A stretch of 64,000 nucleotides of DNA from Bacteroidia bacterium (GTDB lineage: Bacteria; Bacteroidota; Bacteroidia; B-17B0; Aurantibacillaceae): positions 372,001 through 436,000 of the forward strand of contig JAEUTP010000008.1 of NCBI GenBank assembly GCA_016787705.1. The letters run 5' to 3'. Under the pieces are notes generated by a model that made no database searches, was not told the DNA's origin, and was given only the letters and a program-made list of their open reading frames with translations. The position numbers were made by a program, and so were the translations under genes. Below, one piece after another: positions 1-64,000 of the stretch (position 1 is the first letter of the stretch; each line of letters begins with the position of its first letter).

Positions 1-1
1 C

Positions 2-1096
2 ATCGGGCCATGGGCTTCTAATCCAAATACGCCAACCAATCAAAATTTTGTATGCAAGTTTACAACTGCACCCGTACAAAATACCTCAACACCAATTTAT
101 ACAGCGTTGGGCAACATGGGTTTGTGGAGTAATGGTGTTGCTATTTTTAATCCAAAAGACGGGCAATACTGGAATGGCAGTGCTTTTACAATGGGCGCAA
201 CCACAACAGGCTTTAACCGTAACGCATTAGTATATGAAGGTGTAAGCTTTGATAATTGTTTAGGACATCCTGCTCCGGGCGGTGCTTATCATAACCATGT
301 TAATCCTGCCTGCTTATACAATTCAACTTTAACAAGCGTTCATTCACCAATTATTGGTTATGCTTTTGACGGTTTTCCGGTATACGGCGCTTATGCTTAC
401 ACAAACACTAACGGCACAGGGGCTATAAAAAGAATGGTACCAAGTTTTGTACTCGCACCATCAACAGGATCGGTATTATTAGGTGCTAATACTGCTTCTG
501 CCGCAGCTTCTGCAACAACACCAACAACGCGTAATGGCGGCCCTCCTGTAAATTCAACTTATCCTTTAGGCAATATGTTAGAAGACTATGTTTATGTTGC
601 CGGCTCAGGAGATCTTGATTTTCATAATGGTCGTTTTTGTGTAACGCCTGAATATCCTGCGGGAACTTACGCCTATTTTGTAACTATTGATGCAACAGGC
701 TACCCTGTTTACCCTTTTGTATTGGGGCCAACTTATTATGGTACTGTACAGGCGGGCAATACCGGTCCGGGTGGAAGTCACGTTACTATCAGCGAGCCAA
801 CAACGGTTTACAATCCAACTACAAGTATTGATGAGTTAAAAAAATTACCTATTAAATTTACAGTAATGCCAAACCCCACTCAGGATTATTTGTTCATTTA
901 TATGGATGTTGAAAGCAAGAACAATGTGAAAGGAAAATTAGTTGATGCTAAAGGCAAAACTGTAAAAACAATTGATTACTTACAACCCAGCATTGCTTAT
1001 TCTTTGGATATGACAGACCTATCAAATGGAGTCTATTTTTTGATCATGGAATCTGATTCACAAAAAACAACGCAAAAAATAATTAAGTCAAATTAA
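2..1096 (+). CDS. YHYH domain protein with C-terminal T9SS type A sorting domain (5' end cut by window)
   Basis: The reading frame is open to the window edge, so the N-terminus and any signal peptide are missing; an internal Met at 107 is not a credible start. The middle carries a YHYH-type signature (GGAYHNHVNPACL, then GYAFDGFPVYG), a family found in secreted proteins whose biochemical role is poorly defined. The last ~75 residues begin with a PNPT motif and end in a basic tail after NGVYFLIM, the form of a type A type IX secretion sorting domain, so the protein should be exported through SprA and attached to or released from the cell surface. An MbnP-like and an MbnH-like gene follow on the same strand after a 19-base gap, so co-transcription is likely. 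Family assignment is good; function is unknown. Confidence 0.8.
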   Translation: MGPWASNPNTPTNQNFVCKFTTAPVQNTSTPIYTALGNMGLWSNGVAIFNPKDGQYWNGSAFTMGATTTGFNRNALVYEGVSFDNCLGHPAPGGAYHNHVNPACLYNSTLTSVHSPIIGYAFDGFPVYGAYAYTNTNGTGAIKRMVPSFVLAPSTGSVLLGANTASAAASATTPTTRNGGPPVNSTYPLGNMLEDYVYVAGSGDLDFHNGRFCVTPEYPAGTYAYFVTIDATGYPVYPFVLGPTYYGTVQAGNTGPGGSHVTISEPTTVYNPTTSIDELKKLPIKFTVMPNPTQDYLFIYMDVESKNNVKGKLVDAKGKTVKTIDYLQPSIAYSLDMTDLSNGVYFLIMESDSQKTTQKIIKSN

Positions 1097-1115
1097 AATT
1101 GTTTAATTTGGTTGA

Positions 1116-1841
1116 GTGAAAAAATTCATTCATAGTTTTTTATACATGGCAATCCTTGGGGTTGCCATGTCTTTTTCGGGTAAGCCTGAAAAAATGAGTT
1201 TGCCCTTATCAGTTACGTTTCATCATTATGCAGGTAATGAACTTTTAAAATTAGATTCGGCTATTTACAAAAACGAACTGGGTCAAACATTTACAATAAG
1301 TAAATTTAAATACTATATCAGCAATTTACATTTTAAAACAGCCGACGGAAAAGATCTTTCAATTAATGAAACGTTTTTAATTAACGAAGATGAAGAAGAT
1401 TCAAAAAAAATGGTTTTAAAAAATTTGCCCGCCTGGGATTATACATCCCTTGAATTTATAATTGGTGTAGATAGTTTGCATAACTGCAGCGGAGCGCAAT
1501 CAGGCTCATTAGACCCTATTAATGCTATGTATTGGGCATGGAATACCGGTTATATTTTTTTAAAACTGGAAGGTCATTCGCCTTCATCCAAATCTCCCGG
1601 TAATTTTTTTGAATATCATATAGGCGGTTATAAACAACCCAATAATTGCATCCGTAAAGTTAATTTAAACATCAGCAATAAAATCACCGCACGCAATCTT
1701 GACCTTAAAGTAAACATACTTGAACTATTTAGATCTCCAACGACAATTGATTTTGAAAAATTATCTTCAGTAACCGATCATAGAAACGCCGTTACGTTTG
1801 CCGATAATTACAGTAATATGTTTGAAGTATTAAAAAAATGA
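1116..1841 (+). CDS. MbnP-like (putative copper-binding) periplasmic protein
   Basis: 241 residues, GTG start, N-terminal hydrophobic segment typical of a signal peptide (residues ~5-20). The body matches the MbnP-like family: VTFHHYAG after the leader, FKYYISN, a WDYTSLEFIIGVDS stretch, then MYWAWNTGYIFLKLEGH (W140, W142, H154) and YHIGG near 167-171. Two cysteines (C124, C178) could form a disulfide. In methanotrophs MbnP works with the diheme protein MbnH, which oxidises a Trp of MbnP to kynurenine; here the MbnH-like gene overlaps the stop by four bases (ATGA), so the pair is translationally coupled. Copper binding here is inferred from the family; which Trp is modified, if any, cannot be told from this sequence alone. 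Confidence 0.82.
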   Translation: MKKFIHSFLYMAILGVAMSFSGKPEKMSLPLSVTFHHYAGNELLKLDSAIYKNELGQTFTISKFKYYISNLHFKTADGKDLSINETFLINEDEEDSKKMVLKNLPAWDYTSLEFIIGVDSLHNCSGAQSGSLDPINAMYWAWNTGYIFLKLEGHSPSSKSPGNFFEYHIGGYKQPNNCIRKVNLNISNKITARNLDLKVNILELFRSPTTIDFEKLSSVTDHRNAVTFADNYSNMFEVLKK

Positions 1842-2893
1842 AATATAAATTAATTTATACTTTATTTATTTTGACAGTTGCTTTTTTGATTGGTAATAGT
1901 TTTATTATTGAAAACCCTTATTTCAAAATAAGCTCTAAAGATGTAAAGCTCAAAATTCCGAAAGGTTTTCCAAAACCCCTGTACTCTTTCAAAAAAAATA
2001 AATTAAAAGCGGATATCTTTATTTTGGGAAGAAAATTGTTTTATGATAATATCCTGTCAAAAGACAATAGCGTAAACTGCGGCACCTGCCATCAGCGCAT
2101 TGCAGCATTTGCGCATATTGATCATAAATTAAGCCATGGTATTTACGCAAAGATAGGCACACGCAATGTGCCGGCATTACAAAACCTCATCTGGAAAGAT
2201 GCTTACATGTGGGATGGCGGTGTAAATAATTTAGAAGTACAACCCATTAATCCAATTACTAGTCCCATAGAAATGGATGAGACCCTTGAAAATGTAATTA
2301 CAAAAATAAAACGTGATACCACCTATGTGAAATTATTTAAAAAAGCTTACAAAGATACACTTATCAATTCTGAGCGGATTTTAAAATCACTAGCCCAGTT
2401 TACAGGCTTAATGATAAGTGCTAACTCACGCTATGATAAATTTATGCGCAAACAAGATACTTTTTCTATCGCGGAAAAAAATGGTTTGGCTTTATTTCGG
2501 GCCAAATGTGAAAGCTGCCATAAAGAACCTTTGTTTACAGACAACAGCTACAGAAATAATGGTATAAAATTAGATTCATCGTTAAACGATTTTGGAAGAG
2601 GAAAGCTTACCGAGATTGAAAAAGATTACAGAACATTTAAAGTTCCGGGCCTGAGAAATATAGAAAGAACCTATCCTTATATGCACGATGGCCGTTTTAA
2701 AACCCTGAAAGAAGTGATAGCACATTACTCTAATGCAGCATCCCATGATCAAGGTTCCGATTCGTTAATAAAAAAAATAGGTGTTTTAAATACGCAGGAA
2801 AAAAAAGAGTTGCATGCTTTTTTGCTGACGCTTACTGACCTTGAATTTTTGCTGGACCGCAGGTTTGCAGATCCGAATGGCTTACAGTATTGA
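1838..2893 (+). CDS. Diheme cytochrome c peroxidase family protein (MbnH/MauG-like)
   Basis: 351 residues with an N-terminal membrane anchor or signal (residues ~4-21). Two c-type heme sites are visible: CGTCH at 81-85 and CESCH at 224-228. The family signatures TRNVPALQNL (108-117), MWDGG (124-128) and YPYMHDGRF (279-287) surround them. The length is normal for bacterial cytochrome c peroxidase/MauG relatives. The four-base overlap with the MbnP-like gene argues for an MbnH role (post-translational oxidation of MbnP) rather than simple peroxide detoxification, though sequence alone does not separate the two. Both hemes should be matured in the periplasm by a cytochrome c assembly system not present in this window. 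Confidence 0.88.
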   Translation: MKYKLIYTLFILTVAFLIGNSFIIENPYFKISSKDVKLKIPKGFPKPLYSFKKNKLKADIFILGRKLFYDNILSKDNSVNCGTCHQRIAAFAHIDHKLSHGIYAKIGTRNVPALQNLIWKDAYMWDGGVNNLEVQPINPITSPIEMDETLENVITKIKRDTTYVKLFKKAYKDTLINSERILKSLAQFTGLMISANSRYDKFMRKQDTFSIAEKNGLALFRAKCESCHKEPLFTDNSYRNNGIKLDSSLNDFGRGKLTEIEKDYRTFKVPGLRNIERTYPYMHDGRFKTLKEVIAHYSNAASHDQGSDSLIKKIGVLNTQEKKELHAFLLTLTDLEFLLDRRFADPNGLQY

Positions 2894-2945
2894 TGCTTTT
2901 CTCTTTTATAACCAAAAGTAACCAAATCTAATTTTTAAATTCTAT

Positions 2946-3462
2946 CTTTTGTCACTTTTGAGTAAAGTCGAGAAGTTATTCAAAACTAATTTTTGGTCTG
3001 ACTTTTTCCTTGATGAAAAAGTAAGCAAAAAATCAAGGCTTCTTAAAATTTTACTAAAAATCTTTATCCCTCAAGCTGATGATTTAAGCGCTTCGCGAAC
3101 AGCCAAAATCATCTTCACACCAGCAAGCCCTTTTGAGTGAGGAGATTTTTTACGTAAAATTTTAAAAGGCCGACTCACATTGTGTGCTTACTCGGATAAG
3201 TTCTTTGTATTATAATTGTATGTTTAATTGGACGGTTATGTAATTTCGGTTTTTTGTAGAGATAGCTGGTGGCTAAGCTATGCATTTAGTTTAATAGGCA
3301 TTTAGAAAGAAAGCTTAGACAGCCAGCGGTTTTACTTTCGCTGTCTCTACATCGCGAAAGTAAAAATCTCCTTCAAAAAATCGAAAGCGTTTTGGTTAGC
3401 TGCCACACAATCTGGCTAAAATATGTACAACATATTTTCCCTGCGCCAAAAGTGACAAAAAG
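2946..3462. repeat. Non-coding repeat-like element with inverted ends
   Basis: The 605-base gap between the peroxidase and the S41 protease holds no credible gene. It is bracketed by CTTTTGTCACTTTTG (2946-2960) and its near-exact reverse complement CAAAAGTGACAAAAAG (3447-3462). Inside lie an imperfect inverted repeat (3256-3279 against 3312-3350) and a perfect 12-bp hairpin (3330-3341 with 3354-3365). A 63-codon open frame at 2949-3140 starts inside the left end and has a composition typical of repeat-derived translations (FFLDEKVSKKSR). I read the whole as a dispersed Bacteroidota repeat or a remnant of a non-autonomous element. No second copy occurs in this window, so repetition is inferred. 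Confidence 0.55.
3330..3365. repeat. Perfect 12-bp hairpin inside the repeat-like element
   Basis: TTTTACTTTCGC (3330-3341) pairs exactly with GCGAAAGTAAAA (3354-3365) around a 12-base loop. There is no clear oligo-T exit on the plus strand, so it is less likely a simple terminator than a structural part of the surrounding element. Confidence 0.6.
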
Positions 3463-3498
3463 AAAATTTGTGATTTCAAAAAATTGTATCTTTAAATT

Positions 3499-4809
3499 AT
3501 GAATAAGCTGTTTTCATTTTTTTTTATTCTTTTATTTTCACAAAAAATAATTTGTCAAAACACTTATTTTTTAAATTCAAAAACACGTTCTGAAATTGTA
3601 AATACTACTGCCGATCTTTTAAAAGCCAGTTATGTTTTTTCGGATAAGGCTATTAAAATGAGTGAAAGCTTAAAAAACAATTTAAAAAAAGGAAAATATA
3701 ACAAGATCACCGATCCGGTTCAGTTGGCAGATATTTTAACGACTGATGTTTTGGCTATTAATAAAGACGGGCACTTAAGACTAGAATACAATCCGGGCTT
3801 TTTTACCAGGCAGCAAGATACTACCGGCGAAGATCAAAGAGAGCTTCAACAACAAAAAAGAGACCTGGCACGTAATTATGGCTTTAAAAAAACAGAAATA
3901 CTATATGGTAATATTGGCTATTTGGAGTTAAGTGGTTTTCATGCACTTTCAAAACGATCAAAAGATGCGGCACTAGCAAGTTTAAAATTTTTATCCAATA
4001 CAAAAGCCATTATTATTGATATGAGAATTAATGGCGGCGGTTCTCCTGAAATGGTGAGACATTTACTGGGATATTTTTTTGACAAGGAAACACATATCAA
4101 CGATTTCTATAATCGGCAAACAAACAAGGTAACTGAAAACTGGACGCGTGTTGATACCTCTCAAGTTAATTTCACTAAAATGCCGTTATACATTTTAGCA
4201 TCAGATAAAACAGCATCTGCCGCTGAAGAATTTTGTTACGATCTGCAAAACCAACACAGAGCAATAATAATTGGAAATACAACAGCAGGCGCCGCACATC
4301 CTACTATGGAACTGGATGCCACAAATGGTATTGTACTTTTTAATCCTTATGCGCGGGCCATTAACCCTGTTACTAAAACAAACTGGGAGGGGATTGGGGT
4401 AAAGCCGGAAATAAATTCAACAAGCGAAAAAGCACTGGAAACGGCTCATTTAAAAATTCTCGATGAACTAATTTTAAATACAAAAGATGCAACGGATCTA
4501 TTTGATCTGAAATGGTATTTAGATATTACAAAATGTATTTATTTACCACAACAAACAGATACATTGATCTTAAAAAAATATGCGGGTGTTTTTGGTGAAA
4601 GAACGATCACTTATGAAAATGGAAAATTATTTTACCAACGCATTAACAAACCCAAATTTGAAATGGAAACCATTAGCCCGGGATTAATGAAAGCAAAGAA
4701 TAATAATTTTTTTAAAGTTGAATTTGTTACAAGTGCTTCTTTAGAAGTAACTGACATGAAAATATATTACCAGGATAACCGGGTAGAAACCGCAAAAAGA
4801 AGTAATTGA
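3499..4809 (+). CDS. S41 family peptidase (C-terminal processing protease-like)
   Basis: 436 residues with a signal peptide (first ~20 residues, ending near IICQN). An N-terminal helical part leads to DVLAINKDGHLRLEY (83-97), typical of the N-terminal region of S41 enzymes. The catalytic core shows IIIDMRINGGGSPEM (171-185) and the nucleophile segment ASDKTASAAEEF with Ser240, followed by GNTTAGAAHPT (259-269). No PDZ domain is evident. Such proteins act in the periplasm or on the outside and cleave unfolded or C-terminally tagged proteins. It faces convergently into plsY with only five bases between the stops and seems to be a single-gene unit. Confidence 0.85.
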   Translation: MNKLFSFFFILLFSQKIICQNTYFLNSKTRSEIVNTTADLLKASYVFSDKAIKMSESLKNNLKKGKYNKITDPVQLADILTTDVLAINKDGHLRLEYNPGFFTRQQDTTGEDQRELQQQKRDLARNYGFKKTEILYGNIGYLELSGFHALSKRSKDAALASLKFLSNTKAIIIDMRINGGGSPEMVRHLLGYFFDKETHINDFYNRQTNKVTENWTRVDTSQVNFTKMPLYILASDKTASAAEEFCYDLQNQHRAIIIGNTTAGAAHPTMELDATNGIVLFNPYARAINPVTKTNWEGIGVKPEINSTSEKALETAHLKILDELILNTKDATDLFDLKWYLDITKCIYLPQQTDTLILKKYAGVFGERTITYENGKLFYQRINKPKFEMETISPGLMKAKNNNFFKVEFVTSASLEVTDMKIYYQDNRVETAKRSN

Positions 4810-4814
4810 GATTA

Positions 4815-5441
4815 TTAAGCCGAAACTTTTTTGCTAGCGAGCTTAATTTTAGATTCCTGTTTATTAATGATCCGTACAATATTTTTACGGTGTGTAACGA
4901 TCAATAATATTGCGACAACGATTGAGAAGGTTGTAAGAATCGGATTTTCATTTCCGAAAATAAAATGTAAGATGAACGGGAATGAGGCACCAGCCAGCAT
5001 AGAAGATAAAGAAACCATTCTTGAAGTAAAAAGTACGATTAAAAATACGCCTAACGCTACGCAGCAAGATAAAGGTAAAATGCACATTACTATTCCTAAA
5101 ATAGTAGCAACGCCTTTTCCGCCCCTGAAGCCTGCAAAAACTGGGAAAATATGCCCAACCAATGCAGCAATACCAAGACCTAACTGAAGATTAACAAACT
5201 GGTCGCTTTCAAAAGTATATGAACTTAAGAATGCCAAAGAAACTGCTCCGGCTCCTTTTAAAATATCAATAATTAATACCGGTATACCGGCTTTTTTGCC
5301 TAAAACCCTGAATGTATTGGTGGCCCCGGCATTTCCGCTTCCAAATTCGCGCACATCAATGTTATAAAAGGTCTTCCCTATCCAAACAGCTGTTGGAATA
5401 GAACCGATCAAATAAGCTAATATGATATATACTGCTACCAA
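4815..5441 (-). CDS. plsY: Acyl-phosphate:glycerol-3-phosphate acyltransferase PlsY
   Basis: 208 residues, the usual PlsY size, with five or so membrane segments. It transfers the acyl group from acyl-phosphate to glycerol-3-phosphate, the first step of phosphatidic acid synthesis at the inner membrane. The three cytoplasmic motifs are visible: GSIPTAVWIG near the N-terminus, GSGNAGATNTFRVLGK (35-50), and FRGGKGVAT (104-112). The start is TTG at 5441, chosen because the frame begins there and the motif lies close to it; a TAnnTTTG box (TAGATTTG, 5476-5469 on the minus strand) lies 28 bases upstream. Convergent with the S41 gene and downstream of the gdhA terminator, so probably monocistronic. 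Confidence 0.95.
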   Translation of the reverse strand: MVAVYIILAYLIGSIPTAVWIGKTFYNIDVREFGSGNAGATNTFRVLGKKAGIPVLIIDILKGAGAVSLAFLSSYTFESDQFVNLQLGLGIAALVGHIFPVFAGFRGGKGVATILGIVMCILPLSCCVALGVFLIVLFTSRMVSLSSMLAGASFPFILHFIFGNENPILTTFSIVVAILLIVTHRKNIVRIINKQESKIKLASKKVSA

Positions 5442-5468
5442 GTTTCTGAATTGTTAAAAGTATTATAA

Positions 5469-5476
5469 CAAATCTA
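5469..5476 (-). promoter_or_regulatory. Bacteroidota minus-7 box for plsY
   Basis: Read on the minus strand the bases are TAGATTTG, a full match to TAnnTTTG, 28 bases before the TTG start of plsY and just past the gdhA terminator. I did not find a convincing minus-33 TTTG at the right distance. Confidence 0.5.
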
Positions 5477-5495
5477 TAAATTATTTTAAATTAAA

Positions 5496-5536
5496 AAAAC
5501 ACTTAAACGCATTTTTTACAAAGGTTTAAGTGTTTT
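5496..5536 (-). terminator. Rho-independent terminator of gdhA
   Basis: AAAACACTTAAAC (5496-5508) and GTTTAAGTGTTTT (5524-5536) are perfect 13-bp complements around a 15-base loop, 20 bases after the gdhA stop. On the minus strand the stem is followed by a U-run (complement of the A-run at 5493-5499). Confidence 0.8.
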
Positions 5537-5555
5537 AAAATCAATTAATTAACAA

Positions 5556-6833
5556 TTAGTAAGCGCCTTTAAGCTTAACACCTTGTTCAATTTTTTGTAA
5601 TGCTGTAATATAAGCTGCAATTCTCATACCTGTTTTAAACTGGGTAGCATTATTCCAAACAGCTTCAAAAGCAATCTCCATTTTAAGATCGTGCTTAGTG
5701 TTTACTTCATCTTCTGTCCAGTAATAACCGGCTTTATTTTGAACCCACTCAAAATAACTTACAGTTACCCCGCCACTATTAGCAAGGATATCAGGAACAC
5801 AGATAATTTTTTTATCATTTAAGATTGGATCAGCCTCAGGTGTAGTTGGTCCGTTTGCACCTTCTACTATTAATTTAGCCTGGATCTTTGGGGCATTATC
5901 TTCGGTAATTACATTTTGTAAAGCTGCAGGTACTAAAACATCGCATTTGCTTGTAAGCAATTCTTCTGCTTTAATTTCTGTAGCACCTTTAAAGCCTTTC
6001 AAAGTACGGTTATTTTTAGCAGCATAATCAATTGCTGAGGCAATATCAATACCTTTTTCGTTATAAAAAGAAGCAGTATGATCGCCAATACCAACAATTT
6101 TAAGTCCTTTTTCAGATAATAAACGTGCTGCATGCGAACCCACATTACCAAAGCCTTGTACCACTGCGGTAACCTCAGTTGGTTTTAAGTTCATTTTTTT
6201 AAGGGCTGCTAAAGTGTTAACCATAACACCACGGCCGGTTGCAGCATCGCGACCCAATGAACCACCAATGGCAATTGGCTTGCCGGTAATAACACCCGGA
6301 CTGTCTTCGCCTGTAATTTTGTTGAACTCATCAAGGATCCAGGCCATCTCGCGACCACTTGTACCCATATCTGGAGCCGGAATATCTTTATTTACGCCAA
6401 ATACATCTTTCATAGCAGCAGCATAAGCGCGGCTTAAACGCTCTAATTCACCAACGCTCATAGTGCGTGGTTCACATTTAATACCACCTTTTGCACCACC
6501 GTAAGGCAAGTTTGCAACGGCACATTTAAAGCTCATCCAGGCTGCTAAAGCCATAACTTCATCGGCATTAACATCCATAGCATAGCGAATACCGCCTTTA
6601 CTTGGGCCTAAATGTGTGCTGTGAACGGTACGGTATCCTTCAAAAACCTGAATCTTACCGTTATCCATCATTACAGGTAAACTTACTTTAACTTGTTTGC
6701 TGGGATTTCTAAGAACCTGTAAAACTTCATCGCTCAGGTTCATTAATTTTGCGGCCACATCTAAACGGGCCAATACAGCCTCAAACATACTTTCGTGGTT
6801 TGCCTGAGTTGCATTTACTGTGTGTGTTGACAT
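5556..6833 (-). CDS. gdhA: Glutamate dehydrogenase (Glu/Leu/Phe/Val dehydrogenase family)
   Basis: 425 residues, the length of hexameric glutamate dehydrogenases. It interconverts glutamate and 2-oxoglutarate plus ammonia, linking nitrogen and carbon metabolism in the cytoplasm. Visible motifs: substrate-site segment GPSKGGIRY (K79), SFKCAVANLPYGGAKGGIK with K103 and the catalytic K115, PAPDMGTSGREMAWI, and the Rossmann turn VVQGFGNVGS near residue 226. Cofactor choice (NAD or NADP) cannot be fixed by eye. It has its own upstream TAAATTTG box and its own terminator, so it is probably monocistronic. Confidence 0.93.
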   Translation of the reverse strand: MSTHTVNATQANHESMFEAVLARLDVAAKLMNLSDEVLQVLRNPSKQVKVSLPVMMDNGKIQVFEGYRTVHSTHLGPSKGGIRYAMDVNADEVMALAAWMSFKCAVANLPYGGAKGGIKCEPRTMSVGELERLSRAYAAAMKDVFGVNKDIPAPDMGTSGREMAWILDEFNKITGEDSPGVITGKPIAIGGSLGRDAATGRGVMVNTLAALKKMNLKPTEVTAVVQGFGNVGSHAARLLSEKGLKIVGIGDHTASFYNEKGIDIASAIDYAAKNNRTLKGFKGATEIKAEELLTSKCDVLVPAALQNVITEDNAPKIQAKLIVEGANGPTTPEADPILNDKKIICVPDILANSGGVTVSYFEWVQNKAGYYWTEDEVNTKHDLKMEIAFEAVWNNATQFKTGMRIAAYITALQKIEQGVKLKGAY

Positions 6834-6863
6834 AAGTAAATTTTTGTGTTGTTAGCTGGGGGG

Positions 6864-6871
6864 CAAATTTA
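6864..6871 (-). promoter_or_regulatory. Bacteroidota minus-7 box for gdhA
   Basis: Reads TAAATTTG on the minus strand, a full TAnnTTTG match, 30 bases before the ATG of gdhA. No clear minus-33 element was found. Confidence 0.5.
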
Positions 6872-6988
6872 CGAATTTTATTTAATATTACTACGTTAAA
6901 ATGCGTAATACTTGGTCATTTTAAATAACAAAATTTAGTAAGAATAAATTTGCTTTACAGCCCCGCTATGCGTTAATTTGACGAAAAC

Positions 6989-7453
6989 TTGGCTGAATTT
7001 CTTAAAATATTTTCTGTTTTTTTAACCTGCACCTTCTTTTTTGTAAAACTGGGAATGCCAACAGCCGTTGTTGTATTTAAATATAATTTTATAAAAGTAA
7101 TTCTTGTGGCTTGTTCAGGTGGCATAATGGGTAACATTATTTTCACCAATTTAAGTGCTGCTATTTTAAGATGGATGGACAATTACAGGGAAAAAAGAAA
7201 TATCCATAAAAAAGTATTTACAAAAACAACACGCAGAATGATCCGCATTAAACAACGTTTTGGCCTGGCCGGTATTGCCGCTATTACTCCGCTTATTTCA
7301 CAACCCATTGGTGCTTTTTTTGCCGAGAAATTTTTTAAGGATAAGAAAAAAGTGATCTTATACTTAAGCGTATCGGTAGTTGTATGGGCTATTGGTTTAT
7401 ATTTTATTCTTTATCTTTTTCATGATCAGTTAAAGGCCTGGGGTATTATATAA
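6989..7453 (+). CDS. Small integral membrane protein of unknown function
   Basis: 154 residues from a TTG start (no upstream ATG in frame). Three hydrophobic stretches are visible (residues ~3-20, ~29-50, ~126-147) and a basic middle (MDNYREKRNIHKK, TRRMIRIKQRFG). The segment FGLAGIAAITPLISQPIGAFFA followed by a KDKKKVILYL turn recalls small-multidrug-export/DedA-like membrane proteins of the COG2426 type, but the match is weak. It is followed after 31 bases by the HAD phosphatase on the same strand. No function is assigned. Confidence 0.6.
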   Translation: MAEFLKIFSVFLTCTFFFVKLGMPTAVVVFKYNFIKVILVACSGGIMGNIIFTNLSAAILRWMDNYREKRNIHKKVFTKTTRRMIRIKQRFGLAGIAAITPLISQPIGAFFAEKFFKDKKKVILYLSVSVVVWAIGLYFILYLFHDQLKAWGII

Positions 7454-7484
7454 TTCAAAATTAAAAATTCTGAGATCGCTTTAT

Positions 7485-8174
7485 TTGAAACACATTAAAC
7501 ATATTTTCTTTGATCTGGATGATACGCTTTGGGATTTCGAAAAAAATTCGGGACAGGTATTAGAACAGTTGTTTGCAGAGTTTGATCTTACAGGAAAATT
7601 AAAAACAGATTTTGTTACTTTTCACTCCACCTATAAAAAAACAAATTCACAACTTTGGTTACAGTACGCTAAAAAAGAAATTGACAAGCAGTATTTACGC
7701 AACCACCGTTTTAATTTAGTATTTAAACAATTTGATTATGATAATTATGATGAGAATTTAATTATCACCGATCATTACCTAAATCGCGCCCCAAAAGGAA
7801 AACACCTGAAAGAAGATTGCATTGCTGTTTTAGAATATCTAAAACAAAATTATCAATTGCATATTATCACCAATGGCTTTAAAGAAATTCAGTATATAAA
7901 AATTGATGGCAGTGGCTTAAGGAATTATTTCTCAAACATTATTATTAGCGAAGAACATAATTTAACCAAACCCGACGAACAGATATTTAGATTAGCGGAA
8001 ACATTAAGCGGCGCTAAAAAAGAAGAATGCATTATGATAGGCGATAACTTCACAAGTGATGTAGAAGGCGCTTTAAATGCGGGCTGGGAAGCCATTTATT
8101 TTCCCGGTGTGCCTGATAAAAATTATACAGGAAGATCAATAAGCCATCTTAAACAATTAAAAGATATTTTTTAA
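7485..8174 (+). CDS. HAD-family nucleotidase, YjjG-like
   Basis: 229 residues, TTG start, matching the YjjG subfamily of noncanonical pyrimidine nucleotidases in length and motifs. HAD motif I is HIFFDLDDTLWDF with nucleophile D10 and acid/base D12; motif II ITNGF lies near residue 128; motif III Lys is in LTKPDEQIFRLA; motif IV is MIGDNFTSDVEGA. These soluble enzymes dephosphorylate nucleoside monophosphates and help clear modified pyrimidines. The C-terminal stop overlaps that of the convergent T9SS protein gene by four bases. Confidence 0.85.
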   Translation: MKHIKHIFFDLDDTLWDFEKNSGQVLEQLFAEFDLTGKLKTDFVTFHSTYKKTNSQLWLQYAKKEIDKQYLRNHRFNLVFKQFDYDNYDENLIITDHYLNRAPKGKHLKEDCIAVLEYLKQNYQLHIITNGFKEIQYIKIDGSGLRNYFSNIIISEEHNLTKPDEQIFRLAETLSGAKKEECIMIGDNFTSDVEGALNAGWEAIYFPGVPDKNYTGRSISHLKQLKDIF

Positions 8175-10888
8175 TCTCTCGTTACCAGTTTTTTCATTGC
8201 CATCTCACCATTTGCATTATAGATCTTTACAAAATAAATTCCTTTTGCAAGAGTTTCTAAATTTAACTGATGCGAATTTCCTTTAACATTTTCAGTTAAT
8301 AACAACTGGCCGGTTACATTTAAAATTTCTACCTTTTTAATTTCGGTATTGCTTTTAATGGTAACTGAACCTTTTGTTGGGTTTGGGAAAATTGAAATCG
8401 AATTATCAAAACCGTTTTCTTTTACACCGTTGGGAACACCCACCATAACACTAGTTGCAGAACTTACCGAAAGCGGAGAAATTATTCCGTTAGCATCGGA
8501 TTTGTAGGCATTGGATATTCCAAAATTAAATTGATATAAACTGGTAATATTTGGATCGACCTTAAAATAAAAAACACCTACTTTTCCATTTCCGTTTGAA
8601 TTTAAATTATTAGTATGGGTTGTTGCGGTATAAATTAATCCGTTATTAAAATGTTTCTTCCTGAAATTTAAATTTTGATTTGTAGGATTTAAAAATGAAA
8701 CAGGGTAATCAACAGTCATTTGATTAGAAACAAGAAGAAAATTATCCATGATGTCAACGGTAAATGCCAGTCCGTTTATATTATTTACCGCATGGGTACT
8801 ATCTCCAAGGTAAACAGAAGCGCTTCCCCATTGCCCGCTTGGCACAAAGCTTTGATCAGGAATAATTGTTATTTCCGGATTTGTAACTGCCGCATTGGCA
8901 CTTTTAAATGTATGTATTGAGTTATAATTATTATAAATAGCCATTGTATCATTTAAATTAATTATTCCATCACCGTTACAATCTGAATGGCCCAAATTTT
9001 TCCCGTTGCTAATTAATCCCGGCCAACTATTTACAAAATATGATTGCCATGAATTACTTACGCTGGCACGCGCAGGTCCGGTTTGTGTAAGATGCAATCC
9101 TAATTCCAAAATATCTAAATTATTAGCCACACCATCACTATTTGCATCACCCGGCCAAACGTCAGCACAACTTGTATTTACATACACGGTTAATGTTTGT
9201 GTATCAAAACAATTTGCCGAAAACGCGCCGGTAACTGTATAATTGGTATTTGAAGTTGGCAAAATATTTATAATGTTTGCACATGGAGCTGAATTTAAAG
9301 AATAAGTGCTTGCTCCGCTGAGTGTAAATGTTGCGCTTGAACCCGAACAGATAATATTTGAACCGGATATAGATAAATTAACACTGGCCGCTTGTAAAAC
9401 AGTTACACTTGCAGTACTTACACAATTATTCAGATCGGTACCGGTTACAGAGTAAAAACTACTTGAAGCAGTAGGTGTTAAAACTATGCTGGTTGAATTT
9501 GATCCGGTGCTCCAAGTATATGTATTTGCACCATTAACAGTTAATGTAGTACTGAATGAAGCGCACACCAAGGTATTACCTGTTATTGTAATTGGTGCTG
9601 GCGCAGGACTAAAAGCTAAATTAATAGTTTTTGTAAGTGGAGCGCAAGAGCCAATTGGATTCATTGTTAATGTATAAGTTCCAACAAAATTTGTTGTAAA
9701 TGTTTGGTTAGCAAAAGACGGTGTAGTGTATTGCGCCGGAACACCAACTCCGGACCATGAATATGGTCCCAGTCCCGCAGGTGCAGTAATAGTAAAAACG
9801 GGAACACCACAACTTGTATATGTAACTGATGGATTTGCTGCAGAAATTTGATTGTTATTAAATGCGATGTTCATTGGTGAGCATTGTGCGTCTATATAAG
9901 CATAACCATAATGACCGCTTGCTGTGCAATCAGTAGCACTCATTTCTATTGTAATGTTTTGCCCAATATAAGCTGAAAGATCAACGGCACTAATTCTCCA
10001 TTTGTTAAAAACCAATGAAGGGTTTGTTGAAATTGGAGCTCCGGTACCACAATCGTAATAGGCTGGCGCAGATGGTCCAGCAGAACATTGTGAACTTGGT
10101 GCAGACAAACTAAAACTCGGACAAGCAATTGGTGAGTTTGTCGTCGCATTAACTAAATTAATTGTCATTGCACCTGCATCGCAACAGGTATGGCCGGAAG
10201 AAAATACAGTAATGAATGCAAATTGAAATAAGCAATTGGAAGGTGTAACTAAAATCGTTTTTTCGATCTTACTTATGCTATAGTTATTTAGATTACTGTT
10301 TATCCTTACAAAATTACTACCCTTCATATTTGGAATATTTGGATTTGCTGAATTTCCAGAATTTGGTGTATTGCCAAATACAGAAAAAATCGGGTATACA
10401 GCGCCGATAACCGGATCGATATAACCACTTGCAGGAGTTGTAATTAATTCAGATTCAACCGGACCAGGTGTTGTCGTAAAGCTGCATGATGTATTTGGGA
10501 ATTGATTCATTCCATTGCTAAATGACCATCCACTAATTTGATTTGCAGTTATAACAATACCCGCTGTTGAAGCCTCAAAATCTTCGTTCACGCAAACTGC
10601 AGCAACACTTGTTTTGGCATTATTATATGTTGAGTTTTTATACTTTGTTACTTTTGGTGTGATACCATATTTGCTATTTATATAAACGCGTTTTAAGCCC
10701 CACATCCTTATTTTAAACTCTTCGCCTAAAAAGCCTTCAGATATAGCTGATTTTTTTGCCGCTTCTTCATCAAAACCCTGTAAAGAGTCTGCCGAAAAAA
10801 TATAAGCGTGTTTAATAGCTTTAGTGTTTTGTGCCAAACCTATTTGCGTGAAAAATAAAAATACAGTAATTGATAAAATTCTCTTCAT
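8171..10888 (-). CDS. Large T9SS-exported surface protein with dockerin-like region
   Basis: 905 residues from the ATG at 10888, chosen because it gives a clean signal peptide (MKRILSITVFLFFTQIGLAQ); an open frame reaches 10957 but would run into the amidohydrolase gene and bury the leader. The middle has Ig/PKD-like repeats rich in Thr, Ser and Asn, then two dockerin type I-like calcium loops (GDANSDGVANNLD and DCNGDGIINLND) separated by about 50 residues, then a cohesin-like beta region, and finally a type A T9SS sorting domain (SIFPNPTKGSVTI ... KGIYFVKIY ... MKKLVTRD). It should be secreted through SprA to the cell surface. Binding partner or substrate is unknown. Confidence 0.88.
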   Translation of the reverse strand: MKRILSITVFLFFTQIGLAQNTKAIKHAYIFSADSLQGFDEEAAKKSAISEGFLGEEFKIRMWGLKRVYINSKYGITPKVTKYKNSTYNNAKTSVAAVCVNEDFEASTAGIVITANQISGWSFSNGMNQFPNTSCSFTTTPGPVESELITTPASGYIDPVIGAVYPIFSVFGNTPNSGNSANPNIPNMKGSNFVRINSNLNNYSISKIEKTILVTPSNCLFQFAFITVFSSGHTCCDAGAMTINLVNATTNSPIACPSFSLSAPSSQCSAGPSAPAYYDCGTGAPISTNPSLVFNKWRISAVDLSAYIGQNITIEMSATDCTASGHYGYAYIDAQCSPMNIAFNNNQISAANPSVTYTSCGVPVFTITAPAGLGPYSWSGVGVPAQYTTPSFANQTFTTNFVGTYTLTMNPIGSCAPLTKTINLAFSPAPAPITITGNTLVCASFSTTLTVNGANTYTWSTGSNSTSIVLTPTASSSFYSVTGTDLNNCVSTASVTVLQAASVNLSISGSNIICSGSSATFTLSGASTYSLNSAPCANIINILPTSNTNYTVTGAFSANCFDTQTLTVYVNTSCADVWPGDANSDGVANNLDILELGLHLTQTGPARASVSNSWQSYFVNSWPGLISNGKNLGHSDCNGDGIINLNDTMAIYNNYNSIHTFKSANAAVTNPEITIIPDQSFVPSGQWGSASVYLGDSTHAVNNINGLAFTVDIMDNFLLVSNQMTVDYPVSFLNPTNQNLNFRKKHFNNGLIYTATTHTNNLNSNGNGKVGVFYFKVDPNITSLYQFNFGISNAYKSDANGIISPLSVSSATSVMVGVPNGVKENGFDNSISIFPNPTKGSVTIKSNTEIKKVEILNVTGQLLLTENVKGNSHQLNLETLAKGIYFVKIYNANGEMAMKKLVTRD

Positions 10889-10943
10889 AGTAAACAGTAT
10901 TAATTTGTACTTGTTTCGGTTAAATTTAATAAAAAAAACAATA

Positions 10944-12614
10944 CTATTTTGGCTCATTGAGCGAATACACCTTATCGCCGTTTAAATAGGTGGATATTAC
11001 TTTTGTATTTAACACCTCTTCTATCTTACACTTCATAATATCAGTATCCAAAACAATAAAATCGGCCAGTTTTCCTTTTTGCAAACTCCCTTTTTCTTTT
11101 TCTTCAAAATTAGAGTAAGCCGCCCAAATGGTCATACCTTTTAAAGTCTCCTCGCGCGATAAAGCATTTTCTTTTTGAAAACCCTCTTTCGGAAAGCCTT
11201 TGGCATCCTGCCTTGCCACAGCAGCAAAAAAAGTTTTAAAAGGCGAAATATCTTCCACCGGAAAATCGGTGCCCAAAGCCACCAAGCCGCAAACCGTTAG
11301 TAAATCTTTATAGGCATAGGCGTATTTTACACGCTGCTCACCAAGCCTCTCTTTTGCCCAATACATATCACTGGTGGCATGTGTTGGCTGAACAGATGGA
11401 ATAATAGCATCCGAAGCCTTCATCTCTGCCGGATCAATCACCTGAGCATGTTCTATCCGCCAGCGGTTCTCTTTTTTTGCTCCTGCTTTTTTATACGCTT
11501 GCAAAATTATTTTGTATGCCGAGTCGCCAATGCAATGTGTATTCATTTGAAAACCTTTTGCTAAAACTTCTTTTGCTTTTTCTTCAAAATGTTTTTGTTC
11601 ACTTAATAAAAATCCCTTCCAATTCCGCTTGTCATCATAATCGTGCAACAAACACGCCCCGCGCGAACCTAAAGCGCCATCAGCATAAAATTTAAACGAG
11701 CGTACGTTTAGCTTTTCTGTTTTGTAAGGACCATTTTTTAAATAAAAATTATAGTTTGGAGTACTGTCACTTAACATGGCATACACACGCATCTTTAGCT
11801 TCCCGCTTTTTTGCAGCTCATCAATAAGATCGATCTCGTTTTTCATTAAGCCCGCATCATCAATAGTAGTAAGGCCCATGGCCAGGCAATTATCCTGAGC
11901 ACTTAATAACGCATGCTCCGTTTTTTCTTTTCCGTTACCCGGAATATTTGTTTTTACAAGATCTACAGCATTGTCAATTAAAACCCCGGTAAGTTGGCTT
12001 CCGTTCTTCAAAATTTCGCCACCACTAATTTTTGTTGTATTGGTAATGCCAGCCAGCTTTAAAGCTATGTCATTGGCTAAAGCTGCGTGTCCGTCAATTC
12101 GTGTTAAAAAAACAGGGCGATTTGGAAATAAGCTATCCAGCATTTTTTTTGTTGGATATTGTTTGTTCTCCCAATCGTTTTGATCCCAGCCTCTGCCAAT
12201 TAACCAATCTGTTTTTGATGAACCAACTTTGGGACCATCGGCTGGTTGATTATTTGAGAAAGAAACAACTTTTTCTATTATTTCATTAAACGACTTGGTT
12301 CCAACTAAATTTACCTGTTGCAAACCCAAACCGTATCCTAAAAAATGGCAATGCGCATCTATAAAACCCGGAAAAACACTTTTACCTTTAAGATCAGTAA
12401 TTTCTTTAGCATCAAATTTTTCAAGAATTTCTTTGTTAGAATTTACTTCCATTATCTTTCCATTTTTAATGGCCATAGCTTCATAAATAGCAAAAGAAGA
12501 ATCAACCGAATAAATAATACCGTTATGAACAATTAGATCAGCCTCTTCTTTTTTTGTTGAACAAGACATTAAAAAAGAAATTGTAACTATTAAAATAAAA
12601 GCGTTTTTTAGCAT
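10944..12614 (-). CDS. Amidohydrolase family 3 lipoprotein (YtcJ-like)
   Basis: 556 residues. The leader FLMSCSTKKEE carries a lipobox with Cys at about 18, so the enzyme is probably anchored in a membrane facing the periplasm. The metal-site motifs of amidohydrolase family 3 are present: FIDAHCHFLGYG (HxH), DGALGSRGA, NTHCIGDSAYK, RWRIEHAQVI and LGTDFPVEDISP. Substrate cannot be told; the family includes N-substituted formamide deformylase-like and uncharacterised YtcJ enzymes. The stop lies 55 bases before the start of the T9SS protein, same strand, so the two may share a transcript. Confidence 0.88.
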   Translation of the reverse strand: MLKNAFILIVTISFLMSCSTKKEEADLIVHNGIIYSVDSSFAIYEAMAIKNGKIMEVNSNKEILEKFDAKEITDLKGKSVFPGFIDAHCHFLGYGLGLQQVNLVGTKSFNEIIEKVVSFSNNQPADGPKVGSSKTDWLIGRGWDQNDWENKQYPTKKMLDSLFPNRPVFLTRIDGHAALANDIALKLAGITNTTKISGGEILKNGSQLTGVLIDNAVDLVKTNIPGNGKEKTEHALLSAQDNCLAMGLTTIDDAGLMKNEIDLIDELQKSGKLKMRVYAMLSDSTPNYNFYLKNGPYKTEKLNVRSFKFYADGALGSRGACLLHDYDDKRNWKGFLLSEQKHFEEKAKEVLAKGFQMNTHCIGDSAYKIILQAYKKAGAKKENRWRIEHAQVIDPAEMKASDAIIPSVQPTHATSDMYWAKERLGEQRVKYAYAYKDLLTVCGLVALGTDFPVEDISPFKTFFAAVARQDAKGFPKEGFQKENALSREETLKGMTIWAAYSNFEEKEKGSLQKGKLADFIVLDTDIMKCKIEEVLNTKVISTYLNGDKVYSLNEPK

Positions 12615-12631
12615 GATTAAATATAAGAATA

Positions 12632-12994
12632 ATGAGCGCTGAGAATAACAAAAAAATAGCCCTTAAATGGTTTGAAGCTTTTAATGAACACGATCTTGAA
12701 AAATTATTATCGCTTTATAACGATAATGCCGAACATTTTAGTCCGAAATTAAAGGTTCGTAAACCCGAAACCAACGGTTTAATAAAAGGCAAAGCGGCTT
12801 TGCGCGACTGGTGGCGAGATTCTTTTGACAGGTTGCCTACTTTAAAATATGAATTACTTAAATTAACCGCGAATGATGAACAGGTGTTTATGGAGTATAT
12901 ACGCCATGTGCAAAACGAAGAAGATCTGAGGGTTGGTGAGGTTTTACAAATAAATAACGGAACCATAGTTTTTTCGAGGGTTTATCATGGTTAA
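12632..12994 (+). CDS. NTF2-like / SnoaL-like domain protein
   Basis: 120 residues forming a single NTF2-like fold: KIALKWFEAFNEHDLEKLLSLY at the start, KGKAALRDWWRDSFD in the middle, and a C-terminal strand GEVLQINNGTIVFSRVYHG. Members include ketosteroid isomerase-like enzymes and many binding proteins of unknown function. It starts 17 bases from the divergent amidohydrolase gene, so the two share a very short promoter region. No ligand is assigned. Confidence 0.75.
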   Translation: MSAENNKKIALKWFEAFNEHDLEKLLSLYNDNAEHFSPKLKVRKPETNGLIKGKAALRDWWRDSFDRLPTLKYELLKLTANDEQVFMEYIRHVQNEEDLRVGEVLQINNGTIVFSRVYHG

Positions 12995-13001
12995 GCTATG
13001 A

Positions 13002-13024
13002 TTTTCCCCCTTTTAGGGGGAAAA
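13002..13024 (+). terminator. Hairpin after the NTF2-like gene
   Basis: TTTTCCCCC (13002-13010) and GGGGGAAAA (13016-13024) form a perfect 9-bp stem with a five-base loop, seven bases after the stop. There is no U-run after it on the plus strand, so it is either a weak terminator or a small palindromic repeat. Confidence 0.4.
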
Positions 13025-13075
13025 ATAAGCCGTTTATTTGGATTAATTTCATACATTCACCAACACTAAATTAAA

Positions 13076-15244
13076 ATGAAAAAATTAGCATTTCTTCTTC
13101 TGTTAATTCCGGTTTTAAGCTTTTCGCAAAAGAAACTAACGCTGGAAGATATTTGGGCATCCGGAAAATTCTTTGCAAAGCACGCCGCCGGTTTTAATGT
13201 GATGAACGATGGCGTAAATTATGTTGATATTATTAATACCAATGGCCAATTGGTTTTAAGCCAATTCGATCTTAAAACCGGTAATAAAATAAAAGATCTT
13301 GTAAATGCAGCCGATATAAAATTTAACGGCAAGCAGCTTGATCTTGCAACTTACCAGTTTAGCCCTAACGAGGATAAATTATTACTTCACGAAAATCTTG
13401 AAAATGTTTATCGTCGTTCGCCAAAAGCAAATTATTACGTGTACGATATTGCCTCTAAAAAAACAGTTCAGTTAACGGATAAAGGTCAACAAATGTTTCC
13501 TTTATTTTCGCCCGACGGAAAAAAGATAGCATTTGTTCGCGATAACAATTTATACATTAAGCACCTTGATACAGGAATAGAAATAATTGTTACTCGCGAT
13601 GGCGAACAAAATAAAATTAAAAATGGCTGGGCCGATTGGGTTTATGAAGAAGAATTTTCGCGTGCCGATTATTTTGACTGGAGCAGCAACAGCCAATATT
13701 TAGCATATGTAAAATTTGACGAAACACATGTGCGCGATTTTACCATGGATTATTACAATGCCGAATTGTATCCAACAAAATATACATTCAAATATCCAAA
13801 AGCCGGAGAAGATAATTCTTTTGTTTCGGTCCATATTTTTGACGAGACCAGTAAAAAAACAACAGTAGCAGATATTGGAACGGAAAAAGATATTTACATT
13901 CCACGCATTCAGTTCACTAATAACCCAATGATTTTATCAATTACAAGGTTGAACCGTTTGCAAAATAAACTGGAATTGATCTTTACAGATGTTGCCAATG
14001 GAAAAGGAACTATTGCCTACACAGATGAAAGTAAAACCTATGTAGATGTAACGGATGATTTAAGATTTGTTGGTGATAAAGGATTTATTATTTCGAGTGA
14101 GCGCGATGAATACAACCATTTATATTATTATGATATTTCGGGTAAGTTGATTAACCAGATAACTAAAGGCAACTTTGATGTAACAGAGTTTAACGGCTTT
14201 GATGAAGAAACAAAAACGCTTTATTATACATCTACCGAAAACGGAGCCATTAATCGTGATGTTTATAGCGTTAAACTTACCGGAAAAGATAAAAAACGTT
14301 TATCTACCAAACCGGGCTTTACAAGTTTTGAATTTACACCAGGTTATAAATATTACATTTCAAGTTATAGTAATGCCAATACACCGCCTGTTTATGAATT
14401 AAACAGTATTGACGGAAAAACTGTAAAAGCATTAGAAGATAATTCTGCATTAAAAAAAACAATGAAAGATTATAATTTATCTACCAAACAATTTTTCACC
14501 TTTAAAACCTCTGAAGGCATTGAATTAAATGGCTGGACATTAAAACCACAAAATTTTGATTCAACAAAAAAATATCCTGTATATATGTATGCCTATGGCG
14601 GCCCCGGTGCCAACGAAGTTAATAATGCATGGGATGGCGTTGATTATTTTTGGCATAATTTATTGAACCAAGAAGGTTATATGGTTGTATGCGTTGATAA
14701 CAGGGGTACTCAAGGTCGTGGCCGCCAATTTAAACACAGCACATACCTGCAATTAGGTAAATTAGAAACAATAGACCAGATTGAAGTTGCCAAATATTTA
14801 GGCAAATTACCCTATGTAGATAGCAAGCGTATTGGCTTTCAGGGTTGGAGCTTTGGCGGTTATATGGCTTCATTATTGATTTCAAAAGGTGGCGATACAT
14901 TTAAAACAGCAATTGCCGTTGCTCCTGTAACTAACTGGAAATACTACGATAATATTTATACTGAGCGTTTTTTACGTAAACCGCAGGATAATAAAAGCGG
15001 TTACGAAGATAATTCACCAACCAATTTTGTAAAAGGCATTAAAGGCAAATTTTTATTAATACATGGCAGTGCCGATGATAATGTACACATGCAAAACAGT
15101 ATGGAGCTTGCAAATGCCATGGTAAGCAACAATATTCCCTTTGATTTTATGCTATACCCTAATAAAAGCCATGGTATAAGCGGTGGATATACACGTTTGC
15201 ATATATTCACAAAAATGCTAAAATTTACGAAAGAGAATTTATAA
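13076..15244 (+). CDS. Dipeptidyl peptidase IV-like S9 family serine peptidase
   Basis: 722 residues with a signal peptide (MKKLAFLLLLIPVLSFSQ). The N-terminal half is a beta-propeller (Pro_dipeptidylpep_IV N-terminal region) carrying the DPP-IV double-Glu element WVYEEEF (E191-E193). The C-terminal half is an alpha/beta hydrolase with the triad Ser592 (GWSFGG), Asp667 (HGSADDN) and His699 (KSHGI), plus the oxyanion-side segment YGGPGANEV. It should remove Xaa-Pro dipeptides from peptides in the periplasm or outside, supporting growth on protein. The next gene, a sirtuin, begins five bases after this stop, so they are probably co-transcribed. Confidence 0.94.
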   Translation: MKKLAFLLLLIPVLSFSQKKLTLEDIWASGKFFAKHAAGFNVMNDGVNYVDIINTNGQLVLSQFDLKTGNKIKDLVNAADIKFNGKQLDLATYQFSPNEDKLLLHENLENVYRRSPKANYYVYDIASKKTVQLTDKGQQMFPLFSPDGKKIAFVRDNNLYIKHLDTGIEIIVTRDGEQNKIKNGWADWVYEEEFSRADYFDWSSNSQYLAYVKFDETHVRDFTMDYYNAELYPTKYTFKYPKAGEDNSFVSVHIFDETSKKTTVADIGTEKDIYIPRIQFTNNPMILSITRLNRLQNKLELIFTDVANGKGTIAYTDESKTYVDVTDDLRFVGDKGFIISSERDEYNHLYYYDISGKLINQITKGNFDVTEFNGFDEETKTLYYTSTENGAINRDVYSVKLTGKDKKRLSTKPGFTSFEFTPGYKYYISSYSNANTPPVYELNSIDGKTVKALEDNSALKKTMKDYNLSTKQFFTFKTSEGIELNGWTLKPQNFDSTKKYPVYMYAYGGPGANEVNNAWDGVDYFWHNLLNQEGYMVVCVDNRGTQGRGRQFKHSTYLQLGKLETIDQIEVAKYLGKLPYVDSKRIGFQGWSFGGYMASLLISKGGDTFKTAIAVAPVTNWKYYDNIYTERFLRKPQDNKSGYEDNSPTNFVKGIKGKFLLIHGSADDNVHMQNSMELANAMVSNNIPFDFMLYPNKSHGISGGYTRLHIFTKMLKFTKENL

Positions 15245-15248
15245 CAGA

Positions 15249-15944
15249 ATGCCAAAAAAACGCCTGATAGTTTTTACCGGCGCCGGAATAAGCGCCGAAA
15301 GCGGAATTAAAACATTTCGAGATTCAGGCGGCCTTTGGGAAGAACACCGTATTGAAGATGTTGCAACCCCCGAGGCTTGGATAAAGAACCGCGATCTTGT
15401 TTTAGAATTTTACAATCAGCGCCGTAAGCAGGTAATAGCTGCAAAGCCTAATGCCGCGCATGAGTTTATTGCCGAGTTGGAAAACAAATTCAATGTACAG
15501 GTAGTAACGCAAAATGTAGACGATCTGCATGAGCGCGCTGGCAGTAAAAACGTATTGCATTTGCACGGCGAAATAATGAAAGCCAGAAGTACCGCCGATC
15601 CTACTTTAATTTATCCATTAAAAAGAGCAGAAATTATTGCCGGTGATAAATGCGAAAAAGGTTCACAGTTACGCCCGCATATAGTTTGGTTTGGAGAAGA
15701 TGTGCCACAAATGGAACTGGCCAACTACGCCGCCGAAGAAGCAGATCTTTTTGTAGTTGTTGGTACATCGCTAAATGTTTACCCCGCTGCTGGCATTTTA
15801 AATTTTGTAAAAGTAACAACTCCAAAATGGCTAGTAGATCCGGGAGAATTTAATCTTGATTATGTGAAAAACCTAAAACACATAAAAGCTACTGCTGTAA
15901 ACGGTATTAAAATCTTAAAAGAAGATCTTTTCAGGAACTTATAA
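15249..15944 (+). CDS. cobB: Sir2 family NAD-dependent protein deacylase lacking the zinc-Cys tetrad
   Basis: 231 residues, a compact class III-type sirtuin. The NAD site shows FTGAGISAESGIKTFRDSGG (9-28), the catalytic segment is TQNVDDLHERAGS with His106 in HLHGE. Tyr55 and Arg58 (FYNQRR) match the Tyr-x-x-Arg pair that lets CobB and SIRT5 take succinyl- and malonyl-lysine, so desuccinylase activity is plausible. The zinc ribbon region (111-141) has only one Cys (C135) where CobB-type enzymes have four. It would remove acyl groups from lysines using NAD in the cytoplasm. Starts five bases after the peptidase gene. Confidence 0.9.
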   Translation: MPKKRLIVFTGAGISAESGIKTFRDSGGLWEEHRIEDVATPEAWIKNRDLVLEFYNQRRKQVIAAKPNAAHEFIAELENKFNVQVVTQNVDDLHERAGSKNVLHLHGEIMKARSTADPTLIYPLKRAEIIAGDKCEKGSQLRPHIVWFGEDVPQMELANYAAEEADLFVVVGTSLNVYPAAGILNFVKVTTPKWLVDPGEFNLDYVKNLKHIKATAVNGIKILKEDLFRNL

Positions 15945-15946
15945 TT

Positions 15947-16189
15947 TTATTTTTTTTTACCGGCAGTAACATAATACTTTAATAATGGAATACTGAAAAT
16001 AGGTTCCATTTTTATTAATTCATTATTCTGTTTATTGTAAATAGCTTCTACATGAAATTCATAGATCTTGTAAATACACACTTTTTCCTGTATAAAAGAT
16101 CTATCAAGCAATAACTCGCCGTATTCCATTACCAATCTTTTTTTGGCTTTTAAACTGAACTGACAGAATTCAGACTTTGAAAGAATCAT
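15947..16189 (-). CDS. Conserved-looking small hypothetical protein
   Basis: 80 residues from the ATG at 16189; the frame reaches 16222 but the extra residues look unlike a natural N-terminus. Composition is soluble, with KAKKRLVMEYGELLLDR followed by CIYKIYEFHVEAIYN, a pattern I associate with short Bacteroidota proteins of unknown function in which a VxIY-x-FYVE-like core recurs. The stop lies two bases from the convergent sirtuin stop. No function is assigned. Confidence 0.5.
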   Translation of the reverse strand: MILSKSEFCQFSLKAKKRLVMEYGELLLDRSFIQEKVCIYKIYEFHVEAIYNKQNNELIKMEPIFSIPLLKYYVTAGKKK

Positions 16190-16299
16190 GTTTATTAATC
16201 TTTTTAAACTGAGTAAGATCAATAACGTTAAATCCCTACTCTTACATTATTTCATTTACAATAAACCTAATTTTTAATGCTGTTTTAAAGTGCAAGCAT

Positions 16300-18774
16300 T
16301 TAAATAGATACAGTATCATTTTTAATTTTAACAGTTTGTTTATTTTGGTACGCATTGTAACTTCCTAAAACTTCAAGATTGTAATTTTCTTTAGTTTGCA
16401 TATAACCATAGGTTGTTCGCGCTTGCGCACCAAACATCCTTTTTTCGCTATCTGCCGCAAAACCCATATACATTTTTTTACAATTTAACGCTTTAGCCCG
16501 TTTAATAATGCTATACATAGCTTGCTTATAAACCCTGTACTCTTTATGGTAACTATAATCCAAACCTAATATCATTGGTATGTAATTGCTGTCTGCTACA
16601 TAACAAAACATAACGGCTAGCGGTTTGTTTAAATTTTTATTATCAAATTCAGGTTTTAAAATAAGTTTTGTTATATCCCATTGTTTATTATTAACCATAT
16701 TCTTAAATACTTTGAATGGCAAATTAAATGTATTTAATGCAAGACTGTTGTTCTTTACATTTAAATACATATTATAATACAATTCAAGGTCGGCCTCGGT
16801 TGGGTCATTAACAACTTTTATCTCAAATTTATACTCATCGCGCAACACATAACGTTTTACATCATATCTGCCATTAGACGACAGGCGCTGTAAATAATCT
16901 TCTGTACTTTTCCAATTAAGATCTTCAATAACATAACTATTTGGCATGTTGACTTTAAAATAACCATTGTCAACAAAATAAGAATCAACTTCGGCATCTT
17001 CGCAAATAAAATCCCTGATCATGAGATTGCTTGCTTCATATTTTTCCTGTAATTGAGAAATATATTTGAATAATAGTTGTAACGCGCTTTTCCAGTGAGG
17101 CGAATTTTTATCTAAAAACAAATGTTCACCTTCTGTCAATAGCGATCCTATCGAAACTACTTTTGATGTTAAAAAATAAGGATCATGTATGCGTTGTTCT
17201 TCTATTTGTTCAGAAATTGAAGCGTGTGAAAGCATGTCATCTTTCCATAAAGCCGTTGTTAAAAAAGTTGCAAGTATAACCTTGTTACTCGCATCTCTTA
17301 CTAACAAATAATCAAATTCCCAATTCTCTTCTGCTATTTTATTATTAGTGAATGATTTTTCTAAAAATTGTAATCCGTTCCAATCAAAAGAGCCCTTACT
17401 TCCCAACAAATTATTCCATTCATCCTGTTCAATAGCATGAATGGTTTTATACTCTTCAACTACAAGGCTACCGGCATTTAAAATTGAAGCTACCTGTTCT
17501 TCTATCTGCATATCAGACGGAACCGGCATTTTAAAGGCAGAATATATTTGATTGAGTGTGATCTCTTCTTCCTGCATGGCAATAGTTAAATGTTGGGCCA
17601 TACGCTCAATCATCTTTTCTATTTGTGAAAAAGTATGCAGACAGGTAATTGTAAAACGAATACCTGTATTTTTCATTGGCACAGCAGGAAAAATACCGAG
17701 GTTTAAATAATAACCATCGTTCAACATCCGGCGAACCATATTGTATCCTAATTTTGGTAAGCTAACGCCAATAAAAAAAACCGGTGCTGCCGATGCAGAA
17801 ATTATTGGCAAACCATATTTTTTGATCATCAATCTTGCAAACTGTATATTGTCCTGCAAGGTGTTTTGCAATTCATAAATTTCATCACTTAAATGTATTT
17901 TTGCTGAAGCGATTGCTGCCCCGAGCGCCGAGGGCTGCATTGGTCCAGAAGTGATCAATGGCCCGCCGCAGGTTCTTACTTTGCGCGCCATCTCTTTATC
18001 AGGAAAAACCAAAACAGCACCACCCGTTGCAAAAGCTTTGGCTAAGGAAACGGCTAATACCGCTCTCGGATGAAGAGAACCGAAAGACATTACATAGCCG
18101 CCTCCATTAGCTCCAAAACAGCTCATTCCATGGGCATCATCAACATAAAGGTTTAACTCTTTATATTTATCCATTAAAGCATAAAGCTCTTTTACAGGGC
18201 AGGCATCGCCATACATAGAATAAATGCCATCTGCCATGTACCAGATTTTTTCGTGTTTGCTTTTCAATTCTTTTATTCTTTCTTCTAAAATATCAAGACG
18301 ATTATGTCTTACCAACTCCACATGAATACCTTTTGGTTTTAATAAATTACAGGCTGTTTGAATAGAGTTATGCGCCTGATGATCGATGATAACTGCATCG
18401 TTTTGTGAAACCAAAACAGGTACGGCAGCGATATGGCCTAATGTTGTGGTTGGCGAAATAATTACCGATGCTTTGAATATTTTTTCAAAATGTTCTTCAA
18501 GATCCTTGTATAATTTTATTGAAACATAAGCGCGGGATTCTGAAAACTGTGTACCGTATTTTTCAATAGCATCAATAGCGCCATCTTTTAATCGTCTGTC
18601 AAACTCGAGGCCCAAATAACTACAAGATCCAAAATTTACCACATCCTTACCCTTTAACTTTATGAGATTGCCTTGTAAAAAATCGTCCTCATTATTTAAA
18701 TGCAGGATACCTTTTTTAACCCCATCAGTTATAATCTGGTCTATTGTGTCGATGAATGAGCTATTTTTTGCCAC
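16300..18774 (-). CDS. AONS/serine palmitoyltransferase-like PLP enzyme fused to a GNAT-type acyltransferase
   Basis: 824 residues, GTG start at 18774. Residues ~1-400 form an alpha-oxoamine synthase of fold type I: FGSCSYLGLE (48-57), HQAHNS (132-137), the DDAH motif with D212 and H215, and the PLP lysine K246 in SLAKAFATGG. Residues ~420-800 resemble tandem GNAT/FemAB- or BioF2-like acyltransferase modules (conserved-looking NGRYDVKRYVLRD, and a late PMILGLDYSYHKEYRVYKQAMY segment). The first half would condense an amino acid with an acyl thioester, as in sphingoid-base, biotin or capnine synthesis; the second could N-acylate the product. Substrates are inferred, not shown. It is divergent from the STAS/kinase operon. 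Confidence 0.82.
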   Translation of the reverse strand: MAKNSSFIDTIDQIITDGVKKGILHLNNEDDFLQGNLIKLKGKDVVNFGSCSYLGLEFDRRLKDGAIDAIEKYGTQFSESRAYVSIKLYKDLEEHFEKIFKASVIISPTTTLGHIAAVPVLVSQNDAVIIDHQAHNSIQTACNLLKPKGIHVELVRHNRLDILEERIKELKSKHEKIWYMADGIYSMYGDACPVKELYALMDKYKELNLYVDDAHGMSCFGANGGGYVMSFGSLHPRAVLAVSLAKAFATGGAVLVFPDKEMARKVRTCGGPLITSGPMQPSALGAAIASAKIHLSDEIYELQNTLQDNIQFARLMIKKYGLPIISASAAPVFFIGVSLPKLGYNMVRRMLNDGYYLNLGIFPAVPMKNTGIRFTITCLHTFSQIEKMIERMAQHLTIAMQEEEITLNQIYSAFKMPVPSDMQIEEQVASILNAGSLVVEEYKTIHAIEQDEWNNLLGSKGSFDWNGLQFLEKSFTNNKIAEENWEFDYLLVRDASNKVILATFLTTALWKDDMLSHASISEQIEEQRIHDPYFLTSKVVSIGSLLTEGEHLFLDKNSPHWKSALQLLFKYISQLQEKYEASNLMIRDFICEDAEVDSYFVDNGYFKVNMPNSYVIEDLNWKSTEDYLQRLSSNGRYDVKRYVLRDEYKFEIKVVNDPTEADLELYYNMYLNVKNNSLALNTFNLPFKVFKNMVNNKQWDITKLILKPEFDNKNLNKPLAVMFCYVADSNYIPMILGLDYSYHKEYRVYKQAMYSIIKRAKALNCKKMYMGFAADSEKRMFGAQARTTYGYMQTKENYNLEVLGSYNAYQNKQTVKIKNDTVSI

Positions 18775-18859
18775 GTGCTATATTTAGAAAATTAAATAAT
18801 ATTAAAAGTTAAAGGCATTTTATGCTCCTGAAACCATAACAAAATTGCTTATTTAAAAG

Positions 18860-18891
18860 TTGGACAACAACGTATAAAAAGCGTATTTTTG
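18860..18891 (+). promoter_or_regulatory. Promoter of the STAS/histidine kinase/response regulator operon
   Basis: TTG at 18860-18862 and TATTTTTG at 18884-18891 (TAnnTTTG) are separated by 21 bases, a good Bacteroidota sigma-type promoter. Transcription would begin near 18897, immediately before the 16-bp palindrome. Confidence 0.6.
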
Positions 18892-18901
18892 AAATATTAC
18901 C

Positions 18902-18917
18902 TACGTTTAAACACGTA
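18902..18917 (+). promoter_or_regulatory. Candidate operator, near-palindromic 16-mer (copy 1)
   Basis: TACGTTTAAACACGTA lies in the presumed 5' leader of the operon, 43 bases before the first gene. It is an inverted repeat (TACGT...ACGTA) around a TTTAAA centre. Its exact reverse complement occurs at 21577-21592, beyond the operon's response regulator and before the next gene. A NarL/LuxR-type regulator encoded in the operon is an obvious candidate to bind it. Confidence 0.55.
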
Positions 18918-18960
18918 GTTTTATTTAAGATTTGTACACTAAATTTGAACACGCGAAAAC

Positions 18961-19341
18961 ATGAAAACGCTAGATACTCCGTATGCTAAATTTGAAATTG
19001 AAAATGATATTTTGTTGATCGAATTTAAACCCGATTTGGAGATAACATTAGATGTTGCTAAGAGAATTGTAGCCGACAGAAAAATAATTTCTGATGGTAA
19101 GGCTTACCCGGGTTTAGGCGATGTTCGTTTTGTGAAAAGTGCTACAAAAGAAGCCCGTGCTTTTTTTGAATTAGAAGAATCGCAAAGTGGTGTTTTAGCT
19201 GGCGCTATGTTGGTTGACTCGGTTTTTAGTACTTTTTTAGTGAACTTTTTTTTAAAGGTAACCAAGCAAAAAATGCCTTCAAAAATGTTTACTGATAAAC
19301 AAAAAGCGCTTAAATGGCTCGCGCAGTTTAAATCAAAATAA
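18961..19341 (+). CDS. STAS/SpoIIAA-like protein (DUF7793 type)
   Basis: 126 residues. Alternating strands and helices with an early ENDILLIEFKPDLEITLDVAKRI stretch and YPGLGDVRFVKSATKEAR in the middle fit the STAS/SpoIIAA-like fold seen in small Bacteroidota proteins. No phosphoacceptor Ser can be singled out. It starts the operon that continues with a PAS histidine kinase (12 bases later) and a LuxR-type response regulator, so it may modulate that pathway, for example by partner switching; this is inference from position. Confidence 0.65.
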   Translation: MKTLDTPYAKFEIENDILLIEFKPDLEITLDVAKRIVADRKIISDGKAYPGLGDVRFVKSATKEARAFFELEESQSGVLAGAMLVDSVFSTFLVNFFLKVTKQKMPSKMFTDKQKALKWLAQFKSK

Positions 19342-19352
19342 TTAATTAAACA

Positions 19353-20888
19353 TTGGATCCGAGGTTCATAAAATTAAGCAACCTACTTATTGAATACTCA
19401 TTAGGTAATTATGATGCTAAGATCAAATTATCAAAACAAAAAGATGCCATCGATGCCTTTATTTCGAGCGTTAATATGCTTGGAGAAGAGCTAAAATCAA
19501 CGGCCATTTCAAGAAACCATTTTAATAACATCTTCGATTCGGTTTCGGATACAGTATTTGTTTTAAATAAAAAAGGAATTATTGAGCTGGCCAACAAAAG
19601 CATATCAGCTAATCTTGGTTTGCCTGAAGAGCCTGTTTACAACAAGAAAATAGATGATTTTTTTACATGCCTTAACAAAACTTCGTTATTTAATAAATTA
19701 AAAAAACAATTGCATGCAAGCGCCTCCCTGCAAAATAACGATTCTATTCTTGGTCTTATTCGCTCAAAGCCAAATTGTATTGTATCCTGCAACATGTCGT
19801 TCTTAACCAATTCTAAAAAACAACGTACCGGTTATATTTTAACGGTAAGAGATGTAACACAAATAAAGAATTTTGAAGAAGAGTTAATTGCTTCGGAAGA
19901 AAAATACAGAAACATCTTTCAAAACTCCAGCGACTCAATATTTATTTCTGATGAAACAGATCACTTATCAGACCTTAATGATGCTGGCATTCAGCTGTTA
20001 AAGGTGCGCTCACACGAAATTTTTAATCATAAGATTTCTGATTTTATTTACAACCCGCTTGATAAAAAGATATTTTTAGAAAAATTAAAAGCTAAAAACA
20101 ATATTGTGGATTTTAAAACCAAACTTATTGATACAGAAGGAAACATTGTGGACTGTATCATTTCTTCCAATAAAATAAACGATAACCGTAAACATTTTAA
20201 AGGGTACCAGGGTTACATTAAAAATATTACCAAGCAGGAAGAGGTAGATAATTTAATTGTACGTACCATTAATGATACACAGGAAAAAGAAAGAATAAGA
20301 TTCTCAAAAGATATTCATGATAGTTTGGGCCAACAACTATCCGCCGTAAAATTTTATATTGGCACCCTTCGTAATACATATAACTTGCCCGATGAAAAGA
20401 AAAATGAGATCGTTGAAAAATCAAACGATGCGATTTTAGATGTACTATCTGATTTAAGAAATATTTGTTTTAACCTGATGCCACAAACTCTTCAAAATGT
20501 GGGCTTAAAGGCTGCCGTTAACGAGTTATGCCGTAAAATTGTGATAGCCGATGAGCTTGAATTTAAAATTGTTATTAATGAAGATCAGTTTTCGATCAGT
20601 AAAAATTTAGAATTCACTATCTTTAGGGTTATACAAGAGTTCATAAATAATTCTATCACGCATGGTAAATCAAGCAAAATAAATATTAAAATTACTGCAG
20701 ATAAAAAAGAGCTGGCTATTAATTTAAAAGATAACGGTATGGGGTTTGACATAGCAAAAGTAAGAAAAGAAGGAATGGGTTTATTGAATGTACGATCAAG
20801 AGTTAAATCATACAATGGCTCTATAACCATTAACAGCGCGCCAAATAAAGGCACTCATTATTTAATTATTATTCCATTAACCAATTAA
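19353..20888 (+). CDS. PAS-domain sensor histidine kinase, HisKA_3 type
   Basis: 511 residues, TTG start 11 bases after the STAS-like gene. It has no membrane segment, so it is a cytoplasmic sensor. Two PAS domains are visible (residues ~53-170 and ~182-295; each ends in a DVTQIKNFEEEL- or NITKQEEVDNL-like linker). The dimerisation domain is HisKA_3 with phospho-acceptor H322 in KDIHDSLGQQL, followed by an HATPase_c domain with EFINNSITHG, DNGMGFD and GMGLLNVRSR. This is the NarX/DegS architecture, and the LuxR-type regulator 11 bases downstream is its likely partner. The signal sensed by the PAS domains is unknown. Confidence 0.92.
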   Translation: MDPRFIKLSNLLIEYSLGNYDAKIKLSKQKDAIDAFISSVNMLGEELKSTAISRNHFNNIFDSVSDTVFVLNKKGIIELANKSISANLGLPEEPVYNKKIDDFFTCLNKTSLFNKLKKQLHASASLQNNDSILGLIRSKPNCIVSCNMSFLTNSKKQRTGYILTVRDVTQIKNFEEELIASEEKYRNIFQNSSDSIFISDETDHLSDLNDAGIQLLKVRSHEIFNHKISDFIYNPLDKKIFLEKLKAKNNIVDFKTKLIDTEGNIVDCIISSNKINDNRKHFKGYQGYIKNITKQEEVDNLIVRTINDTQEKERIRFSKDIHDSLGQQLSAVKFYIGTLRNTYNLPDEKKNEIVEKSNDAILDVLSDLRNICFNLMPQTLQNVGLKAAVNELCRKIVIADELEFKIVINEDQFSISKNLEFTIFRVIQEFINNSITHGKSSKINIKITADKKELAINLKDNGMGFDIAKVRKEGMGLLNVRSRVKSYNGSITINSAPNKGTHYLIIIPLTN

Positions 20889-20899
20889 TATTATTAAAA

Positions 20900-21547
20900 A
20901 TGAAAAGACTAAGAATATTAATAATTGACGACCATCGTTTGGTAAGAGACGGAATTAAAACCATGCTTGAAACGCAAAGTGCCAACTACGATTTTGATAT
21001 TTCAGAAGCAGAGAACGGTGAAACCGCCATTGAAATAATAAAGAACCGGGATTTTGACATTATACTGGTAGATTATCAATTGCCAAAAATGAACGGTGCA
21101 CAAACGGTTGAACAGATCTTGTTTTACAAACCAAAATCAAAAATACTTGCCTTATCTAATTATGACGAGTATACCTATATTACCAATATGATAAAAGTGG
21201 GAGTAAAAGGATATGTGCTCAAAAATATTTCACCAAACGAATTGATAAAAGCCATTGAAACCATTTTGCTTGGTAAAAAATATTATGCAAGCGATGTTTC
21301 AGGAAAAATAATTGATTCGGAAGAAAAAAGGGAACAGGAAAAGAGAAATGCAAAGATCCGAATAACCAGGCGCCAAAGCGAGGTACTCAAACTTGTTGCA
21401 ACCGGCATGACCAATGATGCCATTGCTAAACAATTAAGTCTTTCTAAAAGAACAGTGGATACACACAGGCAAAATTTACTGCTAAAGCTGAACGTACATA
21501 ATACAGCTGCACTTATTAAAAAAGCCACAGAATTAGCCATGCTATAA
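20900..21547 (+). CDS. NarL/LuxR family response regulator
   Basis: 215 residues. Receiver domain with acidic pocket D10/D11, phospho-acceptor D58 (ILVDYQLPKMNG) and a Lys-containing KGYVLKN loop, then a LuxR-type helix-turn-helix: TRRQSEVLKLVATGMTNDAI and LSKRTVDTHRQNLL. It follows the histidine kinase by 11 bases. A protein of this family binds short inverted sites; the 16-bp near-palindrome before the operon and the one just after this gene are natural candidates. Confidence 0.94.
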   Translation: MKRLRILIIDDHRLVRDGIKTMLETQSANYDFDISEAENGETAIEIIKNRDFDIILVDYQLPKMNGAQTVEQILFYKPKSKILALSNYDEYTYITNMIKVGVKGYVLKNISPNELIKAIETILLGKKYYASDVSGKIIDSEEKREQEKRNAKIRITRRQSEVLKLVATGMTNDAIAKQLSLSKRTVDTHRQNLLLKLNVHNTAALIKKATELAML

Positions 21548-21576
21548 TTTAAATGCCTTAAAACAGCTAGCTAAAA

Positions 21577-21592
21577 TACGTGTTTAAACGTA
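21577..21592 (-). promoter_or_regulatory. Candidate operator, near-palindromic 16-mer (copy 2)
   Basis: TACGTGTTTAAACGTA on the plus strand is the exact reverse complement of the 16-mer at 18902-18917. It lies 30 bases after the response regulator stop and 52 bases before the ATG of the next gene (21645), so it probably belongs to that gene's regulatory region. Confidence 0.5.
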
Positions 21593-21644
21593 TTGTGCTT
21601 TTTGTTGTTTTTAAATATTATTGTGGTTCACAAATCTAAGGACC

Positions 21645-22061
21645 ATGAAACTTCTTCCTGTTTTTTTGAAAAATAATATTTCAAACGAGTTTTATATCAC
21701 AAACTTTGATTGTAAAAAAATTATTCCACAGCAATTGATATGCCGTGATGCCAGAGCGTTAGATATTAACAGCTGCACTGTTTGCATTAACGATCTGCCC
21801 TTTCGTTTTGTAAAAGATAACCGTTCCAGTTTTTCAACCTTTAATTTAGACAGGTTTCAAAGCAATTTTGTTTTTAAATCTATTGAAGCTTTATCAAATG
21901 TAAAATTCAGGCTCCGCATTCATTGCGAAAAAACCGATGAAGAAAGATACAAGGACATGATGTTTCACCTGCACTTTAGCTTGGAAAAAGACGGCTTAAC
22001 AAAAGCCTTTATGGACCAACGGTTTAATAACTCCAGTTCTTTTGATATAAAAAACACTTAA
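21645..22061 (+). CDS. Unknown soluble protein, possible target of the upstream response regulator
   Basis: 138 residues from the ATG at 21645; an open frame reaches a GTG at 21621 but the extra residues overlap the regulatory region. I do not recognise a family. It is soluble, with three cysteines in the first half (DCKK, ICRD, SCTVC) and a last part with MMFHLHFSLEKDGL. It lies on the same strand as the two-component operon, behind the second copy of the 16-mer, and ends before a strong bidirectional terminator. Its likely role is as an output gene of the two-component system; that is inferred only from position. Confidence 0.6.
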   Translation: MKLLPVFLKNNISNEFYITNFDCKKIIPQQLICRDARALDINSCTVCINDLPFRFVKDNRSSFSTFNLDRFQSNFVFKSIEALSNVKFRLRIHCEKTDEERYKDMMFHLHFSLEKDGLTKAFMDQRFNNSSSFDIKNT

Positions 22062-22088
22062 TTTTCAGATCACAACAACACCCAAACA

Positions 22089-22120
22089 AAAAAGCCACTT
22101 GCGTAATGCAGTGGCTTTTT
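22089..22120. terminator. Bidirectional rho-independent terminator
   Basis: AAAAAGCCACT (22089-22099) and AGTGGCTTTTT (22110-22120) form an 11-bp perfect stem with a 10-base loop; the A-run and T-run let it work in both directions. It separates the unknown gene ending at 22061 from the convergent Cys-rich gene ending at 22141. Confidence 0.85.
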
Positions 22121-22140
22121 ACTTTTACTCAAACAATATC

Positions 22141-22296
22141 TCATTTTCTACCGGGGCATTTTTTACAGCGATCTCCTTTTTTAAAGCTTTTGCAGCAATC
22201 TTTTTTCTTTTTACAGCAATCGGCAAAAACAGTTAAAGGGCAGTTATTTTGAAAAAACACAGGTGTTTTTGGTTTTTCTAAGTTCTCTAAATTCAT
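22141..22296 (-). CDS. Short cysteine-rich protein
   Basis: 51 codons from ATG at 22296 to TGA at 22141. The translation starts MNLENLEKPKTPVFFQNNCP and ends GDRCKKCPGRK; seven cysteines lie at 19, 27, 28, 34, 35, 44 and 47, set among lysines (ADCCKKKKDCCKSFKKG). The spacing resembles other tiny Cys-Lys-rich Bacteroidota proteins ending in CKKCP, for which I know no function. Metal binding is plausible. It lies head to head with the DAHP synthase gene and convergent with the unknown gene, sharing the terminator at 22089-22120. Confidence 0.6.
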   Translation of the reverse strand: MNLENLEKPKTPVFFQNNCPLTVFADCCKKKKDCCKSFKKGDRCKKCPGRK

Positions 22297-22394
22297 GTTA
22301 TAAAGCTAGTTGAAGGATTTAGTTTTTTAAATACCATAAAAAGGGTAATTTTCGGGTCTCAAACATTCACTTACTTTGTTTGTTTGCTGTTAAA

Positions 22395-23471
22395 ATGACC
22401 ATTTCACCCCTAAATACCTGGTTGCCTTCTGCCACAGAACCCTTGCTAATTGCGGGTCCCTGCGGTGCCGAATCATTCGAACAATTGCAACAAACTGCCA
22501 AAGGCCTTAAAGCGCTTAATAATGTAAGCCTTTTCAGGGCCGGCGTTTGGAAACCCCGCACACGCCCAAATGCTTTTGAAGGAAAAGGCGAAGAAGCTTT
22601 AAAATGGCTGGCAGAAATAAAAAAAGAATTCGGCTTTAAAATTACGGTTGAAGTTGCTAATGCCCAGCATACCGAACTGGCCTTAAAATATGGCATTGAT
22701 GTATTATGGATAGGCGCCCGCACAACCGTTAACCCTTTTAGCGTACAGGAAATTGCCGATGTTTTAAAAGGCACCGATGTACCGGTAATGGTAAAAAATC
22801 CTATTCATGCCGATCTGCAATTATGGGTAGGTGCGCTTGAGCGTGTGAGCAATAGCGGCATTACAAAGCTGGCTGCTATTCACCGGGGCTTTTATGTATA
22901 TGGTAAAACAAAATACCGTAACAAACCTATGTGGCAATTACCTATTGAATTAAGAACTTTATTTCCGGAACTACCAATTATTTGTGACCCCAGCCATATT
23001 AGCGGCAACCGTGAATTAATTCCTTCTATTGCACAAAAAGCTTTAGATCTTGGTATGAATGGCTTGATGATAGAATCACATTTTAATCCATCTATAGCAC
23101 TTAGCGATGCCGAACAACAATTAACACCAGCGCAACTGGGAGACTTAATCTGCAAATTAATTTTGCGTAAACAACGTGCCAGTGATGATAAAGTAATTGA
23201 TAAACTGGCTGAATTAAGAAATATTATTGATGAAGTGGACGAAGAGTTAATTAACGTTCTTAAAAAGCGCACACAAATAATTGAAGATATAGGTGCTTAT
23301 AAAAAAGAACATCACATCACTATTTTCCAATTAGAGCGTTGGCAGGAAATTTTACGCACACGCGCTCAACTGGCCGAAAAATTAGGCATTTCACGCAACC
23401 ACGTAGAAAAGATTTGCCAGTTGTTGCATGAAGAAAGTATCCGTATACAAAACGGTGTAATGAATAAATAA
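22395..23471 (+). CDS. Bifunctional DAHP synthase / chorismate mutase
   Basis: 358 residues from the ATG at 22395; the frame extends 15 bases upstream to a TTG but the ATG gives the usual N-terminus. Residues ~1-265 form a class I-beta-like 3-deoxy-7-phosphoheptulonate synthase: IAGPCGAESFEQ, RAGVWKPRTRPNAFEG, VMVKNPIHAD, HRGFYVYG, CDPSHISGNR. Residues ~270-358 form an AroQ-type chorismate mutase helix bundle (LRNIIDEVDEELINVLKKR, RWQEILRTRAQ). The fusion puts the first step of the shikimate pathway and the first step towards Phe and Tyr in one protein, allowing feedback control. The family is common in Bacteroidota. It is monocistronic here. Confidence 0.93.
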   Translation: MTISPLNTWLPSATEPLLIAGPCGAESFEQLQQTAKGLKALNNVSLFRAGVWKPRTRPNAFEGKGEEALKWLAEIKKEFGFKITVEVANAQHTELALKYGIDVLWIGARTTVNPFSVQEIADVLKGTDVPVMVKNPIHADLQLWVGALERVSNSGITKLAAIHRGFYVYGKTKYRNKPMWQLPIELRTLFPELPIICDPSHISGNRELIPSIAQKALDLGMNGLMIESHFNPSIALSDAEQQLTPAQLGDLICKLILRKQRASDDKVIDKLAELRNIIDEVDEELINVLKKRTQIIEDIGAYKKEHHITIFQLERWQEILRTRAQLAEKLGISRNHVEKICQLLHEESIRIQNGVMNK

Positions 23472-23482
23472 TATTTAAGTTT

Positions 23483-25696
23483 TTATTTTACAGGTATCGT
23501 CTTCAGATCTCTTTCTGCGTATTGATGATGAGGATCAAGTTTTAATGTTCTGTCCCATGCAAATTTTGCTTTATCATATAATTTAAACTGGTAAAACATG
23601 CCGCCCAAACCGTACCAACCTTCGGCATCGGCCGGTACAACAATAGTACACATTTTATAATTAAGCGCTGCTTCGCGTAAACGCCCTTCATTAAAATCAG
23701 CAGCAGCACGGTTCTTTAATAGATCAGAATAAACCCTGTAATAATTTTGAAGATATGGATTATCCGGATATAAATGCTCGGCCATTTTCCAATAATATAT
23801 TGCATCTCTATCATTATGTAATTTAAAGCTTGCCAAACCCAAATTCAAATAGCCGTTCACATAGCGCGGGTGTAATTCAACCGCATGTTTTAAATACTCT
23901 ACACCTTGATTTAATGCTGCCTTACCGGGATCATGATAACATAAAGTATCATTACCCGGAAAAAGATCAGCTATCTGCTCTGAATCTGAAAGATCTATCA
24001 AACGCGCTCCGGCATTCCCTAATACCAGAACAGAATTGGGAGAGGTTTTTACATCTTTTAAAAATAAGGTCACGTCGTTTTTCCAATCCCAGTTACGCTC
24101 CCATGTTTTGCAGCCACATAAAACCAAAACTATCATCAACATGCTTATCATTAAAGTGCGCTTAACCGTAAATGAAAGTGCCTTTAATTTTTCTAAACCT
24201 GTAAATGCCAGCCAAGCAAGTGCTATGGCAACACCAATGGTGGCATGAAATAAAAATCCTTCACGAAAAAGCGCACCCACAGGAAAAATAAAATTTGTAA
24301 CTAATATTATAAATGTAAAGTAGCATATAATTGCAAAACCCAATACATGACGTTTAACTGATAAAATAATTCCTAATACTAAAAGCGTAAGATTTATTAT
24401 TAAAGAAAATATAAATCCAACATCAGTGAAATGGCTGTATGGAATTTGCGCATAAGAATAATCGCAGGTTAATGTGTTTGGAAAAAACGACAAATGAAGA
24501 TATTTAAGAAGTATAAAGATCTTAGAGGCGAATTGTTCTTCTGGGGAGGCCAATAAAAAAGGATTGTTCAGTATCTCTGTATCAGGTACGCCCGGTGCAA
24601 TTCTTACTGAACTTAAACGCATGACCATATACGCAGCACAAAAAATAAAAAGACTTAAACCTAACATGGCTAAATTAAATGCCTTCGCTTTTTCTTTATC
24701 AAAAACATATAAAGCAAGCGGAATTAAAATAAAAAGCACAATAGCGTATTCTTTAGACATTAAAGCGCAGAAAAAAGAAAAGCCGGCAAGTAAAAGCGGT
24801 AATATTTTTTTTGTATTGATATATTTAAATGAAAATAAAAATGCAAGCGCAATAAATATAACCGAGAAAATATCTTCACGACCCTTTACATTGGCAACAA
24901 TTTCGCTGTGCACCGGGTGGATCAAAAAAATGAGTGCCGCTAAAAAAGCCATATCCTGCTGCTCTTTAAAAATATATTTACTAAATAACAGGTACAATAA
25001 AACACAAGCTAAAATGTAAGTCCAAATATTATTAAAATGTCTTAAGTCAGCACCTTGCACCTGGCAATCCACCTCATTAAATACACCATCCTTGTTAACA
25101 TCTTCGTTCGCGTCATTCTTAAAATTTTTATTGGTATCCCAACAGGTATTACACTCATTTTGCTGCGCTATACCATCTTTATTCAGATCAACAAATTCAT
25201 TAAACTCATAATTTACAATTGCCGTTTCAGTTGGTTGGCTTGCTAATTTTTTTTTGGAAGCAGAAGATGGCAATTCCAATTTTTCGTTATCTAATTTTCC
25301 GTTATGATTAAGATCTTCCACAAACATATAATTACCCGTTCGGTAAGTGCCTATGATTTCCTGTTCAATGGCAAAACTAATTACGGGTAAAGGCCTGTAT
25401 CTTCCTCCCTGCAACTGATCTTCAGCATTCATACGACGGTAAAACGCATCATAAGCATCTTTACTTAAAATATCGCCAATGCCTGCAGCGCCTTTTAAAA
25501 CATAATTATTTTGGTGAATGATAATGCCATCATCCAAAGCATATTCATTATACATGGACGTGCAATAAAAAATAATACCAATTAATACCAATACAAAAAT
25601 TGGTTGCTTTTGATCAAAGAAAGGAAAGTATTTGAATTTTCTTTCTATCCTCTCTATTGGCAATTGTTCTTTGTTGTTAATTTGATTCGCTTGCAT
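23483..25696 (-). CDS. TMTC-like GT-C membrane protein with TPRs and calcium-loop-like insert
   Basis: 737 residues with about ten membrane segments and a C-terminal TPR region. N-terminal features match GT-C/TMTC-type O-mannosyltransferases: the early acidic pair in EYALDDGIII (D55, D56), GRYRPLPVISFAIEQ, and HPVHSEIVANVKGREDIFS. Between the first and second membrane segments, residues ~127-210 hold three or four DxNxDG-type loops (EDLNHNGKLDNE, VDLNKDGIAQQNE, EDVNKDGVFNEVD), which look like calcium-binding EF-hand/dockerin-type loops facing the periplasm. It would glycosylate exported proteins from a lipid-linked sugar. It overlaps the upstream anti-sigma-like gene by 20 bases. Substrate is inferred from the family. 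Confidence 0.75.
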   Translation of the reverse strand: MQANQINNKEQLPIERIERKFKYFPFFDQKQPIFVLVLIGIIFYCTSMYNEYALDDGIIIHQNNYVLKGAAGIGDILSKDAYDAFYRRMNAEDQLQGGRYRPLPVISFAIEQEIIGTYRTGNYMFVEDLNHNGKLDNEKLELPSSASKKKLASQPTETAIVNYEFNEFVDLNKDGIAQQNECNTCWDTNKNFKNDANEDVNKDGVFNEVDCQVQGADLRHFNNIWTYILACVLLYLLFSKYIFKEQQDMAFLAALIFLIHPVHSEIVANVKGREDIFSVIFIALAFLFSFKYINTKKILPLLLAGFSFFCALMSKEYAIVLFILIPLALYVFDKEKAKAFNLAMLGLSLFIFCAAYMVMRLSSVRIAPGVPDTEILNNPFLLASPEEQFASKIFILLKYLHLSFFPNTLTCDYSYAQIPYSHFTDVGFIFSLIINLTLLVLGIILSVKRHVLGFAIICYFTFIILVTNFIFPVGALFREGFLFHATIGVAIALAWLAFTGLEKLKALSFTVKRTLMISMLMIVLVLCGCKTWERNWDWKNDVTLFLKDVKTSPNSVLVLGNAGARLIDLSDSEQIADLFPGNDTLCYHDPGKAALNQGVEYLKHAVELHPRYVNGYLNLGLASFKLHNDRDAIYYWKMAEHLYPDNPYLQNYYRVYSDLLKNRAAADFNEGRLREAALNYKMCTIVVPADAEGWYGLGGMFYQFKLYDKAKFAWDRTLKLDPHHQYAERDLKTIPVK

Positions 25697-26069
25697 AGGT
25701 TCGCTCTTTATTTAATCCAAATGTGCTGATACTAGAAAGTACTGTTGAGTTTTTTGCCGCAGCAAGGTTAGAAACGAGGTCGTTTGAGCGTACTTCGGCA
25801 GTATTAGTTTTTTCTTCCTTATTAAAATACATCATACAGGCGCCTATAATAACAGTAGCAACAACAGCATGGTACAATTTAATTTTAAGGTTAAGAAAAG
25901 CTGCTACTAACGAAAAGAAATCCTCTATCTCACCTTTTTGAGGTTTTTGTCGTGCAATAATTTTTTTACGCGCTGCTTCAACCAATAAAATAGATGGTTG
26001 CTCTACACTCAAATTATCAAGCGACATATTATCGCTTAAAAATTTATTTATCTCTTTATTATCTTCCAT
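25677..26069 (-). CDS. Single-pass membrane protein, putative anti-sigma factor
   Basis: 130 residues. A cytoplasmic N-terminal half (residues 1-60) with a conserved-looking EAARKKIIARQKPQKGEIEDFF patch leads to one membrane helix (~66-82, YHAVVATVIIGACMMYF) and a polar periplasmic tail. No zinc ZAS motif (HxxxCxxC) is seen. It begins one base after the ECF sigma factor stop and overlaps the GT-C gene by 20 bases. That position is the classic place of an anti-sigma factor; the assignment rests on position and topology, not on sequence identity. Confidence 0.55.
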   Translation of the reverse strand: MEDNKEINKFLSDNMSLDNLSVEQPSILLVEAARKKIIARQKPQKGEIEDFFSLVAAFLNLKIKLYHAVVATVIIGACMMYFNKEEKTNTAEVRSNDLVSNLAAAKNSTVLSSISTFGLNKERTYASESN

Positions 26070-26070
26070 T

Positions 26071-26658
26071 TTAATTTAAGGGTTTAAATATTTTTAATTT
26101 TTCTTCTAAAACTTTTATAGTGTAGTATAATCTTGATTTAACACTACCTTCGGGGCAATTTTGTATAAATGCAATTTCTGTTATTGTTTTCTCTTCCTGG
26201 TATTTTAATATAAAAGCTTCTTTTTTTTCTGCCGACAATTCGTTTAAAGCTTCTTCAAGCATTTTTCTAAAAACTGTTGCATCTATTTTTGAAGCGGTAT
26301 TTAAAAAAACAGAATCGTTTATGCTTTCAGTAGTATATTTTATTTCTTCATTACTTTCACTTACAATTTTTTTATGTCTGTAAAAATTTTTACAACTGTT
26401 TGATGCTACAGAAAAGATCCAGGTTTTAAAAGAACGTGTTTTATCAAATTTTTCGGGTGTCTCAGCTATCTTTAAAAACAGATCCTGTAACGCGTCCCGC
26501 GCTAATTCTTTATCAAAATTCAACATGCGGATATAATATCCCAGCAAGCGTTTACTATACCGTAAATAGATCTCATCAAAGGCCAATACATCACCATTGC
26601 TCAAACAGAACATCAATTCTTCATCACTCAGCAAAGCGTACTTACCTGTTTGCGGCAT
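26071..26658 (-). CDS. ECF RNA polymerase sigma factor
   Basis: 195 residues. Region 2 is AFDEIYLRYSKRLLGYYIRM ... DALQDLFLKIAETPEKFD ... SFKTWIFSVASNSCKNFYRHKK, and region 4 is ALNELSAEKKEAFILKYQEE ... GSVKSRLYYTIKVLEEKL. It is the first gene of a run with the anti-sigma-like protein (stop and start separated by one base) and the GT-C protein. It probably drives a regulon that includes its own operon; the promoter region upstream (26659-26817) shows no clear repeat of itself. Such factors respond to envelope stress or nutrient signals; none is evident here. Confidence 0.92.
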   Translation of the reverse strand: MPQTGKYALLSDEELMFCLSNGDVLAFDEIYLRYSKRLLGYYIRMLNFDKELARDALQDLFLKIAETPEKFDKTRSFKTWIFSVASNSCKNFYRHKKIVSESNEEIKYTTESINDSVFLNTASKIDATVFRKMLEEALNELSAEKKEAFILKYQEEKTITEIAFIQNCPEGSVKSRLYYTIKVLEEKLKIFKPLN

Positions 26659-26817
26659 ATAATTTATAAGCTTTTGAGGCCTGCATTAAAACTCATTAAG
26701 TTTCTAATAAGGCTGTACACGCCTCAATAATAAAAGTTCATTTGAAACGGAAAATAATTTTAGAAAGTATTATTTTAGAAAAGAAACAGTACTTTGTTTG
26801 TTGGATTTTAACGCCTT

Positions 26818-27345
26818 TTAACGGCTTGGTTTTAAGATCTCCCACAATACAATACCAATACTAACCGATATATTTAAAGAATGCTTCGTGCCTAACTGAG
26901 GTATCTCAATTACGCCGGCACATGTATCAATAACCTCCTGCTCTACACCATAAACTTCATTGCCAAATACCAAAGCCAATTGTTCACCGCTATTTTTAAA
27001 TTCATTTAAAGCAATACTTTTTGTAGCTTGCTCAACAGCATAACACTTATAGTTTTTTAGTTTAAGGTAATCAATTGCTTCTAAGGTTGATTTAAAATGG
27101 GTCCATCTTACTGATGAAGTAGCTCCTAAAGCTGTTTTTTCTATTTCTTTATTTGGAGGCGTTCCTGTAACACCGCATAAAATAATTTCTTCAATCAAGA
27201 AAGCATCTGCCGTTCTAAAAGCCGAACCAACATTGTTCAAACTTCGCACATTATCCAATATAATAACAACCGGTTGTTTTTGAGCCGCTTTAAATTCATT
27301 GACGCTCAGGCGGTTCAACTCTTCATTCTTTAGTTTTTGGCTCAT
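26818..27345 (-). CDS. TrmH/SpoU family RNA 2'-O-methyltransferase
   Basis: 175 residues, a short stand-alone SpoU/TrmH-type enzyme with the trefoil-knot C-terminal motifs: ILDNVRSLNNVGSAFRTADAF (motif 1), LALVFGNEVYGV (motif 2), and IPQLGTKHSLNISVSIGIVLWE (motif 3). It transfers a methyl group from SAM to a ribose 2'-OH in tRNA or rRNA; the exact nucleotide cannot be told. It is transcribed towards the ECF operon on the minus strand and divergently from the MlaD-like gene. Confidence 0.9.
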   Translation of the reverse strand: MSQKLKNEELNRLSVNEFKAAQKQPVVIILDNVRSLNNVGSAFRTADAFLIEEIILCGVTGTPPNKEIEKTALGATSSVRWTHFKSTLEAIDYLKLKNYKCYAVEQATKSIALNEFKNSGEQLALVFGNEVYGVEQEVIDTCAGVIEIPQLGTKHSLNISVSIGIVLWEILKPSR

Positions 27346-27408
27346 TTTTGACCTGTTTTAATCAATAAAAATACCTATATTTATGCTTTAAAAATAGATA
27401 CTTTTTTT

Positions 27409-28389
27409 GTGAAGGTAAGTAAAGAATTTAAAATAGGACTTGTAGTAGTTTGTGCAATTGCTGCTTTCATTTGGGGCATTAATTTTTTAAAAGGCTCCAA
27501 TATTTTTTCACACAAGTATTATTTATATGCCGTTTATCCAAAGATCGATAATCTAATTCCCGCTAATCCATTATTAATTAACGGCTTTAAAATTGGCCAG
27601 GTAAATGAAATTTCGTTGATACAAAAAAGTGGAAAGACACAGGTGCTTGTTAAATTTTTATTGACTGAAGATGTTAAGATCCCAAAAAACTCCATTGCAA
27701 AAGCAATCAGTTCTGATCTTTTAGGAACAAAAGCTGTTGAAGTTATTTACAGTAACGAAACAGGCATGGTTGAAAGTGGTGATACATTAATTGCCGCATC
27801 GGAAGAAGGCTTTAAGGAATCATTAGATAAACGCATTGCACCTATACAGGCAAAAGCAGAAAACCTGATCAGTAGTATGGATAGTGTAATGACGGTTGTA
27901 AGTTTGATCTTAAATACAAAAACACGCGACAATCTTGAAAAATCGTTTGAAAGTGTTCGCAAAGCCATTTTAACTTTAGAACAAACAGCTTATAAATTAG
28001 ATGATCTTGTTGGATCGGAAAAAGTAAAGATCTCAAGCGTGCTTTCCAATTTAAACCAAATCACCTCTAACCTTAGTAAAAATGGACAAAAGATTGACGC
28101 CATAATTAATAATGTTAGCAGCATGACGGATAGTTTGGCAAAAGCACAATTAAAAGACGCTATTGCCAACGCCGATAAATCCATGAAAGAACTAAATGTG
28201 ATGCTTGCCAAGATTAATGAAGGACAAGGAACTGCGGGTAAATTATTAAAGAACGATTCGTTATATAACAACTTAAATAAATCTTCTGAAGACTTAGATA
28301 AATTATTAAAAGACCTTCGCTTAAATCCTGAACGTTACATACACTTCTCGGTTTTTGGAAGAAAGTCACGCAAACCAGTTAATCCTTAA
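27409..28389 (+). CDS. MlaD-like MCE-domain lipid transport protein
   Basis: 326 residues, GTG start. One N-terminal membrane anchor (residues ~8-25, KIGLVVVCAIAAFIWGINFL) precedes an MCE domain (~36-115, YAVYPKIDNLIPANPLLING and GFKIGQVNEISL) and a long helical C-terminal region typical of MlaD/Mce proteins, ending near KSRKPVNP. MCE proteins form a hexameric ring in the periplasm that carries phospholipids between the membranes. No MlaE permease or MlaF ATPase is in this window, so partners must be encoded elsewhere. The Fe-S gene starts 10 bases after the stop. Confidence 0.88.
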   Translation: MKVSKEFKIGLVVVCAIAAFIWGINFLKGSNIFSHKYYLYAVYPKIDNLIPANPLLINGFKIGQVNEISLIQKSGKTQVLVKFLLTEDVKIPKNSIAKAISSDLLGTKAVEVIYSNETGMVESGDTLIAASEEGFKESLDKRIAPIQAKAENLISSMDSVMTVVSLILNTKTRDNLEKSFESVRKAILTLEQTAYKLDDLVGSEKVKISSVLSNLNQITSNLSKNGQKIDAIINNVSSMTDSLAKAQLKDAIANADKSMKELNVMLAKINEGQGTAGKLLKNDSLYNNLNKSSEDLDKLLKDLRLNPERYIHFSVFGRKSRKPVNP

Positions 28390-28399
28390 GAGAACAAAT

Positions 28400-29725
28400 A
28401 TGATAAGCTCGATCATCTTCGCTTTACTTTTATTGGGGGCATCTGCATATTTTACTATCAATGTAAGAAACATCCGCAGAAATATTCTTTTAGGAAAAGA
28501 TATTCCGCTGGCAGATAATAAAGGTGAACGGTTAAAGACAATGTTACTTGTTGCTTTAGGTCAACAAAAAATGTTCTCGCGCCCTATCCCGGCCATCCTG
28601 CATTTATTTTTATACACTGCATTTATTATCACGCAAATAGAATTGATAGAAATTATCGTTGATGGTATTAGTGGCAGTCATCGTATTTTTAGAGAATCGC
28701 TAGGCGGTTTATATACTTTTGCGATAAGCTTTATTGAAATACTTTCGGTATTAGCCTTTATTGGTACTATTGCTTTTTTAGCAAGAAGAAATTTATTAAA
28801 AGTACCACGTCTCGTGATGAATGAATTGAATGGCTGGCCAAAATTAGACGCCAATTTTATTTTATTGGGCGAGTTAACATTGATCTGTTTTATTTTTATG
28901 ATGAATGGTGCTGATGAAGTTTTATATTCAAAAGGGATATCGCACGCTACCAATTTAAATGATGGTTCATTAGGCTTATCTATAAGCAAGCATATAGGCC
29001 CCTTATTATTTGGCAGCATGTCTGATAACGGTTTGCACCTTGTTGAACGCATTGGTTGGTGGGGGCATATTTTAATTGTATTTGGTTTTTTAAATTACTT
29101 ACCCTTCTCAAAACACTTACACATTGTTTTAGGATTTCCGAACACCTACTTCTCTAACTTAAAACCAAAAGGCGAATTCACAACGCTTGACGCTGTGACG
29201 GATGTTGTGGCTCCTAATTTTGATCCGGCTTATGTAGCAAAAACAGATCCTAATAATCCTGTACGCTTTGGTGTTAAAGATGTACAAGATCTTACCTGGA
29301 AAAATTTAATGGATGCCTACAGCTGCACCGAGTGTGGTAGATGTACCTCGTCTTGCCCGCAAAATATTACAGGCAAAGCATTATCGCCGCGTAAAATTAT
29401 GATGGATACACGCGACAGGTTAGAAGAAGTTGGAAAAAATATTGATAAGAATAAAGGTACGTTCGTAGATGATGGAAAATCATTAATTGGCGATTATATT
29501 AAGCATGAAGAGATCTGGGCATGTAATACTTGCAATGCTTGTGTTCAGGAATGTCCGGTAAATATTGATCCGTTAGCGATTATTGTAGAGATAAGAAGAT
29601 ATTTAGTGATGGAAGAAAGCAATACACGTCCTGAATTAAATAACATGTTTAGCAATATTGAGAATAATGGTGCACCTTGGCAATTTAGCCAGGCAGATCG
29701 CGCTAATTGGGTAAACGAACAGTAG
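28400..29725 (+). CDS. HdrC-like membrane Fe-S protein
   Basis: 441 residues from the ATG at 28400; the frame extends to 28355 but that would overlap the MlaD gene by 35 bases. The N-terminal ~250 residues have about five membrane segments (NarI/DsrM-like cytochrome b fold), followed by two ferredoxin-type 4Fe-4S sites: C309, C312, C315, C319 (CTECGRCTSSCP) and C375, C378, C381, C385 (CNTCNACVQECP). It should carry electrons between a membrane quinone pool and a soluble partner. Its expected HdrB-type partner is two genes downstream; the four-helix-bundle gene lies between them. Confidence 0.88.
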   Translation: MISSIIFALLLLGASAYFTINVRNIRRNILLGKDIPLADNKGERLKTMLLVALGQQKMFSRPIPAILHLFLYTAFIITQIELIEIIVDGISGSHRIFRESLGGLYTFAISFIEILSVLAFIGTIAFLARRNLLKVPRLVMNELNGWPKLDANFILLGELTLICFIFMMNGADEVLYSKGISHATNLNDGSLGLSISKHIGPLLFGSMSDNGLHLVERIGWWGHILIVFGFLNYLPFSKHLHIVLGFPNTYFSNLKPKGEFTTLDAVTDVVAPNFDPAYVAKTDPNNPVRFGVKDVQDLTWKNLMDAYSCTECGRCTSSCPQNITGKALSPRKIMMDTRDRLEEVGKNIDKNKGTFVDDGKSLIGDYIKHEEIWACNTCNACVQECPVNIDPLAIIVEIRRYLVMEESNTRPELNNMFSNIENNGAPWQFSQADRANWVNEQ

Positions 29726-30168
29726 GCAGTATTGAGTTAGCAGTCGGCAGAGTAAAAAGTATAAAGAAAAAATGAGTAGTCAGGGATATAAAGATCTAAT
29801 AGTTTACAAAAAAGCGTATGCCGCTGCTATGGAAATTTTTAAGGAATCCAAAGGTTTTCCAAAAGAGGAAATTTATTCTCTTACAGATCAAATCAGAAGA
29901 TCTTCTCGTTCAGTATGTGCAAATATTGCAGAAGGGTATAGAAAAAGAATTTACCCAAAACACTTCGTTTCAAAATTAAGTGATTCAGATGGCGAATGTG
30001 GAGAAACAATGGTTCACTTAGATTTTGCAAAATATTGCGGTTATCTTTCAGAACAAAAACACAAATTAATAACAGAAGAATATTTACAAGTAGGTAAAAT
30101 GTTAGGAAGTATGATGAATTCACCGGAAAAATTTTCGGTTTCAAAACTGCCAACTGCAACTGCTGACT
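29726..30168. repeat. Imperfect inverted repeat flanking the four-helix-bundle gene
   Basis: The left arm (29726-29750) contains GCAGT and AGCAGTCGGCAG; the right arm (30145-30168) reads on the opposite strand as AGTCAGCAGTTGCAGT followed by TGGCAGTT, giving the same GCAGT units in inverted order. The right arm overlaps the last codons of the gene. The pattern suggests that gene and arms move or were inserted as a unit. It is degenerate, and no second copy is in the window. Confidence 0.45.
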
Positions 30169-30170
30169 AA
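29772..30170 (+). CDS. Four-helix-bundle protein (S23/IVS type)
   Basis: 132 residues with the family start YKDLIVYKKAYAAAMEIFKE, the RRSSRSVCANIAEGYRKR core and CGETMVHLDFA, matching the four-helix-bundle family first known from intervening sequences (IVS) in 23S rRNA genes. Its biochemical role is unclear. It lies between the two Fe-S genes of an otherwise tight operon and is flanked by the inverted arms described separately; its last codons (LPTATAD) are made from the right arm. The arrangement looks like a later insertion into the operon rather than a native member. Confidence 0.85.
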   Translation: MSSQGYKDLIVYKKAYAAAMEIFKESKGFPKEEIYSLTDQIRRSSRSVCANIAEGYRKRIYPKHFVSKLSDSDGECGETMVHLDFAKYCGYLSEQKHKLITEEYLQVGKMLGSMMNSPEKFSVSKLPTATAD

Positions 30171-30182
30171 AAAACTATTTAT

Positions 30183-30971
30183 ATGTCTACAATAAAAGTT
30201 CCAACAATGGCCGAAATGATAGCTGCAGGAGAAACTCCCGAAATTTTATTTTGGGTAGGTTGCAGCGGTAGTTTTGATGATCGCGCAAAAAAAATAACAA
30301 AAGCCATTGTTCGTATTTTAAATCATGTAAATATTAAGTTTGCGATTTTAGGTTCAGAAGAAGGTTGTACCGGCGATCCTGCAAAACGTGCCGGAAACGA
30401 ATTTTTATACCAAATGCAGGCCATGCAAAACATAACTGTTATGAATGGTTACAATGTAAAAAAAATTGTTACGGGCTGCCCGCATTGCTTTAATACCATT
30501 AAAAATGAATATCCTGCTTTGGGCGGAAATTATGAAGTAGTTCATCACACACAATTAGTACAGGAATTAATTGACCAGGGAAAATTAAAAGTGCAGGGCG
30601 GAGAATTTAAAGGCAAGAAAATTGTTTTTCACGACCCTTGTTATTTAGGAAGAGCCAATGATGTTTATGAAGCGCCGCGAAATGTTATTGAAAAACTGGA
30701 CGTTGAATTAGCGGAAATGAAACGCAGTAAAGCAAAAGGCTTATGCTGTGGTGCAGGCGGCGCGCAAATGTTTAAAGAAGCCGAAAAAGGCACAAAAGAG
30801 GTAAATACCGAACGTGCAGAAGAGGCCTTAGCACTAAACCCGGATGTAATTGCAGTTGGCTGTCCGTTTTGTAATACCATGATGACAGATGGCGTAAAAC
30901 ATTTTAATAAAGAAGATAAAACAAAAGTATTAGATGTTGCTGAACTAATTGCAAATGCCAATGACCTTTAA
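30183..30971 (+). CDS. HdrB-like CCG-domain Fe-S protein
   Basis: 262 residues, soluble. Two cysteine-rich (CCG) modules are present: an N-terminal set with GCSGSFDDRA and GSEEGCTGDPA, CPHCFNTIKNEYP, and a C-terminal set with HDPCYLGR, GLCCGAGGAQMF and VGCPFCNTMM. Such domains bind special 4Fe-4S clusters and work with HdrC-like proteins. Its natural partner is the membrane Fe-S protein ending at 29725; the four-helix-bundle gene separates them. The TPR lipoprotein gene overlaps the stop by 11 bases, so transcription is likely continuous. The overall reaction (for example acyl-CoA or lactate-linked electron transfer) is not determined. Confidence 0.9.
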   Translation: MSTIKVPTMAEMIAAGETPEILFWVGCSGSFDDRAKKITKAIVRILNHVNIKFAILGSEEGCTGDPAKRAGNEFLYQMQAMQNITVMNGYNVKKIVTGCPHCFNTIKNEYPALGGNYEVVHHTQLVQELIDQGKLKVQGGEFKGKKIVFHDPCYLGRANDVYEAPRNVIEKLDVELAEMKRSKAKGLCCGAGGAQMFKEAEKGTKEVNTERAEEALALNPDVIAVGCPFCNTMMTDGVKHFNKEDKTKVLDVAELIANANDL

Positions 30972-31998
30972 CCTTAAAAATTATTTTGTATTATTTTTTG
31001 CAATTTTTTTAATTGCTTTTTCTTCTTGTAAAAATAATTCTACCACACAAACTGAAGAAGAAAATAAAACCGCAGATAGTTTAAGCATTAAATTAAATTC
31101 GCCTGAATTAAAAGCTGTGAACGCCGAATTATTAAAAGATCCCGCCAATGCTATTCTATATGTAAAGCGCTCGGGCATTTATGTTAACTTAAAACAATTA
31201 CCGGAAGCCGTTAACGATGCCAAACGCGCCATAAAAATCGATAGTACAAAATCAGAATATTATATGGCATTAATAGATGCGTATTATGCGCAAAACAATA
31301 CACGGTTGGCTAAAGAATCATTGGAGATGGTTGAAAAAAAATTTCCCGATAATCCTGATGCACTTTTAAAATTATCTGAATTATATTTCCTTGTAAGACA
31401 ATATCAAAAAGCAATTGATTACGTTAATAAAGCGCTTAAAATAAATGACCGCTCTGCAAAAGCTTATTACTTAAAAGGAAGTATCTATCGTGAAAGTGGC
31501 GATACAACAAGAGCCGTTTCCAGTTTAGAAACTGCTATTGAACAGGACGGTAAATTTGAAAATGCCTTTATTGATCTTGGTGTAATGTATGCCGCACGTA
31601 AAAATCCAATTGCTTTACAATATTACAATAATGCCTTAAAAATTAATCCGGCTAACGAAAATACAATTTATGCACGGGCAAAATTACTACAGGATATTGG
31701 AAAAATTGATGAAGCTATAATTGAATACAAATCTATTCTTCAAAAAAATAAAAATTGCGAGAATTGCTATTATAATCTTGGCGCTATTTATTTAGAAATA
31801 AAAAAAGATAACAAAACTGCTTTAGAAAATTTTACCAATGCCATAGCTTTAAATCCAAACTCGGTGCAGGCTTATTTTGCAAGAGGCTATACGTATGCAA
31901 AATTAAAAGATAAAGAAAGCGCAAAAGCAGATTACAATATGTGCTTAAAGATCAGACCTGGTTTTGAGGCTGCTATACAGGCTCTAAACGAGCTTTAA
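30961..31998 (+). CDS. TPR repeat lipoprotein
   Basis: 345 residues from the ATG at 30961, which overlaps the HdrB-like stop by 11 bases; four extra upstream codons are in frame but unlikely. The leader ends in the lipobox FLIAFSSCKN, so the mature protein is lipidated. The rest consists of seven or eight TPR units (for example PEAVNDAKRAIKIDSTKSEY, AYYLKGSIYRESGDTTRA, AYFARGYTYAKLKDKESAKA). It most likely scaffolds envelope protein complexes. No enzymatic domain is present. Confidence 0.88.
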   Translation: MTFNLKNYFVLFFAIFLIAFSSCKNNSTTQTEEENKTADSLSIKLNSPELKAVNAELLKDPANAILYVKRSGIYVNLKQLPEAVNDAKRAIKIDSTKSEYYMALIDAYYAQNNTRLAKESLEMVEKKFPDNPDALLKLSELYFLVRQYQKAIDYVNKALKINDRSAKAYYLKGSIYRESGDTTRAVSSLETAIEQDGKFENAFIDLGVMYAARKNPIALQYYNNALKINPANENTIYARAKLLQDIGKIDEAIIEYKSILQKNKNCENCYYNLGAIYLEIKKDNKTALENFTNAIALNPNSVQAYFARGYTYAKLKDKESAKADYNMCLKIRPGFEAAIQALNEL

Positions 31999-32103
31999 AG
32001 GCTGTTTTCTTCATTTTTTAGCTTAACCACAGGTATTTCTTGACCAAAAAATTTCGGTTTCAACATTAAAATTTTATATTTATAGGATATTCCTTAAATG
32101 TAA

Positions 32104-33135
32104 ATGAAAGAAGCTAAGAAAAATGTTGGTATTGCCCTTCAAGGCGGTGGAGCCCATGGTGCCTTTACCTGGGGCGTATTGGACAGATTGTTAGAAGAAG
32201 AAAACCTTGTTGCAGACGCTATGTGTGGAACCAGTGCAGGTGCTGTAAATGCTGTAACCTGCGCTTACGGCTTACATATTGGCGGACCCGCAAAAGCAAA
32301 AGAATTACTGGAAGAGCTTTGGCGTAAAATTGCATTAAGTGGTAGTTTTTTATTTAAGCCCGGTGTTTTGGATAAAACTTATGGTAACGGAGATATTTAT
32401 AATAGCACCGGTTATATGATGTTTAATGCTATTACGCAGGTTTTATCACCGTACAATTTTAATCCTTTTAATTACAACCCACTTCGTGATATCTTAAATA
32501 ATATTATTGATTTTGAAGAATTACAACGCTACAATAAAAAGAAACTTTTTATTTGTGCAACCAATGTAAAAACAAACAAAGCAAAGATTTTTTCAAATAA
32601 AGAAATTACAGTTGACTCAGTAATGGCATCCGCCTGTTTACCATTTTTATTTCAGGCAGTTGAAATTGACGGCCAGTTTTACTGGGATGGTGGTTATATG
32701 GGTAATCCTCCTATCTTTCCTATTATCACAAATACAAGTTTAAGAGATATTGTGCTGGTAAAAATCAATTCTATCAATATTAATTCTGTACCTACAACTG
32801 CAAGAGATATTGCAGATCGTGTGAACGAAATTTCATTTAACAGCAGTTTAATAAACGAAATGAAATTAATTCATTACAGAAATGAATTGATCAGGAATGG
32901 GATTTTAAAATCAGACGATAAAATTAACCGTGAGATCTTTGTTCATACAATTAGCGGTTACGATGCACTAAGCCAGTTGAGTTATAGCAGCAAAATGAAT
33001 ACCTCGTGGGAATTTTTATCAAACCTTAAAAATAAAGGCCGGGAAATTGCCGAGAAATGGTTGGCTAAAGATTATAAGGAAGTTGGTTTAAAATCAACTT
33101 TTGATGTAGAAGAACATTTCTTCGATAAATTTTAA
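32104..33135 (+). CDS. Patatin-like phospholipase
   Basis: 343 residues, no signal peptide. Ser-Asp dyad hydrolase: the glycine-rich oxyanion loop ALQGGGAHGAF (11-21), nucleophile S44 in GTSAGAVNA, and D195 in YWDGGYMGNPP. It should cleave acyl chains from lipids at the cytoplasmic side. The DGG motif is followed by NPP, usual for the RssA-like bacterial group. It stands alone between the TPR lipoprotein and the porin gene. Confidence 0.92.
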   Translation: MKEAKKNVGIALQGGGAHGAFTWGVLDRLLEEENLVADAMCGTSAGAVNAVTCAYGLHIGGPAKAKELLEELWRKIALSGSFLFKPGVLDKTYGNGDIYNSTGYMMFNAITQVLSPYNFNPFNYNPLRDILNNIIDFEELQRYNKKKLFICATNVKTNKAKIFSNKEITVDSVMASACLPFLFQAVEIDGQFYWDGGYMGNPPIFPIITNTSLRDIVLVKINSININSVPTTARDIADRVNEISFNSSLINEMKLIHYRNELIRNGILKSDDKINREIFVHTISGYDALSQLSYSSKMNTSWEFLSNLKNKGREIAEKWLAKDYKEVGLKSTFDVEEHFFDKF

Positions 33136-33255
33136 TATGCCTGTAAACCAATAACAGCGGGCTATTAAAAACTTCGAATATCATTTAACTTTCTTTAAAC
33201 CCTGTTACGTAAAATTTTATTAGTTTTACTTTAGTATTTACGTTTAAGCAACCGG

Positions 33256-35145
33256 ATGCGTTTCATTTTCCAACAAAAAAAATCATTTTATCAGCTGAAA
33301 AAAGTATGGTTATTTTTGTTCGTTTGTTTAGCTTTCATTTTTAAAGCGCAGGTATTTTATTCTACCGATCCTACTTACATTTCATTTAAAACCGAAAAAA
33401 ACAACCTAATCACCAAATACCATTTTACTTATCCTGATTCAAGTATCATTAATATCCACAATTATTTTCCAAGAAATTTTTTAGGCAATATTGGTCTGCC
33501 CTCTCCAAATTACCTGCTTAATTATGGCACCAATGATATTGGTTTTACGTTTTATACCCCCCCCTATAAAAATGATATGTATTCAGAGAATCAGGTAAAT
33601 TATTATCGTACAAAAGGGCCATATGCTAATTTAACAGGCATTGCTGGCAGCAAAAAATTTCAAACCTTTAAAATGCTATTTACACACACTTACAAACGGG
33701 TAAATGTGGCCATAAAATTTAGTCGTTACACATCGCAGGGCTATTACCTAAAACAGCAAAGCTATACTAACAATTTTTACCTCTCAAGCAATTACACAAC
33801 CAAAAGAGAACGGTTTGGTTATTATTTTTATATTCTTAATAATGGCAATAAAAATAAAGAGAACGGTGGTATAAAAACAGATACGCTTACAGAATTGACC
33901 ATGCTGCAAAACAAAGAACTGTTTCCTGTAAAATTAAGCAATGCAACACGTGATAACCGTGAATTAAAAGTGATGTTCAATCCTTATTTCCTGCTAAATA
34001 AAAAAGATTCCTCTACCAAAGTAAATCATTTTATCCAATTCAAATCAGCCTTTGCATCCAGCTCCTATCAATACAAAGATGAAAGTATTGCAAGCGATAA
34101 TTATTACATTATTACTTATTTAGATACTTTGAGAACCAACGACAGTGCACATGTTAGAAAATTCAATAACGAAATTAATTATACAGCTGTAACCACCAAT
34201 TCAAACTTTGCATTTTCAGTGGGTTATAAAAATGAAATAAACCAGGTTTGGCAAAAAGCGGATAGTGTATTTTTAAATCAAATTGCCACTGCCGATCTTA
34301 CATTTAAAAAAGTTTTAACACACGAAGAGAACCAGATTGCAAAAGATCTCCAAAAAGAGATACAAACACATTTTAATTTTCAATACATTGTTAACGGTGC
34401 TAACAAAGGCAATTACAAAGCAGAAAATAAAACTGTGCTTTTATTGAATCGCGCCAAACAACGTTATTTGTATTTGAATTTGTTGGCAGAAGACCGCTCG
34501 GCTGATTACATTTATAATTATTGGGTAAGCAATCATTTTACATGGTTTAATAACGGTTACCGCTCACAACAGCAAACACAAGCCATTTTAGGCTTTAACC
34601 TGAATAAATATTTGGCAGCATCGGTATTTGTACAAAACATAAATAACTATTTGTATTTTGATAATGTTGCATTACCACGACAATATGCAGCTACAATTAG
34701 TAATTTGGGGGCAACTGTAAATTTTACAAGAGTGTTTTTTAAACACCTTGGTACTTCGCTCGAATACCGTTTTCAAAATACATCTAATACCACTTATGTA
34801 CGCCTGCCAAAAAACCAGGCAACAGCTAAATTATTTTATATAGGTATTTTCTTTAAGAACAATCTTCAACTGCAAATTGGCGGTCAGCTGCAAATGTATG
34901 ATTCTTTTTACGCTTATGGTTACATGCCTTCTACACAAGCATTTTATTTACAGGAAAGCTATAAAACAAAGCCTTATCCTTTTTTAGATGTTTATCTTAA
35001 TGCAAGGATACGACCTGTAAATTTCTTCCTCAAAATAGAAAATGCTTTATTTGGTTTTACAGGAACAAACTATTCTTTAACACAGGGTTATTATCAAACT
35101 GACAGAGCCTTTAGATTAGGCATTAGCTGGACCTTTTTTGATTAA
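33256..35145 (+). CDS. Putative outer membrane porin (Porin_10-like)
   Basis: 629 residues. The N-terminus has a cleavable-looking signal (KKVWLFLFVCLAFIFKAQ, residues 15-32) and the mature part is rich in alternating aromatic strands and ends with a terminal Phe-Asp after LGISWTFFD, like an outer membrane beta-barrel. The FYSTDPTYISFKTE and NYFPRNFLGNIG segments near the start resemble the Porin_10 family of Bacteroidota. Transported substrate is unknown. It is convergent with rlmH, with the palindromic repeat between them. Confidence 0.75.
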   Translation: MRFIFQQKKSFYQLKKVWLFLFVCLAFIFKAQVFYSTDPTYISFKTEKNNLITKYHFTYPDSSIINIHNYFPRNFLGNIGLPSPNYLLNYGTNDIGFTFYTPPYKNDMYSENQVNYYRTKGPYANLTGIAGSKKFQTFKMLFTHTYKRVNVAIKFSRYTSQGYYLKQQSYTNNFYLSSNYTTKRERFGYYFYILNNGNKNKENGGIKTDTLTELTMLQNKELFPVKLSNATRDNRELKVMFNPYFLLNKKDSSTKVNHFIQFKSAFASSSYQYKDESIASDNYYIITYLDTLRTNDSAHVRKFNNEINYTAVTTNSNFAFSVGYKNEINQVWQKADSVFLNQIATADLTFKKVLTHEENQIAKDLQKEIQTHFNFQYIVNGANKGNYKAENKTVLLLNRAKQRYLYLNLLAEDRSADYIYNYWVSNHFTWFNNGYRSQQQTQAILGFNLNKYLAASVFVQNINNYLYFDNVALPRQYAATISNLGATVNFTRVFFKHLGTSLEYRFQNTSNTTYVRLPKNQATAKLFYIGIFFKNNLQLQIGGQLQMYDSFYAYGYMPSTQAFYLQESYKTKPYPFLDVYLNARIRPVNFFLKIENALFGFTGTNYSLTQGYYQTDRAFRLGISWTFFD

Positions 35146-35183
35146 CTTTTCTAATACCAAGAAGTAAATATCCGGATTATTAT

Positions 35184-35339
35184 AAGCCACTAATTACACA
35201 AATTTCATAAATATTATTTATTCTCTCTATAAGTTCAATTTGTGTAATTTACATTCTAGCGATTATCGCTAGAATAATTATTTTCACTAATTAGTCTAGT
35301 ACAAATTTGTTTTAGTGTTGTTAGTGAAATTCGTGGCTT
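35184..35339. repeat. Palindromic short repeat, copy 1 (AAGCCAC...GTGGCTT family)
   Basis: The ends are AAGCCACTAATTACAC (35184-35199) and GTGAAATTCGTGGCTT (35324-35339), inverse of each other at 14 of 16 positions. Inside is a perfect 10-bp hairpin (ATTCTAGCGA and TCGCTAGAAT, 35253-35275). The second copy at 48742-48811 shares exactly both 16-base ends in reverse orientation. Both copies lie between convergent genes, where they could act as bidirectional terminators. The middle differs in length and sequence. Confidence 0.7.
35253..35275. repeat. Perfect 10-bp palindrome inside repeat copy 1
   Basis: ATTCTAGCGA and TCGCTAGAAT flank a TTA loop. It is absent from the second, shorter copy at 48742-48811, so it is not needed for the outer repeat. 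Confidence 0.75.
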
Positions 35340-35396
35340 TTTAAAGAAATATGCCTCTTTACAACTCTCAAAAGGTGATTTATATTTTTTTAACGC

Positions 35397-35870
35397 TTAC
35401 TCGTGATGGTATTTTTCACCTTTTAAAATGGTGTAAGCGCGATACAGCTGTTCTACAAAAAACAAGCGTACCATTTGATGAGAGAAAGTCATTTGTGATA
35501 AAGAAATTTTAGAATTGGCCCTTTTATAGATCACATCGCTAAAGCCAAAAGGTCCGCCAATTAAGAAAACCAGGCGCTTTACCGAAGCGTTTTGTTTTTG
35601 CGAAATAAAGTTTGAAAATTCAACGGAAGAATATTCTTTTCCTTTTTCATCCAATAAAATAAGCTGGTCTTCAGGTAAAATTGCTGCCATAATAAGCTTA
35701 GCTTCTTCCTGTTTTTGCTCGTTATGGCTTCGTTGCCTTACCGCTTTTGGCACATTAATTGTACTTGTTTCAAATGTGGCATAGTTCTTTAGCCGTTTTG
35801 CATATATTTCAATGCCTTCGGTTATGTAACTGTCCTGCGTTTTATCTATTTGAAGCAATAAGATCTTCAT
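35397..35870 (-). CDS. rlmH: 23S rRNA pseudouridine1915 N3-methyltransferase
   Basis: 157 residues, the standard RlmH length. The SPOUT fold is shown by the IGGPFGFSD loop (SAM-binding knot) and the conserved C-terminal segment SLSQMTFSHQMVR followed by EQLYRAYTILKGEKYHHE. It methylates pseudouridine 1915 in helix 69 of 23S rRNA on the assembled ribosome. Divergent from the DUF4783/nadC pair with 42 bases between. Confidence 0.95.
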   Translation of the reverse strand: MKILLLQIDKTQDSYITEGIEIYAKRLKNYATFETSTINVPKAVRQRSHNEQKQEEAKLIMAAILPEDQLILLDEKGKEYSSVEFSNFISQKQNASVKRLVFLIGGPFGFSDVIYKRANSKISLSQMTFSHQMVRLFFVEQLYRAYTILKGEKYHHE

Positions 35871-35894
35871 ATGCTAAAATTGCGAAAAAATTAT

Positions 35895-35902
35895 TAACTT
35901 TG
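35895..35902 (+). promoter_or_regulatory. Minus-7 box for DUF4783-nadC
   Basis: TAACTTTG, a full TAnnTTTG match, ends 10 bases before the ATG at 35913, so the leader would be only a few bases long. Confidence 0.5.
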
Positions 35903-35912
35903 TAGTATACCC

Positions 35913-36287
35913 ATGAAAATAACGATTACTATTTTTTACTTTTTATTCAGTCTTCTTTTTGCCGGTATTGAACCGAGTGACGAAATTGTTGCCGGACTAA
36001 AGTCAGGTAAATCAAGCGAGCTGGTAAAATATTTTGATGAAAAAGTTTCTATCAAGATCATTAACCAGGAAGATGTGTTAAGCAAGGCGCAAGCTGAGGC
36101 TAACATCAAATTCTTTTTTGAAAAACATACCGTTAAAACATTTTCTAACAGTCACGTAAGCTCTGTAAATAATGGCTCACAATACATTACCGGTACTTTA
36201 GAAACAACTAATGGAAAATTCAGGGTCTCTATTTTACTTCGCAGAAACCTCATTGCACAATTTCGTATAGAAAACGATAATGACTGA
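35913..36287 (+). CDS. DUF4783 domain protein
   Basis: 124 residues with a short signal peptide (KITITIFYFLFSLLFAGI). The mature part, an NTF2-like fold typical of DUF4783, shows DEIVAGLKSGKSSELVKYFD, INQEDVLSKAQAEANIKFFF and the final FRVSILLRRNLIAQFRIE. Function is unknown. It overlaps nadC by eight bases and so is translated with it. Confidence 0.85.
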   Translation: MKITITIFYFLFSLLFAGIEPSDEIVAGLKSGKSSELVKYFDEKVSIKIINQEDVLSKAQAEANIKFFFEKHTVKTFSNSHVSSVNNGSQYITGTLETTNGKFRVSILLRRNLIAQFRIENDND

Positions 36288-37149
36288 TTTTATTAAGCTT
36301 CATCAAAAGCACTTTAACTTCAAACAATTTATTTTAGATGCCTTTATGGAAGATGTCGGTGATGGCGATCACACTTCGCTTTCAACCATTCCAAAAAATC
36401 ATAAAGGCAAAATGCATTTACTTGTAAAAGAAGATGGTATTATTGCAGGTATTGAAGCGGCTAAAAGGATCTTTAAACAAGTTGATAAGAATTTTAAGCT
36501 TAAAGTATTTATAAAAGATGGGGCTAATGTAAAAAAAGGTGATATTGCTTTTATTATTGAAGGTAATACACAAAAATTACTCACCGCAGAACGTTTGGTT
36601 TTAAATATCATGCAACGGATGAGCGGCATTGCAACAAAAACAGATCATTTGCAAACTCTGTGCAAAGGCACAAAAGCCATTGTTATTGATACACGTAAAA
36701 CCACACCGGGCTTTCGCTTCTTTGAAAAATGGGCCGTTGTTATTGGTGGCGGTGCTAATCACCGTTATGGTTTGCATGATATGATCTTAATAAAAGATAA
36801 TCATATTGATTTTGCCGGTGGAATTATAGAAGCCATTGATGCAGCTAATGCCTATCTTAAAAAGAAGAAAAAGAAATTGGCCATTGAAGTAGAAACACGC
36901 ACATTAGAAGATGTAAAAAAAGTATTAAAGCAAGGTGGCGTTAAACGCATTATGCTTGACAATTATACTCCACAACAAACTTTAGAAGCTGTAAAACTTA
37001 TTAATGGAAAGTTTGAAGTAGAATCTTCGGGTGGTATTAATGAGACTAATATTACTGCCTACGCCAAATGTGGTGTTAACTTTATCTCTATTGGTGCTTT
37101 AACACATCATATTAAAAGCTTAGACCTAAGCTTAAAAGCAATAAAATAA
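36280..37149 (+). CDS. nadC: Nicotinate-nucleotide diphosphorylase (carboxylating)
   Basis: 289 residues. It converts quinolinate and PRPP to nicotinate mononucleotide in de novo NAD synthesis. Motifs: EDVGDGDHTS near the N-terminus, TAERLVLNIMQRMSGIAT, IDTRKTTPGFRFFEKWAV, GGGANHRYGLHDMILIKDNH, and VESSGGINETNI with the phosphate-binding ISIGALTH. All the substrate and PRPP-binding elements are in place. It is the second gene of the DUF4783-nadC unit and ends before a terminator. Confidence 0.96.
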   Translation: MTDFIKLHQKHFNFKQFILDAFMEDVGDGDHTSLSTIPKNHKGKMHLLVKEDGIIAGIEAAKRIFKQVDKNFKLKVFIKDGANVKKGDIAFIIEGNTQKLLTAERLVLNIMQRMSGIATKTDHLQTLCKGTKAIVIDTRKTTPGFRFFEKWAVVIGGGANHRYGLHDMILIKDNHIDFAGGIIEAIDAANAYLKKKKKKLAIEVETRTLEDVKKVLKQGGVKRIMLDNYTPQQTLEAVKLINGKFEVESSGGINETNITAYAKCGVNFISIGALTHHIKSLDLSLKAIK

Positions 37150-37240
37150 TTTAACGGATTTTAACTGTTTTGCTTTTGCATTAAATGTAAAAGATAAACC
37201 AGTTATTGAACGGTATATACCAGATATATAAACCAGGCTT

Positions 37241-37266
37241 ATAAGGGCAACTTGCCCTTATTTTTT
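37241..37266 (+). terminator. Rho-independent terminator after nadC
   Basis: ATAAGGGCA (37241-37249) and TGCCCTTAT (37253-37261) form a perfect 9-bp stem with a three-base loop followed by a T-run (37261-37266). Confidence 0.85.
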
Positions 37267-37319
37267 GCGTTAGAAATAAGTAAGACACTCTTTATATAAA
37301 TCATTTAAAAAAGATCGTT

Positions 37320-37601
37320 ATGAAAACAAAAGAAAAAGTAAGAATGATTTCGAAGCGAATAATTCTTGTTAGCGCCATAATTTTATTTGCAGGATCGGTA
37401 ACTGCAATAAATGTAGAACGCTTAAATCCTTTAGAAAAAAATAATATTACTGTATTTGTTACCGTTATGTTCTTTGCACTTTTTTTAATTTATTTATCCG
37501 GTGTTTTAATGAATAAACAGTCGTTAAGATTTACAAATTCTAACGAACATCAAAGGCGTCATCATCATCACTATAGAAAACTAATCAAAAAAACGGCTTA
37601 G
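37320..37601 (+). CDS. Small membrane protein with histidine-rich tail
   Basis: 93 residues. Two membrane helices (residues ~11-29 and ~43-63), a short loop with LNPLEKNN, and a basic tail containing HQRRHHHHYRK (77-87). The His cluster could bind metal or lipid phosphate. It stands between the nadC terminator and the TssD-like gene. I do not recognise a family. Confidence 0.55.
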   Translation: MKTKEKVRMISKRIILVSAIILFAGSVTAINVERLNPLEKNNITVFVTVMFFALFLIYLSGVLMNKQSLRFTNSNEHQRRHHHHYRKLIKKTA

Positions 37602-37658
37602 ATAATAGTTGGAAAAATGTGGTTTTTATTTGTATTTTTATTCTAAAATCAAAACAAA

Positions 37659-38051
37659 ATGCACAAAGCAATTTTAGAAGTAGAAGGAAAAACATATTCT
37701 TTATCAAGCGTAAATGTTAATACCTATAACCGTGGATCAGGCTATGATCCTAACCCAAGCGATCAAAGCATTGCTTTTCAGATAAGAACCACTAAAATGG
37801 ACCAGTTTATCTGGAACTGGATAAGTTCGCCGGATATTGCAAAAAAGAATGGCAAAATAAAACTGATAGATTCAGATGGAAATGTGCCACTAAAAACCAT
37901 AGCTTTTGAAAATGGCTTTAGCAGTTCGTATAATATGAACTTTTACCAAAATAGTGATAGTAACGATACCAGTGTTACTTTATACGCTTCAAAAATTACC
38001 ATACAGGTACATTCTGCAACGCCGGTAATTCCGGGAGCCATAAAAGATTAA
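37659..38051 (+). CDS. tssD: TssD/Hcp-like type VI tube protein
   Basis: 130 residues. The N-terminal MHKAILEVEGKTYSL and FIWNWISSP, KNGKIKLIDSDG and FENGFSSSYNMNF segments follow the pattern of the Bacteroidota TssD (Hcp-like) family, which forms the inner tube of contractile type VI systems. No other T6SS gene (tssB, tssC, tssK, clpV) is in this window, so this is an orphan copy, perhaps a secreted effector carrier or domesticated tube protein. Assignment is from general similarity. Confidence 0.6.
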   Translation: MHKAILEVEGKTYSLSSVNVNTYNRGSGYDPNPSDQSIAFQIRTTKMDQFIWNWISSPDIAKKNGKIKLIDSDGNVPLKTIAFENGFSSSYNMNFYQNSDSNDTSVTLYASKITIQVHSATPVIPGAIKD

Positions 38052-38395
38052 TTGTAAAGTTGACAAGCCTCTTTTAAGATCGCTTTTAAGCTTTTTACAT
38101 CAATATTTTTTTGTGGATCTATATAAATGATCTTTTGCTTTTTTCTTCCCTCACTTATCAGTTTTGAATGCTTCATTAAATAACCGTTTGCAAATGCAAT
38201 ATAAATGATCTTTGTTTTTGGATCGTAAGAAATAAAGCCCAGCCACTTTTTTTTGAAATAATAAAAAGGGGTATTAAATTTTCTGCTTTCGGTTATATCA
38301 GAAGAGTACTCTAAAATAAATTGCCTTAAAAATAATAAACAGCTTCTATATGGTTCATCAAGCTTCTCAAAAAAAATATCGATTGGTTCCTGCAT
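38048..38395 (-). CDS. DUF1801 family protein (copy 2)
   Basis: 115 residues. DUF1801 layout: PYRSCLLFLRQFIL at the start, FNTPFYYFKKKWLGFIS, IIYIAFANGY and IYIDPQKNIDVKSLKAILKEA at the end. It is a clear paralogue of the next gene (same order of motifs, same length), 14 bases away. DUF1801 proteins are small alpha/beta proteins of unknown function. It overlaps the convergent TssD-like stop by four bases. Confidence 0.8.
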   Translation of the reverse strand: MQEPIDIFFEKLDEPYRSCLLFLRQFILEYSSDITESRKFNTPFYYFKKKWLGFISYDPKTKIIYIAFANGYLMKHSKLISEGRKKQKIIYIDPQKNIDVKSLKAILKEACQLYN

Positions 38396-38409
38396 TCCCT
38401 GAACTAAGA

Positions 38410-38754
38410 TTAATATAGTTTTACCGCGGTTTTTAGGATCTCATTAAGGCTTTTTACATCCACATCCTTGTTGGCATCAATATAAAATACCCTGATCTGT
38501 TTTCTTCCTTCTTCAACCAATTTCTTGTGCTTTATCTTATTACCATCAACAAAACCAATATAAAGTTTGTTTGTTTTTTTACTGATAGAAAAATAACAGA
38601 ATAGCTTTTTTTTATAGGTGAAAAAAGCTGTGGTGTATTTCCAATGCTCTTCTATTTGCGGAGAGTAATTCAGTAAAAAGCTTCTCAAAAATAAAAGGCA
38701 GCTTTGTTCCGGTTCAGGTTTTGAAAAATAATAGTTATCGAGTTGACTGAGCAT
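38410..38754 (-). CDS. DUF1801 family protein (copy 1)
   Basis: 114 residues; same layout as the downstream neighbour (EQSCLLFLRSFLL, YTTAFFTYKKKLF, LYIGFVDGN, IDANKDVDVKSLNEILKTA). The two copies have drifted apart, which points to an old duplication. It overlaps the 3' end of the glycosyltransferase gene by 20 bases, so the three genes probably share an mRNA. Confidence 0.8.
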   Translation of the reverse strand: MLSQLDNYYFSKPEPEQSCLLFLRSFLLNYSPQIEEHWKYTTAFFTYKKKLFCYFSISKKTNKLYIGFVDGNKIKHKKLVEEGRKQIRVFYIDANKDVDVKSLNEILKTAVKLY

Positions 38755-39823
38755 TTTTAAAAACTTCCAGGTACGAATGTTTATGAGCTTTTACACAATA
38801 GTCTTTTATCACGGTTTCTCTACCTTTATTTCCTGTTAAATTTCTCAATTCAACATCTTCAATTAATCTTGAAAGAACTTCCATCCATTCATTTTCAGAT
38901 TTTATCAGAAATCCATTTTCACCATTTATTATAATATCATTATTTACACCTACAGCACTCATAACTGCCGGCACCCCACAAGCCATATACGACAAGCCTT
39001 TTAAGCCACATTTGCCATTTGCCCATTGATCGTTTGGCAAGGGCATTACACCAATGTCCAATGAGTTCAGTTCACTTACTTCTGTATTTTCGTTCCATTC
39101 AATAGCCTCTACATTTAATTGAGTATGCTTGTAATATTTATCGCCAATAACTTTAAATTTTAATCTGTTGGGATACTTATCCTGTAGCTTTAAAAGTACA
39201 GGTACTAATAATTCAAAATGTTTAACTGTACTTATGCTTCCACTCCACCCTATTGTGATCAATTTTTTATTGCGATGCTCAGTTTTTGGAATATGCCAAG
39301 TGGAATTTATTGTGGTTGGAATAATAACTATATTTTTATTGTAAGGCCTTGCCTTTTCTGCCAGGTAAGCATTTCCGGCAATTACACAATGCGCGTAAGA
39401 AATATTCTTATAAAATTTCTCCGGCCTTTTTATCCATTCCCATTTTTTATTAGCCGGACTTGTATCTGCCAGCCAAATACTATCGTCAAAATCAAAAATA
39501 ACATAAGCGCCGGAATGAAAAGCTTTTTTCTCAAAATAAGAAGTTCCTAAAAAAGAAGCTTCGCGTTGAATAAAAATAATATTGTATTTTTTAAATTGAA
39601 AAGAATCTTTTAAACGGATAAAAAATGTTTTAAGTAAAATAAGAGCTTTACTAAATGTATTTCCTTTTGAATAAAAAACAAGATCATCTTTTTCATTCAA
39701 CAAATAAGAATATGTAAATTTAAATCCATTCTCTTCTAAAAAAGGCAAATACTGCTCGAATCTATAACGTTGACTGGGAGAGCGTTTTGGACGATGCGCG
39801 CAGAGTATTAAAACATTTTTCAT
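38735..39823 (-). CDS. Glycosyltransferase family 4 (GT-B fold)
   Basis: 362 residues. N-terminal Rossmann half (NVLILCAHRPKRSPSQRYRF) and a C-terminal half with ITIGWSGSISTVKHFELL, SLDIGVMPLPNDQWANGKCG, KGLSYMACGVPAVMSAVG, typical of GT4-like glycosyltransferases. Sugar and acceptor are not predictable. It starts six bases after the channel-like gene stop and probably belongs to the same transcript as the AAA+ gene upstream of that. Confidence 0.85.
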   Translation of the reverse strand: MKNVLILCAHRPKRSPSQRYRFEQYLPFLEENGFKFTYSYLLNEKDDLVFYSKGNTFSKALILLKTFFIRLKDSFQFKKYNIIFIQREASFLGTSYFEKKAFHSGAYVIFDFDDSIWLADTSPANKKWEWIKRPEKFYKNISYAHCVIAGNAYLAEKARPYNKNIVIIPTTINSTWHIPKTEHRNKKLITIGWSGSISTVKHFELLVPVLLKLQDKYPNRLKFKVIGDKYYKHTQLNVEAIEWNENTEVSELNSLDIGVMPLPNDQWANGKCGLKGLSYMACGVPAVMSAVGVNNDIIINGENGFLIKSENEWMEVLSRLIEDVELRNLTGNKGRETVIKDYCVKAHKHSYLEVFKNAQSTR

Positions 39824-39829
39824 AATGCT

Positions 39830-40174
39830 TTAATTTTCCACATCAATTTTAAACCTGTGTAAAAAACGATGCACAACCGGCGAAATAATAATTGCCACAG
39901 AAGTTAAAAAGGTAACGCCACTGTAAATTGCATAAAACGAAGCAAAGATCTTACCACCATCATTTATGGCTTTATCAACCGGACCCATACCTGTTAAGAT
40001 CATACTTGCATTATAAAAACTATCTACCCATCCAATATTAAAATAATGGTGATAGCCTATCATGCCCACAATAAGAGAAAAAGTTAAAATAAGAATTCCC
40101 GCAATTGCATTTCGTATCAGTTTAGATACGAAATGCTTTTGGTGCGGTAAAGGTTTTATAGTTTTAGGTGACAT
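39830..40174 (-). CDS. Two-TM channel-like membrane protein
   Basis: 114 residues with two membrane helices (~20-41 and ~80-100) and a re-entrant-looking middle: VDSFYNASMILTGMGPVDKA. This has the shape of the pore module of two-TM potassium channels (P-loop between two helices), but the TVGYG selectivity filter is replaced by LTGMGPV. It may be a channel with other selectivity or a non-conducting relative. It starts two bases after the AAA+ gene, so the two genes are coupled. Confidence 0.6.
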   Translation of the reverse strand: MSPKTIKPLPHQKHFVSKLIRNAIAGILILTFSLIVGMIGYHHYFNIGWVDSFYNASMILTGMGPVDKAINDGGKIFASFYAIYSGVTFLTSVAIIISPVVHRFLHRFKIDVEN

Positions 40175-40176
40175 TT

Positions 40177-42795
40177 TTAGCTTCCGAATTTAAAGCCTAA
40201 AGTTTGTCTCTTATCAGCAGCTTGTGTTTGCAAGTGCTTAACGTCGTCAAAAATCAATTCAGAAAGGTGTTCTTTTTTACGCTGATCGCTTGGCATGGAT
40301 GCTAAACGTAAATTTTGCTTCATTACAATATCGCCAACAACTTGTCTTGCAGTTCTTGCATTACCAAAAAACTTATCGCGGGTATCGTATAGATTAGTTA
40401 AGTAAGTCCTTAAATGCGCTTCCGCTTCTGGGTTTGCAGTTAAGCTTTCTTTTTGTAATAAATTTTTAGTGATCACCCATAATTGTTCTGACTGGTAATC
40501 TTCAAACACAAATGTTTTATCAAAACGAGATTTAAAGCCCGGGTTACTTTCAATGAACATGTGCATGTTCTCCGGATAACCCGCAACGATGATTCCAAAT
40601 TTACCACGTTGATCTTCCATACGTTTTAAAATTACCTGGATAGCTTCTTGTCCAAAATCATTTCCACCATGTCCGGCTAAGCCGTAAGCCTCATCAATAA
40701 ATAAAATACCACCCATTGCCTCTTCAATAACAGCAGCTGTTTTTGTTGCAGTTTGTCCGACATAACCTGCCACCAATCCTTCACGATCTACCTCAACAAC
40801 ATGACCGCGTTCAATAACTCCAAGTGCTTTATAGATCTTGGCTATAATACGCGCTAAAGTAGTTTTTCCTGTTCCGGGGTTTCCCGAGAATACAGAATGC
40901 AACGAAAATTTATTTACAACATCTTTGCCGGTTTCATTATAAAAACGGATTAATTTTACAAGCTCGTGTATATCTTGTTTTATTTTATCCATACCCACAA
41001 GGTCATTCAACTCGGCTAAGGCTTCATTTAATTGTTTATCGTTCACAATTAATTTTAGTTTTTTCTTGTGCTCGGTAACAAATACCTGTTCAAGATCAGC
41101 CAACGTAATTGTAGAAAGATCTTCTTTGGTTAAATTCTCAAGATCGGTAGATTTCATTAAACGTAAACCCATGTCTTGTTTTGCTTCTTCAACAACGGCA
41201 TTTACAAAACGAGCGTTACCAAAATGTTCATCACGTTTACGATAAGCTTCAATCAACTGTTCTTTTAAGAAATTATCTGCTTCAGCTGAAAACGTAATTT
41301 GTTTTTGACCAGCAGAATAATGTGCAATAGCATGCAACTCTTCGGGCAGGTAATCATCAAAATGGAAATATTCGGTGAAACGTGATTTTAAACCGGGATT
41401 ACTTTCAATAAAACTTCTTATTTGTTTAGGGTAGCCAGCACCAATAATAGCAATATCTCCGGGCCCGTCGCTCATTTCTTTTAAAAGCATTTCAATAACT
41501 TCTTTACCAAAATCTTTACTGTCATCATCCGAGCGTGCTAATGAATAAGCTTCATCAATAAATAAAATTCCGCCACGTGCACTGTCTATCATTTTTTTGG
41601 TTTTAGGCGCAGTTTGTCCAATGTATTCACCAACCAAAGCAGCTCGGTCTACTTCCACAACATGACCTTTTGTTAGCAGGCCCATTTTATTATAGATTTT
41701 ACCTAACATTTTTACAACAGTTGTTTTTCCGGTACCTGGGTTGCCGGTAAAAATACTATGCAAAGCAATTTTACCTGAATCGTCAAAACCTTTTTCTTTA
41801 CGAAGCTTATTAAAATTCAAATAAGTAATATTTTCGCGGATAGATTTTTTTACACCATCCAAGCCTATCAATGCATCTAACTCGGCCAATAATTCTTCGA
41901 GGGTTTTATCAGAGGCGCCTTCATTATTATTTGGTGTTTGACTTGCAGTTGATGTTCCGGCGGATAATGTTTGCTCAATTGTTTTTAATAAAGGTGTTTC
42001 GCCTTCTTCTTCCACATTGGCGCAATTAAAAGTTGTAGCGCCAATAAGTACATCGTTAAAAACAACTTCCACTAAATATTTGTCATCTGTCCATATGCCG
42101 GGTGTATCGCTACCCCAGGCCTTTTCAAAGGTATAGGTATAATCCTGTTTATTGGCATCAACATAACCGGTTTGTACTACCGATGCTTTTGGCTGGCCTG
42201 AATCGTCGTGAAAATTAACAAACAATTCGTAATGGTAATCTAAAGCAGTAATATTTTTAAATTTAACCTCAGCCCAAACGTATTTTGTATCGCCTTTGCT
42301 AAATGTTTTTAAATATTTGCGGTTACGCTCTTGCCAACCATCGTGGTGACTGTTATATAATTTAATATGTTCAATTTCTAAGTATGGATTTGCATGAATG
42401 GTCACTTCGCCAACATCGTTAATATGAAATAACTTTTCGCCAATAAAAACATCGTCAATATAAGCTTGCCATAAGTAACTGCCTTTTGTCCAGAAACCTC
42501 CTTTATTTTCAACTCCCCAACCATCACGCAGGTAAAAAATATTTTCATCTTTTTTTACATTGATGGTTAATTCACGGTTGCAGATCTCTTTTTTACCAAC
42601 ATTTTCAACACACTTAAGGTTTACTTTTGCGGTCCAGTCTTCTTCGTCAAATAACTTATTAAAAATGGCCAGTTCCACTCTTATATAATCAATTTCGGCT
42701 TTATCCATTGCCGTACGGTAACGCTTTTGGTTATTTACCATCCACTCATTGTTGCAAAATGTTTGCAAGCTCTTGAACTTAAATCTTTTCTCCAT
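40177..42795 (-). CDS. AAA+ ATPase with two CbxX/SpoVK-type modules and a duplicated N-terminal beta domain
   Basis: 872 residues. Two AAA+ modules: Walker A GNPGTGKT at 351-358 with LFIDEAYSL (411-419), and GNPGTGKT at 638-645 with ILFIDEAYGL (697-706); both have arginine segments (NPGLKSRF and NPGFKSRF) and FGNAR sensor-2 type segments. This is the CbxX/CfxQ (SpoVK, EccA) family. The first ~260 residues contain a domain present twice: DGWGVENKGGFWTKGSYLW...FIGEKLF (92-124) and KAWGSDTPGIWTDDKYL...LIGATTF (225-256). I know no name for it; it looks like a beta-sandwich that may recognise a client. The partner is unknown. Confidence 0.88.
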   Translation of the reverse strand: MEKRFKFKSLQTFCNNEWMVNNQKRYRTAMDKAEIDYIRVELAIFNKLFDEEDWTAKVNLKCVENVGKKEICNRELTINVKKDENIFYLRDGWGVENKGGFWTKGSYLWQAYIDDVFIGEKLFHINDVGEVTIHANPYLEIEHIKLYNSHHDGWQERNRKYLKTFSKGDTKYVWAEVKFKNITALDYHYELFVNFHDDSGQPKASVVQTGYVDANKQDYTYTFEKAWGSDTPGIWTDDKYLVEVVFNDVLIGATTFNCANVEEEGETPLLKTIEQTLSAGTSTASQTPNNNEGASDKTLEELLAELDALIGLDGVKKSIRENITYLNFNKLRKEKGFDDSGKIALHSIFTGNPGTGKTTVVKMLGKIYNKMGLLTKGHVVEVDRAALVGEYIGQTAPKTKKMIDSARGGILFIDEAYSLARSDDDSKDFGKEVIEMLLKEMSDGPGDIAIIGAGYPKQIRSFIESNPGLKSRFTEYFHFDDYLPEELHAIAHYSAGQKQITFSAEADNFLKEQLIEAYRKRDEHFGNARFVNAVVEEAKQDMGLRLMKSTDLENLTKEDLSTITLADLEQVFVTEHKKKLKLIVNDKQLNEALAELNDLVGMDKIKQDIHELVKLIRFYNETGKDVVNKFSLHSVFSGNPGTGKTTLARIIAKIYKALGVIERGHVVEVDREGLVAGYVGQTATKTAAVIEEAMGGILFIDEAYGLAGHGGNDFGQEAIQVILKRMEDQRGKFGIIVAGYPENMHMFIESNPGFKSRFDKTFVFEDYQSEQLWVITKNLLQKESLTANPEAEAHLRTYLTNLYDTRDKFFGNARTARQVVGDIVMKQNLRLASMPSDQRKKEHLSELIFDDVKHLQTQAADKRQTLGFKFGS

Positions 42796-42869
42796 TATCA
42801 GAATTTTTTAATCTATTAAAAATAAAGAATCTTATTAAAAAAAGGAAATTATTTACACTTTTTTTGAGG

Positions 42870-42901
42870 TTTGTGGCTTAACGCAGAAAGGCTTACTTTT
42901 G
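42870..42901 (+). promoter_or_regulatory. Promoter of the MarC family gene
   Basis: TTTG (42870-42873) and TACTTTTG (42894-42901) are spaced by 20 bases, an excellent Bacteroidota promoter. The start codon is only four bases after the box, so transcripts should be leaderless or nearly so. Confidence 0.7.
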
Positions 42902-42905
42902 TGCC

Positions 42906-43478
42906 ATGAACCTGGTGTTTGACATAGTTGAAATATTAAAGGTAACTACCGTTTTATTTGCGGTGATTGATATTATTGGCTCTATTCCTGTCATTATCAA
43001 CCTCAAACAAAAAGCGGGAAGCATTGATGCGTTTAAGGCCTCGTGGGTATCTTTAGCTATAATGATCGTTTTTTTATTTATAGGCCAAAGTATTTTGGAT
43101 ATTATTGGTATTAAAGTAGAAGATTTTGCAATTGCGGGTTCGTTTGTTTTATTTTTTATTGCCCTTGAAATGATATTGGGAATTAAAATTTACCGCGACG
43201 AAATGCCTGCCACCGCATCGGTTGTGCCTTTGGCTTTTCCATTAATTGCAGGTACGGGTACGTTAACCACGTTACTTTCTGTAAGGGCAGAATATAATTT
43301 ACTCTCAATTATTATTGCCATTATTGTAAATGTAGTAATAGTTTATTTTGTTTTAAAATATTTAAGTTTGCTCGAAAAATTATTAGGTGTTGGTGGTATT
43401 GCTATTCTTAAAAAAGTATTTGGCATTGTTTTACTAGCGCTTGCCATCAAGCTTTTTAGAAAATACACCGGACTTTAA
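42906..43478 (+). CDS. MarC family membrane protein
   Basis: 190 residues with six membrane helices. Family signatures: FAVIDIIGSIPVIINL at the start and VVPLAFPLIAGTGTLTTLLS in the middle, then FGIVLLALAIKLF at the end. MarC/YchE/YhgN proteins sit in the inner membrane; their transported compound is unknown (an earlier antibiotic-resistance link was not upheld). It is the first of a plus-strand series with the DUF486 gene. Confidence 0.9.
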   Translation: MNLVFDIVEILKVTTVLFAVIDIIGSIPVIINLKQKAGSIDAFKASWVSLAIMIVFLFIGQSILDIIGIKVEDFAIAGSFVLFFIALEMILGIKIYRDEMPATASVVPLAFPLIAGTGTLTTLLSVRAEYNLLSIIIAIIVNVVIVYFVLKYLSLLEKLLGVGGIAILKKVFGIVLLALAIKLFRKYTGL

Positions 43479-43548
43479 ACAGTTTTTAGTGTTGAGTTGT
43501 TAGATATTATTATTAAAAACTAAACATTAAAAATTAAAAACTTTATTT

Positions 43549-43920
43549 ATGTCACGAGCACTTAGCACTATATTATTATTAATGGCATCTAACACATTTA
43601 TGACCATTGCCTGGTACGGCCATTTGCGTTTTAAGGACATTAGTTTTTTAAAAAATGCTGGTTTGTTTACTACTATTTTAATTAGCTGGGGCATTGCATT
43701 ATTAGAATACAGTTTAATGGTACCAGCCAATAAATTAGGAAGCAGTATTACAGGAGGACCATTTAACATGTGGCAATTAAAACTGATACAAGAAGTTGTT
43801 TCTATATCTGTTTTTGTAATTTTCACATTGATCTTTTTTAAAACAGAAACCCTACGCTGGAACCATTTAATTGGTTTTGTTTTTTTATTGGCCGCAGTTT
43901 ATTTTTTCTTTAAGAAGTAA
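43549..43920 (+). CDS. DMT family protein (DUF486)
   Basis: 123 residues with four membrane helices, a half-size member of the drug/metabolite superfamily. The pattern FMTIAWYGHLRF, LISWGIALLEYSLMVPANKLG and GGPFNMWQLKLIQEVVS identifies DUF486. These are probably dimeric small transporters of unknown substrate. It lies 70 bases after the MarC gene. Confidence 0.85.
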   Translation: MSRALSTILLLMASNTFMTIAWYGHLRFKDISFLKNAGLFTTILISWGIALLEYSLMVPANKLGSSITGGPFNMWQLKLIQEVVSISVFVIFTLIFFKTETLRWNHLIGFVFLLAAVYFFFKK

Positions 43921-43981
43921 AAAGATACGCTAATTGCATATTATTAGTGGGTATTATAAGACCGAACTTTGAGCATACCAA

Positions 43982-44857
43982 ATGCAAGATAAAAACGAAA
44001 AAACCGAGACTTTAAAAACCGACAAGTTGAGTATAAAGGTTGCCTCAAACAACAGTCCATATCTTTCTGCCGATATGCAACAAAAGCTTTTGCAACCGCG
44101 TAGGCTATCTTCTTATTTTATAGTATTTATTGATAGCGGTTCTATTACTTACAACATCGATCTGCATAACATTACTGTTACTGAAGGTCAATTGCTTTTT
44201 GCAATGCCTAACCAGGTTTTTATACCTCCGCCTAAAAATGCAGATCTTAAATATTTTAAGGTACTATTTGATGAAAACACTTTGGCATTGTTACCGCAAC
44301 AATTTCCTTTTTTAGTTAATCCTTTAAACTCGCCGATTATAACTTTTGATACAACCACAAGAGAAAGGGTAAAAAAAGTATTTGAAATTTTAAACCAGAT
44401 ACTTCACATAGATGAACAACCCACTGACACAGAAATAATATTGGCTTACCTTAACTCACTTTTAACAGATTTAAATAGCGCTTATTTTAAAAACACAGAA
44501 CCAACAAATATTCTAAACAATAATCTGTCAAAATTTATTGAGTTTAAATTAATGGTGGAAACACACCTTACAGAGCAACCTTCCGTTAATGCAATAGCAG
44601 AAAAATTAGCTTTAACCACAAACAGTTTGTACCGGATCGTAAAAGAATACTCGGGTGTTTCGCCGAAGGATTTTTTCACTAACCGTTTAATGATAGAAGC
44701 ACAACGAAAACTACAATACTCTTCCCTTTCTGTAAAAGAATTAGCTTACGAATTGGGCTTTAATGACCCGGATTACTTTTCAAGATTTTTCAAAAAATGT
44801 ACAGGCAAAAGCGTAAGTGAATTTTTAGAAGCTCAGCAAGATTCGTCAAGAGAATAA
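43982..44857 (+). CDS. AraC family transcriptional regulator
   Basis: 291 residues. The N-terminal half is a cupin-like sensing domain (IDLHNITVTEGQLLFAMPNQ), the C-terminal half has two helix-turn-helix units (SVNAIAEKLALTTNSLYRIV and LSVKELAYELGFNDPDYFSR) typical of AraC/XylS. The SDR gene follows 69 bases downstream on the same strand; it is the natural regulatory target, as is often the case for AraC-SDR pairs. Inducer is unknown. Confidence 0.92.
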   Translation: MQDKNEKTETLKTDKLSIKVASNNSPYLSADMQQKLLQPRRLSSYFIVFIDSGSITYNIDLHNITVTEGQLLFAMPNQVFIPPPKNADLKYFKVLFDENTLALLPQQFPFLVNPLNSPIITFDTTTRERVKKVFEILNQILHIDEQPTDTEIILAYLNSLLTDLNSAYFKNTEPTNILNNNLSKFIEFKLMVETHLTEQPSVNAIAEKLALTTNSLYRIVKEYSGVSPKDFFTNRLMIEAQRKLQYSSLSVKELAYELGFNDPDYFSRFFKKCTGKSVSEFLEAQQDSSRE

Positions 44858-44892
44858 ATTGATTTGTCCATCTCCCCTCTTTTTCATCGATC

Positions 44893-44900
44893 TACTTTTG
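44893..44900 (+). promoter_or_regulatory. Minus-7 box for the SDR gene
   Basis: TACTTTTG, a full TAnnTTTG match, lies 26 bases before the ATG at 44927. The nearest TTTG (44863-44866) is 26 bases upstream, longer than usual, so the promoter may need an activator such as the adjacent AraC-type protein. Confidence 0.5.
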
Positions 44901-44926
44901 CTTCATTAATTTAAACAAAAAAAATA

Positions 44927-45664
44927 ATGAAAACAGCATTAGTAACAGGAGCTAACAAAAGTATTGGCTTTGAAGTTGTACGCCAACTTGCTCAAAAAGG
45001 AATTTATGTTTACCTGGGTAGTCGCAATTTAGAAAACGGTAAAGCAGCCGTAAATAAATTATTGGCTGAGGGTTTAAAAAATATAGAAGCTATTCAACTT
45101 GACATTACAGATGATGAATCTGTAAAAAACGCCCATGCAGAAATAGCCGGGAAAACAAAAACGCTGGACATACTTATTAATAACGCTGGTGTATTTGGTG
45201 GTCATCCACAGGGCGCACTTAACACAAGCATTGACCAGTTTAAAGCTACCTATGATGCAAATATGTACGGTGTTGTAAGAGTTACACAGGTATTTATTGA
45301 TCTATTAAAAAAATCCTCTGAGCCACGGATTGTAAATGTAAGTTCGAGTCAGGGTTCAATTACTTTACATAGCGACCCATCATACAAATATTACAACTAC
45401 AAAGCAGCCGCATATCTTTCTTCTAAATCGGCAATGAACATGTATACCGTTGTTTTGGCATATGAGTTAAAAGACAGTAAGTTCAGAATAAATGCCGTGT
45501 GTCCCGGATTTACAAAAACAGATTTTAATGGGCACAGAGGAACAGGAACTTTAGAAGATGCAGGCAAACGAATTGTAAAATACGCTTTAATTGACAAAAA
45601 CGGCCCGACCGGAAAATTCTTTAGCGAAGAAAATAATCCTGAAACGGGTGAAGTGCCTTGGTAA
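44927..45664 (+). CDS. SDR family NAD(P)-dependent oxidoreductase
   Basis: 245 residues, classical short-chain dehydrogenase: coenzyme motif TGANKSIGFEV (8-18), NNAG near 85, catalytic Ser in IVNVSSSQGS, and YxxxK in AYLSSKSA. The TGxxxxIG form is the carbonyl-reductase-type variant and the R in GSRN suggests NADPH. Substrate unknown; a role in detoxifying carbonyls is common for AraC-linked SDRs. Convergent with the DUF2461 gene, one base between the stops. Confidence 0.9.
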   Translation: MKTALVTGANKSIGFEVVRQLAQKGIYVYLGSRNLENGKAAVNKLLAEGLKNIEAIQLDITDDESVKNAHAEIAGKTKTLDILINNAGVFGGHPQGALNTSIDQFKATYDANMYGVVRVTQVFIDLLKKSSEPRIVNVSSSQGSITLHSDPSYKYYNYKAAAYLSSKSAMNMYTVVLAYELKDSKFRINAVCPGFTKTDFNGHRGTGTLEDAGKRIVKYALIDKNGPTGKFFSEENNPETGEVPW

Positions 45665-45665
45665 T

Positions 45666-46325
45666 TTACTTCGCCGTTGCCTCTCTCAAATATTCTAAAA
45701 AAGGATACATGGCTTTAAAGCCTGAAATAATTTCTTTAGCAGAATTTTTATCTAAAACTTGTTTGTTTGTGAAAGCATGGCTTACAATAAAATGACGGTT
45801 CCGCAGAATATCAATTAAGGGATGCTCTTTATCATAGCCTTTTGGTGCTGTTTTTAAAGCACCTTCGTCATCCAAACCTTTATAATATTTTTTGAAGGCA
45901 GCAGAGTTTAAAATTTTCAATAAAGGTTTTGAATTATAATCTATCTCTTGTCTTATTGCATTTAGTACTTCGGCTTCGGGCATCCACACACCACCGGCAA
46001 TAAAGCTACTGTCGGGCTGTACGTGAAAATAATAACCCGGTACCGGCGATTTTCTTCCGCCAGGATTTATACTTGCACCCATATTGTTTTTGTAAGGTGT
46101 TTTATCTTTGCTAAAGCGTACATCTTTATAAATTCTAAAAGTGCAATCTTTTGCTTTGGTATCAGGTGATATTTTTTTATCGAATTTGGCAATGCCGTTT
46201 ATTATTTCCTGCACAAAAATTTCAAAGTCTTCTTTTGCTTTTAAGTAATTTGGTTTGTTCTTTTCAAACCAATCACGATTATTATTTGACTCTAATTTTT
46301 TTAAAAATGTAAAAACTGTTTCCAT
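45666..46325 (-). CDS. DUF2461 family protein
   Basis: 219 residues. The DUF2461 core is visible as NRDWFEKNKPNYLKAKEDFE, FRIYKDVRFSKDKTPYKNN and FHVQPDSSFIAGGVWMPEAE. The family is widespread and of unknown function. It begins six bases after the AI-2E type transporter gene, so it is the second gene of that unit. Confidence 0.88.
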   Translation of the reverse strand: METVFTFLKKLESNNNRDWFEKNKPNYLKAKEDFEIFVQEIINGIAKFDKKISPDTKAKDCTFRIYKDVRFSKDKTPYKNNMGASINPGGRKSPVPGYYFHVQPDSSFIAGGVWMPEAEVLNAIRQEIDYNSKPLLKILNSAAFKKYYKGLDDEGALKTAPKGYDKEHPLIDILRNRHFIVSHAFTNKQVLDKNSAKEIISGFKAMYPFLEYLREATAK

Positions 46326-46331
46326 GTTATT

Positions 46332-47420
46332 TTAATCAATTATATTTTCTGAAATTTTTCTAAAGAATTTAAGATGACTGAAAAACTCTGAAGCAATGAT
46401 ACGAATGATGGTATACACCGGTAAAGCAACCACCATTCCGAAGATGCCGCCAAGCGTGCCTGCCATTAACGTAACAATAAATATCTCTAAAGGGTGTGCC
46501 TTAACTGAGTTTGAAAAAATATAGGGCTGAATAATAAAGCCATCCACCAAATTTATAGTTAACAAAGTAAAAAAGATTGTATTAATGGTTGAACCGATCA
46601 ATTCATAACTACCGGCACCAATACAAGCGCTTACACCCAATACAATGGCAACAACCATGGTAATGGCAGAACCTATGTATGGAATAACATTTAGTATGCC
46701 TGCAAAAAATGCAATTACCAAAGCATTTTTAATTCCAAAAATAGTTAAGAATAAGAATACCGAACCGCCAACAATAAACATATCTACAAACAGGCTTACA
46801 AAATATTTGCTCAGCATTTTTTTAGAGATCTTTAATACTTCGCGGGTTTCTTTTTCTACCCCAACAGGCGTAATGGTCAATAAACTGTTTCTTACTATCT
46901 TCTCATCTTTTAAAAGAAAAAATGTAATAAATAAAGTACATAGCATACCGCCAAAAATGGTTCCAAAATATTGAAAGGTGTTATTCAACACCATGCTTAT
47001 GTTTTTTGTATTTACATATTCAGAAACCTGCGACGAGAGATTTTGTTTAAGATCTTCTTCGCTGCCAACTTTTAAAAGTAAATTTTTAATGCCGGGAAAT
47101 TGCTCGAGAATATTATGAAACACATCGTAAAAATTTAAAGCTGACAAAAAGCGAATCTCAGTTGCCAGCGGTGGAATGATCAAAAAGAACAAGCCGAAAA
47201 TTACAGCAACAATCAATAAAATAGTTATTAATGAAGCCATACTATCCGGCATATGTTTTTTACCTATCTTAATTTTTTCGAGGCGATGAGTTATTGGATA
47301 ACCAACTAAAAATAAAACTAAAGAAATAGCCAGGTAAATAACAATTTTAAAAAACAATACGGCAAAGGCAATGATAGCCAAAAGACCAATAATGCGCCAT
47401 ATATTTATTTTTAAAGGCAT
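46332..47420 (-). CDS. AI-2E family transporter
   Basis: 362 residues with seven or eight membrane helices; the family pattern is clear near the end (GILNVIPYIGSAITMVVAI, DGFIIQPYIFSNSVKAHPL, GGIFGMVVALPVYTI). Members include TqsA and sodium/proton antiporters, so the actual substrate is open. Its minus-7 box (TATCTTTG) ends five bases before the ATG, so it may be translated from a leaderless mRNA. Divergent from the GWxTD gene. Confidence 0.9.
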   Translation of the reverse strand: MPLKINIWRIIGLLAIIAFAVLFFKIVIYLAISLVLFLVGYPITHRLEKIKIGKKHMPDSMASLITILLIVAVIFGLFFLIIPPLATEIRFLSALNFYDVFHNILEQFPGIKNLLLKVGSEEDLKQNLSSQVSEYVNTKNISMVLNNTFQYFGTIFGGMLCTLFITFFLLKDEKIVRNSLLTITPVGVEKETREVLKISKKMLSKYFVSLFVDMFIVGGSVFLFLTIFGIKNALVIAFFAGILNVIPYIGSAITMVVAIVLGVSACIGAGSYELIGSTINTIFFTLLTINLVDGFIIQPYIFSNSVKAHPLEIFIVTLMAGTLGGIFGMVVALPVYTIIRIIASEFFSHLKFFRKISENIID

Positions 47421-47425
47421 GTAAA

Positions 47426-47433
47426 CAAAGATA
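47426..47433 (-). promoter_or_regulatory. Minus-7 box for the AI-2E transporter gene
   Basis: Reads TATCTTTG on the minus strand (TAnnTTTG), five bases before the ATG at 47420. No good minus-33 element is seen. Confidence 0.5.
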
Positions 47434-47445
47434 GTTTTAATTGGT

Positions 47446-47453
47446 TAACTTTG
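47446..47453 (+). promoter_or_regulatory. Minus-7 box for the GWxTD gene
   Basis: TAACTTTG (TAnnTTTG) ends five bases before the GTG at 47459, so the transcript would be leaderless or nearly so. It lies 12 bases from the opposing box of the AI-2E gene. Confidence 0.5.
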
Positions 47454-47458
47454 GAAGA

Positions 47459-48736
47459 GTGAAAAAAATATTCGTTAAAATAATAGTGATATTTGTTGTA
47501 TTTGCAATCGCTTATTGTACCTCGAAAAAACAATTCGTTTCAAAACCAACAAAAAGTGTGGTAAATCCGGATAGCGAATTGCTGGAAGTGAATGCCATTG
47601 CTTATCACGTTAATGATAGCATAACATTAGCTTTTTTAGAGGTAAAAAATGAGAATTTAATTTATAAACGTCCCGATACCACCAATGCTTTTTATGCAGA
47701 TGTAAGGGTAACCTATAAATTATTAAGCGAGCCCAACTCACGACGAATTATTGATAGTGGCTCTTACCGTTTAAACGACCGTGCTGGTGAAACGGTAGAG
47801 ATTAAATCACTCAATTCTAAATTCAGCTTAAAAGCAAAAAATAATGCCAATTATTACCTCGATATTCAAGTATACGACATTAATAAAAAAACAAGATATA
47901 GCAAAGGACTTAATATTTATAAAAAGAATGCGTTTACAGAACAAAATTTTTTGATCACCTTAAACGATGCCATTTCTTTTAAAACGCATTTTTTAAGAGA
48001 TGAAAAAGTAGTGGTAAAATTTTCAAACCCGGCTATTACCAACATTACAGTAAATTGTTTTTTAAAAGAATTTGGTCCTGCCCTGCCACCTTTTTCTAAC
48101 AAGGTACCTGATGAATTTAAGTATAAACCTGACAGTGTTTTTAAAATGGAACTTTCTACCAACCAGTTTCAATTGATTATGCCGCGCCAGGGTTTTTTAT
48201 ACATAACACCAAATGATAATACTACTGATGGTGTTACTTTATACACTTATGATAAAACTTTTCCGGGGGTTAGCAATAGTGAAGAAATGATAAACTGTAC
48301 ACGTTATTTAATGAGCAAAGATGAATTTGATGCGTGTAAAAATGCAGAAGATAAAAAAGCGGCCATTGATAATTTTTGGATAAACATTGCAGGCAGTAAA
48401 GAGCGCGCAAAAGAATTATTAAAGCGTTATTATGGCAGAGTTAAAGAGGCAAATAAATACTATACCAGTTACGCGCAAGGCTGGAAAACCGATAGGGGTA
48501 TGATATTTATTGTATTTGGCCAACCCACCAATATTTACAAAAGCACAAAAAGTGAAACCTGGGTGTATGGTATAGAAACGAACGTTAATGCTTTGCGTTT
48601 TGTATTTGATAAAACACAAAACCCGTTTAGTGACAACGATTATATTTTAGAACGTTCTCAATTTTTCAAAGACCCATATTATACCGCAGTTGATTACTGG
48701 CGCGAAGGCAGGGTATATTCTAATAACGGACGATAA
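47459..48736 (+). CDS. GWxTD domain lipoprotein
   Basis: 425 residues from the GTG at 47459; the open frame begins 18 bases earlier, but the minus-7 box covers that part. The leader KIIVIFVVFAIAYCTSKK has a lipobox-like Cys. The C-terminal domain contains the motif QGWKTDRGMIFIVFGQP that names the family, with KERAKELLKRYYGRVKEANK before it. Bacteroidota GWxTD proteins are periplasmic or outer-membrane lipoproteins of unknown role. Convergent with rnhA, with the second repeat copy between. Confidence 0.87.
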   Translation: MKKIFVKIIVIFVVFAIAYCTSKKQFVSKPTKSVVNPDSELLEVNAIAYHVNDSITLAFLEVKNENLIYKRPDTTNAFYADVRVTYKLLSEPNSRRIIDSGSYRLNDRAGETVEIKSLNSKFSLKAKNNANYYLDIQVYDINKKTRYSKGLNIYKKNAFTEQNFLITLNDAISFKTHFLRDEKVVVKFSNPAITNITVNCFLKEFGPALPPFSNKVPDEFKYKPDSVFKMELSTNQFQLIMPRQGFLYITPNDNTTDGVTLYTYDKTFPGVSNSEEMINCTRYLMSKDEFDACKNAEDKKAAIDNFWINIAGSKERAKELLKRYYGRVKEANKYYTSYAQGWKTDRGMIFIVFGQPTNIYKSTKSETWVYGIETNVNALRFVFDKTQNPFSDNDYILERSQFFKDPYYTAVDYWREGRVYSNNGR

Positions 48737-48741
48737 ATTTA

Positions 48742-48811
48742 AAGCCACGAATTTCACCAATTAACATTAATGGTGTTTTTGATACTATTTTTTTAGTGTA
48801 ATTAGTGGCTT
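48742..48811. repeat. Palindromic short repeat, copy 2 (AAGCCAC...GTGGCTT family)
   Basis: Ends AAGCCACGAATTTCAC (48742-48757) and GTGTAATTAGTGGCTT (48796-48811). Each is the exact reverse complement of an end of copy 1 (35184-35339), so the copies lie in opposite orientation; only the ends are shared. It fills the gap between the GWxTD and rnhA stops and is followed by a T-run. Confidence 0.7.
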
Positions 48812-48814
48812 TTT

Positions 48815-49294
48815 TTAATCTAATAAGCCACCATTTTTAATAGCCTCATAACCTTCATCTATTGGCAAATTGGGTTGTTTTGAAGCGGCAACGGCTAATA
48901 CATCGCATCGGTTATTTTCTACGTTATTGGCATGGCCTTTTACCCAGATAAATTCGTGTTTTTTTGAATTGTACACTCTTAAAAAGCGTTGCCAAAGATC
49001 AACGTTAGCTTTGTTTTTAAAGCCTGTTCTTCGCCAGCCTAATATCCATTTTAGATTAATAGCATCTACTACATATTTACTATCTGAATAAATTTTAACC
49101 GGCAGGTCGTTATTTGTAACACTCTCCAAACCTACTATTACGGCCAATAATTCCATACGGTTATTGGTAGTGCGCTTAAAGCCGCCACTTATCTCTTTAC
49201 GGTGCTGTTTAAATTTTAAAACCACCCCAAATCCTCCCGGGCCAGGGTTTCCACTAGCCGCACCATCGGTATATAATTCTATAAACGTTTCCAA
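48815..49294 (-). CDS. rnhA: Ribonuclease HI
   Basis: 159 residues, normal length. Catalytic acids D10 (LYTDGAASGNPGPG), E48 (NRMELLAV), D71 (YSDSKYV) and D131 (NNRCDVLA) are all present, along with WVKGHANN. It cuts RNA in RNA:DNA hybrids. It is divergent from sucD with 125 bases between. Confidence 0.96.
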   Translation of the reverse strand: METFIELYTDGAASGNPGPGGFGVVLKFKQHRKEISGGFKRTTNNRMELLAVIVGLESVTNNDLPVKIYSDSKYVVDAINLKWILGWRRTGFKNKANVDLWQRFLRVYNSKKHEFIWVKGHANNVENNRCDVLAVAASKQPNLPIDEGYEAIKNGGLLD

Positions 49295-49419
49295 ATAAAG
49301 GACTTAAGATAGTTTTTTTCAGGGCAATATTAAGTTTAAATTATTAAATAATATAGTCCTATAATTTATTGGTAAAATGCAAATTAGTAGGTATATTCGT
49401 ATCTCATAAAATTTAAACT

Positions 49420-50310
49420 ATGTCAGTATTAGTAAATAAAAATTCGAAAGTTATCGTACAAGGTTTTACCGGTGGCGAAGGAACTTTTCATGCAGGTCAA
49501 ATGATAGAATATGGAACCAATGTGGTTGGTGGTGTGACACCGGGTAAAGGTGGTACAACACACTTAGATCGCCCTGTTTTTAATACTGTTGCCGAAGCAG
49601 TTCAAAAAGTTGGTGCAGATGTATCGATCATTTTTGTACCGGCTGCTTTTGCTGCCGATGCTATTATGGAATCTGCCGATGCCGGCATTAAAGTAATTGT
49701 GTGTATTACAGAAGGTATTCCTGTTAAGGATATGATCTACGTTAAAGAATATATTAAAGGCAAAGCCTGCCGTTTAATTGGCCCTAACTGCCCTGGTGTT
49801 ATTACTGCCGGCGAAGCTAAGGTGGGTATTATGCCGGGTTTTGTTTTCAAAAAAGGTAAAGTTGGTATCGTTTCAAAAAGTGGTACTTTAACTTATGAAG
49901 CTGCTGATCAAATTGCAAAAGCAGGTTTAGGTGTTACCACTGCTATTGGTATTGGTGGCGATCCTATCATTGGTACTCCAACCAAAGATGCAGTTGAATT
50001 ACTAATGAACGACCCTGAAACCGAAGCTATTGTTATGATAGGCGAAATTGGCGGAAGCTACGAAGCAGAAGCTGCACGCTGGATAAAAGCAAATGGCAAT
50101 AAAAAACCGGTTGTTGGTTTTATTGCCGGGCAAACTGCTCCAAAAGGCCGTACAATGGGTCATGCCGGTGCTATTGTTGGTGGCGCGGAAGATACTGCAC
50201 AGGCAAAAATGCAAATTATGCGTGAGTGCGGAATTTTTGTTTGTGAAAGTCCTGCAGAAATTGGTAAAACAATGGCAGCTGTTTTAAAGGGAGAAAAAGT
50301 TACAGTTTAA
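49420..50310 (+). CDS. sucD: Succinyl-CoA ligase alpha subunit
   Basis: 296 residues. CoA-binding Rossmann N-terminus ([20 protein letters not shown]), GPNCPGVI segment, and phosphohistidine H248 in [10 protein letters not shown]. With the beta subunit (sucC, absent from this window) it makes ATP or GTP from succinyl-CoA in the TCA cycle. An upstream TATATTCG differs from the TAnnTTTG box by one base. A terminator follows at 50332-50362. Confidence 0.96.
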
Positions 50311-50331
50311 TTTATTTTATATAAAATTAAT

Positions 50332-50362
50332 AGCCGGTACAAAAAATTGTATCGGCTTTTTT
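50332..50362. terminator. Terminator shared by sucD and the VanZ-like gene
   Basis: AGCCGGTACAA (50332-50342) pairs with TTGTATCGGCT (one mismatch) around a short A-rich loop, and a T-run follows on the plus strand. It lies between two convergent genes and touches the VanZ-like stop. Confidence 0.75.
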
Positions 50363-50747
50363 ATTGCATTGAAAATATCTTTTTCAATTTTTTGAAAAAT
50401 AGAACAGCCATTAAACAGCCAAAAGAGTTAGCAACAAAATCCTGCCAATCAGCGCTACGGTTACTAAAACATTTTGCCTGCATTACTTCTAACAAACCTC
50501 CGTACAAAACACAAATAAAAAAATAAATGATCAGCCATATTTTTGATTGATCATATTTTATACTTACTAAAAACAATAAGCTGCATAAAATAAAGAACAT
50601 GGTTGCATGTACCCATTTATCAAAACTTAATAACTCTAACCAATTGGCACTTGGTATTAAATGGCCGGGGGTTGCACATAAAGCAAAAATAATAGCGCCC
50701 CAAACACAAGCCAGAACAGGGCTATTTTTATAAAGAAAATTTTTCAT
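50361..50747 (-). CDS. VanZ family membrane protein
   Basis: 128 residues from the ATG at 50747. The frame reaches 50768, but that upstream part is the gcvH terminator. Four membrane helices and the VanZ-type pattern SFDKWVHATMFFILCSLLF and QDFVANSFGCLMAV. VanZ-like proteins are linked to teicoplanin resistance in enterococci; the general role in Bacteroidota is unknown. It follows gcvH but a terminator separates them. Confidence 0.85.
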   Translation of the reverse strand: MKNFLYKNSPVLACVWGAIIFALCATPGHLIPSANWLELLSFDKWVHATMFFILCSLLFLVSIKYDQSKIWLIIYFFICVLYGGLLEVMQAKCFSNRSADWQDFVANSFGCLMAVLFFKKLKKIFSMQ

Positions 50748-50756
50748 GCAAATAAA

Positions 50757-50787
50757 AAACCCTTTCAAATATTACAAGAAAGGGTTT
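50757..50787 (-). terminator. Rho-independent terminator of gcvH
   Basis: AAACCCTTTC (50757-50766) and GAAAGGGTTT (50778-50787) form a perfect 10-bp stem with an 11-base loop; on the minus strand a U-run follows. It lies 19 bases after the gcvH stop. Confidence 0.8.
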
Positions 50788-50805
50788 AAAAGTTTGTGCT
50801 TAAAA

Positions 50806-51186
50806 TTAAGCGCCAATTAATTTTTTATAATCTTCAACACTTAGTAATTCATTTACTTCAGCAGCGTTTGTAAATTTAATTTTTATCATCCAGCCTTTTC
50901 CGTAAGGATCAGCGTTTACACTTTCAGGAGCTGAATCAATATCTTTATTTACTTCTAAAACTTCACCTGTTAAAGGCATAAATAAATCGCTTACTGTTTT
51001 AACCGCTTCAACGGTCCCAAACACAGCTTCTTTCTCTACAGTTTCGCCAACGGTATTTACATCTACGTAAACAATATCACCTAATTCGCGTTGAGCAAAA
51101 TCAGTAATTCCAATTGTAGCTTCGCTACCATTAATTTTGATCCACTCGTGATCTTTCGTGTATTTTAAGTCTGCAGGAAAATTCAT
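50806..51186 (-). CDS. gcvH: Glycine cleavage system H protein
   Basis: 126 residues, standard. The lipoyl lysine is K63 in [13 protein letters not shown], with the [10 protein letters not shown] start and the [17 protein letters not shown] end. It shuttles the aminomethyl group between the P, T and L proteins. Its own promoter is at 51206-51235, in the gap after the sprA stop, so it is not necessarily read from the sprA transcript. Confidence 0.96.
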
Positions 51187-51205
51187 ATGTTATTTTTTTG
51201 AAATA

Positions 51206-51235
51206 CAAATGTAATTGTTTGTTTGAATTATCAAA
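51206..51235 (-). promoter_or_regulatory. Promoter of gcvH
   Basis: On the minus strand TTTG (51235-51232) and TACATTTG (51213-51206) are separated by 18 bases, and the gcvH start is 19 bases further. This is a good match to the Bacteroidota consensus. Confidence 0.6.
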
Positions 51236-51274
51236 CTATTTTTTGAAGGAAATTAGGTGCTAATTTTCACCTGC

Positions 51275-54200
51275 TTATTGGAAGTTGATCCTCAAACTAA
51301 AGCCACCGGTTGCATTGGCCGTAGGGAAAGAGGCCGAGGTTTGCGGCTTGGTGCGGATCCAATCATAAAACAGCCTTAAATTAATATTTTGCGTTAACTG
51401 GTAATCGGCCGATGAACGTAAGGTAATGATATTTGTACCACCTGTTGGCACACTAATACCATCAGATACACGACGGATCACCGAAAGATTTTGACGGTAG
51501 CTAACATCGAGTTTTAGCATTAAATTACTTTCTAACACTTTACCCTGGATCTTTAAATTTTGGAATTTTAGTTTTGGATACATATAACCTAAACCGACAA
51601 CATATTCCTGACCTTTTGTTTCGATAATTTGAAGTCCGGAAATATTTAAACTGGTTGACTTATCACGCTTGGTTTCTAAGTTAGCGCTCCAGCCTTGTTT
51701 CACAAATTGAAAATCAAATTTGATCAACGGCGAGAAGGCCTCTGTAATTGTTATAGCATTAATATTATAGTATGGCACAAAGTTTGAGTTTAATGTGGTA
51801 GAACCTGAAGCTACTGATACCGGGGCCCTTGCGGTTTGCGCATCACCGGTAAACAATAAGTTATTTGTATAACCTGCAATGTTATATGAACTGCGGTAAC
51901 CATGGCGAACCGTAATGCTTCTGAATGTTTTCTTAAACACTGACAGCTTGCCTATCCCATCCCAGCTAATAGTAAAGTTTGGTAACGGAACCGTTGGGAA
52001 AATATTTTTAGTACTGTAATTTTTAATATTTCTTCCGGTATAGGTTCTGTAAAACGCGCCTAATAAAACATCCTGCTGGTTATCCTGGTAACCATCCACA
52101 TAACTTTCTGTTTTACCAAGTAAATTAGTATACGTATATGTGCCCGTTGATCCTGTTGGGTTTGAAGTCGAGTAGGCGTTTGCTTGTCCTAATTCTTTCG
52201 CAACATCTCTTCTCACTAATAAAAACTCATCAAACAAACTTGATTCTCCATTTTTCCCTTTATCACTTAATGATCTGAAGAAGGTGAATGTAGAGATATT
52301 AAAATTACCTGTTTCGTTTCTACTCACATCAAACAAGAAACCATTATTCTCTTTGCTTCTTGGATCTAATGGATCGTAGATCATGTATTCACTTACACTT
52401 TTTGCTTTTGTATAATTTCCATTCAATTCTATTTTTAAACTTCCATGCGGTTCAATGCTTGATCGGTAAGTATAAGTGGTATTCTTGGTTTCGGTATAAG
52501 GTGTGGTTTGTAAAGGCACTTGCGATAGCCAACCATTACGCGCACTATTTTTTCTTATGTTATCATCCTGTAAACCTGTTGTAAATAAAAAGCCCGGAGC
52601 CTGTCTCTCTCTAAAATCAAGACCCATATATTGGGAGCTTGGCTTAAAGTTTGGCAAAGCCTGCCCACCTTGCTGCTGAAAGCTAACTGAAATATTTTTT
52701 ACCATCATAATACCGCGGGCTAAAAACTCACCAATATCTTTAAAGTTACTTTCTTTCTTTTTTGTGGTATCGGTTGGTGTGCTTGAAGCTGTTGCGCCTT
52801 TGCCGCCTTTGTTATTGTTATTTGGGTTTTTGTTTTGATTGCTGTTCAATTTCTTAAAATACGGTATCTTATTATAAAGCTGTACCATATTAAAGTTACC
52901 AGTTATATTGTGAGAGTTTGTATTTTGTATGGTGTTACCTATGCTATCTGTAGCAGCAAACGGGCGGCGCAGCCAGGTGTATGTGCCGCCAAATCTATAA
53001 GTAACGGTTGTAAAATCCAGTATAGGAATTTTATTAATAGGCACATTAAAATTTAAATTCATTTGCTGGCGGTAAGTAGTATTCTCACCATAACGTCCTT
53101 CATATTTATTAGTGGTAGGGTTTTTTCTTCCATTAAAGAATGTTGTTCTGATACTATCCCTGATACCACTTCGGTTAACATCATCAATAATCTCTCTTAA
53201 AGAATCGCTTACAGGTTCTAAAACACGCCCTTCGTTACTGGCACTAAAATCAAATTTAATAGCTTTACTCAAATCCCATCGTAAGTTATAAGAACGGTTC
53301 ACTAAAAAGTTTTTATTAATGAGCGTTGGGTTGGCAAAACTTGTAGAACCTTCATAAAAGCTGGTAATATCGCGGTTTTTAAGTGCCGCATAACTTCTAT
53401 TAAAATCAATAGACGTTCCAAAACTATTTGGTAATAATTGTAGGTTAAAATCTTTTATCAATGCAAACCATTTATTTTGAAAGATCTTTATTTTACTAAA
53501 AGGTTTAATAGTAAGCGGGTTTTGTAAACTAAAATTGTACTGAAGGTTAGCGCGGTATGATTTGTTTATATTGTATTCAACGTTTATACTTCGTTTAAAT
53601 AATTCGGTATATGCATAGGTTGCCGAAAAATTACTTACATCCCAGGGCATTGGCTTGGCACCTTTTCGTTTAAAACCATCTATCCTTACATTAGTAACGT
53701 TAAAGCCTTTGCGCTCGGTAAAATCAATTACCTGGTCTTTTATTGAATCTTTTTTTGCTTTACTGATAGCATCACTTTCTTCAAAATCTTTCATTCTTAC
53801 ATCCGGATCGATAGGGTTAAAAAGAGGAATTACTTTTGTTTGGCCGTAATTATAAAATATTGGTAAAGTAACTTTCCATTTGTTTGGAAAAAATTTACCG
53901 GCATTAATTGAGCTGCTCATATCCCAGTTTAAATTGGTTTCTTTACTACGCTCATTTATTTTTTGTTCAACACCACCCCAAAACGGGGTTTTATATGTAC
54001 CCGCAAGTGATACCACACCCAAATCGGCCAGTTTAGCCTGTACCTGACCTGTTGTAGCCCAACCACCTTTATTAATAAATTCTGTTAAGCGTAATTCGTT
54101 TACCCAAACCTCAACGCAATGTGCTAAATTATCAACGCCTTTATCATTTCTGATACCCACCATTACACTTTTTATGGTACCTAAATTCGGATTACCAACC

Positions 54201-57200
54201 ACTGCAATTTTATAGCCATCAAAATTTCTTACATAGGGTGTACTTAAATTATTTAAATTACTAAAGTAACCCATGGATCTGTTTCTTTCGTCTTTTACAA
54301 TAGAAATATCACTGAATTTAAAATTAATTTCATTTTCTGCCGGCCAAACAGCTTTACGATCATCGTCACTATTAGGATCATAAACACCTTTTGCTGTTAA
54401 TTTTAAAGGCACCTGGTATTCGTAAAAATTATTATTGTAATCTGTTCCAACTCTGAAAAACAAAGTAAGGTCTCCGTCATTTAATGGAATATCATTTAAT
54501 TTTTCGGCATGCACATTCATCTTAATGTTATTGAACATACGCGTATCCAAATCAACATTTTTAAACACAGCCCTGCTATCACCATCTTTTAAATTACATA
54601 CGCGTAATTGTAATGCCTGTTCGTTTTGTAATACCAAATTTGTGGTTTGCACATTTTGCTGTTGTTGAATATCAGGCGGCAACACATAGTTTACCGGTGT
54701 TTTTGTTCCGTTCTCTTGCAAGCTTACCGCCGAAACATCAAAAATAGTTGAGTTATCGTCGTTAACGATATACTCACCGGTTTGTTTAAGATCGTAAGCA
54801 TAACGCCTCCAGTCTGCACGTACCAGTTCAAAACGCGCTAAACGCACTAACACAGGTCTATCAAACCCTTTCATATATACACGCATAAAACGGATAGAGT
54901 TAAATCCTTCAATACCTCCCACAACAGTTTCAAATTGTGTAATAGGAATTTTAAACTGATACCATTTTACACTTTTATTTATACCGCTAAAATCGGCAGT
55001 ACCTGTAAACTGATCAACTATAAAATTAGTTCCTACCGAAGCAGGACTAATATCATTAGGCGAAATTTTAATATGGTATTGATAGTAATTTTCGGTTTCG
55101 CTTAATGTATTATCTTTATTTACATCTTCAATATTTGGTAAGGTGCTTAATCCGCTTGCAGGATAGCCTGCCGCATTTAAAGCTTTATATTGTTCTTCGG
55201 TTGGTGTATTTGCTTCAGGATTATTAAATTTTGCATATCTTCTTAAAGTATTTGCTTTTATTAAAGCATCTTTATCATAATCATCGCCCCTAAAATGATG
55301 AAATTTATCTGATGACGGGTCGGCGTTAAACGCATCTTTAGCTGCCTGGCTAAATGCTCCGGCGTTCATATCGGCTATAGCACTTCTAAACCTGTATCTT
55401 TCATAAGAATCACTTAAACCATCATAACCCACATCCTGAAATTCGCGGTCAGCATTATCCTGCGAAAAGGCATTAACCGTTGGTGGAATTAATGGAATAT
55501 TGGCTAAATTTAAGTTAATAGAATCTATTGGCAAATTACTTGAAAAAGAAGATGGGCCCGGAATACCGTTTTCGTAAACCATACGACCATCTTTTACAAT
55601 ATCTTCAGATATATTTCCTAAGTTAATATACATATCACCACTTGGTAATTTTGTAGCATCAAAACGCGGATCTGTATCTGATTTATAATCTTCGTTAAAA
55701 GGATCCATCATCCAGAATTGGATATATTCAATATTGGCCGCCTGAAAATCGTTGGTCTCTAATCGGCGCATCATACCACCCCAGCGATTAGCCGGGTTTT
55801 TTAATGAGCCATCTAAATTTATACCTGCCGAAATTCCGGCAACACCATTTACATCGTAATTATAAGGGCCACGCTCACTAGGATAAAACCCAAGGTCTAA
55901 AACAGGTAATACCTGCTGCTGGCCGTTAGGTGGTGTTTTACCGGGAAACAATTCAGTTTCAAAAACCTGGCGCCACATGTTGTTAGAAAATACAGGGTTA
56001 TTATAATCAGGAGGTGTTGCGCCACTTTGCGAACGGGTAAGCATTGGATCGATATTATACCAGTTAAACTGGGCACGGTTCATTCCTGTGGTAGTAGTAT
56101 TTGAACCAGCAGCTTCAGGAAACAAACTTGGAATACCCTGTGGAATACTTGCCAGGTACCAGCCCTGAGGGTTTCTAATATCGATCAAAGAAATGGATCC
56201 TTCAAAATCATCAATGTAAGAGTTACCACTTTTACCAATCGCTTTTGCATTACCGGGAAATAATTTTGCAATCTCACCGCGTGCCGAAATGCTACTCATT
56301 TCTTTGGTACTGTAAAACGGTAGCTTATCTAATAAACGTGTTAAAAATGGCGCGTCGGTTTTATAATTAAAATCTAAACCCGCTACAATATTGCTTACAG
56401 GTTCATCGCCAATACTTACTTTTTGTGTAATGGGTCTTTCGTTAAAACGTAATAAGGTACTACCTAAAGTTAAATTCCTGCCTGCCTTATAATCGAGTCG
56501 GGTTCCCCACAAACTCTTTTGTTGCACGTTAAAGAGCGAATTACTTTCAAGAGAAACTTTTACCTGTGCGCCAGAATTTAAAATACCTTCGTTAATGATC
56601 TTTACGCGACCCAAAGTATAATCAACCGTGTAATCTGTATTCTCAACCAAAGCAACACCATTGGCAGTAACAACAACAGCCCCTTGCGGAATATTAAGTG
56701 CGTTTAGTGCGATCTCAGAACCGGATGCAGAACGGTAAGTTCCTTTAATTTTATAACGGTTTTTGTTTTGAATAAAACTTGCTGCGGTTTTTGTAGAGTC
56801 GTACAACTCAGTAAAAATGTATTTGTTAGCAGCAGGAAAATCATTATTCGGATCGAACTTAGCTGCAAGGCCTCTGCCAAAAGGCTCTACCATTGGAAAA
56901 TAAACCCTGCCGTTAGCGGGCAAAACGGTATAACCGGTAATAAAATCATATATACCATCGCGTGCTCTATCGCCGTTAACGCTTAAGTTATCGCAATTTA
57001 AAACACGAAGCAACTGTTGTCCATTTACAGCGCCAAAAGGAAGATATGGCACATCAACACCCGTTTCAATATTATTATAATAAATATCTAACTTAAAATC
57101 CTGAGGATTTAAATTATATGCACCCAAAGCATAAACGTTTTTCATCATTAATTGCCACATTGGGTGCTTTACACTAACATTATTGCTCTTTAATAATTTA

Positions 57201-58831
57201 CAGATCAACAATGCGCTGTTATCCGGAACCTGATCACTAAACTCACCTACCTGGTATGTTTTACCACCGTAGGTGTATTGATAAGAAACCGCTAATGATT
57301 GTTCGTTGCTTAATTGCTGATTTAATGAAATAAAACCGGTACGCGGATTAAAATAAAATTCTGTTGCATTTAAACGACGCGCATTTTGAATCACGTTATA
57401 ATCGCGCGATGCATCCATATAAATATTACCAGTATTATTTGGATTGGAAGCAATTATAGAAGTTGGTAAATTTTGAGAAACAGAGCTTAATAAACGATCT
57501 TTTAATAAACCATTAATGGTATTGGTCATAATTGAATATAAACTATTGGCTGTATTTCGTGGCAGCTTATCATATTCAAGGTTTGAAGGGTTGCTAAATG
57601 TATCGATGATGGCGGCCTGAATTGTAGATGTAATTAATGCACCCCCTTTTGTGCCTGCCAAACCTTTCCATACGTGTACCGAATCTTCACCAAGATCTTC
57701 AAAGGCAACAACGTTGCGTGTTTGTTCGGCAGTACCATTAATGTTTAATACATATACCTCAACTTTTGTAATTACGATGGGTGTATTAATAACAGGTAAA
57801 CTTTGCATCCAGGTATCATAATTATCCCTGAAATAATGACCTAAAAAGTAATGTTTATTTTGTTCGTAGTTATCACCATTGACCTGAAAATTTTGTGTTT
57901 GCGCACCGCCCTGAACAGTTACTTCTTGTTTTTTACCACGTTGCTGAGAGAAAACAGTTGTGGCTCTTAATTTACCAAATTGTAATTCTGTTTTAAAACC
58001 GAATAATGTTTGGCTGCCTGAAATTAATGTGCTGTTTAACGGAAGTGTAACGTTACCTGCTTCAATTTTTTTAATGATCTCATCTTCATAACCGGTGTAA
58101 TCTAATTTTACCTGGTTCTCCCAATCAAATGATGCTTCGGTATTATAATTGGTTGTTACTTTTAATTTATCGCCTATCTTTCCAATTAAGTTTAACTGGA
58201 TGCGCATGTTAAAATCAAAGTTGGTAATTTTTTGTTGTTTTTGTGGAATAGCCGGATTAAAATTTTTATTCCTGTTTAAGCCAAAAATTAATTCGGCAGT
58301 ACCGGTTGGTTTAATATCAACAGTATTACCACCAAAAATACGATCAAACAATTCGCCGCCAACATTTAATTTCGGGATCATACCTTTGCGGGGCTTTTCA
58401 TTCAAATCATCGGCCGCAACACGGGATCTCCAATAATCTCGCATTGATTTTTTAAACTGATAATCCTGGTACTCTTTCATACTCATGTAGGTTTCCGGAC
58501 GGTAATCCATATCACCTATCTTTTGCTTTACATCATAAGTTCCTGTTTTTGGATTATACTCTATATCGGTTTTTACGTTTTCAGGATCTTTTAAATACAA
58601 TCCTGATTTTGGATCGAACATTGGCGGTTTGCCGTTGTTATCTTTAAAATCATAATTCAGATCAACGGGTTCGGTGCCCGGAGTATCTATTGGTAAAATA
58701 TTTTTTGAAGGCAATTGTTCGAAAACATCAGAGCTGGAAATATTTTTAGAATCACGCTTGGTTACTACGGCCATTAAACAGGCTGTTGCACTGGTAATTA
58801 CTACAAAATTTATAAGTCCGCCTATTCTCAC
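51275..58831 (-). CDS. sprA: T9SS outer membrane translocon protein SprA (Sov)
   Basis: 2518 residues, GTG start, in the size range of SprA. It begins with one hydrophobic leader (GGLINFVVITSATACLMAVV), then a region with EYQDYQFKKSMRDYWRSR and ELIFGLNRNKNFNPAIPQ (SprA N-terminal domain type), many beta-barrel-type strands, and ends in FSLRINFQ. SprA forms the 36-strand pore through which type IX secretion cargo crosses the outer membrane; the two proteins with T9SS tails in this window are predicted clients. The gene lies nine bases after ruvA. It is the longest gene here and shows no frameshift. Confidence 0.96.
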   Translation of the reverse strand: MRIGGLINFVVITSATACLMAVVTKRDSKNISSSDVFEQLPSKNILPIDTPGTEPVDLNYDFKDNNGKPPMFDPKSGLYLKDPENVKTDIEYNPKTGTYDVKQKIGDMDYRPETYMSMKEYQDYQFKKSMRDYWRSRVAADDLNEKPRKGMIPKLNVGGELFDRIFGGNTVDIKPTGTAELIFGLNRNKNFNPAIPQKQQKITNFDFNMRIQLNLIGKIGDKLKVTTNYNTEASFDWENQVKLDYTGYEDEIIKKIEAGNVTLPLNSTLISGSQTLFGFKTELQFGKLRATTVFSQQRGKKQEVTVQGGAQTQNFQVNGDNYEQNKHYFLGHYFRDNYDTWMQSLPVINTPIVITKVEVYVLNINGTAEQTRNVVAFEDLGEDSVHVWKGLAGTKGGALITSTIQAAIIDTFSNPSNLEYDKLPRNTANSLYSIMTNTINGLLKDRLLSSVSQNLPTSIIASNPNNTGNIYMDASRDYNVIQNARRLNATEFYFNPRTGFISLNQQLSNEQSLAVSYQYTYGGKTYQVGEFSDQVPDNSALLICKLLKSNNVSVKHPMWQLMMKNVYALGAYNLNPQDFKLDIYYNNIETGVDVPYLPFGAVNGQQLLRVLNCDNLSVNGDRARDGIYDFITGYTVLPANGRVYFPMVEPFGRGLAAKFDPNNDFPAANKYIFTELYDSTKTAASFIQNKNRYKIKGTYRSASGSEIALNALNIPQGAVVVTANGVALVENTDYTVDYTLGRVKIINEGILNSGAQVKVSLESNSLFNVQQKSLWGTRLDYKAGRNLTLGSTLLRFNERPITQKVSIGDEPVSNIVAGLDFNYKTDAPFLTRLLDKLPFYSTKEMSSISARGEIAKLFPGNAKAIGKSGNSYIDDFEGSISLIDIRNPQGWYLASIPQGIPSLFPEAAGSNTTTTGMNRAQFNWYNIDPMLTRSQSGATPPDYNNPVFSNNMWRQVFETELFPGKTPPNGQQQVLPVLDLGFYPSERGPYNYDVNGVAGISAGINLDGSLKNPANRWGGMMRRLETNDFQAANIEYIQFWMMDPFNEDYKSDTDPRFDATKLPSGDMYINLGNISEDIVKDGRMVYENGIPGPSSFSSNLPIDSINLNLANIPLIPPTVNAFSQDNADREFQDVGYDGLSDSYERYRFRSAIADMNAGAFSQAAKDAFNADPSSDKFHHFRGDDYDKDALIKANTLRRYAKFNNPEANTPTEEQYKALNAAGYPASGLSTLPNIEDVNKDNTLSETENYYQYHIKISPNDISPASVGTNFIVDQFTGTADFSGINKSVKWYQFKIPITQFETVVGGIEGFNSIRFMRVYMKGFDRPVLVRLARFELVRADWRRYAYDLKQTGEYIVNDDNSTIFDVSAVSLQENGTKTPVNYVLPPDIQQQQNVQTTNLVLQNEQALQLRVCNLKDGDSRAVFKNVDLDTRMFNNIKMNVHAEKLNDIPLNDGDLTLFFRVGTDYNNNFYEYQVPLKLTAKGVYDPNSDDDRKAVWPAENEINFKFSDISIVKDERNRSMGYFSNLNNLSTPYVRNFDGYKIAVVGNPNLGTIKSVMVGIRNDKGVDNLAHCVEVWVNELRLTEFINKGGWATTGQVQAKLADLGVVSLAGTYKTPFWGGVEQKINERSKETNLNWDMSSSINAGKFFPNKWKVTLPIFYNYGQTKVIPLFNPIDPDVRMKDFEESDAISKAKKDSIKDQVIDFTERKGFNVTNVRIDGFKRKGAKPMPWDVSNFSATYAYTELFKRSINVEYNINKSYRANLQYNFSLQNPLTIKPFSKIKIFQNKWFALIKDFNLQLLPNSFGTSIDFNRSYAALKNRDITSFYEGSTSFANPTLINKNFLVNRSYNLRWDLSKAIKFDFSASNEGRVLEPVSDSLREIIDDVNRSGIRDSIRTTFFNGRKNPTTNKYEGRYGENTTYRQQMNLNFNVPINKIPILDFTTVTYRFGGTYTWLRRPFAATDSIGNTIQNTNSHNITGNFNMVQLYNKIPYFKKLNSNQNKNPNNNNKGGKGATASSTPTDTTKKKESNFKDIGEFLARGIMMVKNISVSFQQQGGQALPNFKPSSQYMGLDFRERQAPGFLFTTGLQDDNIRKNSARNGWLSQVPLQTTPYTETKNTTYTYRSSIEPHGSLKIELNGNYTKAKSVSEYMIYDPLDPRSKENNGFLFDVSRNETGNFNISTFTFFRSLSDKGKNGESSLFDEFLLVRRDVAKELGQANAYSTSNPTGSTGTYTYTNLLGKTESYVDGYQDNQQDVLLGAFYRTYTGRNIKNYSTKNIFPTVPLPNFTISWDGIGKLSVFKKTFRSITVRHGYRSSYNIAGYTNNLLFTGDAQTARAPVSVASGSTTLNSNFVPYYNINAITITEAFSPLIKFDFQFVKQGWSANLETKRDKSTSLNISGLQIIETKGQEYVVGLGYMYPKLKFQNLKIQGKVLESNLMLKLDVSYRQNLSVIRRVSDGISVPTGGTNIITLRSSADYQLTQNINLRLFYDWIRTKPQTSASFPTANATGGFSLRINFQ

Positions 58832-58840
58832 TAAATACGC

Positions 58841-59440
58841 CTAAAAGTTTTTTAATGCCGATTTAATTAATACTTCCACATTGTCGGTTCCTACGCCTTG
58901 CTGTTTAATTGATTTTTCAATCGCTTTTTCAGCTGAAGCCTTAGGAAAACCTAAGGTAACCAGAGCCAATAACGCCTCGTCTTTATTTTTATTGTACGAC
59001 GGTGTTAAAATCTGGGAAATTCCTCCTTCATGTTTACCCATCTTGCCTTTAAGGTCAACAACTATACGTTGTGCCGTTTTATCACCAATGCCTTTTATTG
59101 ATTTTAACATGGTTACATTTGCTGTATTTATGGCGCCTGCTATTTCGGCAGGACTAAGACTTGAAAGCATTAACAAAGCGCTTCCGCCGCCAACACCACT
59201 TACCGAAATAAGCTTACGAAATAATTCACGTTCATCCTCTTCTGCAAAACCATAAAAACGAGGATTATCATCGCGCACGTAAACACTTTCAATAAACAAT
59301 TGCGCTTCTGTTTGCTGACTTAATTTTGAAAATGTATTTAACGATACCAAAAGGCCATACCCTACTCCATTTGCTTCAATAACAATGTGGGCGGGATTTC
59401 TGTATGTAATATTACCTTTTACGTAATTGATCAATGACAT
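58841..59440 (-). CDS. ruvA: Holliday junction branch migration protein RuvA
   Basis: 199 residues. N-terminal OB domain (INYVKGNITYRNPAHIVIEANGVG), helix-hairpin-helix pair (LISVSGVGGGSALLMLS and LKSIKGIGDKTAQRIVVDLK) and a C-terminal domain (DEALLALVTLGFPKASAEKA) that binds RuvB. RuvA forms tetramers that hold Holliday junctions in recombination repair. It lies nine bases from both neighbours maeB and sprA, so the three form one tight operon. Confidence 0.96.
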   Translation of the reverse strand: MSLINYVKGNITYRNPAHIVIEANGVGYGLLVSLNTFSKLSQQTEAQLFIESVYVRDDNPRFYGFAEEDERELFRKLISVSGVGGGSALLMLSSLSPAEIAGAINTANVTMLKSIKGIGDKTAQRIVVDLKGKMGKHEGGISQILTPSYNKNKDEALLALVTLGFPKASAEKAIEKSIKQQGVGTDNVEVLIKSALKNF

Positions 59441-59449
59441 AGCTATTTC

Positions 59450-61720
59450 TTACTTTCTGTTTTGCGCGTCAACCACAGCTATTATTATCATATTTACTAT
59501 TTCACGCACACTGCTTCCTAATTGTAAAACGTGTACTGGCTTGTTTAATCCCATTAGTACCGGGCCAATGGCTTCGGCACCGCCTAATTCCTGCAATAAT
59601 TTATAAGCAATATTTCCGGCGGCAAGATTTGGAAAGATGAATGTATTTACATCTTTATCTACCAAATAACTGAAAGGAAATTGCTCTTTTAATAAATTAT
59701 TATTGGAAGCAAAATTAGCCTGGATGTCACCATCCACTATCATTCCCGGGTAATTCTTATGAAGTATTGCTGCTGCATCACTTACTTTTTTTGGCGTTTC
59801 GCCTTCTGCAGAACCAAAATTTGTGTACGATAATAACGCAATACGCGGTACAATATTAAATTGTTTTACGGTATTTGCAGTTAGTACGGCAATATCTGCC
59901 AACTCCTGCGATGTGGGGTTAGCATTCATTGTTGTATCTGCAAAAAAGTAAGGGCCTTTTTTTGTTACCATCATGTAAAGACCGGCCACCTTACTAACAC
60001 CGGGTTGCACGCCAATAATCTCTAAAGCGGGTTTTATTGGTGTACCATATTTTTTTGTCAGGCCTGATATCATAGCATCTGCCATACCCAGCTCTACCAT
60101 CATGGCGCCAAAATAATTACGATCGCGCATTAATTTACGCGCATCGTATTGTGTTAAACCACGGCGTTGACGCTTTTTCCAAAGCATATCTCCAAACTCG
60201 GCACGTTTTTCCTCTTCGGTATTTAACCATGGATCAATGATAGGTGTATCGCCAAGATCTAACTGGTATTCTTCCAGTAATTTGTCTATTTTTTCTTTAT
60301 TACCTAATAAAATTGGTTTTGCAATACCTTCATCTCGCACAACCTGAGCGGCTTTCAATACTTTGTAATTATCCGCTTCGGTAAATACAACGCGCTTTGG
60401 ATTGCTCTTGGCTTTATTAGCCAAACTACGCATCAGTTTATTATCTTTTCCTAAACGGTTATCCAGCTCTGCGCGATAGGCATCCCAATCGGTTATTTTA
60501 CGTTGTGCAACACCACTATCAACGGCCGCTTTCGCAACAGCAGAAGATACTGCCGAGATCAAACGACTATCTATTGGTTTTGGAATAATATATTCTTCGC
60601 CAAAGCTTAAATTTTTTGACCCGTACGCCAGGTTCACATAATCAGGCACAGGCTCTTTTGCTAAAGCGGCAATAGCAAGCGATGCTGCTAATTTCATTTC
60701 TTCATTAATGGTTGTAGCACGCACATCCATTGCGCCACGGAAAATGAAAGGGAAACCCAAAACATTATTTACCTGGTTAGGATGATCACTACGCCCTGTA
60801 GCCATAATAATATCTTTACGTGCTGCAATAGCGTCATCGTAAGAGATCTCAGGTGTTGGATTAGCAAGCGCAAAAACAATGCAATTTTTTGCCATGCTTT
60901 TTACCATGTCCTGCGTTAAAATATTTCCTTTTGAAAGACCAACAAAAACATCAGCACCTTTTATTGCTTCGGCCAATGTATTGATCTTTGTATTTTCAGA
61001 AGCAAAAAAAGATTTGTATTGGTCAAGATCTGTTCTGCCTTTGTGAATAACGCCTTTGCTATCCAACATGGTAATGTTCTCTTTTTTTACTCCAACGGCA
61101 ATGTACATTTTTGCACACGAGTTGGCAGATGCGCCGGCACCATTGATCACCAGCTTCACGTCCTTCATTTTTTTCTTCGAAATCTCAACCGCGTTCAATA
61201 AACCCGCAGCACTGATAATAGCAGTTCCATGCTGGTCATCATGCATCAAAGGAATATTCAATACTTCCTTTAAACGACGCTCTATTTCAAAACACTCTGG
61301 CGCTTTAATATCCTCTAAATTTATTCCGCCAAAGGTTGGTGCTATGTTTTTTACAGTATTAACAAATTCGTCAATATTTTTTGTATCTACCTCAATATCA
61401 AATACATCTATATCTGCAAAGATCTTAAATAACAAACCTTTTCCTTCCATTACCGGCTTTGAGGCAAGTGCGCCAATATCACCAAGACCCAAAACTGCAG
61501 TACCATTAGAAATAACGGCTACCAGGTTACCTTTTGCTGTATATTTATAGGCATCTTCGGGATTTTTCTCAATTTCCAAACATGGTTCAGCAACTCCCGG
61601 AGAGTAGGCTAAAGTAAGATCGCGCTGTGTGCTGTAAGGCTTGGTTGGAATTACCTCGATTTTGCCGGGACGGCCTTGTGAGTGGTAATCCAGGGCATCT
61701 TCTTTTCTAAATTTTGCCAT
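59450..61720 (-). CDS. maeB: NADP-dependent malic enzyme (malic/phosphotransacetylase fusion)
   Basis: 756 residues. Residues ~1-430 are the malic enzyme part: [46 protein letters not shown], and [16 protein letters not shown] for NADP. Residues ~430-756 resemble phosphotransacetylase ([17 protein letters not shown]), probably regulatory in this family. It makes pyruvate and NADPH from malate. It begins the tight maeB-ruvA-sprA operon. Confidence 0.95.
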
Positions 61721-61791
61721 AGTTTTTTTTATTAAGGATGACGAAGATACTAATAATATTTTACCTAAAGAACTGGTAAAAGCCTATAAAA

Positions 61792-61860
61792 AGGGGGATT
61801 TTGTGCTGTTTTTTTTGTATAGAAATTAAGGGGAATTTAGACTGAAATCTCAATCCCCCT
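61792..61860. repeat. Inverted repeat in the spacer before maeB
   Basis: AGGGGGATT (61792-61800) and AATCCCCCT (61852-61860) are exact complements separated by 51 bases. The spacer between maeB and the frame-shifted gene (61721-61889) shows nothing else recognisable; the function of the arms is unknown. Confidence 0.4.
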
Positions 61861-61889
61861 GCCCTCTTCTCCAAAAGGAATCACCGGCA

Positions 61890-62109
61890 TTACAAATACC
61901 TGAATTCCTTCCAGCTGTGTTTACATTTTTCACATTCGTAAACATCATCTACTTCGGTATGCATTAAGTGATACTTTTCCAAACTGCCTTCTATCAAAAT
62001 TCTCTCTATCCATAGTAATTCGCCATGTTTGCACTTTTGGGCATTCCCAAAAAACACACTGATGGAAGGTTTGTCGCTCAGGCACCCAGCCCTCATTAGG
62101 TTGAGCCAT
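61890..62109 (-). pseudogene. Zinc-ribbon-like small gene with a one-base frameshift
   Basis: No single frame gives a convincing protein, but two joined frames do. From ATG at 62109 the frame reads MAQPNEGWVPERQTFHQ and reaches FWECPK. If one A of the coding-strand run AAAA (62035-62038) is ignored, it continues CKHGELLWIERILIEG and ends YECEKCKHSWKEFRYL at 61890. The joined protein of about 72 residues has two CxxC pairs (CPKC and CEKC), a zinc-ribbon pattern. As written, an intact frame runs only from 62096 (ATG) to 61890 and lacks the first CxxC. It is either a true pseudogene, a programmed frameshift or an indel in the sequence. The ATG overlaps the end of the kinase gene. Confidence 0.6.
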
Positions 62110-64000
62110 GTTTATGCTTTAAAAATTCAAGATAAAAAATTGTGCCATTATTTATTTCAGAGTCAAACCAAACTTTACCATCAAAGCCCTGCATTATATT
62201 TTTTACCATTGCCAAACCTAAACCCGAACCTGTATTTTTGGTAGTAAAATTGGGTGTAAACAGTTTTTGTTTCAGATTATCATTAATACCGATACCGTTA
62301 TCTTTTATTGAAATAATAACAGAATCTTCACTTTCTTTCATCTCAATTTCAATTTTAGGTTCTGTTTTTTCATCTAAAGCCTGTACTGCATTTTTTAAAA
62401 TATTATTAAATACACGCAGCGCCTGGTCTTTATCACCTTGCACTAAAATTTCGTTTTTTGAAATATGATTTATAATGGAAATGTTTTTATGGTTCTCAAA
62501 AGTTAATTCAGATGTTTTAATGATCTCAAACAGGTTAATACGTTGTAAATTTGTTTTCGGGAATTTTGCAAAACTGCTAAACTCATTGGCAATTGTGGCA
62601 AGCGAGTCTATCTGCTCAATAATACCTGCACTTGCTTTTTCAAATTTCTCTTTAAAATCATTCGGATTGTTTTTCATTAAATGCTGCAGATATTGTAAAT
62701 TTAATTTCATAGGTGTTAACGGATTTTTAATTTCATGTGCCACCTGTTTAGCCATTTCACGCCACGCACTTTCACGCTCACTTTGCGCTAAAAGATTAGC
62801 ACTCTCTTCCAGTTTCACCAGCATTTGATTGTATTCGCTTACTAGTTTTCCGATCTCATCATTACTCTGCCATTTAATTTTTTCGTTCTGTTTTCCTAAA
62901 GTAATATTTGCAATTTGTTGTTTTATTAATTGAAGTGGTCGTGTAATATATCCCGCTAAAATTAAACCTGAAAGAATACTAATTACAAACAAAATTACGT
63001 ACACGTTTATAAAAGCGCTTATAATGCCCGATAATTCATTTACAAGATCGGCCTGTTTTGCATAATAAGGTAAATTCACAAAACCAATCAATTCTTTTTT
63101 GTTGTTAAATAAAGGGGTATATAATGATAAATAATTTAGTTCGCCAGCCTTTTCATTTACACTTGTGGCTGATGTTCTGTTCTCTTTCAAGTCGGCGTAA
63201 GCCTTTGGATTAACAAGCGCCGCAGCCAAACCCAAGTCATATAAACGGGGTTCGCTGGTATGAAACAATCTTCCTTTTTTTCCAAACAAGCTTATATCGG
63301 TGCTGAATAAATGAGCGTACTCTTTTAGCTTTAAATTCACCAATTCTTTTTGTGTTGGATCGAACATTTCTGCCGGTGTAAATTGCGTGGCTAATTCATT
63401 AATAATGGTTTGTGTTTTTTCCTGCAATTGTTTTATATTATCGGCTTCAAACTGATTAGAAACAAGCCTTGCAGAAGTTAAACCAACAGCAGAAATAGCA
63501 AGTAAAAGCAGGATAATAATAATAGCCTGAATACGACGTGTAAACGACGAAGATTTGAAACGCGATGTAAATATCAAACCATAAATAAAATAACTGCAAT
63601 AGCTTATGAAAGAAAAAAACAAGAACAAATAAGAGTTGTATGTAAAATAATAATCTCCATTTTTCTTTTTTTGACTAATGATGATTTGTGTTTCTTCATC
63701 AGGGTTAAAAAAGTAATGCATGTAATCAGGATTTGTTTTTGTAAGCGCTAGTGAATCACTTTCAAAATAAGGATAATTAAATTCGCCATAACGGCTGGAT
63801 ATTTGCCCTGCACGGTATACAGCATGACTGAATTTTTTTAATTTATCGGGTTTTTGCTGCGACTGATCCAATAACAGATCCGGAAAACTTCCTAACTCTT
63901 CAAATTGTTTTGGTTCTAAACGTACATAAAGATTTTTTGAACTTAACGGTATTTTGCCAATATAACGCGAGTTTTTTTTATGATTTGCAATAAAAAAGAA
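62096..64000 (-). CDS. NtrY-like membrane sensor histidine kinase (5' end cut by window)
   Basis: The frame is open to position 64000, so the N-terminus is missing; the TTG at 63871 is not a real start. At least 630 residues are present: two membrane segments flank a ~150-residue periplasmic sensor part (FTPAEMFDPTQKELVNLKLK ... PYYAKQADLVNEL), then a HAMP domain (AGYITRPLQLIKQQIANITL), HisKA with the phospho-acceptor His in AHEIKNPLTPMKLN, and HATPase_c (DNGIGINDNLKQKLFTPNF, GSGLGLAMVKNIMQGF). This is the NtrY-type arrangement. The partner regulator is outside this window. The small zinc-ribbon gene starts within its last codons. Confidence 0.93.
   Translation of the reverse strand, partial: FFFIANHKKNSRYIGKIPLSSKNLYVRLEPKQFEELGSFPDLLLDQSQQKPDKLKKFSHAVYRAGQISSRYGEFNYPYFESDSLALTKTNPDYMHYFFNPDEETQIIISQKKKNGDYYFTYNSYLFLFFSFISYCSYFIYGLIFTSRFKSSSFTRRIQAIIIILLLLAISAVGLTSARLVSNQFEADNIKQLQEKTQTIINELATQFTPAEMFDPTQKELVNLKLKEYAHLFSTDISLFGKKGRLFHTSEPRLYDLGLAAALVNPKAYADLKENRTSATSVNEKAGELNYLSLYTPLFNNKKELIGFVNLPYYAKQADLVNELSGIISAFINVYVILFVISILSGLILAGYITRPLQLIKQQIANITLGKQNEKIKWQSNDEIGKLVSEYNQMLVKLEESANLLAQSERESAWREMAKQVAHEIKNPLTPMKLNLQYLQHLMKNNPNDFKEKFEKASAGIIEQIDSLATIANEFSSFAKFPKTNLQRINLFEIIKTSELTFENHKNISIINHISKNEILVQGDKDQALRVFNNILKNAVQALDEKTEPKIEIEMKESEDSVIISIKDNGIGINDNLKQKLFTPNFTTKNTGSGLGLAMVKNIMQGFDGKVWFDSEINNGTIFYLEFLKHKHGST

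Follow-up and report, generated by a model that had tools for sequence, protein, structure and literature searches.

S23 proteins are common and structures of them have been solved, and to our knowledge no function has been assigned to them. Nor do we know of a mechanism of spread for the IVS elements of rRNA, which have been recognised for decades.

The IVS in the 23S rRNA of Coxiella is excised by RNase III and carries tandem heptamers (GACAGAT), varying in number between strains, in front of an S23 ORF which is reported to be decaying; the S23 protein of Xanthomonas forms a pentameric ring (PMC4990558). Heptamers also characterize two other systems comparable to the units described here. 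The P6b stem of the Nostoc tRNA-Leu intron consists of degenerate 7-nt repeats, in which alternative words maintain the same structure, but it lies within a group I intron and is without an S23 gene (PMC4476775). The TAACTGA heptamers of Beggiatoaceae, Cyanobacteria and Bacteroidetes form intergenic arrays near gene starts in distant phyla, but these are direct, not inverted round a gene, and S23 is not mentioned with them (PMC4679880). The literature searched, outside which most subscription papers lie, contained nothing relevant on S23 or GxxExxY genes flanked by inverted repeats or behaving as mobile units.

The window, i.e. the whole analysed stretch of 64,000 nt from a member of the Bacteroidia, contains an operon in which an S23/IVS-type gene had been described in a preliminary way as splitting an HdrC-like/HdrB-like pair. 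Profile matches substantiate this: the ORF between the two genes matches PF05635 (112.3 bits, cut-off 33.8, E 1.6e-32) and TIGR02436 (105.2 bits, cut-off 24), and solved relatives of its product are 2gsc and 2rld. The features of the locus are:

28355–29725, plus strand: gene for an HdrC-like membrane/4Fe-4S dicluster protein (Pfam Fer4 domains), the upstream neighbour
29720–30167, plus strand: the whole inserted unit of left arm, S23 gene and right arm, 448 bp, delimited against the empty junctions L065, L066 and L067
about 29720–29752, plus strand: left arm, a degenerate GCAGTNG heptamer array (CAGTAGGCAGTATTGAGTTAGCAGTCGGCAGAG); period 7 is general in S23 arms
29772–30170, plus strand: gene for the S23/four-helix-bundle protein, 132 aa (PF05635, TIGR02436)
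about 30140–30171, minus strand: right arm, the left-arm word inverted (reverse complement TTAGTCAGCAGTTGCAGTTGGCAGTTTTGAA)
30183–30971, plus strand: gene for an HdrB-like CCG-domain protein (PF02754, E 2.6e-31), the downstream neighbour

The inverted flanking arms noticed initially do exist and have the fuller extents given here. The stop codon TAG of the HdrC-like gene (29723–29725) falls within the left arm and, as had been proposed, the right arm supplies the last S23 codons: it encodes the residues LPTATAD and abuts the S23 stop. Two inverted matches connect the arms, 29720–29735 with 30141–30156 (14 of 16 positions complementary) and 29732–29744 with 30159–30171 (85%). Taken by themselves the window arms are only weakly distinguished from chance. 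The arm score was reached in 150 of 5000 trials with shuffled flanks (p about 0.03) and by 99 of 3175 other window positions of the same spacing, and the predicted RNA duplex of -25.3 kcal/mol was reached by 24 of 1000 shuffles. The case is therefore built on the family-wide comparison. The window's own genome contains three S23 genes, all with inverted arms when judged by eye and each with a different word. Solo GCAGT arrays also occur in this genome, and a one-mismatch GCAGTTGGCTGT match at 30852–30863, within the HdrB-like coding sequence, is probably due to chance.

With the rRNA IVS of Coxiella and Leptospira the unit shares an S23-family ORF, complementary flanks, sporadic presence and heptamers upstream of the ORF, and also its size, 428 nt in the IVS (PMC4990558) compared to 448 nt here. 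Of the properties of an IVS, the window unit itself shows complementary flanks around the ORF, weak for the window alone, and sporadic presence at a fixed site. It is not a 23S rRNA IVS proper: IVS elements reside in rRNA, whereas this unit is located between protein genes of an operon and has heptamer arms on both sides. Furthermore, its S23 type is under purifying selection (see below), as opposed to the decaying ORF of the Coxiella IVS (PMC4990558). That the Coxiella IVS and the S23 units have heptamers in common had not been anticipated and strongly supports a kinship. No rRNA match was found in 16 distant S23 loci, which had few or no arms or were near contig ends. A distant relative of the window protein is Avd of the diversity-generating retroelements (DGR). 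A classification as DGR Avd was rejected, as the scores (DivGenRetAVD 30.2 bits with a cut-off of 80, bAvd 34 bits) remain below curated cut-offs and no reverse transcriptase gene is adjacent; those of genome G000 are on contig C24 and at C23:204099, about 200 kb away.

We read the HdrC-HdrB junction in 30 relatives, many of them draft genomes. Empty sites, for which a search had been suggested, are present in the three closest relatives (L065, L066 and L067; HdrB 95% identical): the S23 gene and both arms are jointly absent and only 12–18 nt separate the two genes. Related S23 genes with GCAGT-type arms occupy the junction in L074, L077 and L084 (75–77% identical), and L104 of genome G033 has, by sequence, a related S23 (86%) there. 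Other congeners have something different at this position, either a second kind of S23 flanked by TTGATGATTGATTG-type arms (L070) or a GxxExxY protein whose arms are of the CACTAAG type (L069, L079 and L080, the last matching TIGR04256). In L071 there is only a hairpin with a tetraloop, the right edge of which is that of the filled alleles. Together with right-arm traces at the junction of L075, this hairpin may be a remnant left in relatives which partly lost the unit. The empty allele reads GAA AGT TAA AAA ACT, the filled one GAA CAG TAG ... GAC TAA AAA ACT; HdrC ends with TAA in the former and with a TAG from the left arm in the latter, and from this comparison S23 appears to end at the TAA that used to terminate HdrC.

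On the HdrC-HdrB tree the window-type S23 requires 4 changes, among which repeated gain, transfer and loss are not told apart. The S23 copies at the junction are 65–86% identical and their silent sites are near saturation between congeners; the unit must hence be old at this site, without a recent jump. Where computable, dN/dS amounts to 0.03–0.09, pointing to purifying selection, and the window-type S23 is thus a functional, old protein. One could also assume that an ancestral operon gene was lost in the relatives and not inserted in the lineage of the window. This would agree with the related S23 copies of old divergence at the site in G000, G007, G010, G017 and G033 (by sequence) and with the remnant-like junctions of L071 and L075. 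However, the tree needs its 4 changes, the three closest relatives are cleanly empty, and the different cassettes at one junction would stay unexplained, so that we consider this alternative possible but not probable. A target-site duplication was not evident by eye at HdrC-HdrB, the one junction examined closely. Near-identical copies of the unit within a genome were not seen, and recent movement is for this reason undocumented. The initial idea of an IVS-like mobile unit in a protein operon is thus supported in part, by IVS anatomy, empty sites and recurrence of the same word elsewhere; the near-saturated silent sites speak against a recent jump.

The flanks of S23 genes were compared at 113 loci of relatives, with automatically picked start codons and a threshold score of 12 or more, which was our choice. 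Inverted arms were found at 80 of them (71%), compared to direct ones at 13 and 3.2% for mismatched partners; about 30% of the loci have no clear arms at this threshold. Among ParE genes of the same genomes none of 27 had inverted arms, and among all genes in an 800-kb stretch of a complete congener it was 33 of 630 (5%), the same as for direct arms. Within this stretch, inverted word-array pairs are located mostly at S23 genes, GxxExxY genes and gene-less hairpin clusters. Arms are also present at 34 of 38 S23 loci from other groups, that is, non-Bacteroidota bacteria and one archaeon (Cyanobacteriota, Desulfobacterota, Nitrospirota, Chloroflexota, Acidobacteriota, Spirochaetota, Planctomycetota, Dojkabacteria, an ANME-1 archaeon and others; the 80 other-group loci were those nearest a consensus S23).

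The arms have a clear internal structure. At lags 7 and 14 their self-match reaches 0.60 and 0.56, respectively, compared to about 0.25 at other lags; lag 7 is best in 98 of 127 and lag 8 in 20, and the median arm has 31 nt. When S23 genes at different sites, defined by the lack of a homologous neighbour on the same side, are compared, the word is common to 97.7% of the pairs with a relative score of 0.7 or more (n=43), but only to about 3% of the dissimilar pairs, the pairs not being mutually independent. The observed word-protein agreement was 0.476, compared to a permutation maximum of 0.183. Conversely, dissimilar S23 genes at the same site share a word in 0 of 45 pairs. Between phyla the word is common to 84% of 55 pairs with a relative score of 0.6 or more and to 0–1% below 0.5, these pairs likewise depending on one another. 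Over all pairs, the similarity of proteins and that of words gave a null Spearman correlation (0.036); the two are linked by a threshold effect inside subfamilies.

In 15 sampled cross-phylum pairs fourfold-degenerate sites are 0.35 identical, compared to 0.27 at saturation. With silent sites this close to saturation the word itself is probably constrained, which would argue for recognition of the arms by the S23 protein. Judged from these sequence comparisons, the arm word follows the S23 subfamily and not the site, also across phyla, beyond what neutral drift would leave, with recent transfer as an alternative source of word sharing that may contribute to the agreement. The preliminary description had recommended looking for other copies with the same flanks, and related S23 genes at other sites do carry the same word. 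Its reservation that the arms might be unrelated in other copies applies between S23 subfamilies only; within a subfamily the word is shared.

Hence, outside rRNA an S23 gene is generally flanked by heptamer arms specific to its subfamily, and gene and arms behave as one unit, being jointly absent and leaving gene-less remnants. It is highly improbable that heptamer arrays are just common intergenic slippage products with the gene passively among them. The marginal score of the window arms and the solo GCAGT arrays would be compatible with such an association, but not the family-wide inversion bias, controls of 0–5% and the word-protein agreement.

A second gene family, GxxExxY/PDDEXK_3 (PF13366), is found in inverted-arm units as well, even at HdrC-HdrB (see above). 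It differs from S23 in that it is a nuclease-fold family, has words mostly of period 8–9 and is less strict in orientation. Inverted arms flank 73% of the GxxExxY genes, compared to 13% in the mismatched control, which is higher here because GxxExxY words are shared between loci.

As to placement, S23 and the gene upstream of it share a strand in 132 of 134 armed S23 loci with near neighbours (genes at large 72%, p 2e-14), S23 is in sense in all 120 loci with co-directional neighbours, and in 95 of 113 the left arm overlaps the upstream stop codon or lies within 15 nt of it. Such a sense placement fits a unit living on read-through transcription, and either insertion at the RNA level or selection could have produced it. 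Compared to shuffles, the arms somewhat more often contain stops in all frames (0.33 versus 0.15 left, 0.33 versus 0.07 right). As the excess is similar in antisense arms, the idea that period-7 arms provide stop-codon insurance was discarded.

Presence and absence of units was seen at a second junction, nuoJ-nuoK. Six genomes have an S23 with ACAATTT arms there and three a different S23 whose arms are of the AGATTTAAG type; L365 has a decayed S23 with the arms remaining, and many other genomes have no insert. The neighbouring nuoI-nuoJ spacer (L354–L383) contains gene-less heptamer hairpins, the words of which differ between congeners and in some genomes match that of the S23 unit beyond the next gene. 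Of 22 such spacers, 12 have a folding z below -2. Several further arrangements were observed. A tandem inverted-array cluster of CACAAAG/CTTTGTG without a recognised gene (L342, G001:C1 about 570970–571550) is located about 8 kb from a GxxExxY gene, which is followed by similar hairpins. In the same genome two different S23 genes are in tandem, less than 1 kb apart (L046/L157, G001:C1:546376–547569). The S23 domain occurs in long frames of 492, 250 and 242 aa in L161 (G044:C51:8487–8807), L139 and L167, respectively, which are possibly fusions or read-through frames. Genome G037 holds 226 exact GGCAGTNGGCAGT copies in many tandem arrays (backward control 0), and a close relative of the window S23 was not found in it (best E 8e-8).

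Two alternatives bear on these gene-less words. In the first, the unit is a mobile element at the DNA level, the arms serving as terminal inverted repeats for a transposase that acts in trans, in a MITE-like or REPIN/IS200-like manner, and the gene-less hairpins being non-autonomous copies. Presence and absence at orthologous junctions, the same unit type at unrelated sites and the sharing of words by gene-less hairpins and arrays could be explained in this way. It is nevertheless unlikely, as the subfamilies differ in arm sequence and hence offer no single transposase site, orientation is exclusively sense, HdrC-HdrB has no clear target-site duplication and near-identical copies were not seen. 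In the second, S23 proteins are RNA-binding regulators of the host, arms and gene-less hairpins are their putative binding sites in cis or trans, and the gene is not selfish. Purifying selection, a word-protein agreement maintained across phyla and the gene-less hairpins between nuoI and nuoJ are in line with this, as is the more frequent occurrence of the GGCAGTNGGCAGT word in genomes having the window-type S23 (Fisher p 0.02). But presence per site is patchy with many empty junctions, and the word is also abundant without a cognate S23 (226 copies in G037, 39 in G048), so that we regard a host regulatory system as rather doubtful. Due to these strong exceptions word abundance, although significant, was not taken to indicate a trans action of S23.

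We therefore favour, with some confidence, an IVS-like hairpin cassette of mRNA, made of a promoterless S23 gene between inverted degenerate-word arrays, as the reading suggested by the sequences. The unit is always sited in sense, after the stop codon of one operon gene and before the ribosome-binding region of the gene that follows. As in rRNA IVS, the arms may pair in the polycistronic transcript into a stem from which the S23 ORF is looped out, and cleavage of the RNase III type could free the segment, leaving the neighbouring genes unharmed. More weakly suggested, the ring-shaped S23 protein might bind its own heptamer array, which would explain the joint evolution of word and protein; the gene-less hairpins would then have arisen by deletion or serve as trans targets. 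A resident reverse transcriptase is not required for spread: mobilisation by one was rejected, PF00078 being absent from 42 of 60 relatives, S23-rich ones included. Against the cassette speaks the loop of about 400 nt, crossed by ribosomes, over which the stem would need to close, and since the S23 stop is often within the right arm (49 of 127), cleavage there could damage the S23 message.

More tentatively, and with the doubts outweighing, these units might constitute a widespread, undescribed class of protein-coding hairpin cassettes in bacterial and some archaeal operons. In each, a four-helix-bundle ring protein would recognise the heptamer word of its own arms, the two co-evolving like lock and key. 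The IVS elements would then be the branch residing in rRNA and the GxxExxY nuclease units a parallel one. The puzzles of S23 function and of IVS spread would thereby share one testable frame, in which the likely ligand of the protein can be read from the adjacent DNA. If this is true, many of the intergenic repeats of short words in Bacteroidota and other phyla would be parts or remnants of S23 units. The recurrence of the gene-plus-arms unit in operons of many phyla suggests a widespread insertable RNA-hairpin cassette, apparently not described before.
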